A stretch of 64,000 bases of DNA from contig RGCL01000002.1 of assembly GCA_009919175.1 (NCBI GenBank), positions 1 to 64,000 on the forward strand, in the 5' to 3' direction. This document shows positions 1 to 64,000 of this stretch, one piece after another; position 1 is the first letter of the stretch; each line of letters opens with the position of its first letter. The translations under genes were made by a program, and so were the position numbers. This stretch comes from Betaproteobacteria bacterium (GTDB lineage: Bacteria; Pseudomonadota; Gammaproteobacteria; Burkholderiales; Burkholderiaceae_C). Under the pieces are notes generated by a model. The model saw only the letters and a program-made list of their open reading frames with translations, ran no database searches and had not been told where the DNA came from.

Positions 1-838
1 ATTGTTCTCGCCCTTTTGAAACATCAACCCCGCTCAAGGACACCTCATCGCCATGCACGCTCACCACGCCTTGCGGCGTGGCCAGGCGAAAAGCGCCTTG
101 CTCGTCCACCTCCAGAGCCTGGCCTTCGCGCCCATCGCTGAGGCGAACCGCCCGTCCCCGGAGCACATCGCGCGCATGGTAGCGCGTTCGCCAGGGCTCC
201 CACCCGGTTTGCTCGAATTGCCGCAGCGCCTGCATCAGCACGGGCACGATGGCGGCCAGGCACTCGGGGGCGCTGCGCGCGTCGCCCAGGTCGGCCAGGC
301 CCACAGGTGGGGTGCGAAAGCCCGCGTGGCCCGCTGCCAAGGGGTCCGGGGTGCGCACGTTCAGACCAATGCCAATCACCACCCGCCCCGGTTCGCGACC
401 CTGGAGCACCGTCTCGATGAGGATGCCCGCCAGCTTTCTAGGCCCGGCCTGGCCTTGGCGGGGCTTCGCCCATACGTCGTTAGGCCACTTGAGGCCAATG
501 CCCAATTGATGATCGGGGTCCAGCACCTCGGCCAGCACCACGCCCACCACCAGCGACAAGCCCGTCCAGGCGGCGGGCTGCAGGGTCAAACCCAGCGACA
601 TCATGAGGCTCTCGCCCGGCGCACTGTGCCAGGTGCGGCCTAGACGGCCGCGACCGGCCTGCTGGTGTTCGGCCACCAGGAGCGTGGGGGGCAGATCGGG
701 CGCGCGCGCCCTGCGCATGAGCTCGGCGTTGGTGGAGTCGATGTCGGCCACCACCTCCACCGAAAAACCGGGCCACTGGGGGCTGAGGGCTTGCCAGAGG
801 TCTTCGGCAGGCCAGCGCAAGGACACACCCGCCGCCAT
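1..838 (-). CDS. birA: Biotin--[acetyl-CoA-carboxylase] ligase, C-terminus cut by window edge
   Basis: Biotin protein ligase: it makes biotinyl-AMP from biotin and ATP and loads it onto the carrier lysine of acetyl-CoA carboxylase and other carboxylases in the cytoplasm. Seen: DSTN at residues 34-37, the biotin-binding loop HQQAGRGRLGR at 58-68 and KWPND at 117-121, then a C-terminal region matching the small SH3-like domain. There is no N-terminal helix-turn-helix, so it is the non-regulatory, single-function type. The frame is still open at base 1 after about 279 codons, so only a few C-terminal residues are missing. The ATG at 838 follows the stop of the SET gene by 4 bp, so the two are probably cotranscribed. 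Confidence 0.93.
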   Translation of the reverse strand, partial: MAAGVSLRWPAEDLWQALSPQWPGFSVEVVADIDSTNAELMRRARAPDLPPTLLVAEHQQAGRGRLGRTWHSAPGESLMMSLGLTLQPAAWTGLSLVVGVVLAEVLDPDHQLGIGLKWPNDVWAKPRQGQAGPRKLAGILIETVLQGREPGRVVIGIGLNVRTPDPLAAGHAGFRTPPVGLADLGDARSAPECLAAIVPVLMQALRQFEQTGWEPWRTRYHARDVLRGRAVRLSDGREGQALEVDEQGAFRLATPQGVVSVHGDEVSLSGVDVSKGREQ

Positions 839-842
839 GGGC

Positions 843-1400
843 TCACGCCTTCTTGGTGCGTTTGCGCGACGGGGCTTTGACGCTGGCGCTGAGCATGGTG
901 CCCCGGCATTGAGCGGCGCCACACCAGCAGGGGTATTCGGCGCGCTCCTTGGCGGTGATGGGGCCGTCGAGCACCAGGCCATAGTTGTAGTTGAGCTCTT
1001 CGCCCGCACGGATGCGGCGCAAGGCCTTGATGAACACGCGACCCTCGACCTCGTCGGCCTCGCAATTGGGGTCACAGGAATGGTTGATCCAGCGCGAGGC
1101 GTTGCCGCCATACAAGGCGTCGATGACATGGCCATCGTCGATGTGGAAGTAGAAGGTGTGGTTGGGGTCGCTCGGGTCATGCGGATGGCGGCGCAAGGCC
1201 TCCTTCCAGGTGATGAGCTCCCCCACGTACTCGATGAGGGTCTCGCCCGCTGCAATGGGTTTGAGGGCAAAGACGCCCTTGCCATGCACGCCGGAGCGGC
1301 GCACCTGAATGCGGCGCGTATCAGCGCCAGCCGCGGTGCGCTTGGCAGAGGAAGTGGATCGGGTGCGGCGGGGGGTAGGGGGGGCAGTTTGCGGCTTCAC
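843..1400 (-). CDS. SET-domain protein-lysine methyltransferase
   Basis: Predicted S-adenosylmethionine-dependent protein-lysine methyltransferase. With the GTG at 1400 as start the protein has 185 residues: a basic, Pro/Arg/Ser-rich leader (1-30), the SET core with YVGE near 58-61, the SAM-binding and catalytic NHSCDPNC at 106-113, ELNYNYG at 135-141, a post-SET zinc-cysteine cluster CWCGAAQC at 158-165, and a Lys/Arg-rich tail. TTG at 1403 is an equally possible start; a CAGG lies just upstream of both. The frame stays open to 1517, but that stretch translates the GC-alternating tract and looks non-coding. It is divergent from topB and upstream of birA. The substrate is unknown; bacterial SET proteins are known mainly from chlamydiae and a few environmental lineages. 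Confidence 0.85.
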   Translation of the reverse strand: MKPQTAPPTPRRTRSTSSAKRTAAGADTRRIQVRRSGVHGKGVFALKPIAAGETLIEYVGELITWKEALRRHPHDPSDPNHTFYFHIDDGHVIDALYGGNASRWINHSCDPNCEADEVEGRVFIKALRRIRAGEELNYNYGLVLDGPITAKERAEYPCWCGAAQCRGTMLSASVKAPSRKRTKKA

Positions 1401-1423
1401 CAAAAAACCTGATAAGTTGAATT

Positions 1424-1473
1424 CATGTGCACGCGTGCGTGCGTGTGCGCGTGGGCGCGCGCGCCTGCGCGCG
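1424..1473. other. Alternating purine-pyrimidine tract (Z-DNA-prone)
   Basis: Bases 1424-1453 alternate pyrimidine and purine without a break (CA/TG/CG steps), followed by further (GC)n runs at 1455-1464 and 1467-1473. This is the sequence type that flips to Z-DNA under negative supercoiling. It fills the divergent promoter region between the SET gene and the topoisomerase III gene. Confidence 0.8.
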
Positions 1474-1531
1474 AGGCCGCATTGTAGGCACAGCCCGACT
1501 GTGTGTGGATTGAACAACTGGAAACCAGCTC

Positions 1532-4465
1532 ATGAGCAAAACCTTGGTGATCGCCGAAAAGCCGTCTGTGGCCCAGGATTTGGTGCGTGCCCTCACGCCC
1601 ACCAGCGGCAAATTTGAAAAGCATGACGACCATTTTGAAAACGACGCCTACGTGATCACCAGCGCGGTGGGTCACCTGGTGGAGATCCAGGCCCCCGAGG
1701 CCTATGACGTCAAGCGCGGCAAGTGGAGCTTTGCCCATTTGCCCGTGCTGCCGCCTCACTTTGACTTGAAGCCCGTGGAGAAAACCAAGTCGCGCCTCAA
1801 TGCGGTGGTCAAACAAGCCAAACGCAAGGATGTGGCCAAGCTCATCAATGCCTGTGACGCGGGGCGCGAGGGCGAGTTGATCTTCAACCTCATCGCCCAG
1901 TACGCAGGCGGCGCCAAAGGCCTGGGCAAGCCCGTGCAGCGCCTGTGGCTGCAGTCGATGACGCCTCAGGCCATCCGCGACGGCTTTGAGCAACTTCGCT
2001 CCGAGAAAGACATGGCGGGTCTTGCCGACGCCGCGCGCAGCCGCTCCGAGGCCGATTGGCTGGTGGGCATCAACGGCACGCGCGCCTTCACCGCCTTCAA
2101 TTCGCGCGATGGGGGCTTTTTCCTCACCACCGTGGGGCGGGTGCAAACGCCCACGCTGAGCCTGGTGGTGGACCGCGAGCAACTCATCCGCCAGTTTGTG
2201 AGCCGCCCCTATTGGGAAATCCATGCCCAGTTTGCGCTGCCCCATGGCGAATACGCCGGGCGCTGGTTCAACCCTGAGCACCGCAAGTCCGCCGATGACC
2301 CCGAGTTGAAGGAAGAGCGCCTGTGGACGCTGGAGCAGGCGCAAGCCTTGGCACAGGCCGTGGCAGGGCAACGTGCCGAGGTGAGCGAAGAGAGCAAGCC
2401 CAGCAGCAAGGGCTCGCCCGGCCTCTTTGACCTCACCACCTTGCAGCGCGAGGCCAACAACCGGTTTGGTTTCTCGGCCAAGACCACCTTGGCGCTGGCG
2501 CAAAGCCTCTATGAACGGCACAAGGCGCTGACCTACCCCCGAACCGACTCCAAGCACTTGCCCGAGGACTACCTGGCCACCGTGCAGCAAACCGTCTCGG
2601 CGCTGGCCAAGTCAGGCTACGCCACAGTGATGCCCCATGCCAAGGAAGCCCTGGCACAGGGCTACATCAAGCCCAGCAAGAAAATCTTTGACAACAGCAA
2701 GGTCAGCGACCACTTTGCCATCATCCCCACGGGCGAAGTGCCCAGCGGCCTGAGCGAGGCCGAGTTCAAGCTCTACGACTTCGTGGTCAAGCGCTTCATC
2801 GCGGCGTTTTTCCCCCCCGCGCAATTCCTCGACACCACGCGCATCAGCAAGGTGCAGGCCTTGGGCAAAGCCCAGCACTTCAAGACCACCGGCCGCGTGC
2901 TCAAGGAGCCGGGCTGGATGCGCGTCTATGGCAAGAGCGCCGAGGCCGACAGCGAAGAGGACCAGGACAAGGTGCTCACCCCGCTCAATGGCGCCACCAG
3001 CGCACAGCTGAGCCAGGCTGAACTCAAGGCCTTGCACACCCGCCCACCGGCGCGCTATTCGGAGGCCACGCTGCTGGGCGCGATGGAGGGCGCGGGCAAG
3101 CAAGTCGAAGACGAGGAACTGCGCGAGGCCATGTCCGACAAAGGCCTGGGCACACCCGCCACGCGCGCGGCCATCATCGAGGGCCTGCTCACCGAAAAAT
3201 ACATGCTGCGCGAAGGCAAGGAACTCATTCCCACCGCCAAGGCCTTCCAGCTCATGACCCTGTTGCGGGGGCTGGAGGTGGAAGAACTCACCCGCGCTGA
3301 CCTCACCGGCGAGTGGGAACACAAGCTGTCGATGATGGAAAAAGGCCAGCTCTCGCGCGAGGCCTTCATGCGCGAGATCCAGGCCATGACCGAGCACATC
3401 GTCAAAAAGGCCAAGGAATACGACCGCGACACCGTGCCCGGCGATTACGCCACCCTGAGCGTGCCCTGCCCCAACTGCGGCGGCGTGGTCAAGGAAAACT
3501 ACCGCCGCTACGGCTGCACCGGTGCCCAGGGTGAGGGCGAAGGCTGCGGCTTCTCGTTTGGCAAGACCCCCGGCGGGCGCACCTTCGAGCTGGCCGAGGT
3601 GGAACAGTTCCTGCGCGACAAGCGCGTCGGGCCGCTCGAAGGCTTTCGCTCCAAGGCCGGCTGGCCGTTCACCGCCGAGCTCGCGCTCAAGTTCGACGAG
3701 GAGCTCAAGAACTGGAAGCTGGAGTTTGACTTTGGCGACAACGGCCAGGACGGGGACACCGGCGAGCTGGTGGACCTGAGCACATCGCCCGCACTAGGCA
3801 CTTGCCCACGCTGCGGCGGCGGGGTGCATGCCCATGGCAGCAACTATGTGTGCGAGCGCAGCGTACCCACGCATGCGCAGGCCACGCCCAGCTGCACCTT
3901 CAAGAGCGGGCGCATCATCCTGCAGCAGCCCATCGAGCCCGAGCAAATGACCAAGCTGCTCACGCAAGGCCAGACCGACTTGCTGGAGAAGTTCATCTCC
4001 ATGCGCACGCGACGCGCCTTCAAAGCCCGCCTCAAGTGGGATGCCGAGGCTGACAAGGTGGCATTTGAATTCGAGCCCAGCAAGTACCCACGCAAAACCC
4101 CGGCGGGCAAAGCGGCCGTGCCCGCCAAGGCAGCGGGCAAAACCGCCGCCAAGGCCGCAGGCAAGACCCCCAAGGCCGCCACCAAAACAGCGGCCAAGAA
4201 AGCCCCCGCCAAACGCGCAGCCAAAGCCCAAAGCGCCAACAAGCGCCCCAGCGCAGCCCTGGCTGCGGTGATTGGCGACGCGCCAACAAGCCGCACCGAG
4301 GTCATGAAACAGCTGTGGGACTACATCAAAGCCCAGGGCTTGCAAGACCCCAAGGACAAGCGACAAATCCTCGCTGACGCCAAGCTCAAGGCCGTGCTGG
4401 GCAAAGACAAGGTGGGCATGTTCGAACTCGCGGGCCTCATTGGTCCGCACCTGAACGACGCGTGA
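1532..4465 (+). CDS. topB: DNA topoisomerase III with Lys/Ala tail and C-terminal SWIB domain
   Basis: Type IA topoisomerase that relaxes or decatenates DNA by single-strand passage. The 977-residue protein has an N-terminal Toprim domain (VIAEKPSVA at 6-14, acidic DAGREGE near 111), the catalytic tyrosine in TYPRTDS (Tyr335, codon at 2534), and two cysteine-rich C-terminal zinc modules (CPNCGG and CPRCGG). Residues ~857-903 are almost entirely Lys/Ala/Pro, like bacterial histone H1-like proteins, and residues ~904-977 form a SWIB/MDM2-type domain. Ordinary TopB proteins are about 650-870 residues, so the tail is an extension; comparable SWIB fusions are known in chlamydiae and some Burkholderiales. 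The ATG at 1532 gives the canonical MSKTLVIAEKPS start. Confidence 0.96.
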   Translation: MSKTLVIAEKPSVAQDLVRALTPTSGKFEKHDDHFENDAYVITSAVGHLVEIQAPEAYDVKRGKWSFAHLPVLPPHFDLKPVEKTKSRLNAVVKQAKRKDVAKLINACDAGREGELIFNLIAQYAGGAKGLGKPVQRLWLQSMTPQAIRDGFEQLRSEKDMAGLADAARSRSEADWLVGINGTRAFTAFNSRDGGFFLTTVGRVQTPTLSLVVDREQLIRQFVSRPYWEIHAQFALPHGEYAGRWFNPEHRKSADDPELKEERLWTLEQAQALAQAVAGQRAEVSEESKPSSKGSPGLFDLTTLQREANNRFGFSAKTTLALAQSLYERHKALTYPRTDSKHLPEDYLATVQQTVSALAKSGYATVMPHAKEALAQGYIKPSKKIFDNSKVSDHFAIIPTGEVPSGLSEAEFKLYDFVVKRFIAAFFPPAQFLDTTRISKVQALGKAQHFKTTGRVLKEPGWMRVYGKSAEADSEEDQDKVLTPLNGATSAQLSQAELKALHTRPPARYSEATLLGAMEGAGKQVEDEELREAMSDKGLGTPATRAAIIEGLLTEKYMLREGKELIPTAKAFQLMTLLRGLEVEELTRADLTGEWEHKLSMMEKGQLSREAFMREIQAMTEHIVKKAKEYDRDTVPGDYATLSVPCPNCGGVVKENYRRYGCTGAQGEGEGCGFSFGKTPGGRTFELAEVEQFLRDKRVGPLEGFRSKAGWPFTAELALKFDEELKNWKLEFDFGDNGQDGDTGELVDLSTSPALGTCPRCGGGVHAHGSNYVCERSVPTHAQATPSCTFKSGRIILQQPIEPEQMTKLLTQGQTDLLEKFISMRTRRAFKARLKWDAEADKVAFEFEPSKYPRKTPAGKAAVPAKAAGKTAAKAAGKTPKAATKTAAKKAPAKRAAKAQSANKRPSAALAAVIGDAPTSRTEVMKQLWDYIKAQGLQDPKDKRQILADAKLKAVLGKDKVGMFELAGLIGPHLNDA

Positions 4466-4468
4466 ACC

Positions 4469-4891
4469 TCAGCGCGAGGGCTTGATCGCCTCGCCCACCC
4501 GCTCTGCCGACAACTCAATGGGTTGTCCGTGGGGCGTAGCCTCTGCCGCGTCGGACCAGGCCTGCGCCAAGGCTGCAAGTTGCTGGCCTTGCGCCAGGCC
4601 TTTGGCCTGGACCAGTTGCTCGAGCGCATCGAGCCAGTGCAGGTAGTAGTCGCGCCCGTCGTCGTGCCCGCCTTGGGCTTGGGCGCGGGCGATGGCGGCC
4701 GACAAAGCCTCTGCCCATTCGCCCCAGCTGAAGCAACCCTGCTGATGCAAGGCCACGGTGGTGGCAAAAGCCTGGGCTTGCCAGGGCTCAGCAAACACCT
4801 GTTCGTCGTCGGCGCTAGGGGGCAAGGCAAAGCCCTGTGCGCAGTGCGCGGCGATCTCGGCCAGGGTGGCCTTGGCGTTGCTTGGCGTCAT
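4469..4891 (-). CDS. Nitrile hydratase accessory (activator) protein
   Basis: Small protein (140 residues) of the nitrile hydratase activator family, which helps load the active-site metal into the alpha subunit. The features PWQAQAFA and GxFSWGEWAEAL near residues 36-62, and YYLHWLDALE near 86-95, match the family fold, which resembles a beta-subunit N-terminus. The ATG at 4891 overlaps the TGA of the beta-subunit gene as ATGA, showing translational coupling and confirming the start; the frame extends further upstream but within the beta gene. It is the last gene of the three-gene operon and converges on topB, whose stop is 3 bp away. Confidence 0.88.
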   Translation of the reverse strand: MTPSNAKATLAEIAAHCAQGFALPPSADDEQVFAEPWQAQAFATTVALHQQGCFSWGEWAEALSAAIARAQAQGGHDDGRDYYLHWLDALEQLVQAKGLAQGQQLAALAQAWSDAAEATPHGQPIELSAERVGEAIKPSR

Positions 4892-5559
4892 GGCGCGGCC
4901 ACCAGCATGGGTTCCCACACGTCCAGGTGCATCACGTCGCGTGGGTGAGCCGATTCGCCCCACAGCTCGCTGGCCTCAAAGCGCACGGCATACAACCAGG
5001 CTGCGGCCTCGGGCTCGCCGGGTGCTTGCTGGGCATGGGCGTCGGCAAACAGGTGGTGGCCTTGCACACGCACCACCACGCCAGTGCGCCCGCGTGCGTA
5101 GCGCGGCAAGCGGGTGTGGCCGCTGGGGTGCAGGTGGCGCGTGCGCACCCGCTCGCCCACGGCAAAGCGGGGGTCTTGAGGGGCGGGGCGGTCCACAGGT
5201 GAACCTTTGGCCAGCGCGGCATCGACCTGGCTGGCCATCAAGCGACGCGGCAAGGCAACCCCGGGGGTTTGGCTCACGCCGCTGTCCCATTCGGCGGGGC
5301 TCACCAGGCCACGGGCAATGAGCATGCGGCGCAAGCCCGCCAGCCAGATCTCGTAATACGAGGCGCTCAGGTAAAAGGCCGGGGGCAAGGACTCGCGGGC
5401 ATGGCGCATGGCGTCGAGGTTCCAAGCGCCCGTCGCGCCCATGGCCAGGGTCAAGCCCAAGGCCTGTCGTTCCCATTCGGCATGGAAGAGGGGCTCGTGG
5501 GCTTCGGGCTGAACCGGCCCAAAGCCTTGCATGCCGCCAAGGTCGTGGGCGCTGTTCAT
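4888..5559 (-). CDS. nthB: Nitrile hydratase subunit beta
   Basis: Beta subunit (223 residues) of nitrile hydratase, which hydrates nitriles to amides in the cytoplasm. Seen: the N-terminal [16 protein letters not shown] signature, the helical region with YYEIWLAGL, and the C-terminal SH3-like barrel with [10 protein letters not shown] and [11 protein letters not shown], typical of beta subunits. The ATG at 5559 overlaps the alpha stop (ATGA) and the stop overlaps the accessory gene start, so the three genes form one tightly coupled unit in the order alpha-beta-accessory. Confidence 0.94.
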
Positions 5560-6266
5560 GCGCGTGCTCCTGATGGCTTGGCCATGGTGTGCGCTGGCCG
5601 GGCCAGGCCCGTGCCAATCATGCTGTCGCGGGTGACCAGGCTCGCAAGCGCCGCCTGGTCCCAAGCCTGGGTGCCAGCAGGCCGCTCGGGGATCACCAAA
5701 TAACGCACCTCGGCGGTGGAATCCCACACCCGCACCTCGGTGGTGTCGGGCAGCACCAGCCCAAAGTCGGCCAGCACGCTGCGCGGATCCATCACCACCC
5801 GGCTGCGATAAGGCGCGCTCTTGTACCAAACCGGCGGCAAACCCAGCACTGGCCACGGGTAGCAACTGCACAGGGTGCAAACCACCACATTGTGTTGGCC
5901 GGGCTGGTTGAACAAGGCCACCATGTGCTCGCCCTGGCGCCCGTGATAGCCCAGCGAGGCGATGGCTGCCGTCGCGTCCCGTGCCAGCCAATCGGCAAAC
6001 GCCGGCTCGCTCCAGGCCTTGGCCACCACCCTGGCCCCATTGCGCGGCCCCACGTCGGTTTCGTAGGTCTGCACGATGCGGTCGATGGCCTCGGGGTCGA
6101 TGTAGCCCTTGGCTGTAAGCAGGCTTTGCAGGGCGCGCACGCGCACCTCTTGCTCGCTCAGGTGGCTGTGGTCATGCGGGTGGTCATGCGAGTGGCCATG
6201 GGCATGGGCATGCGTGTGATGGGGGTGGTGGTCATGCGAATGACCATGCGGTTCGTCGGGCTTCAT
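5556..6266 (-). CDS. nthA: Nitrile hydratase subunit alpha, cobalt-type, His-rich N-terminus
   Basis: Catalytic alpha subunit (236 residues). The metal claw VCTLCSC places cysteines at 130, 133 and 135; the Thr after the first Cys is the marker of non-corrin cobalt enzymes (iron enzymes have Ser). It is followed by [10 protein letters not shown], also conserved. Unusual: residues 7-35 contain 16 histidines alternating with Ser, Asp, Ala and Gly, a metal-binding stretch absent from well-studied bacterial alpha subunits. ATG at 6266 is taken as start; an in-frame GTG lies one codon upstream. Neither an amidase nor a cobalt transporter gene is in the window, so amide use and cobalt import must be encoded elsewhere. 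Confidence 0.94.
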
Positions 6267-6290
6267 CACCCCATCTTACGAAGACAAGCG

Positions 6291-6307
6291 GGGGCATACA
6301 ATGCCCC
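6291..6307. promoter_or_regulatory. Short perfect hairpin with TACAAT, ahead of yajC
   Basis: GGGGCAT and ATGCCCC flank a 3-nt loop (7-bp stem). The TACAAT across the loop (6297-6302) could be the -10 of the yajC-secDF promoter, giving a leader of about 55 nt. It lacks a T-run, so I do not call it a terminator. Confidence 0.35.
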
Positions 6308-6364
6308 GTTTCGTTAGGCGGCCATGGGGCTGTCGCCGACATTCACTTTCATTCAGGAGTCGCT

Positions 6365-6685
6365 GTGTTCATCACCAACGCTTATGCCCAAGCCGCCGCC
6401 GGCGCCGATGCGGGCAACCCCTTGTTGAGCATGTTGCCTTTGCTGCTCATGTTCGCCGTCCTCTACTTCGTGATGATCAGGCCGCAGATGAAGCGCCAAA
6501 AAGAAACCCGCGCCATGCTCGAAGCCCTCTCCAAAGGCGACGAAGTGGCCACCGCTGGCGGCCTGCTGGGCAAGATCACCCAAATGGGCGACACCTACTT
6601 GCACATTGAAATCGCCTCGGGCGTTGAAGTCGTGGTGCAGCGCAATGCCGTCATCCAGGTTTTGCCCAAGGGCACCATGAAGTGA
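6365..6685 (+). CDS. yajC: Sec translocon accessory subunit YajC
   Basis: Small inner-membrane protein (106 residues) that associates with SecD-SecF and supports Sec export. One hydrophobic transmembrane helix at about residues 19-39, followed by the conserved IRPQMKRQKE and a cytoplasmic domain with VATAGGLLGKI. The start is a GTG at 6365, supported by CAGGAG about 6 nt upstream. It begins the yajC-secD-secF operon; secD starts 3 bp after its stop. The tgt and queA genes that often precede yajC are absent here. Confidence 0.96.
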   Translation: MFITNAYAQAAAGADAGNPLLSMLPLLLMFAVLYFVMIRPQMKRQKETRAMLEALSKGDEVATAGGLLGKITQMGDTYLHIEIASGVEVVVQRNAVIQVLPKGTMK

Positions 6686-6688
6686 CGC

Positions 6689-8548
6689 ATGAATCGCTAC
6701 GCACTTTGGAAATACATCGTCATTGCAGCGGCCCTGTTGATCGGCGGCCTCTACACCCTGCCCAACTTTTTTGGTGAAGCCCCAGCGGTCCAGGTCTCAC
6801 CCGGCAAGTCCAGCGTCAAGGTCGACACCGCCACTCAGGCACGGGTGGAATCGGCCTTGCAAGCCGCAGGCATCCCCATCGAAACCCTGAGCCTGGAGAA
6901 TGCCTCGCTCAAAGTGCGACTGGCCAACACCGACGCGCAAATCAAGGCCAAAGACGCCATCCAAGCGGCCTTGAACCCCAACGCTCAGGAGCCCGCCTAT
7001 GTGGTGGCGCTCAACCTCATCCCCCGCACGCCGGCCTGGCTCAGTGCCTTGCATGCTGCGCCCATGTACCTGGGCCTGGACTTGCGCGGTGGCGTTCACT
7101 TCATGCTGCAAGTGGACATGGCCGCGGCGCTCACCCAGCGGGTTGAAGCCCTCGCCGGCGACTTGCGCACCACCTTGCGCGACAAAAGCGTTCGCCATGC
7201 CGGCATTTCGCGCAGCCAGCAAGAGATCGAGATCCGCTTTCGTGACGCACCCACGCTGCAAGCAGCCACCCAGGTGATCAACGAACAGTTCCCCGACCTG
7301 CAGCTCACCCCCGGCACGCAAGGCAGCGACATGGTGCTGCGCGCGGTGCTCAAGCCGCCCGCTGCGCTCAAGGTGCAAGAGCAAGCGCTCAAGCAAAACA
7401 TCACCACCCTGCACAACCGCATCAACGAGCTGGGTGTGGCTGAACCCGTGATCCAGCAACAAGGGCTGGACCGCATCGTGGTGCAACTCCCCGGCGTGCA
7501 AGACACGGCCAAGGCCAAGGACATCCTCGGCCGCACGGCCACCCTGGAGTTGCGCCTGGTGGACGAGTCCACCGAAGGCCGCAGCGCCGAAATTGGTTCT
7601 GGCCCCGTGCCCTTTGGCTCCGAACGCTACCTGGACCGCAGCGGCCAGGCGGTGATCGTGCGCAAGCAAGTCATGCTCACCGGCGACAACCTCACCGATG
7701 CGCAGCCCGGCTTTGACAACCAGACGCAAGAGCCCGCCGTCCACCTCACGCTCGATGCCAAGGGCGCGCGCATCTTCAAAGACATCACTCGCGAAAACAT
7801 CAACAAGCGTATGGCCATCCTCTTGTTCGAAAAGGGCAAGGGCGAGGTGGTGACCGCACCGGTCATCCGCACTGAAATCGGCGGCGGTCGCGTGCAAATT
7901 TCTGGCCGCATGACCACAGCGGAAGCCAACGACACGGCCTTGCTGCTGCGCGCAGGCGCACTGGCTGCACCCATGGAGATCATTGAAGAGCGCACCATTG
8001 GACCCAGCCTTGGCGCTGAAAACATCGCCATGGGCTTTGCCAGCGTGACCTGGGGCTTTGTGGCGGTGACGGCCTTCATGTGCATCTACTACATGTTGTT
8101 TGGCCTCTTCTCGTCGCTGGCCCTGGCGGTCAACCTCATGTTGCTGGTGGCCGTGCTGTCGATGATGCAAGCCACCCTGACCTTGCCCGGCATGGCCGCC
8201 ATGGCCCTGGTGCTGGGCATGGCGATTGACTCCAACGTGCTGATCAACGAGCGCGTGCGCGAAGAACTGCGCAACGGGGCAGCGCCCCAAACCGCCATCC
8301 ATCAAGGCTACGAGCGAGCCTGGGCGACCATCCTGGACTCCAACGTCACCACGCTGATTGCCGGGCTGGCCTTGCTCGCCTTTGGCTCTGGCCCCGTGCG
8401 TGGCTTTGCCGTGGTGCACTGCCTGGGCATCCTCACCAGCATGTTCTCAGCCGTGTTTTTCTCGCGCGGCATCGTCAACCTTTGGTATGGCCGACAAAAG
8501 CGCCTCAAGTCGGTTTCGATTGGCACGGTCTGGCGCGCGGAGGCTTGA
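6689..8548 (+). CDS. secD: Protein translocase subunit SecD
   Basis: Inner-membrane proton-driven motor subunit that completes Sec-dependent export (619 residues). Membrane segment at about 7-25, then a large periplasmic region with LGLDLRGGVHFML near 128-140, and a C-terminal RND-type block of five helices from about 445 to 610, containing GMAIDSNVLINERVREEL. Length is normal. The spacing to yajC (3 bp) and secF (3 bp) shows a single operon. Confidence 0.97.
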   Translation: MNRYALWKYIVIAAALLIGGLYTLPNFFGEAPAVQVSPGKSSVKVDTATQARVESALQAAGIPIETLSLENASLKVRLANTDAQIKAKDAIQAALNPNAQEPAYVVALNLIPRTPAWLSALHAAPMYLGLDLRGGVHFMLQVDMAAALTQRVEALAGDLRTTLRDKSVRHAGISRSQQEIEIRFRDAPTLQAATQVINEQFPDLQLTPGTQGSDMVLRAVLKPPAALKVQEQALKQNITTLHNRINELGVAEPVIQQQGLDRIVVQLPGVQDTAKAKDILGRTATLELRLVDESTEGRSAEIGSGPVPFGSERYLDRSGQAVIVRKQVMLTGDNLTDAQPGFDNQTQEPAVHLTLDAKGARIFKDITRENINKRMAILLFEKGKGEVVTAPVIRTEIGGGRVQISGRMTTAEANDTALLLRAGALAAPMEIIEERTIGPSLGAENIAMGFASVTWGFVAVTAFMCIYYMLFGLFSSLALAVNLMLLVAVLSMMQATLTLPGMAAMALVLGMAIDSNVLINERVREELRNGAAPQTAIHQGYERAWATILDSNVTTLIAGLALLAFGSGPVRGFAVVHCLGILTSMFSAVFFSRGIVNLWYGRQKRLKSVSIGTVWRAEA

Positions 8549-8551
8549 GTC

Positions 8552-9505
8552 ATGGAATTTTTCCGCATCCGCAAAGACATCCCCTTCATGCGCCATGCGC
8601 TGGTGTTCAACATCATTTCGTTCGTCACCTTTTTGGCTGCTGTCTTCTTCCTGTTCACTCGGGGTCTGCACCTGTCGGTGGAGTTCACCGGGGGCACACT
8701 GATGGAGGTGAGCTACTCCAAGACCGCCGATCTTGACCCCTTGCGCAATGGCATCAAGGGCTTGGGTTATGTGGACGTGGTGGTGCAAAACTTTGGCTCT
8801 GCGCGCGACGTGATGATTCGCCTGCCCTCGGTCAAAGGCCAGTCCTCTGCGCAGCAAAGCGAGCAGGTGATGGGGCTCATCAAGACGCAGGACCCCGACG
8901 CGCAACTGCGCCGCACCGAATTTGTGGGGCCTCAGGTGGGCGATGAGCTGGCCACCGGAGGCCTCAAGGCGCTGGCCTTTGTGGTGGTGGGCATCATGAT
9001 TTACCTGGCCGTGCGTTTTGAATGGAAGTACGCCGTGGCCGGCATCATTGCCAACTTGCACGATGTGATCATCATCCTGGGCTTTTTCGCGTACTTCCAA
9101 TGGGAGTTTTCGCTCGCCGTGCTCGCTGCCGTGCTGGCGGTGCTGGGCTATTCGGTCAACGAATCGGTGGTGATTTTTGACCGGGTGCGTGAGAACTTCC
9201 GCCGCTTTCGCAAGATGGAGACGGTGGACATCATCAACAACGCCATCACCGCCACCATCAGCCGCACCATCATCACCCACGGCAGCACGCAGCTGGTGGT
9301 GCTGTCCATGCTCATCTTTGGTGGCCCCACGCTGCACTACTTTGCCATGGCGCTCACGATTGGCATTTTGTTTGGCATCTACTCCTCGGTGTTTGTGGCC
9401 GCGGCGATTGCCATGTGGCTGGGCATTGCCCGTGAAGACCTGATCAAGGCCACGGCGCGCAAAGAGCACGACCCCGAAGATCCCAACTCGGGCGCAGTGG
9501 TTTAA
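8552..9505 (+). CDS. secF: Protein translocase subunit SecF
   Basis: Partner of SecD in the SecDF complex (317 residues). N-terminal helix at about 18-38 followed by VEFTGGTLMEVSY, and a membrane block with VRFEWKYA, GYSVNESVVIFDRVREN and five predicted helices, matching SecF. GGAGG lies about 9 nt ahead of the ATG, inside the end of secD. Last gene of the operon; it converges on smg, whose stop is 10 bp away, with no clear terminator between. Confidence 0.97.
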   Translation: MEFFRIRKDIPFMRHALVFNIISFVTFLAAVFFLFTRGLHLSVEFTGGTLMEVSYSKTADLDPLRNGIKGLGYVDVVVQNFGSARDVMIRLPSVKGQSSAQQSEQVMGLIKTQDPDAQLRRTEFVGPQVGDELATGGLKALAFVVVGIMIYLAVRFEWKYAVAGIIANLHDVIIILGFFAYFQWEFSLAVLAAVLAVLGYSVNESVVIFDRVRENFRRFRKMETVDIINNAITATISRTIITHGSTQLVVLSMLIFGGPTLHYFAMALTIGILFGIYSSVFVAAAIAMWLGIAREDLIKATARKEHDPEDPNSGAVV

Positions 9506-9515
9506 GGCGCAGGGT

Positions 9516-10025
9516 TCAGTGCGGGACCCGCTCGGGGTCATCGCACAGCTCATCGAGGATGAGCGCATCGGGCTCGACGCCAAAGCCCCAATAGACCATC
9601 AAGGCGATGATCTTGAATTCGTCCAGGGTCACCGGGCGATTGCTGGCGGCCATGGCCCTGTCGATCATGGTCTCGCGCAATTGAGCCGAGAGCTTGCCCG
9701 CCGATTCGAGGAAATGCAAAAAGCCCAAACCCTCTGCCCCCAGGTGCTGTTGCTCCTGCGGGGTGTAGACGCGCAGGCTGTTGCCATGCGGCAGGTGCAA
9801 GAGGGCTGCACCACTGGGCTGGGCTTCAGCGGGGGATGGGACTTCGAGGGCGATGGGCTGGTAAGCATCGGCGGCGAGGCTCAGGCCGGCGAGCCAATCG
9901 AGGGCTTGTTCGATGTCGTCGGATTCAAAGCCAGCGGCGCTCAGCTTGCGCCCCAACTGGGGCAACTCCGGGCAACTGTCGCCACGCCAGAAGTGCTCGT
10001 ATACGTAGACCAGAACATCGAACAT
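9516..10025 (-). CDS. smg: Smg family protein (DUF494)
   Basis: Small soluble protein (169 residues) of the Smg/DUF494 family, normally next to dprA in proteobacteria; its molecular role is not established. The family start MFDVLVYVYEHF fixes the ATG at 10025. The C-terminal half has LDEFKIIALMVYWGFG, typical of the family. It lies 46 bp downstream of dprA on the same strand. A TATATT box ends 8 nt before the ATG and no Shine-Dalgarno is visible, so it may have its own leaderless transcript. Confidence 0.92.
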   Translation of the reverse strand: MFDVLVYVYEHFWRGDSCPELPQLGRKLSAAGFESDDIEQALDWLAGLSLAADAYQPIALEVPSPAEAQPSGAALLHLPHGNSLRVYTPQEQQHLGAEGLGFLHFLESAGKLSAQLRETMIDRAMAASNRPVTLDEFKIIALMVYWGFGVEPDALILDELCDDPERVPH

Positions 10026-10033
10026 GGAAACAC

Positions 10034-10039
10034 AATATA
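10034..10039 (-). promoter_or_regulatory. -10-like box of a possible leaderless smg mRNA
   Basis: TATATT on the minus strand, 8 nt from the smg ATG at 10025. A start site 7 nt downstream would fall at the ATG itself. No ribosome binding site is visible in the gap. Confidence 0.35.
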
Positions 10040-10071
10040 ACGGCTTTTTTCGCCAAATGTGCAAGCGGTGT

Positions 10072-11175
10072 TCATGACCGGGGTAAATGGGGATGCAGCC
10101 ACACATAACGGCCTGCTGACATCTCGCTCACCAGCCCTTGCAATTGCCAGTCCAGCAATTGGGTGAGCACGGCCTCGGGTGGGGCGCCGCTGGCTTGGGC
10201 CAACGTGTCGAGGTCTGTGGGGGTTTGCAGCAAGGCCTTCAAGCCCAGGGCGTCGCAAGCCGGCGTCGGGGCGGCCTGATCGGCCTGGTTGGGCGTGGGC
10301 TCATCGGGCACAGCACCACAAGCCTTGGCAGGTTCAACCATCAGCCCAGCCCAGGCTCCGGGCAACAACACCTCCAGCACATCGTTCATGCTTTCGACCA
10401 GGGTGGCGCCCTGGCGCAAGAGCGCATGGCAGCCCTTGGACAACGGTGAGTGGATGCTGCCGGGGACGGCAAAGACTTCCTTGCCCATGTCCAGGGCCAT
10501 GTAGGCCGTGATGAGCGAGCCCGAGCCCATGGCGGCCTCGATGACGAGCACGCCGTCCACACTGGCCGCGATGAGCCGGTTGCGCTGGGGAAAGTGGTGC
10601 GCGAAGGCGGGGCTGCCCAGGGGATATTCGCTCACCAGCACACCGCGCTCGCAGACCCGGTGCGCGAGTTGCTGGTGGCGCCGGGGATAGACGCGATCCA
10701 CCCCGGTGCCCACAAAAGCCACGGTGTGCATGGCGGGTGCATTGGCATCGGCAGGCGCCAGCGCGGCGGGGCGCGGTGGCGATGCCGGCATCAATGCCCC
10801 TTCGTGCGCTGCGCCGTCTATGCCCAAGGCCAGGCCCGAGACGATGCACACCCCCAGGGCTTGCAGGCTGCGCGCCATCTCGCGGGCATGGATCAGCCCC
10901 TGGGGCGTGGGATTGCGACTGCCCACAATGGCCAGTGCGGGCTTGCGCCAGGTTGCGTCGTCGCACCACTGACCCACGCCCTGGCCTTGCACCCAGACCA
11001 CCTGCGGGGGCTTGTGCAGGTCGCGCCAGCGCGACGGGTAAGCCGCATGCTCCATCGTCCAGATGGCGCGGTGCTGGGGCTGCGCTGCAAGCCATGCCGC
11101 CTCCAGGGCGGCATCGCGGCTCAAGCCCCCGGCGTGCGCGGGCAAGTTGGGGGGTTCGGTCTCAAAGCTGTGCAT
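10072..11175 (-). CDS. dprA: DNA-processing protein DprA, short N-terminus
   Basis: DprA/Smf binds incoming single-stranded DNA and loads RecA during natural transformation. The Rossmann-like core is intact: [57 protein letters not shown] and [15 protein letters not shown]; a winged-helix-like C-terminal domain follows at about 310-367. At 367 residues it lacks most of the N-terminal SAM/helix-hairpin-helix domain that usually precedes the AYP...PP region. ATG at 11175 is the best start; the 108 bp up to the divergent def gene do not encode the missing domain in any frame I read. Smg follows downstream. Confidence 0.92.
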
Positions 11176-11271
11176 GGCCTCAAGCCTAGGGCGGTGTGCG
11201 CACCTGCGGTGCAGGTGCGGCTCGGTGAATCGGCGAGAGCCACTGCCCCAGCCAAGGCTTGGCAAGAGACC

Positions 11272-11277
11272 GATAAT
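11272..11277 (+). promoter_or_regulatory. -10-like box of a possible leaderless def mRNA
   Basis: GATAAT followed by the 6-nt gap TGCGCC and the def ATG at 11284. No Shine-Dalgarno in the gap; no good -35 match. Confidence 0.45.
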
Positions 11278-11283
11278 TGCGCC

Positions 11284-11805
11284 ATGGCCTTGCTCAGCAT
11301 CCTCTGTTATCCCGACGAACGCCTGCACACCGTGGCCAAGCCCGTGGCAGTGGTGGACGACCGCATCCGTCGCCAGATCGACGACATGTTTGAAACCATG
11401 TACGAAGCCAAGGGCGTTGGCCTGGCCGCGACGCAAGTGGATTTCCACGAGCGGCTCATCGTGATGGACGTCTCCGAAGAACGCAATGAGCCCATCGTGC
11501 TCATCAACCCCGAAATCGAATGGGCAAGCACCGAGCCTTTTGAATGGGAAGAAGGCTGCCTGTCCGTGCCTGGCGTGTACGACCGCGTCCAACGTGCCGA
11601 GCGCGTGCGCGTGCGCGCACTCGACCGCGACGGTCAGCCCTTCACACTCGAGGCCGAAGGCCTCATGGCCGTGTGCATCCAGCACGAAATGGATCACCTC
11701 ATGGGCAAGGTCTTTGTGGAATACCTCTCCTTGCTCAAGCGCACCCGCATCAGAGCCAAGATGGTCAAGGCGCGCCGCGAGCGCGAGCGCGACGGCGAAC
11801 ACTGA
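11284..11805 (+). CDS. def: Peptide deformylase
   Basis: Removes the formyl group from N-terminal formylmethionine of new proteins. The 173-residue protein has the three deformylase motifs: [17 protein letters not shown] (metal-binding Cys) and HEMDH (two metal-binding His and catalytic Glu). The start [21 protein letters not shown] matches the family. It is divergent from dprA and 2 bp upstream of fmt, the usual def-fmt pair that removes and adds the formyl group. Confidence 0.97.
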
Positions 11806-11807
11806 GC

Positions 11808-12773
11808 ATGGCCTTGACTCGCCGCCGCCTGGCTTTTGCCGGCACGCCCGAATTCGCGGCCACCGCTTTGCAAGCCCTGCTCGACGCAGGCCACGAGGTC
11901 ACCCTGGTGCTCACCCAACCCGACCGTCCCGCAGGCCGGGGCATGAAGCTGCAGGCCTCGCCCGTCAAGCAACTGGCTTTGTCGCACGGTTTGCCCGTGT
12001 CGCAGCCCACCAGCTTGCGCCTGGACGGACGCTACCCCCAAGAAGCCGCGCAAGCCCAGCAGGCCTTGCAAGCCGCCTCCCCCGAGTTACTGGTGGTGGT
12101 GGCCTATGGCCTCATTCTTCCGCGCTGGGTGCTGGATTTGCCCCCCATGGGTTGCCTCAACATCCATGCCTCCTTGCTGCCGCGCTGGCGTGGTGCAGCC
12201 CCGATTCAGCGCGCCATCGAAGCGGGCGACGCCCAAAGCGGCGTGTGCATCATGCAAATGGACGAGGGGCTGGACACGGGCGATGTGCGCCATCGTGTCG
12301 AGGTCCCCATTCTTGCCGGCGACTCCACCACCTTGCTGCACGACCGCCTGGCCGCAGCGGGCGCTCAGGCCGTGGTTCACACCTTGGCCCATTGGGAGGA
12401 CTGCCCACGCAAGGCGCAGCCCAGCGACGGCGTGAGCTACGCGCACAAGATCGACAAGGCCGAAGCCCGCATCGATTGGCAACTGCCCGCCGAGGTGATC
12501 GAGCGGCGCATCCGTGCCTTTGACCCCTTTCCCGGTTGTCAGACCGATTGGGCTGGCGTTCGCCACAAGGTCTGGCGCGCCTCGGTGCTGCCCTTGGCCT
12601 CGACAGCCAAGCCTGGCACGGTGCTGTCGGTGTCGCCCAGCGGCATTGACGTGGCCTGTGGCACGGGCAGCCTGCGCCTGCTTGAACTGCAACGCCCCGG
12701 TGGCATACGCCTGGGCATCGAGGCCTTTTTGCATGGCAGCGACTTGCGCCCCGGCATGACCGCCGACGACTGA
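11808..12773 (+). CDS. fmt: Methionyl-tRNA formyltransferase
   Basis: Transfers a formyl group from 10-formyltetrahydrofolate to initiator Met-tRNA. Seen in 321 residues: N-terminal [15 protein letters not shown], the catalytic region [28 protein letters not shown], and a C-terminal tRNA-binding barrel. The ATG at 11808 begins 2 bp after the def stop, so both are read from one message. Confidence 0.97.
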
Positions 12774-12884
12774 GCCCTGTCGTGCGCGGCCTGGCAGCGC
12801 CGGTGGGGCAGCGTTCAGTTGGGCGTCAAGTCTTGCCGATAGACTTCGGGCGCAACTCACCAGACCGCCTGAATTGGAGAACCC

Positions 12885-14081
12885 ATGAACATCATTCGAC
12901 TCGCCGACCTGGCCCAAAGCGGATCGCTCAAGGGCAAGCGAGTGTTCATCCGCGCAGACCTCAACGTCCCCATGGACGATGCAGGTCGCATCACCGAAGA
13001 CACCCGCATTCGCGCCAGCGTCCCTGGCATCCTCATGGCCTTGAAGGCGGGTGCCGCCGTCATGGTCACCAGCCACCTGGGGCGCCCCACCGAAGGCGAA
13101 TTCAAGGCCGAGGACTCCCTCGCCCCGGTGGCCCAGCGCCTGAGCGAGCTGTTGGGGCAGCCGGTGCCCTTGCTGGCCAATTGGGTCCATGGGGTGGAGG
13201 TCGAAGCAGGCCAGGTGGTCATGCTCGAAAACTGCCGCGTCAATGTGGGCGAAAAGAAAAACAGCGAGGCGCTATCGCGCCAAATGGCGGCCTTGTGCGA
13301 TGTCTACGTCAACGATGCCTTTGGCACCGCACACCGTGCCGAGGCCACCACCCATGGCATGGCGCGATTTGCGCCAGTCGCCTGTGCCGGGCCTTTGCTG
13401 TCCGCCGAGATCGATGCCATCACCAAGGCCTTGGCAGCACCCAAGCGCCCCCTGGTGGCCATTGTGGCGGGCTCCAAAGTCAGCACCAAGCTCACCATCC
13501 TTCAGGCCCTCGCGCAAAACGTGGACCAGCTCATCGTGGGCGGCGGGATTGCCAACACCTTCATGCTGGCCAGCGGCTTGCCCATTGGCAAAAGCCTGGC
13601 CGAGCCTGATCTGGTGGACCAGGCGCGCGCGGTCATGGCGGCGATGCAGGCACGCGGCGCAGCCGTGCCCATCCCTACCGATGTGGTGACGGCCAAGACC
13701 TTCTCGGCAGATGCACCAGCCACCATCAAGGCTGCCAGCGACGTGGCCGACGACGACCTCATCCTCGACATCGGACCGCACACCGCCCAAGCCCTGGCCA
13801 AGCAGCTGGGCGCCGCAGGCACCATCGTCTGGAACGGCCCGGTAGGCGTGTTCGAGATGGCGGCGTTTGAAAACGGCACGCGCACGCTGGCGATGGCGAT
13901 TGCCGATTCGTCGGCGTTCAGCATCGCAGGGGGTGGCGACACCCTGGCCGCGATTGCCAAGTACGGCATCGAGTCCAAGGTGGGCTACATCTCCACCGGG
14001 GGCGGCGCTTTTCTGGAGGTGCTCGAAGGCAAGACCCTGCCCGCCTTCGAGATCCTCATGGCGCGCGCCAAAGGCGCTTGA
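12885..14081 (+). CDS. pgk: Phosphoglycerate kinase
   Basis: Glycolytic and gluconeogenic enzyme converting 1,3-bisphosphoglycerate and ADP to 3-phosphoglycerate and ATP. The 398 residues show [15 protein letters not shown] near 15-29, [35 protein letters not shown]-like nucleotide lobe, and the C-terminal [10 protein letters not shown] hinge motif. TTGGAGAA lies 5-12 nt ahead of the ATG as ribosome binding site. A strong terminator follows 100 bp downstream. The 111 bp upstream of it after fmt carries no other gene. Confidence 0.98.
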
Positions 14082-14180
14082 CGGTTTCTGGCCTGGCTTG
14101 CGGCTTTGTCCCAGCCGCCAAGCCTTGGCACGGTGCACCAGCGACTGCCCCTGCATTTGCGCAGGCCCGCGTCCCAACAA

Positions 14181-14204
14181 AAAAGCGACCCGAGGGTCGC
14201 TTTT
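14181..14204. terminator. Bidirectional intrinsic terminator between pgk and the barstar gene
   Basis: A perfect 10-bp inverted repeat, AAAAGCGACC and GGTCGCTTTT, around the loop CGAG. It has A-runs and T-runs on both sides, so it can end pgk on the plus strand and the barstar-family gene on the minus strand. Confidence 0.88.
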
Positions 14205-14240
14205 GGTTTGAGGGCGCGAGGCCGGGATGGGGTGGCCTGA

Positions 14241-14795
14241 TCAGGCGACGTTCATCCAGTAGCCGGCATTGAAGGGGCTGCTCATGCGCAAGGCCATGGG
14301 CGAGACATCCAGCAATTTGTCGGTGGGCATGCGCTCGGTTTCGACTTCGATCTGGCCTTCGTCCACAGGGCGAACCAAGCCAGCCTGAGGGGCAATCGCC
14401 ACCGAGAAGGAATAGAAGCAGCGGAAGGCGATCTTGCGGTCAGCCCAGTAGTCGGCGGCTTCGCGGAAGAGGTCGAGCAACTGCTCGCGGGCTTCTTTGT
14501 CGAACTTGGCATGGGCAGGCACGTGCTCCAGAACCAGCACAAAACCAGGCTGGGAGCCCGATTTGTAGAGCACATCGGTCATGCTGTCGTAAAGGGAATC
14601 AAAGTTCTTGGTGGCCGTGGCAGGGAAGGTGAACTGCTGGGCGATCAGGTCCAGCACGTCCTGCTTGCTTTGGGCGGCAGCCAGGTTGGCATACAAAAAG
14701 TGGTGCCCCAAGCCCGTGGCAGCGTCCTGGAGGTCGGACACGCGAAAGGCGCGGATCGATTGAACGATGTTGTTTTTGATGTGACGAAGTGGCAT
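14241..14795 (-). CDS. Barstar-family (barnase inhibitor-like) protein
   Basis: Barstar-fold protein of 184 residues. Barstar is the intracellular inhibitor of the ribonuclease barnase. The central part has the barstar pattern NFDSLYDSMTDVL, a hydrophobic strand GFVLVLEH, then REQLLDLFREAADYWADR and a Phe/Tyr-rich strand. It is about twice the length of classical barstar (~90), with N- and C-terminal extensions. Start at 14795: GGAG lies 6 nt upstream, whereas the ATG at 14801 would abut it. No barnase-like ribonuclease is nearby, so an inhibitor role is unproven; such solitary homologs are common in betaproteobacteria. Confidence 0.8.
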   Translation of the reverse strand: MPLRHIKNNIVQSIRAFRVSDLQDAATGLGHHFLYANLAAAQSKQDVLDLIAQQFTFPATATKNFDSLYDSMTDVLYKSGSQPGFVLVLEHVPAHAKFDKEAREQLLDLFREAADYWADRKIAFRCFYSFSVAIAPQAGLVRPVDEGQIEVETERMPTDKLLDVSPMALRMSSPFNAGYWMNVA

Positions 14796-14838
14796 GTCCA
14801 TCTCCGTGATTCCTTGGGTAAGCGGTTGAGTGCTTGCT

Positions 14839-14867
14839 CGGGTAAACCCGAAACGCGAAAACCCGAA
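14839..14867. promoter_or_regulatory. Repeats upstream of the barstar-family gene
   Basis: CGGGTAAACCCG at 14839-14850 is a palindrome, and AAACCCGAA occurs twice (14844-14852 and 14859-14867) with a 15-bp period. The elements lie 44-72 bp upstream of the barstar-family start in an otherwise empty stretch, so they are a candidate operator; nothing identifies the regulator. Confidence 0.3.
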
Positions 14868-14927
14868 TTGTGGCGACATGTCAGGAAAATTGCAAGAAAT
14901 ACCCACACGCACCCCTCCAAATGGCCG

Positions 14928-14952
14928 AAATTGCACCATAGTGGTGCAATTT
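14928..14952 (-). terminator. Hairpin after maeB
   Basis: Perfect 11-bp inverted repeat, AAATTGCACCA and TGGTGCAATTT, with a 3-nt loop, 5 bp after the maeB stop. It ends in a short T-run on the minus strand, so it is a plausible weak intrinsic terminator; it could also act on the barstar-family promoter. Confidence 0.6.
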
Positions 14953-14957
14953 GGCGC

Positions 14958-17261
14958 TCATCGGCTGGCGTTGGCGTCGGCCACGGTGAGGGCGGTCATG
15001 TTGACCACCCGGCGCACGGTGGCGCTGGCGGTCAGCACATGCACGGGCTTGGCCGCGCCCAACAGGATGGGACCAATGGCAATGCCCTGCCCAGCCGCCG
15101 CCTTGAGCAGGTTGTAGGCGATGTTGGCGGAGTCCTGGTCGGGAAAGACCAGCAAATTGGCATCCCCCGTGAGGGTGGAGTTGGGCATGAGGCGTGTGCG
15201 CGCAGCGGTGTCCAGGGCCACATCGCCATGCATCTCGCCGTCGATCTCCAGCCAGGGCGCTTGTTGCTGCACCAAGGCCAGGGTCTCGCGCATCTTGATG
15301 GCGCCCTCGTGGTTATGGCTGCCAAAGTTGGAGCTCGAGAGCAAGGCAGCCATGGGGCGAATGCCAAAGCGGCGGATTTCCTCGGCGGCCATGATGGTGA
15401 TTTGGGCCAACTCCTGAGCCGTGGGGTTTTGGTTGACGTGGGTGTCCACCAAAAACACCTGGCGATTGGGCAGGATGAGGCCATTCATGCAGGCGTAGGT
15501 GCTCGCGCCAGGGCGATAGCCAATGACGGGGCGAATGAAATCGAGGTGCACGGTGGGCGTGCTCCAGGTGCCGCAAATCATGCCGTCCACATGACCTTTG
15601 TGCAGCAGCATGGTGCCAATGAGCGAGAGGCGGCGGCGCATTTCAATCTTGGCCAGCTGCTCGGTCACGCCCTTGCGCTCCATGATGCGGTGGTAGGTCT
15701 GCCAGAAGTCGCGGTAGCGCGGGTCATCTTCCACATTGACCACTTCATAGTCCACGCCCTCGCGCAGGCGCAGACCAAAACGCTCGATGCGCTGGCGAAT
15801 CACCTCGGGGCGGCCAATGAGGGTGGGGCGCGCCAGACCCTCGTCGACGACGATTTGCACCGCACGCAGCACGCGCTCGTCTTCACCCTCGGCGTAGGCC
15901 ACCTTTTTGCGTGAGGCTTTTTTGGCGGCGGCATAAATGGGCTTCATCACCGAGCCCGAGGCATACACCAGCGACTGCAAGCGGTCGCGATAGGCATCCA
16001 TGTCGTCGATGGGGCGTCGCGCCACCCCGCTGGCAATCGCCGCCTTGGCCACGGCGGGGGCGATCTTGACCATCAGTCGAGGGTCAAAGGGCTTGGGGAT
16101 GAGGTATTCGGGACCGAAGGTGAGTTGCTCGCCCGCGTAAGCGGCAGCCACCACCTCGTTTTGCTCGGCCTGGGCCAATTCGGCAATGGCCTCGACGGCC
16201 GCGATTTCCATCTCGGAGGTGATGGTGGACGCGCCCGCGTCCAACGCCCCACGGAAGATGTAAGGGAAGCACAGCACGTTGTTGACCTGGTTGGGGTAGT
16301 CGGTGCGACCTGTGGCGAGGATGGCGTCGGGGCGAACCGCACGCGCTTCTTCGGGCAGGATTTCAGGGGTGGGGTTGGCCAGCGCAAGGATGAGGGGCTT
16401 GGGACCCATGGTGCTCACCATCTCGGGCTTGAGCACGCCCCCAGCCGACAAGCCGAGGAACACATCGGCGCCCTTGATCACTTCGGCCAGGGTGCGCTCG
16501 TCGGTGGGCTGGGCAAACTGGGCCTTGTCTTCGTCCATGAGCACCGTGCGCCCTTTGTAGACCACGCCCTCGAGGTCGGTGACCCAGATGTTTTCGCGCG
16601 GCAAACCCAGCTTGAGCAAGAGGCCCAGGCAAGCCAGCGCAGCCGCACCAGCGCCCGAGGTCACCAGCTTGATCTTGCGAATGTCTTTGCCCACGACCTT
16701 GAGGCCGTTGATCACCGCTGCGCCCACCACAATGGCCGTGCCGTGCTGGTCATCGTGAAAGACCGGGATGCTCATGCGCTCGCGCAGCTTGCGCTCGACG
16801 TAGAAGCAGTCGGGCGCTTTGATGTCTTCGAGGTTGATGCCGCCAAACGTGGGCTCCAGCGACGCAATGATGTCCACCAGCTTGTCGAGGTTCTTTTCGT
16901 TGATTTCGATGTCAAAGACATCGATGCCGGCAAACTTCTTGAAGAGCACCGCCTTGCCTTCCATCACCGGCTTGGCTGCCAGGGGACCAATGTCGCCCAG
17001 ACCCAGCACAGCTGTGCCGTTGGTGATCACGGCCACCAGGTTGCCCCGGCTGGTGTAGCGGAATGCGGCATCGGGGTCTTTGACGATTTCTTCACAGGGG
17101 GCCGCCACGCCGGGTGAGTACGCCAAAGACAAGTCGTGCTGGTTGAGCAACTGCTTGGTGGCCTGGATGGCCAGCTTGCCCGGAACGGGATGCTCGTGGT
17201 ATTCGAGGGCTGCTTTGCGGCGCTGTTCGTTGATGAGTGCTTTGTTGTTGGATGAGCTCAT
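14958..17261 (-). CDS. maeB: NADP-dependent malic enzyme with phosphotransacetylase-like domain
   Basis: Decarboxylates malate to pyruvate with NADP. The 767-residue protein has an N-terminal malic enzyme half ([55 protein letters not shown]) and a C-terminal phosphate acetyltransferase-like half from about 430 ([38 protein letters not shown] region), the usual MaeB fusion in which the second half is regulatory. ATG at 17261 is preferred as it gives the family-like MSSSNNKAL; an in-frame ATG at 17282 is possible. A TACAAT at 17314-17319 could be its -10, and an AGGAGA at about 17300 is unusually distant from either start. Confidence 0.96.
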
Positions 17262-17399
17262 GGTGCTGATCGGATCCCGCATTGGCGTGGGACCGCTGTC
17301 TCCTGTGAATTCATTGTAGGTGTGAGGGGTTCCAAGTCATGCTGCTTCCAAGCGGGACATACCCGATGTTCGCTGCAAGGATGGCGCTGGCCACGTGCA

Positions 17400-18791
17400 T
17401 CAAGCGCGCATCAAGTCCTCGATATGGGCAATGCCCACAGGCACATCGCGGGTAATCAACTCGCAGCCCGAGGCCGTGACCACGGCATCGTCTTCAATGC
17501 GAATCCCGATGTGCCAGAAATCCTTGGGCACGTCGTCTGCCGGGCGCACATACAAACCGGGCTCGATGGTGAGCACCATGCCAGGGCGCAGCACACGGCT
17601 GGGGCGCACCAGCACGTCTTGCTGGGTGAGCGGGTCGCGCCGCGTGGTGACCTGATCGGCTTCACTGGGCTCAACATAACTGCCGCAGTCGTGCACATCC
17701 ATGCCCAGCCAGTGGCCTGTGCGGTGCATGTAAAAGCGCGCATAGGCCCGCTGTTCGATCACGGCGTCAAGGCTGCCGTGTTGCTGGGCGTTGAGCAAAC
17801 CCAGGTCGAGCATGCCCTGCGCGAGCACGCGCACCGCCGCATCGTGGGGGTCGCTGAACCTGGCCCCTGGCCGTGTGGCGGCCACGGCCGCATCTTGGCT
17901 TGCGAGCACCAGCGCATAGGCATCGCGCTGTGCGGGGCTGAAGGTGCCGTTGGCGGGAAAGGTGCGGGTGATGTCGCTGGCATAGCCATCGAGTTCACAG
18001 CCCGCATCGATGAGCACCAATTCGCCCGCACGCACGGGCGCGGCATCGGCACGGTAATGCAGCACGCAGGCATTGGCCCCCGCTGCCACGATGGAGGTGT
18101 AGGCCACCGATTGCGAACCGTGGCGGCGAAATTCGTGCATGAGCTCGGCGTCGAGGTGATATTCGCGCACCTCCTGGCCCGCACGCAGCATGCGCGCGCT
18201 GTACTGCATGGCCCGCACATGGGCATGGGCACTGATGCGCGCCGCGCGCCGCATGGTGTCGAGCTCGTGCTCATCCTTGAAGAGCCGCATCTCATCGAGC
18301 AAAGCACACAAGTCGCGCTGCTCGCTCGGGCAGAGGACGCCCATGCGCACCCTGGCGCGAACGGTTTGCAACCAGCCATCGACCTGATTGGCCAAGCCTT
18401 CGTGGGTGGCAAATGGAAACCACACACAGCGCTGATTGGCCAAGGCCTCGGGCAAACGCGCTTCGCGCTCGGTGCTGGACCAAGCGCGCGTCACCCCCAG
18501 CTCGGTCACCGCCGCCTCGGGGCCAAGGCGAATGCCGTCCCAAATCTCGCGCTCCAGGTCTTTGGGCTGACAAAACAGCCACGATTCCCCATTGGCAAAC
18601 AAGACCAGGGTGGCATGCGGTTCGGTGAACCCGGTGAGATAGAAAAAATAGCTGTCGTGCCGGTAGGGATGGTGGGAGTCGCGGTTGCGAGCTGCCTCCG
18701 GCGCGGTGGGGATGATGGCCACGCCACCTTCGCCCAACTGTGAAGCCAGTCGAGCGCGGCGAGCCGCATGAATGCTGGGGCTGGGGGTCAT
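17400..18791 (-). CDS. pepP: Xaa-Pro aminopeptidase (aminopeptidase P)
   Basis: Metallopeptidase releasing the N-terminal residue before proline. The 463 residues comprise an N-terminal creatinase-like domain (HDSYFFYLTGF, EREIWDGIRLG) and a C-terminal pita-bread catalytic domain with the dimetal ligands in LIDAGCELDGYASDITRTFP, GHWLGMDVHD, TIEPGLYV and IRIEDDAVVT. ATG at 18791 is fixed by the family-like start. A TACAAT box ends 6 nt upstream of the ATG with no Shine-Dalgarno, one of the clearest leaderless candidates in the window. Confidence 0.95.
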   Translation of the reverse strand: MTPSPSIHAARRARLASQLGEGGVAIIPTAPEAARNRDSHHPYRHDSYFFYLTGFTEPHATLVLFANGESWLFCQPKDLEREIWDGIRLGPEAAVTELGVTRAWSSTEREARLPEALANQRCVWFPFATHEGLANQVDGWLQTVRARVRMGVLCPSEQRDLCALLDEMRLFKDEHELDTMRRAARISAHAHVRAMQYSARMLRAGQEVREYHLDAELMHEFRRHGSQSVAYTSIVAAGANACVLHYRADAAPVRAGELVLIDAGCELDGYASDITRTFPANGTFSPAQRDAYALVLASQDAAVAATRPGARFSDPHDAAVRVLAQGMLDLGLLNAQQHGSLDAVIEQRAYARFYMHRTGHWLGMDVHDCGSYVEPSEADQVTTRRDPLTQQDVLVRPSRVLRPGMVLTIEPGLYVRPADDVPKDFWHIGIRIEDDAVVTASGCELITRDVPVGIAHIEDLMRA

Positions 18792-18797
18792 GCGGTC

Positions 18798-18803
18798 ATT
18801 GTA
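18798..18803 (-). promoter_or_regulatory. -10-like box of a possible leaderless pepP mRNA
   Basis: TACAAT on the minus strand, then GACCGC, then the pepP ATG at 18791. The 6-nt gap has no ribosome binding site and I find no convincing -35. Confidence 0.5.
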
Positions 18804-18845
18804 GGAGGGGTGGTTGCGCCCCTGGTCCCCATGCGGGCATGTGCA

Positions 18846-19592
18846 TCACGGCGCATTGAGCTGCGCCAAGCGCTGGGGGGTGCCCACGTCGGTCCACGCG
18901 CCGGTGTAGAGCGTCGCGCTCACAGCGCCCCGATCCATGGCCGCACGCAGCATGGGCGCGAGCGGCACCGCCAGGCCCTGGGGGTTGCCCATGGGTGTCG
19001 GTGCATCGGGCTGGGTAAAAAATTCGCGTCGATACAGCGCCAAGGTGCTGAAGGTGTAGCGACGCTCGGCATGCCCCTTAGGCAGGTTGAGCGCGAGGCC
19101 ATCCTGCGACAGGCCAAAGTCGCCCGCCGGGTTGTGCTCCGGGTTGGGGACCAGCCACAGGTGCGCGAGGCGGGTGCTGGCCTTGAATCGGGCCAGCGCC
19201 TGCGCGGGAAAGTCAAAGTCGGGTGCAAACACATCGCCCGCCGCCACCCAGAACACCTCGTCGAGCAGGGGCAGGGCGCGCAGGATGCCGCCTGCGGTCT
19301 CCAGGGCATGGCCAAAGTCCTGGCCTTCGTGCGAATAACGCAGTTGCTGCTCGCTACCGTCTGGCCCGTGCAAGGTCTCGCCCAGCGCCTGGGGGATTTG
19401 CTCGCCCAGCCACGCGGTGTTGATGACCACCCGGCTCACCCCGGCCTTGGCCAGCGCCTGCAAATGCCAGCGCATGAGGGCTTGCCCGCGCACGCTCAGC
19501 AAGGGCTTGGGGGTGTGATCGGTGAGCGGGCGCATGCGCTCACCCCGGCCAGCGGCCAGCACCATGGCTTGCGCCTCAAAGCTTGAAGTCAT
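18846..19592 (-). CDS. Nucleotidyltransferase, MurU-like
   Basis: Sugar-1-phosphate nucleotidyltransferase of 248 residues. The start has the NTP-binding [24 protein letters not shown] (residues ~8-32), followed by [12 protein letters not shown] and a metal-binding [12 protein letters not shown] in place of the usual GD motif. The closest functional match known to me is MurU, which makes UDP-MurNAc in peptidoglycan recycling; mannose-1-phosphate guanylyltransferase is an alternative. The AmgK-type kinase that usually accompanies MurU is not adjacent. ATG at 19592; a CAGAAT box lies 5 nt upstream. It is divergent from tkt. Confidence 0.85.
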
Positions 19593-19701
19593 GGCGCATT
19601 CTGGCATCGGCCTGGCACGCGCTCGCCATCGCGCCGCCACGGTGGGCCAGCCAAGTGCCCTTGGGCTCGCACCCCCGCATAAACCCTGATCCTGCCTCGC
19701 T

Positions 19702-19707
19702 AGAATC
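19702..19707 (+). promoter_or_regulatory. Putative -10 of tkt
   Basis: TAGAAT 37 bp before the tkt ATG, preceded by GC as in many promoters of this group. No good -35 is visible at 16-18 bp. Confidence 0.4.
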
Positions 19708-19744
19708 TTCTCTTCCCTCAACCGCCGCACCGGAGCCAACCTAC

Positions 19745-21781
19745 ATGGCCAACCCCACCACCCTGGCAAACGCCATCCGCGCCCTGGCAATGGACGCTGT
19801 TCAACAAGCGAATTCGGGGCACCCCGGCGCACCCATGGGCATGGCCGACATGGCAGTGGCGTTGTGGACGGAACACCTCAAGCACAACCCCACCGATCCG
19901 CATTGGCCCGACCGCGACCGCTTTGTGCTCTCTAACGGCCACGGCTCCATGCTGATTTATGCCTTGCTGCACCTGAGCGGTTACGACCTGCCCTTGCAGG
20001 AGCTGCGCAACTTTCGCCAGATGCACAGCCAAACACCGGGGCACCCCGAGGTGGGCATCACCCCTGGCGTTGAAACCACCACCGGGCCGCTGGGGCAGGG
20101 CATCACCAATGCAGTGGGCATGGCCTTGGCCGAAAAACTGCTCGCTGCCGAATTCAACCGCCCCGGCCACGACATCGTGGACCACCACACCTACGCCTTC
20201 CTTGGCGACGGTTGCCTGATGGAGGGCATCTCCCACGAGGCCTGCGCACTCGCGGGCGCCTGGAAGCTGAGCAAGCTCATCGCCCTCTACGACGACAACG
20301 GCATTTCCATCGACGGCCAGGTCGCCCCCTGGTTCATCGACGACACCCCGGCACGCTTTCGTGCCTACGGCTGGAATGTGATCGGTCCCATCGACGGCCA
20401 CGACAACATGGCCGTGAGCCAGGCCATTGCCGATGCCAAGCGCTGCACCGATCGCCCCTCGCTCATCGTCTGCAAAACCGCCATCGGCAAGGGCAGCCCC
20501 AATCGGGCCAACACCGCCAAAGCCCACGGCGAGCCGCTGGGTGCCGAGGAAATCGCCCTCACCCGCGCCGCCCTGGGCTGGCAGCACGGCCCGTTTGAGA
20601 TCCCCGCCGAGGTCTACGCCGCCTGGGATGCCAAAGCCAAAGGCCAAGCCCGCCAGGCGCAATGGCAGCGCCGCTTCGAGGCCTATGCGCAAGCCCACCC
20701 CCAACTGGCCGCCGAATTCACGCGCCGCACAGCCGGCGATTTGCCCGCCCACTTCCACCAGACGGTGGTGGACGCCGCCCTGGCCGCCCACACCAAAGCC
20801 GAGACCGTGGCCAGCCGCAAGGCCAGCCAGCTCGCGCTCGAAACCCTCACCGCCGCCTTGCCCGAGTTGCTGGGCGGCTCCGCCGACCTCACCGGCTCCA
20901 ACCTCACCAACACCAAGAGCACGCCCAACCTGCGCTTTGATGCGCAAGGCCATGTCATCCGCAACGACGCTGGCCAAACGGGGCGCCACATTAACTACGG
21001 TGTGCGCGAATTCGGCATGGCCGCCATCATGAATGGCGTGGCACTGCATGGCGGTCACATCCCCTACGGCGGCACCTTCCTCACCTTCAGCGACTACTCG
21101 CGCAACGCCTTGCGCATGGCCGCCCTCATGAAGCTGCGCGTGGTGCATGTGTTCACGCACGACTCCATCGGCCTGGGCGAAGACGGCCCCACCCACCAGT
21201 CGGTGGAGCACATCCCCAGCCTGCGCCTCATCCCCGGACTGGATGTCTGGCGCCCTGCCGACACCGCCGAAACCGTGGTGGCCTGGGCAGTGGCCTTGCA
21301 AAACGCGCAGCGCCCCACGGCCTTGTGCCTGAGCCGCCAGAACCTGCCCTACCTGCCCAAGTCAGGCCTGGACGACATCAGCAAAGGTGCCTATGTGCTG
21401 GCCGAGCCCTCAGAGGTTGGCCTGAACAAAAAGCCCCAAGCGGTGATCATCGCCACCGGCTCCGAAGTCCACCTCGCCCTCAAGGCGCAAACCCTGCTGG
21501 CCGAGCGCAAGGTGGCCGTGCGTGTGGTCTCCATGCCCAGCACCACCGTGTTTGATCGTCAAAGCCGCGCCTACAAAACCTCGGTGCTGCCCGCTGGCAT
21601 TCCGCGCATTGCCGTCGAGGCCGCCTGCACCGACGGCTGGTGGAAGTACGGCGTGTCGGCCGTGGTGGGCATCGACACCTTTGGTGAAAGCGCACCCGCT
21701 GGTGTGTTGTTCCAGCACTTTGGCTTCACCCCCGAGAACGTGGCCGACACCGTGCAAGCGGTGTTGCAAGGCGGCCATTGA
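19745..21781 (+). CDS. tkt: Transketolase
   Basis: Thiamine diphosphate enzyme of the pentose phosphate and Calvin cycles, moving two-carbon units between sugar phosphates. The 678 residues show [16 protein letters not shown] near 22-37, [25 protein letters not shown], the ThDP motif [13 protein letters not shown]...N, and a pyrimidine-binding domain with [13 protein letters not shown]; length is typical. ATG at 19745 matches the family start. GapA follows 40 bp downstream, so the two are likely cotranscribed. Confidence 0.97.
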
Positions 21782-21800
21782 AACCAGAACCCTTTTTTAA

Positions 21801-23785
<1,985 letters not shown>

Positions 23786-23808
23786 CAAGCCGCTACCATT
23801 TGGCCAGC

Positions 23809-25008
23809 ATGCAATCCACCCTCTCTCACCTCACCGACCAGATCCGTGCCGCAGCGGCCGATTCGCGTTGCCTGGCCATTCAAGGCGGCGGCAGCAAAGC
23901 CTTTTACGGCAACGTCTCGCACCACGATGCGGTGCTCGACACCCGCCCCTTGAGCGGCATCATCAGCCATGAGCCCAGCGAGCTGTGCCTCACCGCCTGG
24001 GCGGGCACGCCCTTGAGCGAGGTGCAAGCGGCTTTGGCGCAGCATGGGCAGTGCCTGCCGTTTGAACCGCCACACTTTGATGGTCCCGCCACCGTGGGCG
24101 GTGTGGTGGCTGCCGGCCTGAGTGGTCCGGCCCGCGCCGTGGTGGGCAGCGTGCGCGATTTCATTCTGGGCTTGCACCTGGTCAATGGCCGTGGCGAGTC
24201 CATGCAGTTTGGCGGCCAGGTCATGAAGAACGTGGCGGGCTACGACGTCTCGCGCGCTTTGGCGGGCTCCATGGGCCAGCTGGGTTTGATCACGCAGGTG
24301 AGCCTCAAGGTCTTGCCCGTGCCCGCGGCCACGCTGACCTTGCAATGCACAGGCGTGGGTCAGGCCGATGCCCTCGCGCTCTTGCACCGCTGGGGCGCGC
24401 AGCCCTTGCCCTTGCAAGCCAGCGCCTGGCTGCACGATGCCACCCTGCAACCACCCCAGCCGGTGTTGTTCGTGCGCCTAGCGGGTGCGCGGGCTGCCCT
24501 GGAAGCGGCCACGCCCATCCTGACGGCGGACGCTGAGCGCCTGGGCGCGCGCGTGAACACCCTCGCGCCCGAGCAAGCCGCGCGCGACTGGGACGCCCAC
24601 ACGCAACAGCGCGTGCCCGTGTTCACGCCCGCACCCGACCCGCATGCCGCCTTGTGGCGCCTCTCGGTTGCGCCCACCGCCCCCGTGGCCACTGGCTTTG
24701 AGACGGCCTGCATCGAATGGCAAGGCGGTGTGCGCTGGGTTTGGGCTTCGGTGCAACAAGCCGCCCTCTTGCGCGGCTGGGCCAAAGAGCACGGCGGGCA
24801 TGCCACCTTGTTTCGCAGCAGCACCGCAGGCGCAAACGCGGACAAAGCCGGCGGCGCCTTTGCACCGCTGCCCGCCTTGCCATCGCGCTTGCAAGAGCAG
24901 CTGCGCCAGTCCTTTGACCCCAACGGGGTGTTCAACACCGGGCGCTTGCTGCCGCGCAGCTTCTCTGCCCACCTGTCCAACTCCTTGGCGAGCGCCGCGC
25001 GTGCTTGA
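23809..25008 (+). CDS. glcE: Glycolate oxidase FAD-binding subunit GlcE
   Basis: Flavoprotein subunit of the membrane-associated glycolate oxidase GlcDEF, which converts glycolate to glyoxylate. The 399 residues show an FAD_binding_4 domain: AIQGGGSKAFYG near 20-31, FEPPHFDGPATVGGVVAAGLSGP, and GGQVMKNVAGYDVSRALAGSMGQLGLITQVSLK. ATG at 23809 gives the family-like start; the ATG at 23782, which overlaps the previous stop, adds 9 residues. GlcD, the catalytic partner, is not adjacent although glcF is. Confidence 0.93.
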   Translation: MQSTLSHLTDQIRAAAADSRCLAIQGGGSKAFYGNVSHHDAVLDTRPLSGIISHEPSELCLTAWAGTPLSEVQAALAQHGQCLPFEPPHFDGPATVGGVVAAGLSGPARAVVGSVRDFILGLHLVNGRGESMQFGGQVMKNVAGYDVSRALAGSMGQLGLITQVSLKVLPVPAATLTLQCTGVGQADALALLHRWGAQPLPLQASAWLHDATLQPPQPVLFVRLAGARAALEAATPILTADAERLGARVNTLAPEQAARDWDAHTQQRVPVFTPAPDPHAALWRLSVAPTAPVATGFETACIEWQGGVRWVWASVQQAALLRGWAKEHGGHATLFRSSTAGANADKAGGAFAPLPALPSRLQEQLRQSFDPNGVFNTGRLLPRSFSAHLSNSLASAARA

Positions 25009-25013
25009 ACCTC

Positions 25014-26267
25014 ATGCAGACCCAACTCGCCCCTGAATACCAACACACCCACGAAGGCCAGGCCGCCGAAGCCATTCTGCGCAAATGTGTGCACTGCGGC
25101 TTTTGCACGGCCACCTGCCCCACCTACCAGTTGCTGGGCGACGAGCTCGACGGTCCTCGCGGGCGCATCTACCTCATCAAGCAAGTGCTCGAAGGCCAGA
25201 CGCCCACAGAGGCCTCCCAAACCCACCTGGACCGCTGCCTCACCTGCCGCAACTGCGAAACCACCTGCCCCAGTGGTGTGCAATATGGCCGTCTGATCGA
25301 CATTGGCCGCGAGGTGGTGGAGCGCAAAGTCAAGCGCCCAGCCCGGCAGCAGGTGGTGCGCTGGCTGCTCAAGACGGGCTTGACGTCGCCCCTCTTTGCG
25401 CCCGCCATGAAGCTGGGGCAAACCGTGCGTGGCGCCTTGCCCAAGGTCTTGAAAGACAAGGTGCCCGCACCGCAAGACGCGGGCGCGTGGCCGCAACACA
25501 GCCATGCCCGCAAGGTCATCCTGCTCATGGGTTGCGTGCAGCCCAGCATGAGCCCCAACATCAACTCAGCCACCGCCCGTGTGCTCGATGCCTTGGGCAT
25601 CGAAGTCGTCACCCCTGCCCAGGCGGGCTGCTGTGGCGCCATTCGCCACCACCTGAGCGATGCCAGCGGCGCGCTCGACGATGTGCGGCGCAACATCGAT
25701 GCCTGGTGGCCTTTGCTCGACCAGGGCAAGGCCGAGGCCATCATCGTCAACGCCTCGGGCTGCGGCGTGATGGTCAAAGACTACGGCCATGTGCTTGCGC
25801 ACGATGCCCACTACGCCAGCAAGGCCGCCCAGGTGAGCGCGCGCTGCCAGGACATTGCCGAGTTTGTGGCGCAGCAACTCCCCGCACTGGCTGGCCGCAT
25901 GGATGCCGATCAACAAAAAGCCCTGGGGCCTCAGATCTTTCATCCCCCCTGCACGCTGCAGCACGGGCTCAAGCTCTCGGGTGTGGTGGAACGCCACCTG
26001 CGCGCACTGGGCTTTGAGCTGCAAGCCCCGGCGGCTGAGGCGCACTTGTGCTGTGGCTCGGCGGGCACTTACTCGGTGTTGCAACCTGAGTTGTCCGCGC
26101 AACTCAAGGCGCGCAAGCTGGGGCATTTGCAAGCCAACGCGCCGCAAGGCATTTTGAGCGCCAACATTGGCTGCATCACGCACTTGCAAAGTGGCACCGA
26201 ACGCCCGGTGCGCCACTGGATCGAAGCGGTCGACGCCTGCCTCAGGCCGGATTCGCCGCGTGCATGA
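25014..26267 (+). CDS. glcF: Glycolate oxidase iron-sulfur subunit GlcF
   Basis: Electron-transfer subunit (417 residues). Two [4Fe-4S] ferredoxin motifs, CVHCGFCTATCPTY (27-40) and CLTCRNCETTCPSG (about 78-91), are followed by two CCG-type domains (GCCGAIRHH and LCCGSAGTYSV) that bind further cofactor. ATG at 25014 gives MQTQLAPEY; an in-frame TTG three codons earlier is less likely. It starts 5 bp after glcE and overlaps the patatin-like gene start (ATGA). Confidence 0.95.
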   Translation: MQTQLAPEYQHTHEGQAAEAILRKCVHCGFCTATCPTYQLLGDELDGPRGRIYLIKQVLEGQTPTEASQTHLDRCLTCRNCETTCPSGVQYGRLIDIGREVVERKVKRPARQQVVRWLLKTGLTSPLFAPAMKLGQTVRGALPKVLKDKVPAPQDAGAWPQHSHARKVILLMGCVQPSMSPNINSATARVLDALGIEVVTPAQAGCCGAIRHHLSDASGALDDVRRNIDAWWPLLDQGKAEAIIVNASGCGVMVKDYGHVLAHDAHYASKAAQVSARCQDIAEFVAQQLPALAGRMDADQQKALGPQIFHPPCTLQHGLKLSGVVERHLRALGFELQAPAAEAHLCCGSAGTYSVLQPELSAQLKARKLGHLQANAPQGILSANIGCITHLQSGTERPVRHWIEAVDACLRPDSPRA

Positions 26268-27337
26268 AAGCGCTGCGCCTTTACGCCGGGCCTAAGGCCC
26301 TTGCCCACATCCGTGCGCAGGGCTTGCATGCCTCGCACATTGGCGCCTTGGCGGGTGCAGCGGGTGGCCCCAAGGGCTTGATGCTGGGACCACTGGACCG
26401 CTTTGTGTTTGGCCACTGGCTGGCGCAAAGCCGGCAACCCCTGGACCTGGTCGCTGCCTCCATTGGCGCATGGCGATTTGCCTGTGCCTGCATGGAGGAG
26501 CCGGTGAAGGCCTTTGAGCGTTTCGAGCAGGCCTACATCCACCAGCACTTTGAACCCGAGCCGGGGCGCAAGCGCCCCAGCGCCGAGCAAGTCAGCCGCG
26601 AATTCGCCAACGGCCTGGCCGCGTTTTATGCGGGCAGCATCGATGGCATCGTGCAACACCCACGCCTGCGCTTGCATGTGATCACCTCGCGCGGGCGGCA
26701 TGTGCTCGGGCGCGAACATCCCGTGCTCACGCCCCTGGGTTATGTGGGTGCCTACGTGAGCAATGCCATGCATCGCCGCTGGCTTGGCGCGTGGCTTGAA
26801 CGCGTGGTGTTTTCATCGCACGGCGACCTGCCCTTTGACACACAGGACTTGTCCACCCTGCACCTGCGCTTGCAGGCCAGCAACTTCCTCGCCGTGATCC
26901 AGGCCAGCTGCGCCATTCCGTTTGTGCTCAAAGCCGTTCACGACATTCCTGGCGCGCCGCCGGGCGCCCATTGGGATGGTGGCATCACCGACTACCACCT
27001 GCACCTGAACTACCAGCTGCCAACGCAAAGCCCCATCGTCTTGTATCCGCACTTTCAAAAAGCCGTGGTGCCAGGCTGGCTGGACAAGGCCCTCAGGTGG
27101 CGGCACACCGCCACCCGCGCGCTGGACTCTGTGCTCGTGCTCGCACCCGACCCGGAGTGGGTGCGCAGCCTGCCCAACGGCAAGATCCCCGATCGGTCCG
27201 ACTTCATCACCTATGGGCGCGACCTGAGCGCGCGCGTGAAAGCCTGGACCAGCGCCGCGCGCGCAGCCCAGCAACTGGCCGATGAATTCGAGGCCTGGTT
27301 GCACCACCCCGACCCCCATCAGATTCAAGCCCTCTGA
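26264..27337 (+). CDS. Patatin-like phospholipase family protein
   Basis: Predicted lipid acyl hydrolase (357 residues). The oxyanion-hole loop GAAGGPKGL at 31-39, the nucleophile elbow in AASIGAWRF (Ser near 66; the usual G before x-S is Ala), and the catalytic Asp in WDGGITDYH support the patatin fold. The rest is unlike studied phospholipases. It has no signal peptide or membrane segment. The ATG overlaps the glcF stop, so it is translationally coupled to the glycolate oxidase genes although no functional link is known. Confidence 0.82.
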   Translation: MKALRLYAGPKALAHIRAQGLHASHIGALAGAAGGPKGLMLGPLDRFVFGHWLAQSRQPLDLVAASIGAWRFACACMEEPVKAFERFEQAYIHQHFEPEPGRKRPSAEQVSREFANGLAAFYAGSIDGIVQHPRLRLHVITSRGRHVLGREHPVLTPLGYVGAYVSNAMHRRWLGAWLERVVFSSHGDLPFDTQDLSTLHLRLQASNFLAVIQASCAIPFVLKAVHDIPGAPPGAHWDGGITDYHLHLNYQLPTQSPIVLYPHFQKAVVPGWLDKALRWRHTATRALDSVLVLAPDPEWVRSLPNGKIPDRSDFITYGRDLSARVKAWTSAARAAQQLADEFEAWLHHPDPHQIQAL

Positions 27338-27347
27338 ATGCGGGAGC

Positions 27348-28652
27348 TCAATGGGATTTGTCGTGGCGGGCGATTTCGAGCAGGCGATTGAGCTCGTCGG
27401 GGTAACGCTCCAGGTTGCTCAAATGCCAGCGGCGAATGAGCAGCATGAGGCTGGCCACCAGGACGCCAAAGCCAGTGATGGCGCCAAAGGCACTCAAGCC
27501 CAAGCCCGATGACAGGGTGTAGAGCCCCCCCAGACCCAGGATGCAGAGTTGCTCGTTGAAGTTTTGCACGGCAATCGAACGCCCCGCGCCCATGAGGTTG
27601 TGACCGCGATGCTGCAAGAGCGCATTCATGGGCACGACGATGAAGCCCCCCAGGGCACCCAGCAAAATGAGGAAGGGCACGGCCACCCACAGGCTGGAGA
27701 TGAAGTTCATGAACAGCACCACCACGCCCATGCCCGCGCCCATGAGGATGAATCGCGGCGCATCGTCCAGCCGGGTTTTGAGCGAGGCCAGCACCGCGCC
27801 CGCCGCCGTACCAATCGCCACCACGCCCACCAGGCTTGAGGCCTGTGAGGTGGTGTAGCCCAGGGCCAAGGCACTCCAGGCCAGAACGATGTAGCGCAGG
27901 TTGCCGCTCACCCCCCAGAACAGGGTGGTGGTGGCCAAAGAGATTTGGCCCAGCTTGTCGCGCCACAAGCGGCGATTGCAATCGCGGAAGTCGGGCAGCA
28001 GGCTCACCAGGTTGACCCACAGGCTCTGGCTGGGGTCGCGCCTGAGCGGCACCATCTCGACGCCAGTGTGGGGAATGCGGGTGTTGATCCACGCTGCCAG
28101 GGCGTAGACAAACACCATGATGGCAATGGCCGCCTCGGGCGGGGTGTCGATGCCCGTGTCGATGAGGGGAAAGTCAAAGCCCAAAAAGAAATCGGCGACC
28201 GAGGAGCGCATGAGTGTGCCGCCCAGCAGCACCCCCAGGATGATGGACGCAATCGTGAGCCCTTCGATCCAGCCATTGGCTTTGACCAACTGCGACGCGG
28301 GCAGCAATTCGGTGAGGATGCCGTACTTGGCTGGCGAGTAGGCCGCCGCACCCAAACCCACCAGCGCATAGGCCAGCAAGGGGTGTTGTCCCACCAACAT
28401 GAGCAAGCACCCCAGGAGCTTGATGGAGTTGCTCACCATCATCACCGTGCCCTTGGGTTTGGAGTCGGCAAATGCGCCCACAAAGGGCGCAAGAATCACA
28501 TAGAAGAGGGCAAACATGGGCACGAGCGCCGCGCGTTGCCATTCCGCGCCGCCGCTGGAGCGGATCAACTCCACTGCGGCGACAAACAATGCGTTGTCCG
28601 CCAGCGAGCTGAAAAACTGAGCCGCCATGATGGTGTAAAAACCGCGCTTCAT
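27348..28652 (-). CDS. lplT: Lysophospholipid transporter LplT
   Basis: Major facilitator superfamily flippase that returns lysophospholipids to the inner leaflet for re-acylation (434 residues, about 12 hydrophobic helices). The N-terminal MKRGFYTIMAAQFFSSLADNAL matches the LplT family, followed by ADSKPKGTVM and AKYGILTELLP. No Aas acyltransferase is adjacent. It is divergent from alr across 103 bp and converges on the patatin-like gene, which ends 10 bp away. Confidence 0.92.
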   Translation of the reverse strand: MKRGFYTIMAAQFFSSLADNALFVAAVELIRSSGGAEWQRAALVPMFALFYVILAPFVGAFADSKPKGTVMMVSNSIKLLGCLLMLVGQHPLLAYALVGLGAAAYSPAKYGILTELLPASQLVKANGWIEGLTIASIILGVLLGGTLMRSSVADFFLGFDFPLIDTGIDTPPEAAIAIMVFVYALAAWINTRIPHTGVEMVPLRRDPSQSLWVNLVSLLPDFRDCNRRLWRDKLGQISLATTTLFWGVSGNLRYIVLAWSALALGYTTSQASSLVGVVAIGTAAGAVLASLKTRLDDAPRFILMGAGMGVVVLFMNFISSLWVAVPFLILLGALGGFIVVPMNALLQHRGHNLMGAGRSIAVQNFNEQLCILGLGGLYTLSSGLGLSAFGAITGFGVLVASLMLLIRRWHLSNLERYPDELNRLLEIARHDKSH

Positions 28653-28755
28653 GGCCAGAAAACAATCTTGTTCATGAGGAGAAAGGTCAGCTCACTTACC
28701 CGGTTGGAAAAGGTCGCGGGGTTATATCATGGCCCCCAATCTCCCTCTTGCTGAT

Positions 28756-29862
28756 ATGCCAAGACCCATACAAGCCCGCATCCACATCGAGGCCATGCGC
28801 CACAACCTGCAGCGGCTCAAAGCCCATGCACCCGACTCGCGCGTGTGGGCCGTGGTCAAGGCCAATGCCTATGGTCATGGCATCGAGCAGGCCTTTGAAG
28901 GCTTTCGTGCAGCCGACGGCTTTGCCTGCCTCAACCTCGAAGAGGCGCAACGCCTTCGCGAGTTGGGGTGGCGCGGCCCCATCCTCTTGCTCGAGGGGTG
29001 CTTTGAGCCCCGCGACCTGGAATGGTGTTCGCGCCTGGGCTTGTGGCATGTGGTGCACCACGATGCACAAATCGATGCCTTGAGTGCCCACAAGACCCAA
29101 GTCCCCCACCATGTGTTTCTCAAGATGAACTCGGGCATGAACCGCCTGGGCTTTGCGCCCGAGCGTTACCGCGCCGCGTGGTCGCGCCTCAATGCCTTGC
29201 CGCAAGTGGACGAGATTTCACACATGACGCACTTCAGCGATGCCGATGGTGAACGTGGCATTGCGCATCAGGTGGCCACGTTTGCCAAGCACTCGGCAGA
29301 CTTGCCCGGCGAGCGCTCCTTGTCCAACAGCGCAGCCACCCTCAGGCACGCAAATGCTGCGGGTGTGGCCGCAGACTGGGTGCGGCCTGGCATTGGCCTC
29401 TACGGCGCCAGCCCGGATCACCCCATTCACCAAGCCAGCGATTGGGGCCTGTTGCCCACCATGAGCCTTCAGAGCGAATTGATCGCCCTGCAGTCGCTCA
29501 AGGCCGGTGACACGGTGGGCTATGGATCGAGCTTCGTCGCCCCGCACGAGATGGCCATTGGCATTGCAGCGGGTGGTTATGCCGATGGCCTGATGCGCTC
29601 GGGCAGCAACCGCGCGCCGGTGCTGGTGGCAGGCGTTCGCACCCACATGGTGGGGCGCGTGAGCATGGACATGTGCGCCGTGGACTTGCGCCCCCTGCAC
29701 GCGGCGGGGGTGAACCCAGCGGTGGGGCTGGAGGTGACCTTCTGGGGGCAGGCCGACAACGCAGCGGTGCTGCCCATCGATGAGGTGGCCCAGGCCTGCG
29801 ACACGATTGCCTATGAGCTGATGTGCGGCGTCACGCCCCGCGTGCCCAAAGTCGCCGCCTGA
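28756..29862 (+). CDS. alr: Alanine racemase
   Basis: PLP enzyme supplying D-alanine for peptidoglycan (368 residues). The PLP lysine is in VWAVVKANAYGHG (near 31-43), with MNSGMNRLGF, SNSAATLR, and the C-terminal catalytic tyrosine region VGYGSSFVAP, and RVSMDMCAVDL. ATG at 28756 gives the family-like MPRPIQARI; ATG at 28729 is in frame and would add 9 residues but directly follows a TATATC box that could be its -10. Confidence 0.96.
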   Translation: MPRPIQARIHIEAMRHNLQRLKAHAPDSRVWAVVKANAYGHGIEQAFEGFRAADGFACLNLEEAQRLRELGWRGPILLLEGCFEPRDLEWCSRLGLWHVVHHDAQIDALSAHKTQVPHHVFLKMNSGMNRLGFAPERYRAAWSRLNALPQVDEISHMTHFSDADGERGIAHQVATFAKHSADLPGERSLSNSAATLRHANAAGVAADWVRPGIGLYGASPDHPIHQASDWGLLPTMSLQSELIALQSLKAGDTVGYGSSFVAPHEMAIGIAAGGYADGLMRSGSNRAPVLVAGVRTHMVGRVSMDMCAVDLRPLHAAGVNPAVGLEVTFWGQADNAAVLPIDEVAQACDTIAYELMCGVTPRVPKVAA

Positions 29863-29884
29863 ACCCCTGGATTCGGCGCGGGCT

Positions 29885-31096
29885 TCAGTCGCCCACCCAA
29901 ACCCCATCGCGATGCCAGGCGTCGAGCTGCGCGTCGCCAAAGCCCAGGCTGCGGAGGATCTCGCGACTGTGCTGACCCAGGCGCGGCGCGGGCGACAGGG
30001 CCGGCATGGGGCGGTGGTTCCAGCGCGTGGCCGAGCCCATCATGCGCAAACGCCCTTCGCTGGGGTGGTCCACCTCGCGAAAGAAGCCGTTGTGCCAGTG
30101 ATGGGGGTCTTCCACCAGCTCTTCGAGCGACTGCGCGGGCATGTTGGGCACGTCGATGCGGTCGAGCAGCTCACGCCACTGCGCCGTGGTTCGCGTGGCC
30201 ATGAGGCGCGCCACCTCGGCATACACGGTGTTGATGTGCGCTGAGCGCGCGGTGTGGTTGAGGAACATGGGATCCTTGGCCCGCTCGGGTGTGCCCACGG
30301 CAGCAAAAAAATCTGCCCACTGACGATCGTCATAGATGAGCACACACAAAAAGCCGTCTTGCGTGCGATAGGGCTTGCGCGATGGCGACACCAGCCTCGG
30401 ATAACCCACCTCGCCCACCGGCGGAATGAAGGTGGCGCCCCCCATGTGGTCGCCCAGCACAAACTGGCTCACCGCTTCAAACATGGTGACGTCCACCGTT
30501 TGCCCCTGCCCCGTCTGGCTGCGCGCAAACAAGGCCGAGGTCACCGCATACACCGCATGTAATCCGCTCACCCGGTCGGCCAGGGTGACCGGCGCATACG
30601 CGGGGTCGCGCTCCAGGTATTGCGACATGATGCGCCCCACGCCCGAGGCACCTTGGATGAGGTCGTCGTAAGCGGGTCGCCCGGCATAGGGACCGTCGTC
30701 TCCATAGCCCGTGCAACTCACATGGATGAGGCGCGGATGAAGGGCCTGCAGGCGCGCGGCATCCAGGCCCAGGCGCACCAGCGGCTGCGGGCGAATGTTG
30801 CTGATGAAGACATCGCAGGTCTTGACCAAATCCAGCGCGAGTTGCTTGCCCTGCTCATGTTTGAGGTTGAGCGCCAGGCTTTGCTTGCCTTCATTGGCAT
30901 GCAGGAACAAATGCCCCATGCCGGGATTGCGCATCGGGCCTATGGTGCGCAGGATGTCGCCCTCCGGGGGCTCGAGTTTGATCACCTCGGCGCCCATGCC
31001 CGCGAGGATGCGCGTGGCAAATGGGCCATACACCACCGTGGTGAGGTCCAGGATGCGAACACCTTGCAGCGGTGTGCTCAGGGTTTGGCCAGTCAT
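29885..31096 (-). CDS. CaiB/BaiF family (class III) CoA-transferase
   Basis: Family III CoA-transferase (403 residues), moving CoA between carboxylic acids through a catalytic aspartate. N-terminal VRILDLTTVVYGPFATRILAGMGAEVIKLEPPEGD, HANEGKQSLALNL, and the nucleophile region with RPAYDDLIQGASG (YDD Asp). The substrate is not predictable. It is 3 bp downstream of the EamA permease gene, so they share a transcript. A second family member is at 38200-39420. Confidence 0.9.
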   Translation of the reverse strand: MTGQTLSTPLQGVRILDLTTVVYGPFATRILAGMGAEVIKLEPPEGDILRTIGPMRNPGMGHLFLHANEGKQSLALNLKHEQGKQLALDLVKTCDVFISNIRPQPLVRLGLDAARLQALHPRLIHVSCTGYGDDGPYAGRPAYDDLIQGASGVGRIMSQYLERDPAYAPVTLADRVSGLHAVYAVTSALFARSQTGQGQTVDVTMFEAVSQFVLGDHMGGATFIPPVGEVGYPRLVSPSRKPYRTQDGFLCVLIYDDRQWADFFAAVGTPERAKDPMFLNHTARSAHINTVYAEVARLMATRTTAQWRELLDRIDVPNMPAQSLEELVEDPHHWHNGFFREVDHPSEGRLRMMGSATRWNHRPMPALSPAPRLGQHSREILRSLGFGDAQLDAWHRDGVWVGD

Positions 31097-31099
31097 GGT

Positions 31100-32011
31100 T
31101 CAGCGTTTTTTTCTCAAGCCCAGCGACATCACACTGCCCACCACGATCAGGCAGCCCACCACCTGTTGCAGCGACAGGCTTTGATCGAGGATGAACCATG
31201 CCAGCACCAGCGAGAACACCGGCTCGGCATTCATGATGGCCGAATTGCCCGCCACGCCCAGGCGCGGCAGGACGATGAACATGATGGTGAAGGCCGTGCC
31301 ATACAGAAAGGTCAGCAGCCCCAGCCCCACCCAGCCCAGTGGCGCAGTGGGCCAATGCGGTCCGCCCTGCGAGATCACCACCAGCAAGGCCATGAGGCCG
31401 GCAAGCGTCATGGTGGTGGTGGTGCGCACCCGCCCATCTACCCCTTCGGTTTCGTGCTGGGTCCACACCAGCGCCAGGCCAAAGGTGGCGCCCGCCGCCA
31501 GCGCAAACATCAAGCCCGGCAACAACTGGCTGGCTTGCAGCTCACCGTGGCCCAAGAGCACGCCCACCACATCCAGCGCCAGGACCAGCCCCGCCACAAT
31601 GACCGGCATGGCCATGAGCACCGCGCGCTCGGGTGTGCGGCCGTACAGCAGCCGGTCCCACATCGCCGTCCACAGTGGGTAGGTGTTGAAGGCCAACAAG
31701 GCCAGCGCCACCGGCAAACGCGCGACGGCGGAATAAAGGCATTGGCTTTGAATGCCAATCATCACACCCACCACCAGCAAGCCTCGGGCTTGGCGGGCAT
31801 TGGGACGCCAGGGCACGCGGTTGAAGACCACGATGGCGCCCACCACCAAGGCCGTGATCAGGCTGCGCGAGAGCACCGCCGTGGCCACGTCCACGCCGTT
31901 GTTGAACGCCAGGCGCGCCGCGATGTGGTTGGAGGCCATCATCAGGGCAATGAGCAAGAGGGTGAGGAAGGCCGTGAGCTGTAGTGCTCGGGTAGGGGAT
32001 GGAGCAGACAT
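31100..32011 (-). CDS. EamA/DMT superfamily transporter
   Basis: Inner-membrane permease of the drug/metabolite transporter superfamily (303 residues), with two EamA repeats and ten predicted helices. Conserved features are RSLITALVVGAIV in the first repeat and NAEPVFSLVLAWFILDQSLS near the end of the second. Substrate unknown. ATG at 32011 chosen because a CATAAT box ends 7 nt upstream and the family-like hydrophobic start follows. It begins a two-gene unit with the CoA-transferase. Confidence 0.86.
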   Translation of the reverse strand: MSAPSPTRALQLTAFLTLLLIALMMASNHIAARLAFNNGVDVATAVLSRSLITALVVGAIVVFNRVPWRPNARQARGLLVVGVMIGIQSQCLYSAVARLPVALALLAFNTYPLWTAMWDRLLYGRTPERAVLMAMPVIVAGLVLALDVVGVLLGHGELQASQLLPGLMFALAAGATFGLALVWTQHETEGVDGRVRTTTTMTLAGLMALLVVISQGGPHWPTAPLGWVGLGLLTFLYGTAFTIMFIVLPRLGVAGNSAIMNAEPVFSLVLAWFILDQSLSLQQVVGCLIVVGSVMSLGLRKKR

Positions 32012-32018
32012 GGGGCGG

Positions 32019-32024
32019 ATTATG
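32019..32024 (-). promoter_or_regulatory. -10-like box of a possible leaderless EamA mRNA
   Basis: CATAAT on the minus strand, then CCGCCCC, then ATG at 32011 (7-nt gap, no Shine-Dalgarno). Confidence 0.42.
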
Positions 32025-32101
32025 GACAGGATGACTGGGGTGGGGTGTCGCGTGCAGGTGATGTTCACGCAATCCCCCTCGCAATCAAAGTTATTTGTAG
32101 A

Positions 32102-32107
32102 TACAAT
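32102..32107 (+). promoter_or_regulatory. -10-like box of brnT
   Basis: TACAAT, 5 nt ahead of the brnT ATG; TCGCAA 17 bp upstream is a weak -35. The stretch 32070-32110 is AT-rich relative to its surroundings. BrnA-type antitoxins usually repress their own promoter, so an operator is expected here. Confidence 0.45.
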
Positions 32108-32112
32108 TTGCC

Positions 32113-32394
32113 ATGCTCACATGGAACGAAGCCAAGCGGCGGCAAAACATCAAGAACCACGGCTTAGACTTTGTTGGATGCGATGCAATCTGGGATCACT
32201 TCACAGTGACTCGAGAAGACAAAAGGCAAGACTACGGCGAATCACGCTTGGTTTGCTTCGGTCTACTTGGGACCGATGTGGTGGTGATGGTTTACACCGA
32301 AAGGCCTTTAGGGCCTCACGTGATATCACTTCGAAAGGCAGAAAAGCATGAAGCGCGCTACTACCGCCAAGTTGCCAAAGAAAACCTCTGTTAA
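32113..32394 (+). CDS. brnT: BrnT family toxin
   Basis: Type II toxin of the RelE-like BrnT family (93 residues), a ribonuclease that blocks translation when free. Family pattern: TWNEAKRRQNIKNHGLDF at 3-20, YGESRLVCFGLLG, VVVMVYTERP, ISLRKAEKHEARYY at about 72-85. The catalytic His/Glu/Arg residues lie in these motifs. The brnA gene overlaps its 3' end by 47 bp. Codon use is less GC-rich than its neighbours, which suggests recent acquisition. Confidence 0.9.
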   Translation: MLTWNEAKRRQNIKNHGLDFVGCDAIWDHFTVTREDKRQDYGESRLVCFGLLGTDVVVMVYTERPLGPHVISLRKAEKHEARYYRQVAKENLC

Positions 32395-32647
32395 GGTCAA
32401 CGACCCAGACAACCCTGCGTGGACAGAAGACATGCTGGGCACGCCCGTTCTCAAGCGTGGGCGTGGTCCACAAACTGCCCCGACCAAGGTCCTGACCTCC
32501 ATTCGACTGGATGCGGACATTCTGGATTTTTTCAAATCTCAAGGCGTTGGTTACCAATCCCGCATCAATGCAGCTTTGCGCCAAGAGGTTCAGCGCCATG
32601 CCAAAACAATCCCCAAATCCATGCCCCGCAAGCGTGCGGCGGCTTAA
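32348..32647 (+). CDS. brnA: BrnA family antitoxin
   Basis: Antitoxin partner of BrnT (99 residues). The C-terminal half has the ribbon-helix-helix-like VLTSIRLDADILDFFKSQG followed by GYQSRINAALRQEV, typical of BrnA. The N-terminal part (Lys-rich, then Pro/Asn-rich) should be the toxin-binding region, and BrnA usually represses the operon. It ends 68 bp before the truncated uvrA. Confidence 0.9.
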   Translation: MKRATTAKLPKKTSVKVNDPDNPAWTEDMLGTPVLKRGRGPQTAPTKVLTSIRLDADILDFFKSQGVGYQSRINAALRQEVQRHAKTIPKSMPRKRAAA

Positions 32648-32715
32648 GGCCTGACGCGCCAGAGGAAGTGCCCGATCCAGCCAGGTTGGCTATGATGGTC
32701 GGTTCACTTTCATAA

Positions 32716-35535
32716 AGCGCATCCCTGGCCTTTGACACCTTGTATGCCGAGGGTCAGCGCCGCTACGTGGAAAGCCTCTCGGCCTACGCCCGCCAGTTCC
32801 TGGATCGCCTCGACAAACCCGATGTGGACTTGATCGAGGGGCTGTCTCCTGCCATTGCCATCGAGCAAAAAGCCACCAATCACAACCCCCGCTCCACCGT
32901 GGGCACGGTGACCGAGATCCACGACTACCTGCGCCTGCTCATGGCACGCGCGGGCACGCCGCACTGCCCAGACCACCAACTGCCCCTGGTGGCACACACC
33001 GTGGCCAAGATGGTGGACACCATCCTGGGTTGGCCCGAGGGCGAGCGCTTGCTGGTGCTCGCGCCCACGCACCACGCCTTCGAGGGCGATGTGGCCAATC
33101 TGCTCGCCGCCTACACCTCACAAGGCTTTGTGCGATTTCGCATCAACGGTGAACTCATCGAGGGCGATGCCTTGCCCGCCAGCTGGCCAGGCGTGACCCA
33201 CCGCATCGATGTGGTGGTCGATCGCCTGCGCGTGCGCGCTGACATGGGCGAGCGCCTGGCGCAAAGCCTGGAGACCGCCCTGAACCTGGCCGAGGGCAAG
33301 GTGCGCTTGCATCACCTCGACGATGGCCGCGACACCGACTTCCAGACCCGGCTGGCCTGCCCCGAATGCGACTTCCACATGGAAGCCATGGAGCCGCGAC
33401 TCTTTTCCTTCAATTCACCCATGGGCGCGTGCCCCAGCTGCGACGGCCTGGGCATTCAGGACTTTGTCGACCCCCAGCGCGTGGTGGCCTTTCCCTCCAT
33501 CAGCCTGGCCAGCGGTGCCATCAAGGGCTGGGACCGGCGCAACCCCTACTACCACGGCCTCATTGAGGCCTTGGCCAAGCACTATGGGTTTGACCCCGAA
33601 ACCCCGTTCGAGGACTTGCCGCCCCAGGTGCAGCAGGTGCTGCTCTATGGCTCGGGCGACGAGGTCATTGCATTCACCGATGTGGACACCAGTGGGCGCG
33701 GCAAAACCCGCCGTCATGCCTTTGAGGGCATCGTGCCCAACATGGATCGCCGCTATCGCGAGACCGATTCGGCTGTGGTGCGCGAAGAGCTCTCGCGCTA
33801 CCGCTCGCACCGCCCATGCCCGGATTGCCAGGGCACGCGCCTGCGCCGCGAAGCCCGCCATGTGCTGCTCGGCACAGGTCCGGATGCCCTCAACATCCAC
33901 CAGCTGACCCAGCTCACCCTGGCCGATGCCCAGGCGCATTTCGAGCACCTGCAACTCGAGGGGGGCAAAGCCGACATCGCCGACAAGGTGGTGCGCGAGA
34001 TTGGCGCACGCCTGGGCTTTCTCAACGACGTGGGGCTGAATTACCTGAGCCTCTCGCGCCGCGCCGACACGCTGTCGGGCGGCGAGGCGCAGCGCATTCG
34101 CCTGGCCTCGCAAATCGGCTCTGGCCTCTCGGGGGTGATGTACGTGCTCGACGAGCCCAGCATTGGCTTGCATCAGCGCGACAACGACCGCCTCATCGCC
34201 ACCTTGCGCCGCCTGCGCGATCTGGGCAACAGCGTGATCGTGGTCGAGCACGACGAAGACATGATCCGTGCCGCCGAGTACTGCATCGACATGGGGCCGG
34301 GCGCGGGGGTGCGAGGCGGGCAGGTGACCGCGCAGGGCACGCCCGAGGACTTGATGCGCCAACCCGCTTCGCTCACCGGCCAATACCTCAGCGGCGAGCG
34401 TTGCATCGCGGTGCCTGGGCACACGCGCCCCTGGCAAGCCAGGCACGCCAGCGAAGAAGAACGCCAGCCCGTCAAGAATGCATTCGGCCAGCTGGTTCAA
34501 CCCGCCTTGCCCACCTTGAGCGAGCGCCACCTGAGCCACCAGTGCCTGCGCATCGAGGGCGCACGCGGCCACAACCTGCAAGGCGTGGATGCGGTGTTCC
34601 CCATTGGCCTGCTCACCTGCGTCACGGGTGTGTCGGGGTCGGGCAAATCCACCCTGGTCAACGACACCCTGGCGGCTCATGCCGCCCATGTGCTGCACCG
34701 CGCCCATGCCGAGCCAGCGGCCTTTGACGACTTTCATGGCTTGGAGCACCTGGACAAGATCATCGTGGTCGACCAGTCGCCCATTGGCCGCACGCCCCGC
34801 TCCAACCCGGCCACCTACACGGGCTTGTTCACGCCCTTGCGTGAGCTGTTTGCCGAGGTGCCCCTGGCGCGCGAGCGCGGCTATGGTCCGGGGCGCTTTT
34901 CCTTCAACGTCGCGGGCGGGCGCTGCGAGGCCTGTCAGGGCGATGGCGTGGTCCGCGTGGAGATGCACTTCCTGCCCGACGTGTATGTGACCTGCGATGT
35001 CTGCCACGGCAAGCGCTACAACCGCGAGACCCTGGAGGTGCGCTACAAGGGCCTGAGCATTGCCGAGGTGCTGGACCTGAGCGTGGACCGCGCACTGGAG
35101 GTGTTTGCGGCCGTGCCCACCTTGCAGCGCAAATTGCAAACGCTGGTGGACGTGGGCCTGGGCTACATCCGGCTTGGGCAACCGGCCACCACCTTGTCGG
35201 GGGGCGAAGCCCAGCGGGTCAAGCTGGCGCTGGAGCTCTCGCGGCGCGACACGGGGCGCACGCTCTACATCCTCGATGAACCCACGACGGGTTTGCACTT
35301 TGCCGACATCGAGCTGTTGCTCAAGGTCTTGCACCAGCTGGTGGACGCGGGCAACACCATGGTCATCATCGAGCACAACCTGGATGTCATCAAAACCGCC
35401 GACTGGCTGATCGACATGGGGCCTGAAGGCGGCAACGGTGGCGGCCAGGTGGTGGCCATGGGCACGCCCGAAGAGCTCATCCATCACCCGCACAGCCACA
35501 CCGGGCGTTACCTCAAGCGCTACTTCAGCGACTGA
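32716..35535 (+). pseudogene. uvrA: uvrA, 5' end missing (excinuclease ABC subunit A)
   Basis: UvrA is the damage-recognition ATPase of nucleotide excision repair. The sequence from [11 protein letters not shown] onward is intact to the C-terminus: zinc motifs CPECDF...CPSC and CEACQGDG...CDVCHG, both signatures ([11 protein letters not shown] and [11 protein letters not shown]), and the second P-loop GVSGSGKST. But a TAA (32713-32715) comes just before SASLAFDTL, and the first ~40-45 residues, including the first P-loop GLSGSGKS, are absent in every frame upstream. A TTG at 32740 could still start a 931-residue protein, without a working first ATP site. The break lies 68 bp after brnA, so it arose by deletion, insertion or misassembly. 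Confidence 0.85.
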
Positions 35536-35571
35536 ACCCGCAACCGGGGCGGCGGCGTCCCAAACTTGGGG

Positions 35572-35587
35572 CTGTGTTTAAATACAG
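35572..35587 (+). promoter_or_regulatory. LexA (SOS) box at the start of the radical SAM gene
   Basis: CTGT-N8-ACAG with an AT-rich centre (GTTTAAAT), the LexA box pattern of most proteobacteria. It ends 1 nt before the ATG at 35589 and overlaps a TTTAAA -10-like element, so LexA would block RNA polymerase directly. Confidence 0.7.
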
Positions 35588-35588
35588 T

Positions 35589-36725
35589 ATGCCTCGCCCC
35601 GCCCCTTTCCACGCTTTGCCTGCCCAGCCGGGCTTGCCTGCCCTCAAAGGCCGGGGCAGTGTGCGGATCGTGCCGCACCGCTACGAGGTCTGGCAGCGCG
35701 AAACAGCCGACGACGGCTGGGGCACTCACGAAGACGAGGGTCACAAAGAGGACGCGCCGCGCATCGCCACACAAGTGCAAGAGGTCTTGTGCAAAAGCGC
35801 CATCAACCGCAATGAGTCCCCAGATCTTGGCTTCATGCATTCGGTCAACCCGTATCGGGGATGCGAGCACGGTTGCAGCTATTGCTACGCCAGACCCGGG
35901 CACAGCTACCTCAACCTCTCGCCAGGCCTGGATTTCGAAACCCGCCTGATCGCCAAAACCAACGTGGCCGAGGTCTTGCGCCGCGAGCTGCTCGCGCCGT
36001 CGTATGTGCCGGGCAAGCTGGTGCTGGGCGGCGTGACCGACGTCTATCAGCCCATCGACAAGCACTACGGCCTCACCCGTCAATTGCTCACGGTGCTGCA
36101 TGAACTCAAGCACCCCGTGGGGCTGGTCACCAAAGGCGCACTCATCGAGCGTGACCTGGACCTGCTGGCCCAGATGAGCCAATGGCAGGGCGTGGCGGTC
36201 TACATCACCCTCACCACGCTGGATGCCGAGTTGGCGCGCCGCCTCGAACCCCGGGCGGCTTCACCCGCCAAACGCCTGAGCCTGATGCGTCGCCTGAGCG
36301 AGGCGGGTGTGCGCGTGGGCGTGAGCGTGTCGCCACAGATCCCCTTCATCAATGTGGACCTGGAGCAATGCCTGGCCGCTGCGCGCGAGGCGGGGGCGCG
36401 CAATGCCTTCTACACGGTGTTGCGCTTGCCCCTGGAACTTGAAACCGTGTTTCAGGATTGGCTGCTCACCCACTACCCCGAACGCGCCGAGCGCGTCATG
36501 AACCGGGTGCGCGATCTGCACGGGGGGCGCAACTACCGCAGCGAATTTGGTTTGCGGCACACCGGCCAGGGCGTGTGGGCGCAATTGTTGGCGCAACGCT
36601 TTGCCAAAGCCTGCGCGCGCCTGGGCTTGGTGCGCGAGAGCACACCGCTCAACACCGACTTGTTTGTCGGGCGCGCACAAGCGGTTGCCCCGGCCACGGC
36701 CCAACAAGCCCACCTGGACTTTTAA
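35589..36725 (+). CDS. PA0069-family radical SAM protein (SplB-like)
   Basis: Radical SAM protein (378 residues from ATG 35589) of the PA0069/Rv2578c family, related to spore photoproduct lyase SplB, suggesting DNA lesion repair; the reaction is not proven. N-terminal KGRGSVRI region near 20, then the [4Fe-4S] motif CEHGCSYCYA (C-x3-C-x2-C) near 95-104, and a TIM-barrel body with LVTKGALIERDLDLL. The GTG at 35574 would start inside the LexA box, so ATG is preferred; it sits at the predicted transcription start. It follows uvrA by 53 bp, consistent with a repair locus. Confidence 0.88.
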   Translation: MPRPAPFHALPAQPGLPALKGRGSVRIVPHRYEVWQRETADDGWGTHEDEGHKEDAPRIATQVQEVLCKSAINRNESPDLGFMHSVNPYRGCEHGCSYCYARPGHSYLNLSPGLDFETRLIAKTNVAEVLRRELLAPSYVPGKLVLGGVTDVYQPIDKHYGLTRQLLTVLHELKHPVGLVTKGALIERDLDLLAQMSQWQGVAVYITLTTLDAELARRLEPRAASPAKRLSLMRRLSEAGVRVGVSVSPQIPFINVDLEQCLAAAREAGARNAFYTVLRLPLELETVFQDWLLTHYPERAERVMNRVRDLHGGRNYRSEFGLRHTGQGVWAQLLAQRFAKACARLGLVRESTPLNTDLFVGRAQAVAPATAQQAHLDF

Positions 36726-36734
36726 ACTCCGCTC

Positions 36735-37658
36735 ATGCGCCTCCTCGATGCCGCCGCCACCCAAGCGGCTTTGCCTTACCCCGACTTGGCCCACGCGATT
36801 GCCCAGATGCTCAGGCACGCGCAGGTTCAAGTCCCCACCCGCCTGGTGCCCGAGGTGTCGCCTGGCGCACATTTGTTTGTCATGCCCGCCAGCGACGGCG
36901 AGCTGGCCATCACCAAGCTCATCAGCCTGGTGCGTGCCAACGCCGAGCGCGGCCTGCCCACCATTCAGGGGCAGGTGGTGGTATTTAATGCCCGCGACGG
37001 CCGCTGCCTCATGAGCCTGGACGGCCCCAGCGTCACCGCGCGGCGCACCGCCGCAGTGAGCCTGCTGGCCGCGCAGACCTTGAGCCCCCGGCGAGACGGC
37101 GATGTGCTCATCGTGGGTGCAGGCGTGCAAGGTCGGGCGCATCTCGAAGCCTTTGCCCAAGGCCTGGGCTTGCGCCGCTTCTGGATCGCCTCACGCACCC
37201 GCCACAGCGCGCAAGCACTGGCAGATCACGCCCGCCAACTCGGCCTGTGGGCGCAGGGGGTGGACGACCCGCATGAGGCACTGCCCTTGTGCGACTGGGT
37301 GTTGACCTGCACGCCGGCCACCTCGGTGAGCCTGCACCAAGCACCCAAGCGCGGCGCGTTTGTGAGTGCCGTGGGCGCCTACACGCCCAGGATGGCCGAA
37401 TGGTCCATCCCGGTGTGCCAGGCCTTGGCGCAATCCGAGGCGGTGCGCATCGTGGTCGACAGCCGCGATGCCGATCACGAGGCGGGCGACTTTCTCCAGG
37501 CTGGCTTGTCGCTGGCCAACTACCCCACCCTGGCCGAGGTGCTGGTCGCCCAGCAACCGGCCACCGATCAGACCGTGTTTTTTCACAACTGTGGCTGGGC
37601 TGGATGGGACCTGGCCGCGGCGCGGTGTGCCGTTGAACGCCTCGCCCTCAAGGCCTGA
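36735..37658 (+). CDS. Ornithine cyclodeaminase/mu-crystallin family protein
   Basis: NAD(P)-binding protein of the OCD/mu-crystallin family (307 residues). Rossmann motif VLIVGAGVQGRAHLEAFAQ at about 123-141, and ITKLISLVRAN / LDGPSVTARRTAAVSLLAA earlier, which contact substrate and dimer. Family members include ornithine cyclodeaminase, alanine dehydrogenase and delta1-pyrroline-2-carboxylate reductase; the latter fits best with the short length, but this is an inference. It lies 9 bp after the radical SAM gene on the same strand. Confidence 0.85.
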   Translation: MRLLDAAATQAALPYPDLAHAIAQMLRHAQVQVPTRLVPEVSPGAHLFVMPASDGELAITKLISLVRANAERGLPTIQGQVVVFNARDGRCLMSLDGPSVTARRTAAVSLLAAQTLSPRRDGDVLIVGAGVQGRAHLEAFAQGLGLRRFWIASRTRHSAQALADHARQLGLWAQGVDDPHEALPLCDWVLTCTPATSVSLHQAPKRGAFVSAVGAYTPRMAEWSIPVCQALAQSEAVRIVVDSRDADHEAGDFLQAGLSLANYPTLAEVLVAQQPATDQTVFFHNCGWAGWDLAAARCAVERLALKA

Positions 37659-37706
37659 TCACCGCAACAGCGCCAGCGGCACAATGCCAGGCATTGCAAG
37701 GAGCCC

Positions 37707-38186
37707 ATCATCGACACGCGCAAACGAAGCCTCATTGCCAGCCTCACCGGCGTTGCCACGCTGCTGGGTCTGAACACCACACAGGCCCAGGCCGCCAGCA
37801 AGCCCCAAGCCAGCGGCGACAGCCCGCCGCACAAAGTGGTTTATCAGGTCAACCAGGCCGACGCCGACTACCTGGAGCACATCCTCAATTCGGTGAGCGC
37901 CATGCTCACCAAGTACGTGGACGATGTGGCCATCGCCATCGTGGCCTTCGGACCGGGCATTCACCTGCTGGGCACGCAACCCACACGCCCCATTTCGGCC
38001 GAACACCGCCAGCGCATCCGCGGCATGGCGCAGAACTACGGCGTGGAGTTGATCGCTTGTGGCAACACCATGAAGGGCCTGCACTGGGATCGCGACCGCA
38101 TCATCCCCGAAGCGCGCATCGAAGAGGTGGGCGCAGCCGCCTTGATGGCGTTCCAGGAAAAGGGTTACGCCTACATCGCGTGGTGA
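37707..38186 (+). CDS. DsrE family protein with signal-like N-terminus; start codon unclear
   Basis: DsrE/DsrF-like sulfur-relay fold: QVNQADADYLEHILNSVSAMLTKYV, IAIVAFGPGIHLL, and a central conserved Cys in VELIACGNTM. It is preceded, in frame, by KRSLIASLTGVATLLG and AxA-like residues, a secretion signal (possibly twin-arginine-like, KR). The signal has no ATG, GTG or TTG: AAGGAG at 37698-37703 sets up ATC ATC at 37707 and 37710. The first standard starts are GTGs at 37833 and 37836, after the signal. Either a rare ATC start or a lost ATG is implied. Confidence 0.65.
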   Translation: MIDTRKRSLIASLTGVATLLGLNTTQAQAASKPQASGDSPPHKVVYQVNQADADYLEHILNSVSAMLTKYVDDVAIAIVAFGPGIHLLGTQPTRPISAEHRQRIRGMAQNYGVELIACGNTMKGLHWDRDRIIPEARIEEVGAAALMAFQEKGYAYIAW

Positions 38187-38199
38187 AGCGCGGGCGCAC

Positions 38200-39420
38200 T
38201 CAAGCCACGATGCCCTGATCGCGCAACTGCTGGATCTGCCCTGCGGTGAGCCCCATGCCCTGGAGCACGGCATCGGTGTCCTGCCCCACGCTGGGCGCGT
38301 TGCGCCACTGCCCGCCTGGCGTGCGCGAGAGTTTGGGCACCACGCCAGGCACCAGCAAGTCCTCGCCATCGTCCATGCGCATGGACTGCACCATGCCACG
38401 GGCCAGGTAGTGCGGGTCGCTGGCGATGTCGGCCACGGTGTAGATGCGCCCGGCGGGCACCGCCGCCTTGTCAAGTTCGGCCAGCACATGGTCAATCGGG
38501 TGTTGACGGGTCCACTGGGTGATGGCCGCGTCGATTTCGGCCACGCGGCGCACCCGCCCGGTGTTGTCGGCGAGGTCCGCATCCAGGCCGAGGTCGTCGC
38601 GCCCCATGGTGTGCATGAGCCGCTTGAAGATGGAGTCGCCATTGCCCGCGATCAGCACATAACCGCCATCCTTGCAGGGGTAGGCGTTGGACGGGGCAAT
38701 GCCGGGCAAGGCGCTGCCTGCGGGTCCGCGCACCTCGCCAAAGGCACTGAACTCGGGCAAGAGGCTTTCCATGCAATTGAAGACGGCTTCGTACAAAGCC
38801 ACATCGATCACCTGGCCCTGGCCAGAGCGGTGCCGCTCTTGCAGCGCCAGCAAAATGCCAATCACACCATGCAAGGCGGCCAGGGTATCGCCCAGGCTCA
38901 CGCCCACGCGCACGGGCACGCGGCCAGGCTCAGCGGTGAGGTGGCGAATGCCGCCCATGGCCTCGCCCACCACGCCAAAGCCGGGGCGGTCGCGGTACGG
39001 CCCCGTCTGCCCATAACCGCTCACGCGCAAGACGACAAGGCGCGGGTTGGCCTCAAGCAGCGACTCGGGCGACAGCCCCCAGGCTTCCAGGGTGCCGGGG
39101 CGGAAGTTTTCGATGAGCACATCGGCCTCGGCGGCGAGGCGACGCACGATGTCTTGCGCAGGCGCTTGCTTGAGGTCCAGCGCCACCGACTGCTTGTTGC
39201 GCGACTGCACTTGCCACCACACCGAGGTGCCGTTCTTGAGCAGCCGCCATTTGCGCAGCGGGTCGCCGCTGCCCGTGGGTTCGATTTTGATCACCTCGGC
39301 GCCAAAGTCAGCCAGGGTTTTGGCCGCAAAGGGACCCGCGATGAGTTGGCCCATTTCGATGACCTTGAGACCGGCCAGGGGGGCTTGCGAACGGGGGGTG
39401 GTGTGAAGTGCCGATGTCAT
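38200..39420 (-). CDS. CaiB/BaiF family (class III) CoA-transferase
   Basis: Second family III CoA-transferase (406 residues). N-terminal KVIEMGQLIAGPFAAKTLADFGAEVIKIEPTGSGDPLRKW, RNKQSVALDLK, and RPGFGVVGEAMGGIRHL at the catalytic site, in which the family Asp would follow the usual RPGFD pattern; here the residue after RPGF is Gly, so the catalytic Asp must be aligned with care. ATG at 39420 is preferred; a TACCAT box ends 7 nt before it. It converges on the DsrE gene and is divergent from the GFA gene. Confidence 0.88.
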   Translation of the reverse strand: MTSALHTTPRSQAPLAGLKVIEMGQLIAGPFAAKTLADFGAEVIKIEPTGSGDPLRKWRLLKNGTSVWWQVQSRNKQSVALDLKQAPAQDIVRRLAAEADVLIENFRPGTLEAWGLSPESLLEANPRLVVLRVSGYGQTGPYRDRPGFGVVGEAMGGIRHLTAEPGRVPVRVGVSLGDTLAALHGVIGILLALQERHRSGQGQVIDVALYEAVFNCMESLLPEFSAFGEVRGPAGSALPGIAPSNAYPCKDGGYVLIAGNGDSIFKRLMHTMGRDDLGLDADLADNTGRVRRVAEIDAAITQWTRQHPIDHVLAELDKAAVPAGRIYTVADIASDPHYLARGMVQSMRMDDGEDLLVPGVVPKLSRTPGGQWRNAPSVGQDTDAVLQGMGLTAGQIQQLRDQGIVA

Positions 39421-39427
39421 GGGGCGC

Positions 39428-39433
39428 ATGGTA
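39428..39433 (-). promoter_or_regulatory. -10-like box of a possible leaderless CoA-transferase mRNA
   Basis: TACCAT on the minus strand, then GCGCCCC, then ATG at 39420 (7-nt gap, no Shine-Dalgarno). Confidence 0.4.
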
Positions 39434-39516
39434 AAGCCTGGGCGGGTCATGCAGGTGATAGCCCCAGCGCTCACTTGCGGATGAAATCAGCCCATCCCCA
39501 TCGACGGAGCCTTTCC

Positions 39517-39942
39517 ATGAGCATGAACATCGACGGCGCCTGCCACTGCGGCCAGGTGCGCTTCACCGCCTTGATCGACCCCGAGCGCGTCATGGCCTGT
39601 CACTGCACCGATTGCCAGACCCTGTCGGGGGCGCCATTTCGTGCGGTGGTGGCCACGCGCGTGGAGCACTTCCAGCTGCAAGGCACGGTCAAGCAATACA
39701 TCAAGGTCGCGCAAAGTGGCAACCGCCGCGCGCAAGTGTTTTGCCCCGAATGCGCCACACCCCTCTATGCCACAGCGCCCGAGAACGCCACCAGCGTGAT
39801 CATTCGCCTGGGCTGCGTGCGCCAGCGTGAACAACTCGCGCCCAAGGTGCAAATCTGGCAGCACTCGCAACAGCCCTGGCTCAAGGACTTTGCCTCGGTC
39901 AAGGGCACGCCCGATCAGTCGGGCTTTTTGCCCGCGCTGTGA
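39517..39942 (+). CDS. GFA family (glutathione-dependent formaldehyde-activating/CENP-V) protein
   Basis: Zinc-binding Mss4-like fold protein of 141 residues. Zinc ligands lie in CHCGQVRF (9-16), CHCTDCQ (about 29-35) and CPECATPL (about 77-84). The family was named for the enzyme that spontaneously binds formaldehyde to glutathione, but most members are of unknown function. GGAG lies about 11 nt upstream of the ATG at 39517. It converges on pyrF. Confidence 0.87.
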   Translation: MSMNIDGACHCGQVRFTALIDPERVMACHCTDCQTLSGAPFRAVVATRVEHFQLQGTVKQYIKVAQSGNRRAQVFCPECATPLYATAPENATSVIIRLGCVRQREQLAPKVQIWQHSQQPWLKDFASVKGTPDQSGFLPAL

Positions 39943-39951
39943 GGCTGGCCT

Positions 39952-40764
39952 TCAGAGCAAGGCCAGGCGGGTTTGCTCGGCCACACGGCGTGCCGCTTGG
40001 GCAAAGTCAGCCCCAGACGAGGCATACAAAATCGCGCGCGATGAATTCACCACAATGGGACCGTTGGGTCGCCAGCCGGCCTTGACCGTGGCCTTGGCGT
40101 CGCCCCCTTGCGCGCCCACACCAGGGATGAGCAGGGGCAAGGTGGGTGCAATCTCGCGCACCCGCTCGATTTCGGCCGGATAGGTTGCCCCCACCACCAA
40201 GCCCAGCTGGCCATTGAGGTTCCACGGGCCTTGCGCGAGGCGCGCCACGTGCTCATACAGGCGTGGCTCACCCGGCACCGAGGCCAGGGTCTGGTTTTGC
40301 AAATCGTCCCCGCCCGGATTGGAGGTGCGGCACAGCAAGAACGCGCCCTTGCCCGGATGACGCAAATAGGGCTCCACCGAATCAAAGCCCATGAAGGGCG
40401 AGAGCGTCACCGCATCGGCCTGGTAGCGCTCAAAGGCTTCCTTGGCGTATTGCTCGGCGGTGCTGCCGATGTCGCCGCGCTTGGCATCGAGGATGACGGG
40501 CACCTGCGGGTGGCGCGTGCGCAAGTGGTGCATGAGGGCTTCGAGCTGGTCCTCGGCGCGGTGGGCGGCAAAGTAGGCGATTTGCGGCTTGAAGGACAGC
40601 ACCAGATCGGCGGTGGCGTCGGCAATGGCCGCGCAAAACTCAAAGATGCGACGCGCGTCGTTTTGCCACTCGCCGGGGAAGCGGCTGGGCTCGGGGTCCA
40701 GCCCCACACAGAGGCGCGACTGGTGGGCCGCCTCGGCGGCACGCAAGTGTTCGATGAAGGTCAT
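39952..40764 (-). CDS. pyrF: Orotidine 5'-phosphate decarboxylase
   Basis: Last step of UMP synthesis, cytoplasmic. The 270-residue protein is of the longer (subfamily 2) PyrF type: [13 protein letters not shown] near 19-31, the catalytic [29 protein letters not shown], and [10 protein letters not shown] near the C-terminal end. The ATG at 40764 is chosen over the upstream in-frame extension, which has no family match. A TACAAT box ends 8 nt before the ATG. Confidence 0.97.
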
Positions 40765-40772
40765 GGTGGGGC

Positions 40773-40778
40773 ATTGTA
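40773..40778 (-). promoter_or_regulatory. -10-like box of a possible leaderless pyrF mRNA
   Basis: TACAAT on the minus strand, then GCCCCACC, then the pyrF ATG at 40764 (8-nt gap, no Shine-Dalgarno). Confidence 0.48.
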
Positions 40779-40798
40779 GGCAGGGGCTTGAAGCGCGA

Positions 40799-40804
40799 TA
40801 GCAT
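40799..40804 (+). promoter_or_regulatory. -10-like box of a possible leaderless EamA mRNA
   Basis: TAGCAT, then GCGCCC, then ATG at 40811 (6-nt gap, no Shine-Dalgarno). It is divergent from the pyrF box 20 bp away. Confidence 0.4.
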
Positions 40805-40810
40805 GCGCCC

Positions 40811-41716
40811 ATGCCCACCCTGTCCCGCCAACAGTTGCTTTTGCTGGTCTGCATCACCGTGGTGTGGGGCTTCAATTGGCCCATGCTCAAGATCGGGGTG
40901 ACGAACTATCCCGCGCTGTCGTTTCGCATCATCAGCATGTGGATTGCCATCCCGTTTTTGGCGCTGGTGATCTGGCGCTGGCGCATGCCCTTTGTCATCC
41001 CGCGACGGCATTGGTCAGAGTTGCTGCAACTGATGGTGAGCAACTACCTGGTGTGGTATTCGCTGGTCATCTTGGCATTGCCCTACCTCAACAGTGGGCG
41101 AACGGCCATCCTGGGCTACACCATGCCCATCTTCTCGGCGGTGTTGGGCTATGTGATCTACCGCGACCCGCTCAAACCCCGCGCCATCTTGGGTGTGGTG
41201 TGCGCCTCGGTGGCGGTGTTGCTGCTGCTGTGGCACGAACTCACGTCGCTGGCGGGCTCACCCTGGGCATTGGCCACGGTGTTGGCCTCGGCCGCCACCT
41301 GGGGCTATGGCACGCAACGCATGCGGCGCACCGTGCTCACCGTGCCCACGGTGACCGCCGCGTTCTGGATGCTCACCTTGTCCACGCCCCTCATGACGCT
41401 GCTGGCCTGGTTCCTGGAGTCGTCGCGCTGGCACTGGCCGTCGGACATCACTTGGGGCGTGATCCTCTACAACACCTTTGGCGTCTTTGTGTTTGCCCAA
41501 ACGGGCTGGCTGGTGCTGGCCAGAGGCCTGCCACCGGTGGCCTCCACACTGAGCGTGATGTTCATCCCCATCCTGGGGGTGTTCAGCAGCTCGTACTTTC
41601 TGGGCGAGGTCTTGCACGCCCAGGACTACGGCGCGGTGGCGCTCATCGTGGTGGCCATTGCGCTGGTGCTGTGGCCTACCCCCGCACCCAAGGCTCCATC
41701 CCAAGCAGCTCGCTGA
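40811..41716 (+). CDS. EamA/DMT superfamily transporter
   Basis: Inner-membrane permease (301 residues) with two EamA repeats and ten predicted helices. Conserved features: [14 protein letters not shown] near 17-30, [27 protein letters not shown] in the first repeat, and [27 protein letters not shown] in the second. Substrate unknown. It is divergent from pyrF across 46 bp; the DUF2322 gene follows on the same strand with its own promoter-like box. Confidence 0.88.
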
Positions 41717-41740
41717 GCGTGGCCCGCCTGGCCGGTGGTG

Positions 41741-41746
41741 TAAATT
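41741..41746 (+). promoter_or_regulatory. -10-like box of a possible leaderless DUF2322 mRNA
   Basis: TAAATT, then GCCGCC, then ATG at 41753 (6-nt gap, no Shine-Dalgarno). Confidence 0.38.
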
Positions 41747-41752
41747 GCCGCC

Positions 41753-42076
41753 ATGAACTTTGCTCAACGACTCCAACAACTCCCCTCCGTCTCTCACCTG
41801 GCCGCGCTCGAACTGCTTGACGCGCAAGGCCATGTGGTGGCCACCATCGAACACAAGCCCGGCCAGATTGGCTCGCTCACGGTGTATACCGCACTGGCGG
41901 CCGAACATGGCGGCGCCATCACGCCAGCGGCGGCGCGCCTGGGTCTGACGTGGTATGCCGAGCACACGGCCGATGCGCACGCGCATCCGGGCAAACACCC
42001 CAACATCGACAGGCTGGTCGCCTGGGCTCAAGGCAGCGCGTCTTACGCTGTGCGGTTGGTGCCGTCCCAGGCCTGA
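41753..42076 (+). CDS. DUF2322 family protein
   Basis: Small protein (107 residues) of the uncharacterised DUF2322 family, found mainly in betaproteobacteria. Conserved features are SVSHLAALELLDAQGHVV, GSLTVYTALA, and the C-terminal YAEHTADAHAHPGKHPNIDRL. No signal peptide or membrane segment. Its last 34 bp overlap the 3' end of the convergent uracil-DNA glycosylase gene, so the two C-termini are encoded by both strands of the same DNA. Confidence 0.8.
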   Translation: MNFAQRLQQLPSVSHLAALELLDAQGHVVATIEHKPGQIGSLTVYTALAAEHGGAITPAAARLGLTWYAEHTADAHAHPGKHPNIDRLVAWAQGSASYAVRLVPSQA

Positions 42077-43032
42077 AGCGCCAGACACAGGTCCGCCCAG
42101 CTCTTGGCCTTTTCGGCGGGGTTGCGCAACAAATACGACGGGTGATAACTCACCACCACGGGGATGTCGCCGTGGCGGTGCACCGTGCCCCGCAATTTGC
42201 CCAAGGCCACGGTGTCGATGTCGGCCACGCTGCCCCTGAGCAGGGTCTGGGCGGCAAAACGCCCCATGGCCAGTATGAATCGGGGGCGCAACAGGCGAAT
42301 CTGTGCATGCAGGTGGGCGCTGCAAGCCTCCACCTCGTCGGGCATGGGGTTGCGGTTGCCAGGCGGGCGGCACTTGACGACGTTGGTGATGTACAGGCTT
42401 GGCGCCTCGCTGTGGGTGCGCGTGCGCGAGAGCTGCATGGCTGCGAGCATCTGGTCGAGCAGCTTGCCCGCTGCACCGACAAAGGGCTCGCCCTGCACGT
42501 CTTCCTGTTCACCAGGGCCTTCGCCCACCACCAGCCAGTCCAAAGCGCGCTCGGGATGGGGCTCGGCCTCGGTGCCCACGCCAAACACCGTGTTCGTGCG
42601 CTGCAAACACAGGCGGCAAGCACGGCATTCATCGACGCTGGCCTTGAGCTCGCTCCACCCCACACGGCTGAAGTCCACCACGGGGGCGACGGGCACAAAG
42701 TCGTCGACCTCGGCACTGGGCACGGGCGATGACCTGGGCGGGCTCGCCGCAGGCCGGGCGATGGCGGGAGTCGATGCGGCACGCTGAGGCGCGGCCACGC
42801 TGTCCTTGTTGGCAACTTGCGATGCCTGACTGGCACCCGAGCCCGCACCCGCGCGTGCGCCCAGTGGCCTGGACGCAGACGCCGCGGGCGCCATGTCGCG
42901 CACCGTCAATGCAATGCCTTCATCTGGACGCTGAGCGGCGGCACCGCTGGCCTTGGCGGGCTGTTCAGGCCACCACAGGGGCACGCCCATTTCTTGCAGC
43001 ATGGCGCGATGGCGGGGGCTGAGGTTCATCAT
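42043..43032 (-). CDS. Uracil-DNA glycosylase, family 4 (iron-sulfur)
   Basis: Removes uracil from DNA for base-excision repair. The 329-residue protein has a long low-complexity Ala/Pro/Ser-rich N-terminal extension (about 20-115) before a standard family 4 domain: CRACRLC (Fe-S cysteines), GEGPGEQEDVQGEPFVGAAGKLLD, NVVKCRPPGNRNP, and C-terminal SYHPSYLLRNP. The ATG at 43032 overlaps the rimI stop, so it is the last gene of a tsaB-rimI-udg operon. Family 4 enzymes otherwise are about 200-280 residues long. Confidence 0.92.
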   Translation of the reverse strand: MMNLSPRHRAMLQEMGVPLWWPEQPAKASGAAAQRPDEGIALTVRDMAPAASASRPLGARAGAGSGASQASQVANKDSVAAPQRAASTPAIARPAASPPRSSPVPSAEVDDFVPVAPVVDFSRVGWSELKASVDECRACRLCLQRTNTVFGVGTEAEPHPERALDWLVVGEGPGEQEDVQGEPFVGAAGKLLDQMLAAMQLSRTRTHSEAPSLYITNVVKCRPPGNRNPMPDEVEACSAHLHAQIRLLRPRFILAMGRFAAQTLLRGSVADIDTVALGKLRGTVHRHGDIPVVVSYHPSYLLRNPAEKAKSWADLCLALQAWDGTNRTA

Positions 43033-43544
43033 GCCGGTTCGCCTTGCGTCGCCTGGAGCTCGAGCTTCATGACCACGGCGTCTTCACGGCGGGTGGCATC
43101 CAGGGGGTAATAGTGTTTGCGCTGGCCTACGGTGGCAAAGCCCGCCTTGGCATACAAGGCCTGGGCGGCCTGATTGCTTTGCCGCACCTCCAGCCACAAG
43201 GTTTGCAAATGCTCGGCCTTGCAGTGGTCGATGAGTTCGCCCAGCAGCCGCTCACCCAAGCCCCGGCGCTGATGGTCGGGAGCCACGGTGAGGTTGAGCA
43301 AATGCATTTCGCCAGGACCACGCATGGCCACATGGTAGCCCAGCGTTTCGCCCTGGAGGCACAGGCGCACACAACGGTAGCCCGAGGAAATCGAGTCCTG
43401 AAAATTGCCAGCCGTCCAGGGGTGTGAATACGCCAGCTGCTCGATGGCCATGATGTCGGGGATGGCCGCCTGCGCCCAGGTTTCAAACTGGGCCTCGCGG
43501 TACCTGACCCCCAAGCCCAGGCCTTGCGGCCAGCGCCAGGTCAT
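43029..43544 (-). CDS. rimI: Ribosomal protein S18-alanine N-acetyltransferase
   Basis: GNAT acetyltransferase (171 residues) that modifies the N-terminal alanine of ribosomal protein S18. Features: YSHPWTAGNFQDSI near 44-57, NLTVAPDHQRRGLGERLL (acetyl-CoA P-loop, RRGLGE) and EVRQSNQAAQALYAKAGF, matching RimI. The ATG at 43544 overlaps the tsaB stop (ATGA) and the stop overlaps the udg start, the usual tsaB-rimI order in this group. Confidence 0.94.
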   Translation of the reverse strand: MTWRWPQGLGLGVRYREAQFETWAQAAIPDIMAIEQLAYSHPWTAGNFQDSISSGYRCVRLCLQGETLGYHVAMRGPGEMHLLNLTVAPDHQRRGLGERLLGELIDHCKAEHLQTLWLEVRQSNQAAQALYAKAGFATVGQRKHYYPLDATRREDAVVMKLELQATQGEPA

Positions 43545-44257
43545 GCCCGCCCCCCTGGGTGTTGCGCCTGACGCTCGGCGGTGGTTTGCGCCACTTTGTT
43601 GCGCACGTAGAAGGGGGCTGCGTCCTCGGGGGCAACGGCCAGGCCACGTTGCCACGCGGCGGGTGCCAAGGCCAGGAGCGCCTGGGCAGTGGGTCTGGCG
43701 GCATGCCAGGCATGCGGCCCCAGCACCTGTTGACGCAAGTCGCCTTCGGGGCTCACCCAACTGCCTGCCACCACGGTGTCATCGCTGGCTTGCCAGCCGC
43801 TTGGCCAATGCACGGCCTGCGGGTCACTCACCGCCACCTCGAGCACGGCATGCCAGTGGTCTTCTTGCCATTGCAGGGCACCCCAATAGACCTGAGCCAT
43901 CCGCGCGTCCAGCGTCACCAGCACGCGCCGCACGGTGGGCAACTGGGTGCGCACCGACTGTGCCACCTGGCTCAGGCTGTCGATGGGCAACAAGGGCACG
44001 CCCGAACCCAAGGCCAGCCCCTGGGCGACGGCACATGCGGTGCGCAAGCCCGTGAACGCACCCGGACCTTGGCCAAAGGCAATGGCGTCGAGGTCGTGCA
44101 CCGCCAGCTCGAGCTCGCCCAGCACGGCCTCGATGGCGGGCAGCAGGGTGAACGAGGCTTGGGCACCGCCGGCCACCTCGCGCACGGCCTGGCGCGTGCC
44201 CGCACAGGCGGCCACGCTCAGGTGTTCGGTGCTGGTTTCGAGGGCAAGCAGCTTCAT
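43541..44257 (-). CDS. tsaB: tRNA threonylcarbamoyladenosine biosynthesis protein TsaB
   Basis: TsaB is the non-catalytic partner of TsaD in the complex that puts threonylcarbamoyl on A37 of ANN-decoding tRNAs. The 238 residues carry the actin-like fold: MKLLALETSTEHLSVA at the start, GFGQGPGAFTGLRTACAVAQGLALG-type motif near 60-84, and the central LDARMAQVYWG. The ATG at 44257 is divergent from dacB. The Sua5 gene that makes the TC-AMP substrate is broken in this window. Confidence 0.95.
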   Translation of the reverse strand: MKLLALETSTEHLSVAACAGTRQAVREVAGGAQASFTLLPAIEAVLGELELAVHDLDAIAFGQGPGAFTGLRTACAVAQGLALGSGVPLLPIDSLSQVAQSVRTQLPTVRRVLVTLDARMAQVYWGALQWQEDHWHAVLEVAVSDPQAVHWPSGWQASDDTVVAGSWVSPEGDLRQQVLGPHAWHAARPTAQALLALAPAAWQRGLAVAPEDAAPFYVRNKVAQTTAERQAQHPGGRA

Positions 44258-44301
44258 GGGCGGTCATTATCCGTGTCGCCACAAGTTGGAATAATGCGCC
44301 C
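44258..44301. promoter_or_regulatory. Divergent promoter region of tsaB and dacB, both leaderless-like
   Basis: In 44 bp two -10-like boxes face away from each other: GATAAT (44266-44271, minus), 8 nt from the tsaB ATG, and AATAAT (44290-44295, plus), 6 nt from the dacB ATG. Both gaps are GC-rich and lack Shine-Dalgarno, leaving no room for 5' leaders. Confidence 0.45.
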
Positions 44302-45744
44302 ATGCGTGCGCTCAACCGCTTTGTTGTTCTGGCCTTGCTCGGCGGGCTGGGCGCTGCGTCATGGGCAGCTTCATCCACAGCCTCGACGGCCAGTGCCAGC
44401 ATGCCCGCGCCCGTGCAAGCCGCCTTGCGGCAGGCCCAGTTGCCCGCCGAGTCGCTCAGCGTGGTGGTCGCCCGCGTGCAAGACGCCCCCGACAAACCCC
44501 GCTGGCAGCACTTGGCCCAGCAGCCACGCAACCCGGCTTCGCTCATCAAGCTGGTGACCACGGTCTCAGCCCTGGATGTCATGGGGCCGCACTACACCTG
44601 GCGCACCCTGGTGGCCACCGATGGCAACTTGCAAGACGGGGTGCTGCGCGGCAACCTCTACCTCAAGGGCGAGGGCGATCCGGGTTGGGTGATGGAAAAG
44701 CTCTGGCAACTCCTGCGCCGCATCCGTGGCCTGGGGATTGAGCGCATCGAGGGCGATGTGGTGCTCGACCGCACCGCCTTTGATCTGCCCCCACATGACC
44801 CCGCCGCCTTCGATGGCGATGTGCTCAAGCCCTACAACGTTGGCCCCGATGCCTGGCTGGTCAATCACCATGCGGTGAGCCTGTTTTTTGTGCCCGACCC
44901 GGCGGCCAAGATCGCGCGGGTTTTGGCCGAACCGCCCATGGCCGGGGTGCAAATCCCCACCCAATTGCCGCTGTCGGCGGGGCCTTGCGAAGACCATCGC
45001 GCCAAAGTCGAGCTGGACGTCAGCCAGCCCCAGGTCTGGCGCTTCAAGGGCAGCTTTGCCCAGTCCTGCGGCGACAAACGCTGGTCGGTTGCTGCGCCAC
45101 CGGGTCCGGCCTTTGCGCAACAGGTGATCAAGGCCTTGTGGCAATCGGTGGGTGGGCAATTGAGCGGCACGGTGCGCGATGGGGTCCTGCCCGCGCCCGC
45201 GCAAGTGCGCATGCAAGCCGACACGGGGCCATTGTGGGAGTCGGTGCTGCGCATCAATAAGTTCAGCAACAACGTGATGGCAGAGCAGGTGTTCCTCTCG
45301 TTTGGGCGCGTGGCTGCGGGCGAGCCCATGCCCGCTGCTAGCTGGGAGCTGTCGCGCGCGCAAGCCCTCAAGTGGTGGCAAAACCGATTGCCGCGCACCG
45401 CACCCCCCACCTTGGTCAACGGCTCGGGCTTGTCGCGCGAGACGCGCATCGACGCACAAGGCCTGGCCGCGCTCTTGCACTGGGCATGGCTGCAGCCTTT
45501 TTACCCCGAGCTGGCGGCATCGCTGCCCGTGACCGGCACCGACGGCACGCTCAAGCGCAGCAAGGCGCAGGCCTGGGCGCACCTCAAAACGGGCAGCTTG
45601 CGCGATGTGGCGGGCATTGCGGGCTATGTGGATGGCAAGGACGGCCAGCGCTGGGTGGTGGTGGCCTTGGTCAACCATCCCCAGGCCAACCGCGCCCGCC
45701 CCGTGCTCGATGCCGTGGTCGATTGGGCGAGTCAGCAGCGATGA
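44302..45744 (+). CDS. dacB: D-alanyl-D-alanine carboxypeptidase/endopeptidase (PBP4)
   Basis: Periplasmic peptidoglycan hydrolase of the S13 family (480 residues). A signal peptide spans about 1-24 (MRALNRFVVLALLGGLGAASWA). Catalytic SxxK is SLIK at 80-83, the SxN motif lies in SNNVM near 322, and KTG is at 429-431. The length fits PBP4. It is divergent from tsaB and converges on the broken sua5. Confidence 0.94.
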   Translation: MRALNRFVVLALLGGLGAASWAASSTASTASASMPAPVQAALRQAQLPAESLSVVVARVQDAPDKPRWQHLAQQPRNPASLIKLVTTVSALDVMGPHYTWRTLVATDGNLQDGVLRGNLYLKGEGDPGWVMEKLWQLLRRIRGLGIERIEGDVVLDRTAFDLPPHDPAAFDGDVLKPYNVGPDAWLVNHHAVSLFFVPDPAAKIARVLAEPPMAGVQIPTQLPLSAGPCEDHRAKVELDVSQPQVWRFKGSFAQSCGDKRWSVAAPPGPAFAQQVIKALWQSVGGQLSGTVRDGVLPAPAQVRMQADTGPLWESVLRINKFSNNVMAEQVFLSFGRVAAGEPMPAASWELSRAQALKWWQNRLPRTAPPTLVNGSGLSRETRIDAQGLAALLHWAWLQPFYPELAASLPVTGTDGTLKRSKAQAWAHLKTGSLRDVAGIAGYVDGKDGQRWVVVALVNHPQANRARPVLDAVVDWASQQR

Positions 45745-45755
45745 GTCACCGCCCG

Positions 45756-46710
45756 TTAGGCGGCTGCACGTTGCAGGCGATCGGCCACGCCCGCCCATTC
45801 GTCTGCATGACCCGCGCTGAGTTCTGAGGCGCTGGGCACTTGAGCGACCCAGATTTCATCCACACCCAAGGCGTCGAGTTCGCGCAGGGTGGCATAGAGG
45901 CTTTGCGCGCAGGCCTGGGCTTGCGTGGGTTGGGCGCGCCATGCCCCCGTCCAGCCTGGTGGCGCGGCATCGGGCGACCACACGGCCACCTTGAGGTGGT
46001 GGCCTGCCTTGGGCGTTTGTGATGCTTGCGTGCACCGCTCAAGCAGTGGCGCGCGCGCCATCAGGCGCACCTTGGCGCGGGGCGCGTAATGCGAGGCCAA
46101 GGTGCCCGAGGCCTTGGGGGCCTGGCTGGGTTTGGGGTCGTGCGCCCACACCGTCTGGCCCGCCCATTCGCTCAGTTGCGCCCACCGGCACGTGCGCCTC
46201 GAACTCCTGGATCACGTGCGCGGCACAGGTGGGGCTCACGCGCCCAAAGCGGTTGGCACTGGGACCCGCCACACCCGCCACACCCACACGGTGCGCGGCT
46301 TGCAGCAAGGCCAGCGCCACCGGATGCGACGGGCAGCGCAGACCCACGCTGTCTTGCCCGCCCGCGGCCGCCGTGGCCACACCGGCGCGGCGCGGCACGA
46401 TGACCGTGAGCGGTCCCGGCCAGGCCTTGGCGAGCATGCGCGCCACGGGCTGCGACCATTGAGCGGCAAACCCACGCGCCTGCTCTGCATGCGCCACATG
46501 AACAATGAGTGGATGGTCACTGGGTCGCCCCTTGGCCTCGAAGATGCGCGCCACGGCAGCGTCTTGCGTGGCGTCGGCGCCCAGCCCATACACCGTCTCG
46601 GTGGGAAAGGCCACCAGCTCGCCGGCGCGCCAGCGCTGGGCTGCCCGTTCGATGTGTTGAGGGTCTGCAGGCCAAGGTGCAGGCCAGGTGGAGGGGTCGA
46701 CCCGGGTCAT
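45756..46710 (-). pseudogene. sua5/tsaC, internal deletion with frameshift (threonylcarbamoyl-AMP synthase)
   Basis: Sua5 makes threonylcarbamoyl-AMP for tRNA t6A. The N-terminal YrdC/TsaC half is intact from 46710: AGELVAFPTETVYGLGADAT, KGRPSDHPLIVHV, PGPLTVIVPRR and SANRFGRVSPTCAAHVIQEF. After AHVPV (junction near 46178-46190) the frame runs into unrelated residues, while the Sua5 C-terminal domain (AQLSEWAGQTV, then KASGTLASHYAPRAKVRL) continues in another frame down to 45756. About 40 residues, including the conserved region around ESTI-D of the synthase, are missing and not found in any frame. It is either a decayed gene or an assembly deletion; t6A is essential, so a second copy would be needed. 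Confidence 0.85.
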
Positions 46711-46714
46711 GGTC

Positions 46715-47923
46715 TCACCACGGTTCTATGCCCAGGATGGCTGCGGCTTGCAAGGCCTGGGCGCGGGCCTGTTCCAGGGTGGCTGCGGTGAAGGTCAGGT
46801 GCCCCATCTTGCGACCCAATTTGGCTTCGCGCTTGCCATACAAATGCAGGTGTGCGCCCGGCAAGGCGAGGATGCCGGACCAGTCGGGCTCACGCCACTG
46901 CCCCGCTGCGTTTTGCCACACATCGCCCAGCAGATTGAGCATTACTGCTGCACTGTGCTGGCGTGGCGGGGTGAGCGGCCAGCCAGCAGCGCAGCGCACT
47001 TGCAAATCAAACTGGGAGAGGTCGCAGCTGTCCATGCTGTGGTGGCCGCTGTTGTGCGGGCGAGGCGCGATTTCATTGACCACCCAGGTGCCCAGCTCGC
47101 GCTGCCAGGGGCCTTCTTGCAAGACAAAAAATTCCACACACAACACACCCACATGCTGCAAGCCCTTGGCCACCGCCAGTGCGGCCTGCACGAGGGCGTG
47201 AGCCATGTCGCCGGGCACCGCCCCTTCTCCGACTTCGGTCACGGCAAGGATGCCGTGGCGATGCCAGTTGCGTTGCACGGGCAGGCACACGCTGTGCCCC
47301 TCGCGGCTGCGCGCGAGCACCACCGAGCATTCCCAGGCCAGCGGCAACTGGGCTTCGAGCACGCAGCTCACCGGCGTGGGTGTGTGGGCTTGCAGGCTTT
47401 GCCAGGCGGCGGGCAAGTCGGCTCGCGTGAGCACGCGCGCCTGACCTTTGCCGTCATAGCCCATGCGGGTGGTTTTGAGGATGCCGGGAAAGAGGGCGTC
47501 GCTGAGCTGTGAAAAATCCGCTTCGCGATGCAAGACGGCATGCGGGGCTACCGGGACACCACAGCTTTGAAAATGGGCTTTTTCTGCGGCGCGATCCTGG
47601 GCAATGGCCACCGAGTGCGCAGAAGGGGACACGGGCTTGAGCTCGGCCAAGGCCTGCAAGGCCTGGGCGGGGACGTTTTCAAATTCGGTGGTGACGGCTT
47701 GGACCCGCTCGGCCAATTGCGTCCAACCCGCTGGATCGTCGTAAGCCGTTTGCACCAGGCCCTGAGCCACTTGGGCGGCAGGTCCATCGGCCTGAGGATC
47801 GAGCACCACCACCGACAAGCCCATGGCCTGTGCGGCATGCGCCATCATGCGCCCAAGCTGCCCGCCACCCAAAACGCCGATGGTGTCGCCAGGCTGCAAA
47901 CGGGCTTGCACGACGGGCTTCAT
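46715..47923 (-). CDS. purK: 5-(carboxyamino)imidazole ribonucleotide synthase
   Basis: ATP-grasp enzyme that carboxylates AIR to N5-CAIR in purine synthesis (402 residues). Seen: IGVLGGGQLGRMMAHAAQAMG at 16-36, TTEFENVPA, LKTTRMGYDGKGQA and EIAPRPHNSGHHS (the PurK signature). The ATG at 47923 overlaps the purE stop. It is followed 4 bp downstream by the broken sua5. Confidence 0.97.
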   Translation of the reverse strand: MKPVVQARLQPGDTIGVLGGGQLGRMMAHAAQAMGLSVVVLDPQADGPAAQVAQGLVQTAYDDPAGWTQLAERVQAVTTEFENVPAQALQALAELKPVSPSAHSVAIAQDRAAEKAHFQSCGVPVAPHAVLHREADFSQLSDALFPGILKTTRMGYDGKGQARVLTRADLPAAWQSLQAHTPTPVSCVLEAQLPLAWECSVVLARSREGHSVCLPVQRNWHRHGILAVTEVGEGAVPGDMAHALVQAALAVAKGLQHVGVLCVEFFVLQEGPWQRELGTWVVNEIAPRPHNSGHHSMDSCDLSQFDLQVRCAAGWPLTPPRQHSAAVMLNLLGDVWQNAAGQWREPDWSGILALPGAHLHLYGKREAKLGRKMGHLTFTAATLEQARAQALQAAAILGIEPW

Positions 47924-48414
47924 GCCTGAGGCGGCACCCGCATGGCCCGCGCGGCCTGGGTTTGCTGCTCGCGAAAGTCATGCAGGCGCTGTGCCACCTC
48001 GGGGTGATCGTGCGCCAGCATGGCCGCAGCAAACAAGGCCGCGTTGGCCGCGCCCGCAGCGCCAATGGCAAAGGTGGCCACCGGCACGCCCTTGGGCATT
48101 TGAACGATGCTGTGCAGGGAGTCCACCCCTTGCAAGTGACGCGAGGGCACGGGCACGCCCAGCACAGGCACAGGGGTTTTGGCCGCCAGCATGCCAGGCA
48201 AGTGCGCCGCACCGCCAGCCCCGGCGATGATGCATCGCAAGCCACGCGATGACGCGCTTTGGGCGTATGCGAACATGTCATCAGGCATGCGGTGAGCCGA
48301 AACCACACGGGCCTCGTGGGGAATGGCAAACTCTTGCAGAATCTGGACGGCGTGTTGCAGGGTGTCCCAATCGGATTGAGAGCCCATCACCACGCCCACA
48401 ATGGGTTGAGTCAT
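47920..48414 (-). CDS. purE: 5-(carboxyamino)imidazole ribonucleotide mutase
   Basis: Class I PurE (164 residues), which moves the carboxylate of N5-CAIR to give CAIR. VGVVMGSQSDWDTL at the start, VVSAHRMPD, the GAGGAAHLPGM loop and TPVPVLGVPVP all match. Together with the overlapping purK it is the usual purEK pair. Upstream TAAAAT at 48447-48452 could be its -10, giving a leader of about 27 nt. Confidence 0.97.
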   Translation of the reverse strand: MTQPIVGVVMGSQSDWDTLQHAVQILQEFAIPHEARVVSAHRMPDDMFAYAQSASSRGLRCIIAGAGGAAHLPGMLAAKTPVPVLGVPVPSRHLQGVDSLHSIVQMPKGVPVATFAIGAAGAANAALFAAAMLAHDHPEVAQRLHDFREQQTQAARAMRVPPQA

Positions 48415-48471
48415 GAGGTGACCCCGTGAAGGCGGTAAGTCCTCGAATTTTAGGTGCGAACGGACAGTGAC

Positions 48472-49428
48472 ATGATCGATGTGACGATGAACAACTTTGA
48501 GGCCGAGGTGGTCGAGGCCTCCATGCAGACCCCCGTGCTGGTGGACTTCTGGGCGCCTTGGTGCGGCCCGTGCAAGTCCTTGGGGCCGGTGCTCGAGAAA
48601 CTCGAGACCGAATATCAAGGTCGATTCAAGCTCGTCAAGATCAACTCCGATGATGAGCAGCAGCTCGCCGGCGCTTTTGGCATTCGCAGCATCCCCACCT
48701 GTGTGCTCATGGTGGGTGGCCGCCCAGCTGATGGCTTCATGGGCGCCTTGCCCGAAGGCCAGGTGCGTCAATTTTTGAACAAGCACTTGCCCAGTGAAGA
48801 AGAGCTGGTGGCCCAAAGCGATGTGGACCAAGCCGAGGCCGCCCTGGCTGAAGGCGACACCGATGCCGCCTTGGCCAAATTGCAAGAGGCCTTGGCCATC
48901 AACCCTGCCAATCACGATGCGCGTTACGACTACGTCAAATTGCTGATTGGCCTGGGCGAGCTCGAGCATGCCGAGACGGCCTTGTCGCCTGCACTGGCGC
49001 AAATCCCCCAGCCCTTGCGCTTTGTGGCTTTGCAGCATTGGCTGCAAGCGCTGCAATTTGCCACCACCGACGAGCGCGCGAGCTGGTCGATCGACGAATT
49101 TGATGCACGCATTGCGCAAAACAAGCGCGACTTTGACACCCGCATGGCCAAGTCCCGCTTGCTCATGGCGGCAGGCGAATGGACGGCAGCCATGGACGAG
49201 TTGCTGGAAATCGTGATGCGGGACAAAAACTGGGAAGACGGTTTGGCACGCAAAAACATCGTGTCCATTCTTGAATTGCTCTCGCCGCCGCCCACTAAAG
49301 ACGCGGCAGCCACCACGGGCAAGACAGCCGGGGGCATCGAGCTCTCAGGTCATGCCAATGCGGCACAAGACCCGCAGGCTGAACTCGTGTCGCGCTATCG
49401 CCGCCGCTTGAGCATGGCGCTCAACTGA
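48472..49428 (+). CDS. cnoX: Co-chaperone CnoX/YbbN, thioredoxin plus TPR repeats
   Basis: Thioredoxin-like protein with a C-terminal tetratricopeptide region (318 residues). Residues 1-110 form the thioredoxin fold with WCGPC at 30-34, and about 120-290 hold helical repeats (EAALAEGDTDAALAKLQEAL). Unlike E. coli YbbN, which has lost the second Cys, this protein keeps an active Cys-Gly-Pro-Cys, as in Caulobacter CnoX, which also acts as redox-controlled holdase. ATG at 48472 is preferred over the upstream GTG-like start. It is divergent from purE and ends at a terminator. Confidence 0.9.
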   Translation: MIDVTMNNFEAEVVEASMQTPVLVDFWAPWCGPCKSLGPVLEKLETEYQGRFKLVKINSDDEQQLAGAFGIRSIPTCVLMVGGRPADGFMGALPEGQVRQFLNKHLPSEEELVAQSDVDQAEAALAEGDTDAALAKLQEALAINPANHDARYDYVKLLIGLGELEHAETALSPALAQIPQPLRFVALQHWLQALQFATTDERASWSIDEFDARIAQNKRDFDTRMAKSRLLMAAGEWTAAMDELLEIVMRDKNWEDGLARKNIVSILELLSPPPTKDAAATTGKTAGGIELSGHANAAQDPQAELVSRYRRRLSMALN

Positions 49429-49459
49429 AGCGGCGACTTCACCCGCCGTTCACCCAACA

Positions 49460-49483
49460 AAAAGGCCGCTCACGCGGCCTTTT
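49460..49483 (+). terminator. Intrinsic terminator after cnoX
   Basis: Perfect 10-bp inverted repeat AAAAGGCCGC and GCGGCCTTTT around the loop TCAC, 31 bp after the cnoX stop. Its symmetry lets it also end the convergent outer-membrane gene. Confidence 0.85.
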
Positions 49484-49524
49484 CACCTTGAAGTTCCCTT
49501 GGGGGGCCTGAGCCCCGCACCTTG

Positions 49525-50067
49525 TCAGAAGCGATAACCCAGACCCAGGCCAAAGCCGTTGATCTTGGTCGCATTCTTGGAGTAGTAAGAGGTGTAGTCC
49601 CAAGTGAGGTACATGCTGGTGTCGAATGCATAGTTCAAACCCAAACCCCAAGCCAAGGAGTTGAGGGTGTTGAGCGTGTCCGTGCCTGAGGCAACGCCAT
49701 TCACCGTGGAAGACTGTTTGGTTTTGATTTGCACCTGGCCAACCCGGCCAAAGGCCTCGAGTTTGCGGGTGAGCGCATAGCTGGGTCGAACAAAGACGCC
49801 ATAGACGTTTTCATAGCGGTTGGTCGTGATGGTGCTGCCCGAGGTGTATTCACCGGTTTTGGCGGTGAGGCCCATGTGGCCTTCGACGGCCAGGTTGGGA
49901 TAGAGCTGATAGCCAAAAACACCGGAAAACAAAAGCGGCTTGGAACTGTTGCCATTGTTGAAGTTGAGGGTTGTCGGTGAATAGACTCCCTCGATGTACG
50001 TCTGGGCTTGCGCTGCAGAAACGCAAAGCACCGAGGCCAATGCCAGCGATAAACCGTATTTTTTCAT
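49525..50067 (-). CDS. Outer-membrane beta-barrel protein
   Basis: Small outer-membrane barrel (180 residues) of the porin-like/OmpW-Ail type; role unknown. A signal peptide spans about 1-21 (cleaved after AQA), then alternating hydrophobic strands and Ser/Thr/Asn/Gly-rich loops, ending in Phe (GLGYRF), the BamA-targeting signature. The start is embedded in a hairpin (see 50066-50093), suggesting translational control. Expression is expected to be high and regulated. Confidence 0.82.
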   Translation of the reverse strand: MKKYGLSLALASVLCVSAAQAQTYIEGVYSPTTLNFNNGNSSKPLLFSGVFGYQLYPNLAVEGHMGLTAKTGEYTSGSTITTNRYENVYGVFVRPSYALTRKLEAFGRVGQVQIKTKQSSTVNGVASGTDTLNTLNSLAWGLGLNYAFDTSMYLTWDYTSYYSKNATKINGFGLGLGYRF

Positions 50068-50093
50068 GACTCACTCTCCATTAAATGAGTCAT
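50066..50093 (-). promoter_or_regulatory. 5' leader hairpin sequestering the start codon of the outer-membrane gene
   Basis: In the minus-strand mRNA ATGACTCA pairs with TGAGTCAT (8 bp) around a 12-nt loop that carries GGAGAG, the Shine-Dalgarno. The A and U of the start codon lie in the stem. Each half is also the pseudopalindrome ATGASTCAT, so it could be a protein operator. Confidence 0.6.
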
Positions 50094-50114
50094 AATTATT
50101 ACATTGATTTGAAT

Positions 50115-51014
50115 TCAGCGGCTCAGTCGTTGCCAGGCTTCTTCGTATTTGGCGGCAGTTTTTGCTATTACCTCGGGCGGCAAACTGGGTGCAGGCGCGG
50201 TCTTGTTCCAGGTCTGGCCGTTGATCTGAGCCGTTTCCAGCCAATCGCGCAAAAACTGCTTGTCAAAGCTGGGCGGGTTGCGCCCCTCCTGATGGAGGTC
50301 TGCAGGCCAGTAGCGTGAGGAGTCCGGGGTGAGGACCTCGTCCATCAAGGTCAGGGTGCCCTGCTCATCCAGACCAAATTCAAACTTGGTGTCGGCGATG
50401 AGGATGCCTTTGTCTGCGGCCAGGGTGGCTGCCGCCTGGTAGAGGCGAATCGAGGTCTCGCGGATGCGATGGGCCAAATCAGCGCCCACCGTCTTGACCA
50501 CTTGATCAAAGCTGATGTTTTCGTCGTGCTCGCCCACGGCCGCCTTGGCCGCTGGGGTGAAGATAGGCTCAGGCAAGCGGCTGGCATTGCGCAAGCCCGC
50601 AGGCAAGTGCACGCCGCACACCGATTGGCTGGCCTGGTATTCCTGCCAGCCTGAGCCGGCGAGGTAGCCGCGCACCACCGCCTCGATGGGCAGGGGCGTG
50701 AGCCGCTTGACGAGCATGGCGCGACCCCGCACCTGATCGGCCTCTTGTGGGGTGACCACGCTCAACGGGTCCAGGCCCGTGAGGTGATTGGGGCACAGGT
50801 GGGCGAGCCGCTCAAACCAGAACAGGGCCATGCGCGTGAGCAATGCGCCCTTGCCGGGAATGGGCTCTCCCATCACCACATCAAAGGCGCTGATGCGGTC
50901 CGAGGCCACCATGAGGATGCGGTCCTTGCCCACCGCATAGTTGTCGCGCACCTTGCCCCGCGCGAGCAAGGGCAAGGATTGGAGCTGCGAGGTGTGCAGC
51001 GCAGGCACGGACAT
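50115..51014 (-). CDS. purC: Phosphoribosylaminoimidazole-succinocarboxamide synthase
   Basis: SAICAR synthase of purine synthesis (299 residues). [39 protein letters not shown]-type motifs near 18-55, [41 protein letters not shown]. It starts immediately after the fba stop on the same strand, so fba-purC form one transcript. Confidence 0.97.
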
Positions 51015-52079
51015 TCAGTTCACAACCTGAGCCAGCTCACCGTTGGCGTACTTTTGCGCCATGAAAGGCATGGGGCGGCACTTGATGTGAGGCGCCTGGC
51101 CTTCACAACCGAATTCCAGATAGCGCTGCTTGCAAATGGCCTTGGCCGCTTCGCGTGCGGGCTTCATCCACTCGCGCATGTCGAACTTGTCCGGGTTCTC
51201 GGCCTGGAACTTGCGAACCGCGCCCGTCATGGCCAGGCGAATGTCGGTGTCGATGTTGATCTTGCGCACGCCGTGCTTGATGGCCTCTTGGATTTCCTTG
51301 ACGGGCACGCCATAGGTTTGCTTCATCTTGCCGCCAAACTGGTTGATGAGGGCCAGCAAGTCCTGCGGCACGCTGGAAGAGCCGTGCATGACCAGGTGGG
51401 TGTTGGGGATGCGTGCGTGGATTTCCTTGACACGGCTGATGGCCAGCACATCGCCAGTGGGTGGGCGGGTGAATTTGTAGGCGCCGTGGCTGGTGCCAAT
51501 CGCAATGGCCAGCGCATCGAGTTGCGTGGCCTTGACGAATTGGGCCGCCTCTTCGGGATCGGTGAGCATTTGCGAGTGCTCCAGCTTGCCCACGGCGCCA
51601 ATGCCGTCCTCTTCTCCGGCCTCACCTGTTTCCAGTGAACCCAGACAGCCCAACTCGCCCTCCACGGTCACACCGAGCTTGTGCGCCATGCCCACCACCT
51701 CGCGGGTGACTTGCACGTTGTAATCAAAACTGGCCGGGGTCTTGCCGTCTTCCATCAGGGAGCCGTCCATCATCACCGAACCAAAGCCCAGATCGATGGC
51801 GCCCTGGCAGACCTTGGGGCTGGTGCCGTGGTCCTGATGCATGACCAGCGGGATGTGGGGATAGGCTTCGGTGGCGGCCTGGATCAAATGCTTGATGAAC
51901 GACTCGCCCGCATATTTGCGCGCGCCCGCAGACGCTTGCAGGATCACTGGGGCACCAACTTCATCGGCGGCGGCCATGACCGCCTGAACCTGCTCCAGAT
52001 TGTTGACGTTGAAGGCCGGGATGCCGTATCCGTGTTCGGCGGCATGATCAAGCAATTCGCGCATCGAGACGAGTGCCAT
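51015..52079 (-). CDS. fba: Fructose-bisphosphate aldolase, class II
   Basis: Zinc aldolase that splits fructose 1,6-bisphosphate (354 residues). Zinc-binding and active-site motifs: [47 protein letters not shown] and [18 protein letters not shown] is the ribosome binding site. A TAGAAT at 52112-52117 gives its own promoter. It is followed by purC and preceded by pyk. Confidence 0.97.
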
Positions 52080-52111
52080 GGTGGTCCTTTATGAGCATGT
52101 ATTGAACGAAA

Positions 52112-52117
52112 TTCTAA
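52112..52117 (-). promoter_or_regulatory. Putative -10 of fba
   Basis: TAGAAT on the minus strand, with a leader of about 33 nt to the fba ATG at 52079. The -35 region falls in the palindrome at 52133-52151. Confidence 0.5.
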
Positions 52118-52132
52118 AACCCGAGCTTGGCA

Positions 52133-52151
52133 TGAGCTGACAGTCAGCTCA
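52133..52151. promoter_or_regulatory. 19-bp perfect palindrome, candidate fba operator
   Basis: TGAGCTGAC-A-GTCAGCTCA, fully symmetric about one base. It overlaps the pyk stop and the -35 region of the fba promoter. There is no T-run, so it does not look like a terminator. Confidence 0.45.
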
Positions 52152-53552
52152 CGCGGCAAATCTTGAGCATGTTGGTGCCGCCAGGCGTGCCCATGGGCTC
52201 CCCGTCTCGACAATGCCGCGCTTTTTCAGGTGAGCTTCGGCTTGGGCAAGGGCCTCATCACGGTCGGCACTGCTATCGACCAGCAAGGGGCGCACATTGC
52301 GGTAGAGCGCCAGCTTGCGCTGCGTCGAGAGCTTGGTGGTGAGCGCATAAATGGGGGTGTGAATGAGGTGACGGCTCATCCACAAGGCGGTGGAGCCGCT
52401 TTCGGTGAGCGCCACGATGGCTTTGGCCCCCAGGTGGTGGGCAGTGAACAAGGCCCCCATGGCAATGGTTTGATCGATGCGGGCAAACACCTTGCCTGAA
52501 AAATCGTTGTCCAGTCGCACCACCTCGGTGGTTTCTGCGGCGGTGCAAATGGCCACCATTTCACGCACCACCTCAAGCGGGTATTTGCCCGCTGCGGTCT
52601 CCGCGCTCAACATGACGGCATCGGTGCCGTCGAGCACGGCATTGGCCACGTCCGACACCTCGGCGCGGGTGGGCACCGGGTTATTGATCATGCTCTCCAT
52701 CATTTGGGTGGCGGTGATCACCACCTTGTCCATTTCGCGCGCGAGGCGAATCATGTGCTTTTGCAATGCGGGCACTGCCGCATGGCCCACTTCGACGGCC
52801 AAGTCTCCGCGCGCCACCATGATGCCGTCGCTGGCCTTGAGGATGCCTTCGAGGTTGGGGATGGCTTCGGCGCGTTCGATCTTGGCAATGAGGCCTGGCT
52901 TGTGGTCGTACTCGGCTCCAGCGACGATGGCGAGTTGGCGCGCCATTTCCATGTCGGTGGCATTTTTCGGAAAGCTCACCGCCAGGTAGTCGGCCTTGAG
53001 CGCCATGCCGGTCTTGATGTCTTCCATGTCCTTGGCGGTGAGGGCTGGCGCGGTGAGGCCGCCGCCTTTTTTGTTGATGCCCTTGTTGTTGGAGAGCTCT
53101 CCGCCGATGAGCACGCGGGTGTGAACCGCCTCCCCCTTGACCGCCGTCACGGTGAGCACAATGAGGCCATCGTTGAGCAGCAGGGTGTCGCCCGCCACCA
53201 CGTCACGGGGCAGGGCTTTGTAGTCCAGCCCCACGGCATGCTCGTCACCCAGCTCGGTGCGGGTGGCATCGAGCACAAATTCGGCGCCGTTGTCGAGCAT
53301 GACCTTGCCATTGGCAAACTTGCCCACCCGGATCTTGGGGCCTTGCAAGTCCACCATGATGGCCACTTCACGGCCTACCTTTTTGGCCGCATCGCGCACC
53401 AGGCGCGCGCGATCAATGTGGTCTTGCGCAGTGCCGTGGCTGAAGTTCAATCGCACCACATTCACGCCAGAGGCGATGAGTTGCTCCAGGATCTCGGGGG
53501 CGCTCGAAGCCGGCCCCAGGGTGGCGACGATTTTGGTCGCGCGTTTGCTCAT
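52149..53552 (-). CDS. pyk: Pyruvate kinase, C-terminus frame-shifted
   Basis: Converts phosphoenolpyruvate and ADP to pyruvate and ATP (467 residues as read). Start MSKRATKIVATLGPASS is canonical, with RLNFSHG, MVDLQGPKIRVG, ARGDLAVEVG and VITATQMMESMI all intact. The C-terminus is not: after KKRGIVETG the frame gives 17 unrelated residues, whereas another frame continues with EPMGTPGGTNMLKICRVS, the normal end. About 8 residues are missing at the junction (52198-52204), consistent with a deletion of about 25 nt. In the ancestral frame the stop is at 52144. The altered tail touches the allosteric domain. Confidence 0.93.
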   Translation of the reverse strand: MSKRATKIVATLGPASSAPEILEQLIASGVNVVRLNFSHGTAQDHIDRARLVRDAAKKVGREVAIMVDLQGPKIRVGKFANGKVMLDNGAEFVLDATRTELGDEHAVGLDYKALPRDVVAGDTLLLNDGLIVLTVTAVKGEAVHTRVLIGGELSNNKGINKKGGGLTAPALTAKDMEDIKTGMALKADYLAVSFPKNATDMEMARQLAIVAGAEYDHKPGLIAKIERAEAIPNLEGILKASDGIMVARGDLAVEVGHAAVPALQKHMIRLAREMDKVVITATQMMESMINNPVPTRAEVSDVANAVLDGTDAVMLSAETAAGKYPLEVVREMVAICTAAETTEVVRLDNDFSGKVFARIDQTIAMGALFTAHHLGAKAIVALTESGSTALWMSRHLIHTPIYALTTKLSTQRKLALYRNVRPLLVDSSADRDEALAQAEAHLKKRGIVETGSPWARLAAPTCSRFAA

Positions 53553-53604
53553 GCTGTGTGCTCCTGTGTGATGTTCAATCGATTCTGCCACGCGACATGG
53601 GTCA

Positions 53605-53621
53605 CACTGTTGCACACAGTG
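53605..53621. promoter_or_regulatory. Dyad upstream of the Crp/Fnr regulator
   Basis: CACTGT-TGCAC-ACAGTG, two 6-bp arms, between the divergent pyk and the Crp/Fnr gene, 46 bp before the ATG. A plausible operator for the regulator. Confidence 0.45.
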
Positions 53622-53667
53622 AGTGGCACTTGTTCACCCCTTGCGTGTTTTGGCGCACCATGCGTGC

Positions 53668-54321
53668 ATGAAATCCACCTTAGCCTCTGCACACCACCCC
53701 ATTGCTTTTGGGCACCCCAGCCTTGAAGCCTTGGCTGAACTCGGCATCATCCGCCGCTACCGCCGCCACACCATCCTGATGGAAGACGGCGACACCGCCA
53801 GCTCTTTGATGCTGGTTCTTGAAGGCCGCTTGCGCTGGTACAGCCTGTCCCACGATGCGCGCACCCGCGAGCTCACCCTGGCCCTGCTCGGCCCAGGCGA
53901 ACTGGTGGGCGACACCTCCTTGGCCACCGGCAAGCGGTGCGGCACGGTCATCACCCTCACGGCCAGCGTGTGCGCCGTGGTGAGCAGCGAAACCGTCGCC
54001 CGCCAGGTCCAGGCCGACCCCGAACTCGCCCGCCTGCTCTGGCACAGGGCTGCCGAGCGCGCCGAGCAATCCATCCAGACCGCCCGGCACGCCCTGTTCA
54101 CCGACACCTACACCCGCTTGTGTGCCCTGCTGCGTGGCGACCTTGCTTTACGCCGCTCAGCAAGTGAGGAGGCCCTCACACATGCCCAAATGGCACAGCA
54201 CATTGGATGCAGCCGGGAGATGGTGAGCCGCATCCTCAAAGACCTGATTTCGGGGGGTTACGTGACGCGGCTGCCCAACCGCTGCTACCGGGCGGTGCGA
54301 CCCTTGCCCACACGGTGGTGA
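53668..54321 (+). CDS. Crp/Fnr family transcriptional regulator
   Basis: Two-domain regulator (217 residues): an N-terminal cyclic-nucleotide-binding-like barrel (RRYRRHTILMEDGDTASSLMLVLEGRLRWY, LLGPGELVGDTSLATG) and a C-terminal HTH_Crp with THAQMAQHIGCSREMVSRILKDL. No N-terminal cysteine cluster, so it is not an Fnr-type iron-sulfur sensor; the PBC-binding Arg of true Crp is not obvious. ATG at 53668 is preferred. It lies between pyk and a desaturase gene; a dyad in its promoter suggests autoregulation. Confidence 0.88.
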   Translation: MKSTLASAHHPIAFGHPSLEALAELGIIRRYRRHTILMEDGDTASSLMLVLEGRLRWYSLSHDARTRELTLALLGPGELVGDTSLATGKRCGTVITLTASVCAVVSSETVARQVQADPELARLLWHRAAERAEQSIQTARHALFTDTYTRLCALLRGDLALRRSASEEALTHAQMAQHIGCSREMVSRILKDLISGGYVTRLPNRCYRAVRPLPTRW

Positions 54322-54363
54322 CGCACGTTTGACCTGGGGCAAGCCCAAAGTGGGCAAGCACAC

Positions 54364-54391
54364 TAAAATGTTTCGGTTTTGTGAACTTCAC
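54364..54391 (+). promoter_or_regulatory. -10 and palindrome upstream of the desaturase
   Basis: TAAAAT (54364-54369) as -10, and GTGAA-C-TTCAC (54381-54391), an 11-bp palindrome 14 bp before the ATG, which would lie just after the transcription start. A natural operator for the neighbouring regulator, but its half-sites differ from the 53605 dyad. Confidence 0.4.
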
Positions 54392-54405
54392 GGAAATCGA
54401 GCCTC

Positions 54406-55503
54406 ATGTCAGCCCAACCCCGTCCCATCGATCCCCAGTCCCCCATGCCGCACCGCAAAGTGATTCGCGAGTGGCTGGTTCCCCTGGCAGACCGCTCCAC
54501 CCTGCGTGCGGTGCTGTTGCTGGTGCTTGACTACGCCCTGTGGGCAGCCTTGCTCTACGGCGCGGTCAGCCTGGAATCCTTCTGGGCCAAGCTGGCCTGC
54601 GGTTTGGTGCTGGGTTTTGTCATTGGCCGCTTGTTCATCATTGGTCACGACGCCTGTCACCAAAGCCTGACCCCCCATCGCGGCCTGAACAAATGGCTGG
54701 GGCGCATTGCTTTCCTCTCCTCGGTCACGCCCTACAGCCTGTGGGATGTCGGCCACAACGTGGTTCATCACGGCTACACCAACCTCAAGGGCTTCGATTT
54801 CGTCTGGGCGCCGCTCACGGCAGAAGAATTTGCCAAACTCAGCCCTATGGGCCGCCTGCTCGACCGCATCTATCGCAGCGGCTGGGCGCCAGGCCTCTAC
54901 TACATGATCGAGATCTGGTGGAAAAAAATGTTCTTCCCCAGCAAAAAAGAAATGCCCACCCGCCGTGGCGTATTCATTTGGGACAACCTGCTGGTGAGCG
55001 CTTTCACCGCCGTGTGGATCGCCCTGGTGGTCTGGGGCGCGCAAGCCGCAGGTCAATCGGTGCTCGTGGCCCTGTTCACCGGCCTGGTGGTGCCCTTCAT
55101 GTTCTGGTGCGCCATGATCGGCTTTGTGATTTATGTGCACCACACCCACGTCAAGGTGTCCTGGCACGACGACCGCAGCGCCTGGGCCAAAGCCCAGCCC
55201 TTTGTGTCCACCACCGTGCACCTGACCTTCCCCTTCAAGATGGGCGCCCTCATGCACCACATCATGGAGCACACCGCCCACCATGTGGACATGAGCATCC
55301 CGCTCTACAAACTCAAGCAAGCCCAGGCCAGACTCGAAGAGCTGCTGCCGGGTCGCATCATCATTCAGCGGTTTTCGTGGCGCTGGTACTTCACCACGGC
55401 CAGGTCCTGCAAGCTGTATGACTTCACCCGCCGCTGCTGGACGGACTACAAAGGCCGCGCCACCAGCCAGCCCACCCCCATGCCCATGGGTCAGGGTGCC
55501 TGA
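54406..55503 (+). CDS. Membrane fatty acid desaturase
   Basis: Membrane-bound di-iron desaturase (365 residues) that introduces double bonds into acyl chains. Three histidine boxes: HDACH at 81-85, HNVVHH at 117-122, and HHIMEHTAHHVD near 286-297. About four hydrophobic segments (34-54, 61-80, 186-206, 216-240). Typical of the FADS family; the regiospecificity is not predictable. It ends at a strong terminator that lies inside the 3' end of the convergent mnmA. Confidence 0.92.
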   Translation: MSAQPRPIDPQSPMPHRKVIREWLVPLADRSTLRAVLLLVLDYALWAALLYGAVSLESFWAKLACGLVLGFVIGRLFIIGHDACHQSLTPHRGLNKWLGRIAFLSSVTPYSLWDVGHNVVHHGYTNLKGFDFVWAPLTAEEFAKLSPMGRLLDRIYRSGWAPGLYYMIEIWWKKMFFPSKKEMPTRRGVFIWDNLLVSAFTAVWIALVVWGAQAAGQSVLVALFTGLVVPFMFWCAMIGFVIYVHHTHVKVSWHDDRSAWAKAQPFVSTTVHLTFPFKMGALMHHIMEHTAHHVDMSIPLYKLKQAQARLEELLPGRIIIQRFSWRWYFTTARSCKLYDFTRRCWTDYKGRATSQPTPMPMGQGA

Positions 55504-55509
55504 TCCGGC

Positions 55510-56730
55510 TCACGCCCTTTGATTCACCTCACCCCAGCTTAGGCTGGGGTTTTTTTTGCGCGATGCGCGCTTGGGGTTGAGCTGGGGTTGCGGCAAATCG
55601 GTGAGTCGCTCCAAGGCCTGGGCCTGATCGATCACACCACCACCCAGGCAGACCTCGCCGTCATACACCACGATGGACTGCCCCGGAGTCACCGCCCATT
55701 GGGATTGATCGAACACCGCCTGCAAGCGCGCGCCCTGTGGGCTGTCACCCACAGCGAGGCGACACGCCGCATCGGCCTGGCGATAACGCGTCTTGGCGGC
55801 AAGCGCCAGCCCCGGCTCGGGTGCATGGCCACTCACCCAGCTGAGGTCTTGGGCCTGCAAGGTGGAGGACAAAAGCCACGGGTGGTCATGCCCTTGCACC
55901 ACCCACAAGGTGTTGGTGGCCACGTCCTTGTGCGCGACAAACCAGGGCTGGTGATCGCTGCTGCCGCGTTGCGCGCCTTTGGCCTTGACCCCACCAATGC
56001 CCAGACCCTGGCGCTGCCCCAGGGTGTAAAAACTCAAACCCATGTGCTGGCCGATGACTTGGCCTTGGTCGTTGCAGATGGGACCGGGTGCGCTGGCAAT
56101 GTAGCGGTTGAGGAATTCGCGAAAGGGGCGCTCGCCAATGAAGCAAATGCCCGTGGAGTCTTTCTTTTTGGCATTGGGCAACTGCATTTGCTCGGCGATC
56201 TCGCGCACGCGGGTTTTTTCCAGCTCACCCACAGGAAACCAGGTCTTGGCCAACTGCGCCTGGTTGAGGCGGTGCAGGAAATAGCTCTGGTCCTTGGTCG
56301 CATCCAGCCCCTTGAGCAATTGCACGCCCTGAGCCGTCTCGCGCACACGCGCATAGTGGCCGGTGGCGATGCGCTCGGCACCCAGCGCCATGGCGTGGTC
56401 GAGGAAGGCCTTGAACTTGATCTCGGCGTTGCACAAGACATCGGGGTTGGGGGTGCGGCCGTTTTGGTATTCGTGCAGGAACGCGGCAAACACGCGGTCT
56501 TTGTAGTCGGCGGCAAAGTTCACATGCACCAGCTCGATGCCGATCACATCGGCCACGGCCGCGGCATCCACAAAGTCGACGTTGGAGGAACAGTATTCAC
56601 TGTCGTCATCGTCTTCCCAGTTTTTCATGAAGACGCCCACCACCTCGTGGCCTTGCTGCTTGAGCAGCCAGGCACTCACAGCGGAATCGACTCCGCCGCT
56701 CAGGCCAACGACGACGCGTGAGGGTTTCAT
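55510..56730 (-). CDS. mnmA: tRNA-specific 2-thiouridylase MnmA
   Basis: Thiolates U34 of Lys, Glu and Gln tRNAs (406 residues). PP-loop [25 protein letters not shown] at 6-30, catalytic [36 protein letters not shown]; a second cysteine in the MnmA pair is present in DSTGICF. The C-terminal region after QLNPKR is unusual: its codons are the stem and T-run of the desaturase terminator on the other strand. A GATAAT box ends 7 nt before the ATG. Confidence 0.95.
55532..55557 (+). terminator. Intrinsic terminator of the desaturase, inside mnmA
   Basis: CCCCAGC-TTAG-GCTGGGG followed by eight T on the plus strand, 28 bp after the desaturase stop. The sequence also codes for the C-terminal residues (KNPSLSW region) of mnmA on the minus strand. 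Confidence 0.88.
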
Positions 56731-56737
56731 GGCGGGG

Positions 56738-56743
56738 ATTATC
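56738..56743 (-). promoter_or_regulatory. -10-like box of a possible leaderless mnmA mRNA
   Basis: GATAAT on the minus strand, then CCCCGCC, then the mnmA ATG at 56730 (7-nt gap, no Shine-Dalgarno). It lies at the 3' end of the symporter gene. Confidence 0.42.
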
Positions 56744-58121
56744 CCGCGCTGGGCCTTTGCGAGAAGAAGGCCGTGCCCACGCACACCAGCGAGGACACCA
56801 GCAATGCGCCGACAAAGGGCGCCAGCGTGGGCACATTGGTGGGGAAAGAGGCCGCGAGCAGGCCTTGCGCCACACTGCCCGTGTCCAGCCAGCCCGGCAA
56901 TACCGCGCCCACCAGCCCCGCTAGGCAACCCAGCACCGCAGCGCGCGGGGTCATGCGCGACCACAAGCCCAAGAGCACCGGCACCACCGCCGTGGCGCAC
57001 AACAAGTCGGCAATGAGGAAGAGGCGCAGCACCGAATGGCCTTGCAAGGCCACCAGCAACACAGGCACCATGAGCAAGACGGTGATCCAGCGCGCTGCGC
57101 GCAAGGACGTGTTGTGCCCCGGCCTGTACGTGCTCAGCAACGAGGCCAGGCCACTTTGCAAGGTGTCCACCGACGACGCCACCAGTGCCAGCGCGAGCAG
57201 CAGGGTGGGCAAGGCCAGCCATTGACCTGCTGCGGCCACCAGCGCAAACAAAGGCGCAGGCGGTGTGCCCAGGTCCTTGCCCGACATGACCGCCAAAGCA
57301 CCCATGGCACCCACAGCCGCCATCACCACCATGGTGGACACGCCGCCCCACCATGCACCTTGGCGCAGAGCAGCATCGCTTTGAGCTGACCAGATGCGTT
57401 GCCAGTAGCCCTGATGAAACAGGTTGGCCGCGGTCACCGCAATGATGAGCGTGAGGGCCACGCTCACACCCACCTCCAGCGGCGCCGAGGGCATGGGCTT
57501 GGGCAAAGGTCCTGCGGGCAGGCTCGCCACAGCCGCGCCCGCCACCAGCGCGAGCAAGCCCAGGAGCAGCCAGGCCTGCCAGCGGTCGGTGGCCAGGCTT
57601 GCTCGCAAACCGCCCCACACGGTGTAGATCAGCGTGGTGACCACCAGCCCCACCGTCACCCAGCTGCCCGGCAGGGGCGAGAGCATGGCGGTGATGGTGC
57701 TCATGGCGGTGAGCTCAGCCGTGATGAAGCACAGCATGTAGAGGATGGACAAGGCGCTGAGCCAATGCCGAAGCACCGTGCCAAAGCGCGCTTGCGCGTA
57801 CTCGGCGAGGCTGCGCCCATCGGGCATGTGGCGGCGGATGGCCGGGCCAAACCACACCAGCACGATGAAGGGCAAGGCCGCGCCCAGCACGTAACCGCCC
57901 AGGGCGACCGGACCCACAAAGGCCGCGATCTCGGGGGGCACAAACAAAATCCAGGCTCCCATGCCCGAGGCCAAAAAGGACAAGGCCAGGGTGCTCGCGC
58001 TTTGCGAGTTGCGGGCGGTGAGGTAGGTGTCGAGGTCCTCGTTGCTCGCGCGGGCGCGAAGACCAATCCAGATGAAAGACAAGAGTGCAGCCACGAGGGC
58101 TGCTGCAATGGTGAGCGTCAT
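56739..58121 (-). CDS. Sodium:solute symporter (SSF), TPP-riboswitch controlled; ThiV-like
   Basis: SSF-family permease (460 residues, about 13 hydrophobic helices). N-terminal [25 protein letters not shown]-type region and [12 protein letters not shown] match the SSF fold, with a DGRSLAEYA loop and [14 protein letters not shown]. Its leader is a TPP riboswitch (58128-58242), so the substrate should be thiamine or a precursor such as HMP or the thiazole moiety. ThiV, an SSF transporter predicted from TPP elements, is the nearest described case. The riboswitch's GGAGG serves as its ribosome binding site. MnmA lies downstream with 8 bp between. Confidence 0.88.
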
Positions 58122-58127
58122 GTCGCG

Positions 58128-58242
58128 CTTCCTCCGCCGGTATGAGCCGGATCAGGTTCCAGGGTCTGCAAACGGGTTCACAAGGAACCGCTTTGCACTC
58201 TCAGCCCCTGACCGTGTGAACGGCTTTGGGGCTCCCCTGGCG
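58128..58242 (-). promoter_or_regulatory. TPP riboswitch (THI element)
   Basis: On the minus strand the conserved parts are in order: GGGGAGCC at the 5' end, CTGAGAGTG (58204-58196), an extended P3 arm, ACCTGATCC (58157-58149) and GGCGGAGGAAG (58138-58128). The last part also contains the Shine-Dalgarno of the SSF gene, 9 nt from its ATG, so TPP binding should hide the ribosome binding site. Confidence 0.92.
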
Positions 58243-58309
58243 ACAGGTTGAACAAAAATGGTGAAGGGTCAGTGTAGCAGTGCGGCCACCACCGACCCGG
58301 TTGCTGGCC

Positions 58310-59506
58310 TCAGTTGGCAAACGCCGCAATGCCTGTTTGCGCGCGACCCAGGATGAGCGCATGGATGTCGTGCGTGCCCTCGTAGGTGTTGACCACTTCG
58401 AGGTTGACCAGGTGACGCGCCACGCCAAATTCATCGCTGATGCCGTTGCCGCCCATCATGTCGCGTGCAAGGCGTGCAATGTCCAAGGCTTTGCCGCACG
58501 AGTTGCGCTTGAGGATGGAGGTGATCTCCACCGAAGCCGTGCCCTCGTCTTTCATGCGACCCAGGCGCAAGCAGCCTTGCAGACCCAATGAGATTTCGGT
58601 TTGCATGTCGGCGAGTTTTTTCTGGATGAGCTGGTTGGCGGCCAGGGGGCGACCAAACTGCTCACGGTCCAGCGTGTACTGGCGCGCGGTGTGCCAGCAA
58701 TATTCGGCCGCACCCAGAGCGCCCCAGGCAATGCCATAGCGTGCGCTGTTGAGACAGGTGAAGGGACCCTTGAGGCCTTGCACCTCGGGGAAGGCGTTTT
58801 CTTCGGGGACAAACACACCGTCCATGACGATCTCGCCGGTGATGGAGGCGCGCAAGCCCACCTTGCCGTGGATGGCCGGCGCACTCAAACCCGCCATGCC
58901 CTTTTCGAGCACAAAGCCACGGATCGGGCCAACCGCACCGGTCTCGCTCACCTCTTTGGCCCACACCACAAACACATCGGCAATGGGGCTGTTGGAGATC
59001 CACATCTTGCTGCCCGAGAGCTTGTAGCCGCCGGCGACTTTGTGAGCGCGCGTGGCCATGCTGGCCGGGTCAGAGCCATGGTTGGGCTCGGTGAGGCCAA
59101 AGCAGCCAATCCACTCACCGGTGGCCAGCTTGGGCAGGTATTTCTGGCGCTGGCCTTCAGTGCCAAATTCAAAAATGGGCACCATCACCAAAGACGACTG
59201 CACGCTCATCATCGAGCGGTAGCCCGAGTCCACGCGCTCGACTTCGCGCGCGATCAGGCCATAGGCCACGTAGTTCAGGCCCGGACCGCCATACGCCTCG
59301 GGGATGGTCGGACCCAGCAAGCCCAGCTCGCCCATCTCGCGAAAAATTGCCGGGTCGGTTTTTTCATGGCGGAAGGCTTCCTTGACGCGGGGCATGAGCT
59401 TGTCCTGGCAATAGGCCGCTGCGGCCTCCTGGATCATGCGCTCGTCATCGGTGAGTTGCTGCGACAACAAAAAGGGGTCTTCCCATTGAAATTTGGCTTT
59501 GCTCAT
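58310..59506 (-). CDS. gcdH: Glutaryl-CoA dehydrogenase
   Basis: FAD enzyme that oxidises and decarboxylates glutaryl-CoA to crotonyl-CoA in lysine, tryptophan and aromatic acid breakdown (398 residues). [14 protein letters not shown] at the start is GcdH-specific; [34 protein letters not shown] and the catalytic base in [21 protein letters not shown] are present. Length normal. It is separated from the aryl-CoA operon by 118 bp and read in the same direction. Confidence 0.96.
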
Positions 59507-59624
59507 GTGGAACTCGTCTGGAATGAAAAAACTGATTAATTACTCAATTATGGATTCGCGCCTGGTTTCGCGGCGCCAAGGTCTGTCATGTCCTTGTCTG
59601 GTGGCGGACTCTGGTCCAGGCAGG

Positions 59625-60023
59625 CTAAGCCTTGGACAACACCGCCGTGGCCTCGATCTCAATCAGGGCCTCGTCTTCGACCAGGGCGCTCACCACCACC
59701 ATGGCCATGGCCGGAAAGTGCTTGCCCATGATCTCGCGGTAGACCTTGCCCACCTCGCTTTGGCGCGCCACGTACTCGCGCTTGTCGGTGACATACCAGG
59801 TCAGGCGCACGATGTCGCTGGCTTGCCCGCCAGCCTTTTCCACCACATCGAGGATGTTGCGCAAGGCTTGGCGCATCTGGCCGATGAAGTCGTGCGTCTC
59901 GAACTGCTGCTGCGCGTTCCAGCCAATTTGGCCGCCCACATAGAGCGTGCCATTGTGGACATGGACCCCATTGGCATAGCCTTTGGCGGGCAGCCACCCA
60001 TCGGGTTGAATGACTTGATGCAT
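59625..60023 (-). CDS. RidA family (YjgF) protein
   Basis: Small trimeric hydrolase fold (132 residues); canonical RidA deaminates reactive enamine/imine intermediates. Features: YANGVHVHNGTLYVGGQIGW at the start and VRLTWYVTDKREY, with the C-terminal VEDEALIEIEATAVL. The catalytic Arg of canonical RidA (in R-x-T near 100) appears as LTWYVTD, so it may be a member of another subgroup. AAGGAG lies 9 nt ahead of the ATG at 60023. Last gene of the aryl-CoA operon. Confidence 0.87.
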   Translation of the reverse strand: MHQVIQPDGWLPAKGYANGVHVHNGTLYVGGQIGWNAQQQFETHDFIGQMRQALRNILDVVEKAGGQASDIVRLTWYVTDKREYVARQSEVGKVYREIMGKHFPAMAMVVVSALVEDEALIEIEATAVLSKA

Positions 60024-60056
60024 GAACAGGGGCTCCTTCATTAAATGGGGTCAGGT

Positions 60057-60509
60057 TCAGATTAACGGTTGCGCCGCGCCTTGCAAGGCCTGCCACAGAT
60101 CGGGCGGCCAGCGGGTGGACTGCAAGGGCTTAAGCTGCACGCACACCAGCGTGACCGCGGCTTGCCAGCGCAGCTCGCCCTGGCAAAGCGCTTGCACGCG
60201 CAGGCTCACACGGTTGGCGGCCAGCTCTTGCACATGCAATCGCATCTGGAGCACCTCACCCAGGCGGCAGGCCTTGACGAATTCGACTTGCAGCGTCACC
60301 GTGGGCACGCCCATGGCCAGCTCGCCATGCATGCGCGCAAACGAGCAGCCCAGGCGGTCAAACCAGGCCTCGACGACGTTGTTGATCATCTCGACCAGGC
60401 GCGGATAAAACACAATGCCCGCCGGATCGCAGTGGGCAAAGATGACCGGCACGTCCTGCTCGAAGGCCGGCGCGGCGCTGGGTGGTTGGGGAAAGAGGCT
60501 GCGGGACAT
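60057..60509 (-). CDS. Acyl-CoA thioesterase, hot-dog fold (4HBT-like)
   Basis: Hot-dog thioesterase (150 residues) of the 4-hydroxybenzoyl-CoA type: FAHCDPAGIVFYPRLVEMINNVVEAWFDRLG contains the catalytic Asp (CDPAGIVFYPR). In CoA-dependent aromatic pathways such enzymes recycle trapped acyl-CoAs. ATG at 60509 is preferred. It starts 20 bp after the ligase stop and RidA follows 33 bp downstream. Confidence 0.88.
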   Translation of the reverse strand: MSRSLFPQPPSAAPAFEQDVPVIFAHCDPAGIVFYPRLVEMINNVVEAWFDRLGCSFARMHGELAMGVPTVTLQVEFVKACRLGEVLQMRLHVQELAANRVSLRVQALCQGELRWQAAVTLVCVQLKPLQSTRWPPDLWQALQGAAQPLI

Positions 60510-60529
60510 GCGGGTCTGTGCCTGGCGGG

Positions 60530-62149
60530 TCAACCCGCATCGCGCAAGCGAAAGCGCTGGATCTTGCCCGTGGCGGTCTTGGGCAGCTCTTTGGAAAAGA
60601 TGACTTTGCGCGGGTATTTGTAGGGTGCGATGGTCGCCTTCACATGCTCTTGCAGGGTGCGCACCATGGCCTCGCTGGGCAGATCGGACTCGCTCAAGAC
60701 CACGTGGGCGCACACAATCGCGCCGCGCTCGGCATCGGGCTCGCCCACCACGGCGCATTCCTTCACCGCTGGGTGGCGCAGCAAGGCGGCTTCGACCTCG
60801 GGGCCGGCAATGTTGTAGCCCGCCGAGATGATCATGTCGTCGTTGCGCGCCGCAAACCGAAAGTAGCCCGCCTCGTCCTGGATGAAGGTGTCGCCCGTGA
60901 TGTTCCAGCCGCCTTCGACGTATTTCTTTTGCCGCTCATCGTTGAGGTAGCGGCAGCCTGTGGGACCGCGCACGGCCAATCGCCCCATGGTGCCGCGTGG
61001 CACCTCGTGGCCTTGGTCGTCCACCACCTTGGCCTCGTACCCGGTGACAGGTTGGCCAGTGACGCCGGCATGGCTGTCGCCAAACCGGTTGGTGATGAAG
61101 ATGTGCAGCATCTCGGTCGAGCCAATGCCGTCGAGCATGGGCTTGCCGGTTTTGGCCAGCCACTCCTCGTAGACAGGCGCGGGCAAGGTCTCGCCCGCCG
61201 AGACGGCCGCGCGCAGGCTAGAGAGGTCAGCCCCCTCTTCCATGGCGCGCAGCATCACGCGGTAAGCGGTGGGCGCGGTGAAGCACACGGTGGCCTTGTG
61301 CTTTTGGATGATCTCGATGAGGTTGGGCGGCGTGGCGTTTTCCAGCAGCACCGCACAGGCGCCAAAGCGCAAGGGAAACACCGCAAGCCCCCCCAGGCCA
61401 AAGGTGAAGGCCAAAGGCGGTGAGCCCACGAACACATCATCGGGCGTGACCTGCAAAACCTCTTTGGCGTAGCCGTCGGCGACGATGAGCAAGTCGCGGT
61501 GAAAGTGCATGGTGGCCTTGGGCTTGCCCGTGGTGCCCGAGGTAAAGCCCAGCAAGGCCACATCGTCGCGCCCGGTGGGCACCGCATCAAAGTGCACCGG
61601 CTTTTCCAGCGCCAGGCGGTCGAGCTCGGCATCGTGGTTGGCCGTGCCGTCAAAGCCAATGACCTTCTTCAAAAAGCGCGAGTCCTTGGCACAGGCCACG
61701 AGTTCATCCATGAGCCGCGTGTCGCACAAGGCCAGGCCAATCTCGGCGATGTTGACGATGGCATCGAGCTCCATGGCGCGCAGCATGGGCATGGTGTTGA
61801 CCGCCACGCCACCGGCCTTGGTCACCGCCAGCCACACGGCCACCATGGCCGGGTTGTTGGCCGAGCGCACCAGCACGCGCTGGCCGGGCTTGAGGCCAAA
61901 GTCCTCAACCAGCACATGCGCAATGCGGTTGCTCCAATCGGCCAACTCCTTGTAGGTGCGTCGTCGCCCATTGCCCACCAGGGCGGTGCGGTCGCCAAAG
62001 CCCTTGGCCACCATGGCGTCGCTCAGCTCGTAGCCCGCATTCACATGGTCGGGGTAGGCAAAGCGCTCGAGCAAAAAATCGGGCCACTGGTTGGCGGGCG
62101 GCAAATGGTCTCTGGCAAAGGTATCGACGTGAGCGGTGGGTCCAAGCAT
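60530..62149 (-). CDS. Aryl-CoA ligase, benzoate/2-aminobenzoate-CoA ligase family
   Basis: AMP-forming CoA ligase (539 residues). P-loop GFTSGTTGKPKATMH, then GSPPLAFTFGLGGLAVFP, the A8 region GWNITGDTFIQDEAGYFRF and C-terminal lysine in PKTATGKIQRF. The family of benzoate and 2-aminobenzoate CoA ligases is the best match; of the two, SPPLAFTFGLGG resembles 2-aminobenzoate ligases as I recall, which is an inference. AGGAGA precedes the ATG. It sits in an operon with an acyl-CoA dehydrogenase, an enoyl-CoA hydratase and a thioesterase. Confidence 0.88.
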   Translation of the reverse strand: MLGPTAHVDTFARDHLPPANQWPDFLLERFAYPDHVNAGYELSDAMVAKGFGDRTALVGNGRRRTYKELADWSNRIAHVLVEDFGLKPGQRVLVRSANNPAMVAVWLAVTKAGGVAVNTMPMLRAMELDAIVNIAEIGLALCDTRLMDELVACAKDSRFLKKVIGFDGTANHDAELDRLALEKPVHFDAVPTGRDDVALLGFTSGTTGKPKATMHFHRDLLIVADGYAKEVLQVTPDDVFVGSPPLAFTFGLGGLAVFPLRFGACAVLLENATPPNLIEIIQKHKATVCFTAPTAYRVMLRAMEEGADLSSLRAAVSAGETLPAPVYEEWLAKTGKPMLDGIGSTEMLHIFITNRFGDSHAGVTGQPVTGYEAKVVDDQGHEVPRGTMGRLAVRGPTGCRYLNDERQKKYVEGGWNITGDTFIQDEAGYFRFAARNDDMIISAGYNIAGPEVEAALLRHPAVKECAVVGEPDAERGAIVCAHVVLSESDLPSEAMVRTLQEHVKATIAPYKYPRKVIFSKELPKTATGKIQRFRLRDAG

Positions 62150-62169
62150 GGCGTTCTCCTGGCTGTCGT

Positions 62170-63336
62170 TCAGGTGTGGGTGAGGGCATGGCGGGCAATC
62201 ACGACGCGCTGCACGTCGCTGGCGCCTTCGTAAATGCGCAGGGCACGGATGTCGCGATAGAGGTGTTCGACCACCGTGCCGCTTCGCACGCCATCGCCAC
62301 CGTGCAACTGCACCGCCATGTCGATGACCTTTTGCGCCTCCTCGGTGGCAAAGAGCTTGGCCATGGCGGCCTCGCGCGAGACGCGCTCTGCCCCTTGGTC
62401 TTTGGTCCAGGCGGCGCGATACACCAGCAGCGCTGCTGCGTCGACGGACAAGGCCATGTCGGCAATGTGACCCTGCACCATTTGCAATTCGGCCAAAGGC
62501 TGGCCGGCAATGCGGCGGGTGTGGACGCGGTCAACGGTTTCGTCGAGCGCGCGGCGCGCAAAGCCCAAGGCCGCTGCCGCCACCGTGGAGCGAAACACAT
62601 CGAGCACCGACATGGCAATGCGAAAGCCCGCGCCCGGCTCGCCAATGCGCGCGCTCACCGGCACGCGGCACTGGCGAAAAGCCAGGCGGGCCAGCGGATG
62701 GGGCGCAATGGTTTCGAGCCGCTCGGCCACGCTCAGCCCTGACGCATCGGCGCTCACCCAAAAGGCCGACAAGCCCTTGGCACTGGGTCCTTCGCCTGTG
62801 CGCGCAAACACGGTGTAGCCGTCGGCAATGCCGCCGTTGGAGATCCAGGTCTTTTCGCCATCCAGCACATAGTGGTCGCCCTCGAGGCGGGCGGTCATGG
62901 TGCTGTTGGCCACGTCCGAGCCCGATTGCGGCTCGGTGAGGGCAAAGGCGGTGATGGCCTGCCCCGCACGGCTTTGGCGCAGCACCTCGCGCTGGGCGGG
63001 GCTGCCAAAGAGCGAGACCGCCCCCGTGCCCAGGCCTTGCATGGCAAAAGCAAAGTCGGCCAGGCCATGGTGGCGCGCCAGCGTGTCGCGGATCAGGCAC
63101 AGGCTTCGCACATCGAGCGCCCGCTCGGGGTGGTCGGGGTCAACGGCGCTATAGCGCAACCAACCGCCTTCGCCCAGCGCGCGCACCCATGCCCGTGTGA
63201 GCGCGTCGGCATCGTGCGCATCGTGCTCAGCGGCCAGGCGCGCTTGCGTCTCGCCTGCCCAGGCATCGAGCTCGCGCGCGAGCTGGCGGTGGTGCGGCTC
63301 GAAAAACGGCCAATCCAAAAAGCGGGTGTCTGACAT
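62170..63336 (-). CDS. Acyl-CoA dehydrogenase
   Basis: FAD-linked dehydrogenase (388 residues) acting on acyl-CoA in the aryl-CoA operon. [24 protein letters not shown] and [22 protein letters not shown] are FAD-binding motifs; [35 protein letters not shown] carries the conserved end. AAAGGA lies about 6 nt ahead of the ATG at 63336. It follows the enoyl-CoA hydratase by 35 bp. Confidence 0.92.
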
Positions 63337-63371
63337 GGCAATCCTTTGACAAAGCGTGGGCGAGGGCGGGC

Positions 63372-64000
<629 letters not shown>

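Follow-up and report, generated by a model that had tools for sequence, protein, structure and literature searches.

In most bacteria, topA and gyrAB are controlled at the level of transcription as a means of supercoiling homeostasis (PMC7398561), and the topB gene described here likewise has a promoter that may answer to torsion; in contrast to topA/gyrAB control as presented in the available parts of that source, the topB start region contains a natural alternating purine-pyrimidine tract and is shared with the gene of a SET-domain protein. H1-like C-terminal lysine repeats on a type IA topoisomerase, as in this TopB, are also found in actinobacterial TopA, in which they have a known role in processivity, and have been noted in Bordetella TopA, although the actinobacterial enzyme is TopA rather than TopB and the sections available mention no SWIB domain (PMC7398561). 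In chlamydiae, SET, SWIB and a SWIB-fused type IA topoisomerase occur in one organism, and a chromatin-modifying complex has been proposed; the fusion is TopA-SWIB, not TopB, however, and neither gene adjacency nor a tract is described in the excerpts of that paper (PMC6426960). Bacterial SET effectors such as BtSET, RomA and LegAS4, which fall with the present SET protein into the class of SET-domain lysine methyltransferases, are described in the available text as host-directed (PMC3980110), whereas the SET gene reported here is family-wide (112 of 120 genomes) and tied to topB. With respect to its promoters, the locus resembles scbA-scbR of Streptomyces coelicolor, with promoters placed face to face, transcripts overlapping at their starts (by 53 bp in scbA-scbR), collision and antisense leaders, all predicted for topB-SET; the scbA-scbR genes are different, being those of a signalling system, and the excerpts available make no mention of a Z-DNA-type tract (PMC3134472). 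Among the literature matches listed (open-licence PMC papers), none concerned a SET-topB pair or a Z-DNA tract at topB in these bacteria.

The features of the locus are collected in Table 1, in which the window is the whole 64,000-nucleotide stretch of DNA that was analysed. An earlier note on this DNA had described a SET protein divergent from topB, with an NHSCDPNC motif and a post-SET cysteine cluster, and a TopB ending in a Lys/Ala tail followed by a SWIB domain, and all of these parts were recovered.

Table 1. Coordinates of the SET-topB locus in the window
Feature	Position	Strand	Basis or remark
birA-like biotin-protein ligase gene	2..838	-	open frame, recognised by eye; truncated by contig start
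SET-domain methyltransferase gene	843..1400	-	185 aa; PF00856 E 5.9e-25; probable GTG start at 1400, TTG at 1403 possible
Post-SET cysteine cluster CWCGAAQC	906..929	-	translation; C158, C160 and C165 invariant in 22 sequences
NHSCDPNC motif of the SET core	1062..1085	-	translation; N106, H107, C109, P111 and C113 invariant in 22 sequences
Predicted extended -10 of topB, TGATAAGTT	1410..1418	+	TGn(n)TAnnnT conserved left of the tract
Alternating purine-pyrimidine tract (Z-DNA-type)	1424..1473	.	top score in the 64-kb window
Predicted -10 of SET, TACAAT, facing the topB -10	1481..1486	-	ATTGTA conserved right of the tract
topB, DNA topoisomerase III with C-terminal SWIB	1532..4465	+	NF011313 E 0; Pfam Topoisom_bac, Toprim, Toprim_Crpt, SWIB
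TopB Lys/Ala-rich linker (H1-like tail), about residues 856-902	4097..4237	+	translation, composition
SWIB domain of TopB	4244..4453	+	PF02201, 94.6 bits

The SET translation also contains GEELNYNYG, in the catalytic tyrosine region, with Y138 and Y140 invariant in the same 22 sequences, and its CxC...C cluster of post-SET zinc cysteines aligns with the KMT2A post-SET. The closest solved relatives are histone-lysine enzymes, with KMT2A first (E 8.1e-28), and the most likely identity of the product is an MLL/SET1-like protein-lysine methyltransferase, which would serve the same topology or nucleoid programme as TopB. AlphaFold run on SET with 22 sequences yielded no usable model (pLDDT 45). The open frame at 843-1517 is a mechanical one, and the gene probably has the shorter extent given in Table 1, since the SET homology ends near the TTG/GTG pair. 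The birA-like gene lies directly downstream of SET, probably in the same operon; in G324, a family genome lacking SET, the corresponding gene encodes a BPL_LplA_LipB domain (Pfam). TopB matches the NCBIfam model PRK14724 'DNA topoisomerase III' (NF011313) over its full length including SWIB (residues 1-974, 1730 bits against a cut-off of 1088), with the SWIB domain itself at residues 905-974 (Pfam, E 1.2e-25). With limits slightly different from those in Table 1, the linker preceding SWIB is 58 residues long and contains 13 Lys.

The divergent SET-topB pair is a fixed trait of the window's family. The two genes are divergent neighbours in 107 of the 109 sampled family genomes having both, and the same arrangement was found at 74 of 80 SET loci in a set of genome contigs (L001 and L002 were left out of the locus counts, as were the six loci without a topB start); in five of the remaining six the SET match lies near a contig edge where topB would be expected, and one, L033, is a SET locus without topB. 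The earlier note had taken SET genes lying away from topB with no correlation as evidence against its proposal. Within the family the correlation holds; elsewhere it is looser or tail-to-tail in some families and was not seen in others. SET touches or lies near topB in differing relative positions in several families (f1, f6, f20, f4), the divergent arrangement being observed in one family only. Outside the family, SET also co-occurs with SWIB, which is present in 42 of 52 genomes with SET and 61 of 239 others, counts that ignore kinship and treat SET matches below 140 bits as absent; they are preferred to a family-level test based on hand-counted families (SET in 13, of which 12 also have SWIB) and on a total presumed to be 48. 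SWIB was considered as the tie between SET and topB and was dropped, as the TopB match reaches SWIB in 52 of the 107 adjacent family genomes and does not in 55; contig ends truncate a few of these 55, and G353 has SWIB on a second TopB piece, in a different contig.

The intergenic tract is the most unusual part of the locus. In the window it is long, rich in CG and CA/TG, and comprises a perfect run of 30 bp, or 50 bp with breaks; within the 2.93-Mb assembly of the window's genome, it is the sole site of the 22-mer (RY)11. The intergenic tract ranks first within its locus in 93 of the 107 family loci with adjacent genes and in 72 of 74 from the genome-contig set, and on our own scoring scheme a score of at least 20 is reached by 75 of 107 intergenic regions (22 kb) and by none of the 107 locus remainders (1.16 Mb). 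There are exceptions: in 14 of the 107 the intergenic tract does not rank first, and a run of at least 16 occurs elsewhere in 11. Genome-wide, alternating 24-mers are present in 69 of 108 family genomes, with all of them lying in the SET-topB intergenic region in 38, some in 16 and none in 15, and with 452 of 779 inside it when summed. The 108 include G376 (SET 8 kb away; 0 of 11 24-mers), which was dropped from the 107 loci and kept in the following shuffle test. Alternation between the -10 boxes exceeds that of dinucleotide shuffles with a median z of 3.7, and z is above 1.64 in 78 of 91 cores; the other 17 of 108 loci fell outside this test, the search expression having found no pair of -10 boxes.

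The letters of the tract vary while the alternation persists. Transitions and transversions between tracts stand at 209:85, compared with 376:743 in the flanks (68 non-overlapping pairs), and transitions keep the alternation; part of this excess is built in, because the alignment of one alternating tract with another in itself favours transitions. Among 75 topB upstream regions outside the family, one contains a tract of at least 16 and 74 do not. Four loci have a gene between the tract and topB, and there the tract remains with the promoter motifs. The topB upstream stretch was read in four of the eight family genomes without SET: G322 has kept the tract, and the idea that the tract is SET's own element was dropped on this ground, while G324 has kept -10-like motifs and lacks the tract. 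The same idea is opposed by 21 SET loci from other families, covered over up to 1.5 kb on either side, at which the best runs score 7-18 and none of at least 16 lies directly upstream of SET.

The tract is flanked by two conserved -10 motifs on opposite strands, which delimit a shared predicted start region. Among the 93 loci kept for motif counts (those with a tract below 16 were left out), TGn(n)TAnnnT occurs to the left of the tract in 78, with 6.8 expected, and ATTGTA to its right in 85, with 1.1 expected. A consensus scan of the window passes a promoter-like site for SET, TCCACA-17-TACAAT, and did not pick up the topB -10. The distance from a -10 box to the start is about 7 nt. As the tract lies between the facing boxes, both messages would begin inside it.

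These observations raise the possibility that topB and SET share one promoter element in which the tract answers to negative supercoiling and couples both genes, a reading to which we give an even chance. The -10 box of topB would lie on the SET side and that of SET on the topB side, with the predicted starts at opposite tract ends, so that each message would start by traversing the tract, with the two leaders mutually antisense. The tract, mostly 20-55 bp in length, should be capable of adopting left-handed Z-DNA. Polymerases departing in opposite directions would cause negative torsion to gather at the tract, which above a threshold, put crudely at sigma -0.035 to -0.045, may flip and take up several negative turns. 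The critical sigma has a median of about -0.039 across 93 loci in a crude two-state estimate that assumes a 5-kb domain and approximate B-Z energies. Z-form (CG)n blocks RNA polymerase. The flipped tract may hinder initiation or early elongation at both promoters and would thereby throttle topB jointly with SET and birA until falling torsion resets them. Divergent transcription and a B-Z transition at attainable torsion have been described, according to the excerpts available (PMC3024258). We infer selection for Z-DNA, the flip in vivo, and its sign and effect; the direction, throttling, is a guess, and induction might rather be expected of a gene encoding an enzyme that removes negative supercoils.

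The main rival to the Z-DNA reading of the tract is that it is selected as an inverted repeat, acting as a leader-RNA hairpin, a DNA cruciform or the site of a dimeric regulator, with alternation following from GC-rich self-complementary repeats such as GCGCGC. Hairpin energies of the cores do beat those of dinucleotide-shuffled sequences, with a median z of -1.4 and with 38 of 91 cores below -1.64, and some loci with weak alternation have strong dyads (G323, z -4.3; G333, z -2.5). The alternation signal reported above is stronger, however, and hairpins need no strict purine-pyrimidine alternation. When the tract alone is considered, 25% of the loci have a hairpin z below -1.5 on the topB strand, but the medians weaken to -0.61 and -0.84, and we regard this explanation as rather unlikely. 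That the tract has no function, and is a drifting simple repeat within a gene order inherited from one ancestor, appears very improbable. The restriction of the divergent pair to one family, the ability of dinucleotide repeats to expand and the unusual excess of alternating stretches over expectation in beta-proteobacteria (PMC2728739, in the part available) are consistent with drift, whereas the 38 genomes whose every alternating 24-mer lies between SET and topB, and the persistence of alternation under changing letters, argue against it.

A separate question is what SET acts on. The earlier note had proposed that SET methylates the TopB Lys/Ala tail; methylation of the tail lysines would tune the grip of TopB on DNA. 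This is improbable, and co-variation lends it no support, since there are tails without SET and SET genes beside tail-poor TopBs. The proposal is favoured by the conserved adjacency, the Lys-rich tail of the window's TopB and the lack of tail Lys in SET-less G322; modification of Streptomyces TopA lysine repeats has been speculated on as well, in the form of acetylation, in the excerpts available (PMC7398561), whereas the chlamydial precedent is contested, the Hc1 results being called discordant in the portion available (PMC6426960). Tails outside the family were read in 40 of the 48 SET-bearing genomes with a listed topB and in 40 without SET, one incomplete TopB being dropped; those with SET are richer in Lys, at a median of 11.5 against 7 (p 0.02, uncorrected), but tails with at least 5 Lys are found in 36 of 40 genomes with SET and 35 of 39 without it. 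Lys-rich TopB tails extend across the order with or without SET. From SET-less family genomes, four TopBs were followed to the C-terminus, G322 among them, and the other three (G324, G336 and G370) keep tail Lys. In four f6 genomes, where SET and topB lie tail-to-tail, the tails have only 0-1 Lys. SET is also equally often beside SWIB-less TopBs, whose tails are mostly short (medians of 24 residues and 6 Lys for the 15 tails with definable limits). Among 110 complete family TopBs, 67 allowed the tail to be delimited, and the last 120 residues of the other 43, mostly SWIB-less, contain Lys/Ala-rich tails that are mostly short and in a few cases long (the TopB frame of one, G387, is broken early). 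Alternatively, SET may act elsewhere, on a standalone SWIB or H1-like protein, a ribosomal protein or a small molecule, with the topB adjacency being only regulatory or inherited; we consider this a real possibility, if somewhat short of even. The co-occurrence with SWIB outside the family, the standalone SWIB gene also carried by the window's genome and the methylation of methionine by BurB, another Burkholderia SET protein (PMC12542666, excerpts), point in this direction, whereas the placement of SET at or near topB in several families, in arrangements that differ between them, and its histone-lysine relatives speak against this alternative. Action on another substrate can coexist with a shared torsion-responsive promoter element.

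The placement of a Z-prone tract between back-to-back genes suggests a switch worked by DNA torsion. To our knowledge, Z-DNA has no established native role in bacteria. The locus may tentatively be viewed as a natural, family-wide Z-DNA switch, in which the common start region of a topoisomerase and a histone-methylase-like gene would be flipped by torsion to form a supercoiling feedback loop, although we place this below an even chance. The tract, the sole long one in many genomes and retained at the topB promoter across the family, offers a defined site for direct tests of Z-DNA formation and its effect on transcription, and the conserved SET-topB pair provides a genetic handle on the roles that SET and SWIB proteins of eukaryote-like type play in bacteria other than in host infection.

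The feature of this region that deserves attention is a conserved tract of alternating purine-pyrimidine DNA between two predicted facing promoters, those of a topoisomerase gene (topB) and a SET-domain gene; no description of it was found in the literature, among the matches listed. Read in the frame of SET, the intergenic DNA of many loci gives RTRAHARTRAH-like runs, which correspond to such alternation.

Features of the SET-topB region in the window
Feature	Position	Strand or direction	Evidence
SET gene	end at 843	minus	PF00856, Pfam E 5.9e-25
Predicted extended -10 of topB	1410-1418	toward topB	motif; not listed by an independent consensus scan
Alternating tract	1424-1473	between SET and topB	perfect run of 30 bp; top score in 64 kb
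Predicted -10 of SET	1486-1481	toward SET	motif; consensus scan finds it with a -35
topB	1532-4465	plus	PRK14724 match

The earlier note had described a SET gene divergent from a topB that ends in a Lys/Ala tail and a SWIB domain; the observation was exact, and the partnership is real. A scan of the genome_contigs database confirmed at least 567 SET relatives, and in the best 80 of these a divergent topB start lies beside SET in 74 loci; in five of the other six the SET match is near the edge of a contig, and L033 is without topB. Judged by its relatives, the source organism falls within the Burkholderiales; the named near relatives in that scan are mostly Comamonadaceae (Limnohabitans, Ramlibacter, Polaromonas and Rhodoferax). 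Among 120 sampled genomes of the window's family (119 genera), SET is present in 112, topB in 115 and both in 109, and in 107 of these 109 the two genes point away from each other with less than 1.5 kb between them. The exceptions are G363, with SET and topB on separate contigs, and G376, where they lie about 8 kb apart. In 52 of the 107 adjacent pairs a TopB match extends as far as the model's SWIB end, and in 55 it stops short; the adjacency is thus independent of SWIB. Extra SET copies away from topB were also seen (G377:C1:300505-300933 and G234:C1:721295-721723), one with an in-frame TGA.

In Pfam, the window's TopB comprises the topoisomerase core, Toprim, two stretches of Toprim_Crpt and SWIB (E 1.2e-25). 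The TopB-SWIB fusion is already known, since the NCBI model PRK14724 spans the protein end to end, SWIB included. SET has the core motif NHSCDPNC and a post-SET cluster of the form CxC...C, and most of these residues do not vary among 22 relatives; of the proteins with solved structures, human KMT2A (MLL1) and its kin come closest (E 8.1e-28). The mechanical SET reading frame starts at 1517, but homology extends only to about a TTG-GTG pair (1403-1398), and the protein is therefore taken as 185 aa. The window's genome has a second, quite different SET-domain gene (L002:1465-1887, 140 aa, PF00856 E 6.3e-9), next to a secretion/pilus-ATPase-like frame named by eye. A nitrile hydratase cluster on the other strand (4469-6269) follows topB immediately; it consists of an accessory/beta-like protein and the alpha chain (PF02979, E 4.3e-85).

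Across 300 genomes of the order Burkholderiales, nine of them from the window's family, SET (E 1e-10) was found in 71, SWIB in 112 and PRK08173-type topB in 153. Within this sample the fused form, with SWIB in an open frame of about 1000 aa, is confined to the window's family, where 8 of the 9 genomes have it. Strong SET matches (>140 bits) were obtained in 52 genomes outside the family, 48 with a listed topB, and SWIB is present in 42 of these 52 vs 61 of the 239 other non-family genomes, a co-occurrence with SET that is uncorrected for kinship. In family f6 the two genes are tail-to-tail in all four genomes (L267, L268, L270 and L271; 6-260 bp between matches), an order that differs from the divergent arrangement of the window's family. 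Elsewhere they lie 1.6 kb apart in 1/2 genomes of f20, 4-10 kb in 5/7 of f4, 8 kb in 1/4 of f8, 17 kb in 1/1 of f10 and 12 kb in 1/7 of f32, with about 12.4 kb in two more f32 genomes if their contigs are circular and at least 32 kb in the remaining four. SET and topB are on separate contigs, in mostly fragmented assemblies, in f3, f11, f13, f39 and f47, and the SET genomes of f19 and f40 have no topB among the matches listed. Uncorrelated separation of SET from topB, which the earlier note would have counted against its hypothesis, is clearly not the pattern in the window's family and holds or cannot be judged in some others.

The proposal that SET methylates the TopB tail, and that the genes are paired for this reason, was not supported. 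The window's tail has 13 Lys in 58 residues (as cut here). SWIB-less TopBs of the family mostly close with short tails such as PAKKAAAKKA (median 24 residues and 6 Lys in the 15 from SET-bearing genomes that could be cut), with longer ones in G327 (58 residues) and G385 (48 residues). Outside the family, at least five tail Lys occur in 36 of 40 TopBs with SET and 35 of 39 without; the median of 11.5 vs 7 (p 0.02, kinship uncorrected) leans toward methylation. G179 and G240 have long tails with about 20 Lys and no SET, and the four f6 genomes, with SET touching topB, have 0 or 1 tail Lys. Four TopBs from SET-less family genomes were followed to their C-termini: those of G324, G336 and G370 have Lys tails, and that of G322 is Arg-rich and Lys-free. 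Taken together, these sequences do not fit a tail that exists for the purpose of SET methylation, although such methylation may occur in the window's clade. A review of actinobacterial TopA credits H1-like Lys repeats with processivity, records such repeats in Bordetella TopA as well and raises their acetylation as a speculation (PMC7398561); for the chlamydial H1-like Hc1, methylation results have been called discordant between studies (PMC6426960). A standalone SWIB protein in the window's genome (G000:C205:62898-63116, 96 bits) is a possible alternative substrate. Several SET proteins themselves terminate in Lys-rich tails (e.g. L003, L016 and L019), and self-methylation or DNA contact is thus conceivable.

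An (RY)11 22-mer has a single site in the window's 2.93-Mb assembly, the SET-topB intergenic region; shorter alternating runs were seen in the window at 11601-11620 (20 bp) and 56340-56355 (16 bp). Within its locus, the intergenic tract ranks first in 72 of the 74 loci with a topB start (from the best 80 of at least 567 SET relatives) and in 93 of 107 in the family sample. A score of at least 20 is reached by 75 of the 107 intergenic regions vs none in 1.16 Mb of surrounding sequence, which reaches 16 in 11 of the 107 loci. In whole-genome counts including G376 (0/11), alternating 24-mers are present in 69 of 108 family genomes; all of them lie in the SET-topB intergenic region in 38, some in 16 and none in 15, amounting to 452 of 779 matches. 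Among loci outside the family, one of 75 has a tract of at least 16 upstream of topB, and none of 21 has one immediately upstream of SET. Locus L304 (G132, f49, outside the family, with no SET among the matches listed) has a 24-bp alternating tract 149 bp upstream of topB. Alternating stretches of at least 10 bp have been reported as under-represented in all groups except beta-proteobacteria, with no particular locus singled out in the sections of that survey considered here (PMC2728739).

When aligned on the tract, most printed loci share the order TGn(n)TAnnnT (SET side), tract, ATTGTA. The first motif is a predicted extended -10 toward topB, present in 78 of the 93 tract-bearing loci vs 6.8 expected from dinucleotide shuffles; the second, TACAAT on the other strand, is a predicted -10 toward SET, found in 85 of 93 vs 1.1 expected. 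With the usual spacing between -10 box and start, transcripts are predicted to begin near 1425 and 1474, at either end of the tract; the topB and SET promoters would therefore face each other, and the tract would open both messages. A similar layout is known for scbA-scbR of Streptomyces, whose transcripts overlap by 53 bp and whose polymerases were modelled to collide (PMC3134472).

Selection for a Z-DNA-type structure is the somewhat favoured explanation of the tract. The cores flanked by the -10 boxes are more strongly alternating than their dinucleotide shuffles (median z 3.7; >1.64 in 78 of 91). Among 68 pairs of relatives, transitions outnumber other changes 209 to 85 in the tract, compared with 376 to 743 in the flanks; transitions leave alternation intact, and their excess is partly biased because two alternating tracts are aligned to each other. 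By a crude two-state estimate with assumed energies, the tract would flip at a sigma of about -0.039. Negative torsion builds up between polymerases that transcribe divergently, and at sites inserted into bacterial DNA the Z form has been observed in vivo (PMC3024258). Against Z-DNA speak the hairpin potential of the cores, which likewise exceeds chance (median z -1.4; below -1.64 in 38 of 91), and the 14 of 107 loci whose intergenic tract is not the best; selection of a hairpin or dyad instead seems less likely. The complete model, in which the tract would flip to Z-DNA under negative torsion and hinder transcription from both facing promoters, has in our estimation an even chance.

The tract keeps with the promoter motifs. 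In four loci (L120, L163, L171 and L208, from G301, G345, G353 and G393), a gene of 176-179 aa carrying WWASWCPFC lies between tract and topB, overlapping the topB start; the G301 copy, the only one tested, is redoxin/thioredoxin-like (Redoxin in Pfam), and the gene would share the topB promoter. In these loci the tract's position follows the motifs and not the start codon of topB. Four genomes without SET (G322, G324, G336 and G370) have a birA-like gene in the divergent position, recognised by eye and, in G324, tested with Pfam; in the window, the gene directly following SET is likewise birA-like. All four keep -10-like motifs (by eye), and the tract scores 20.5 in G322, 14.5 in G370 and 12.5 in G336 and is absent from G324. 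The element thus seems to belong to the family's topB promoter region rather than to SET.
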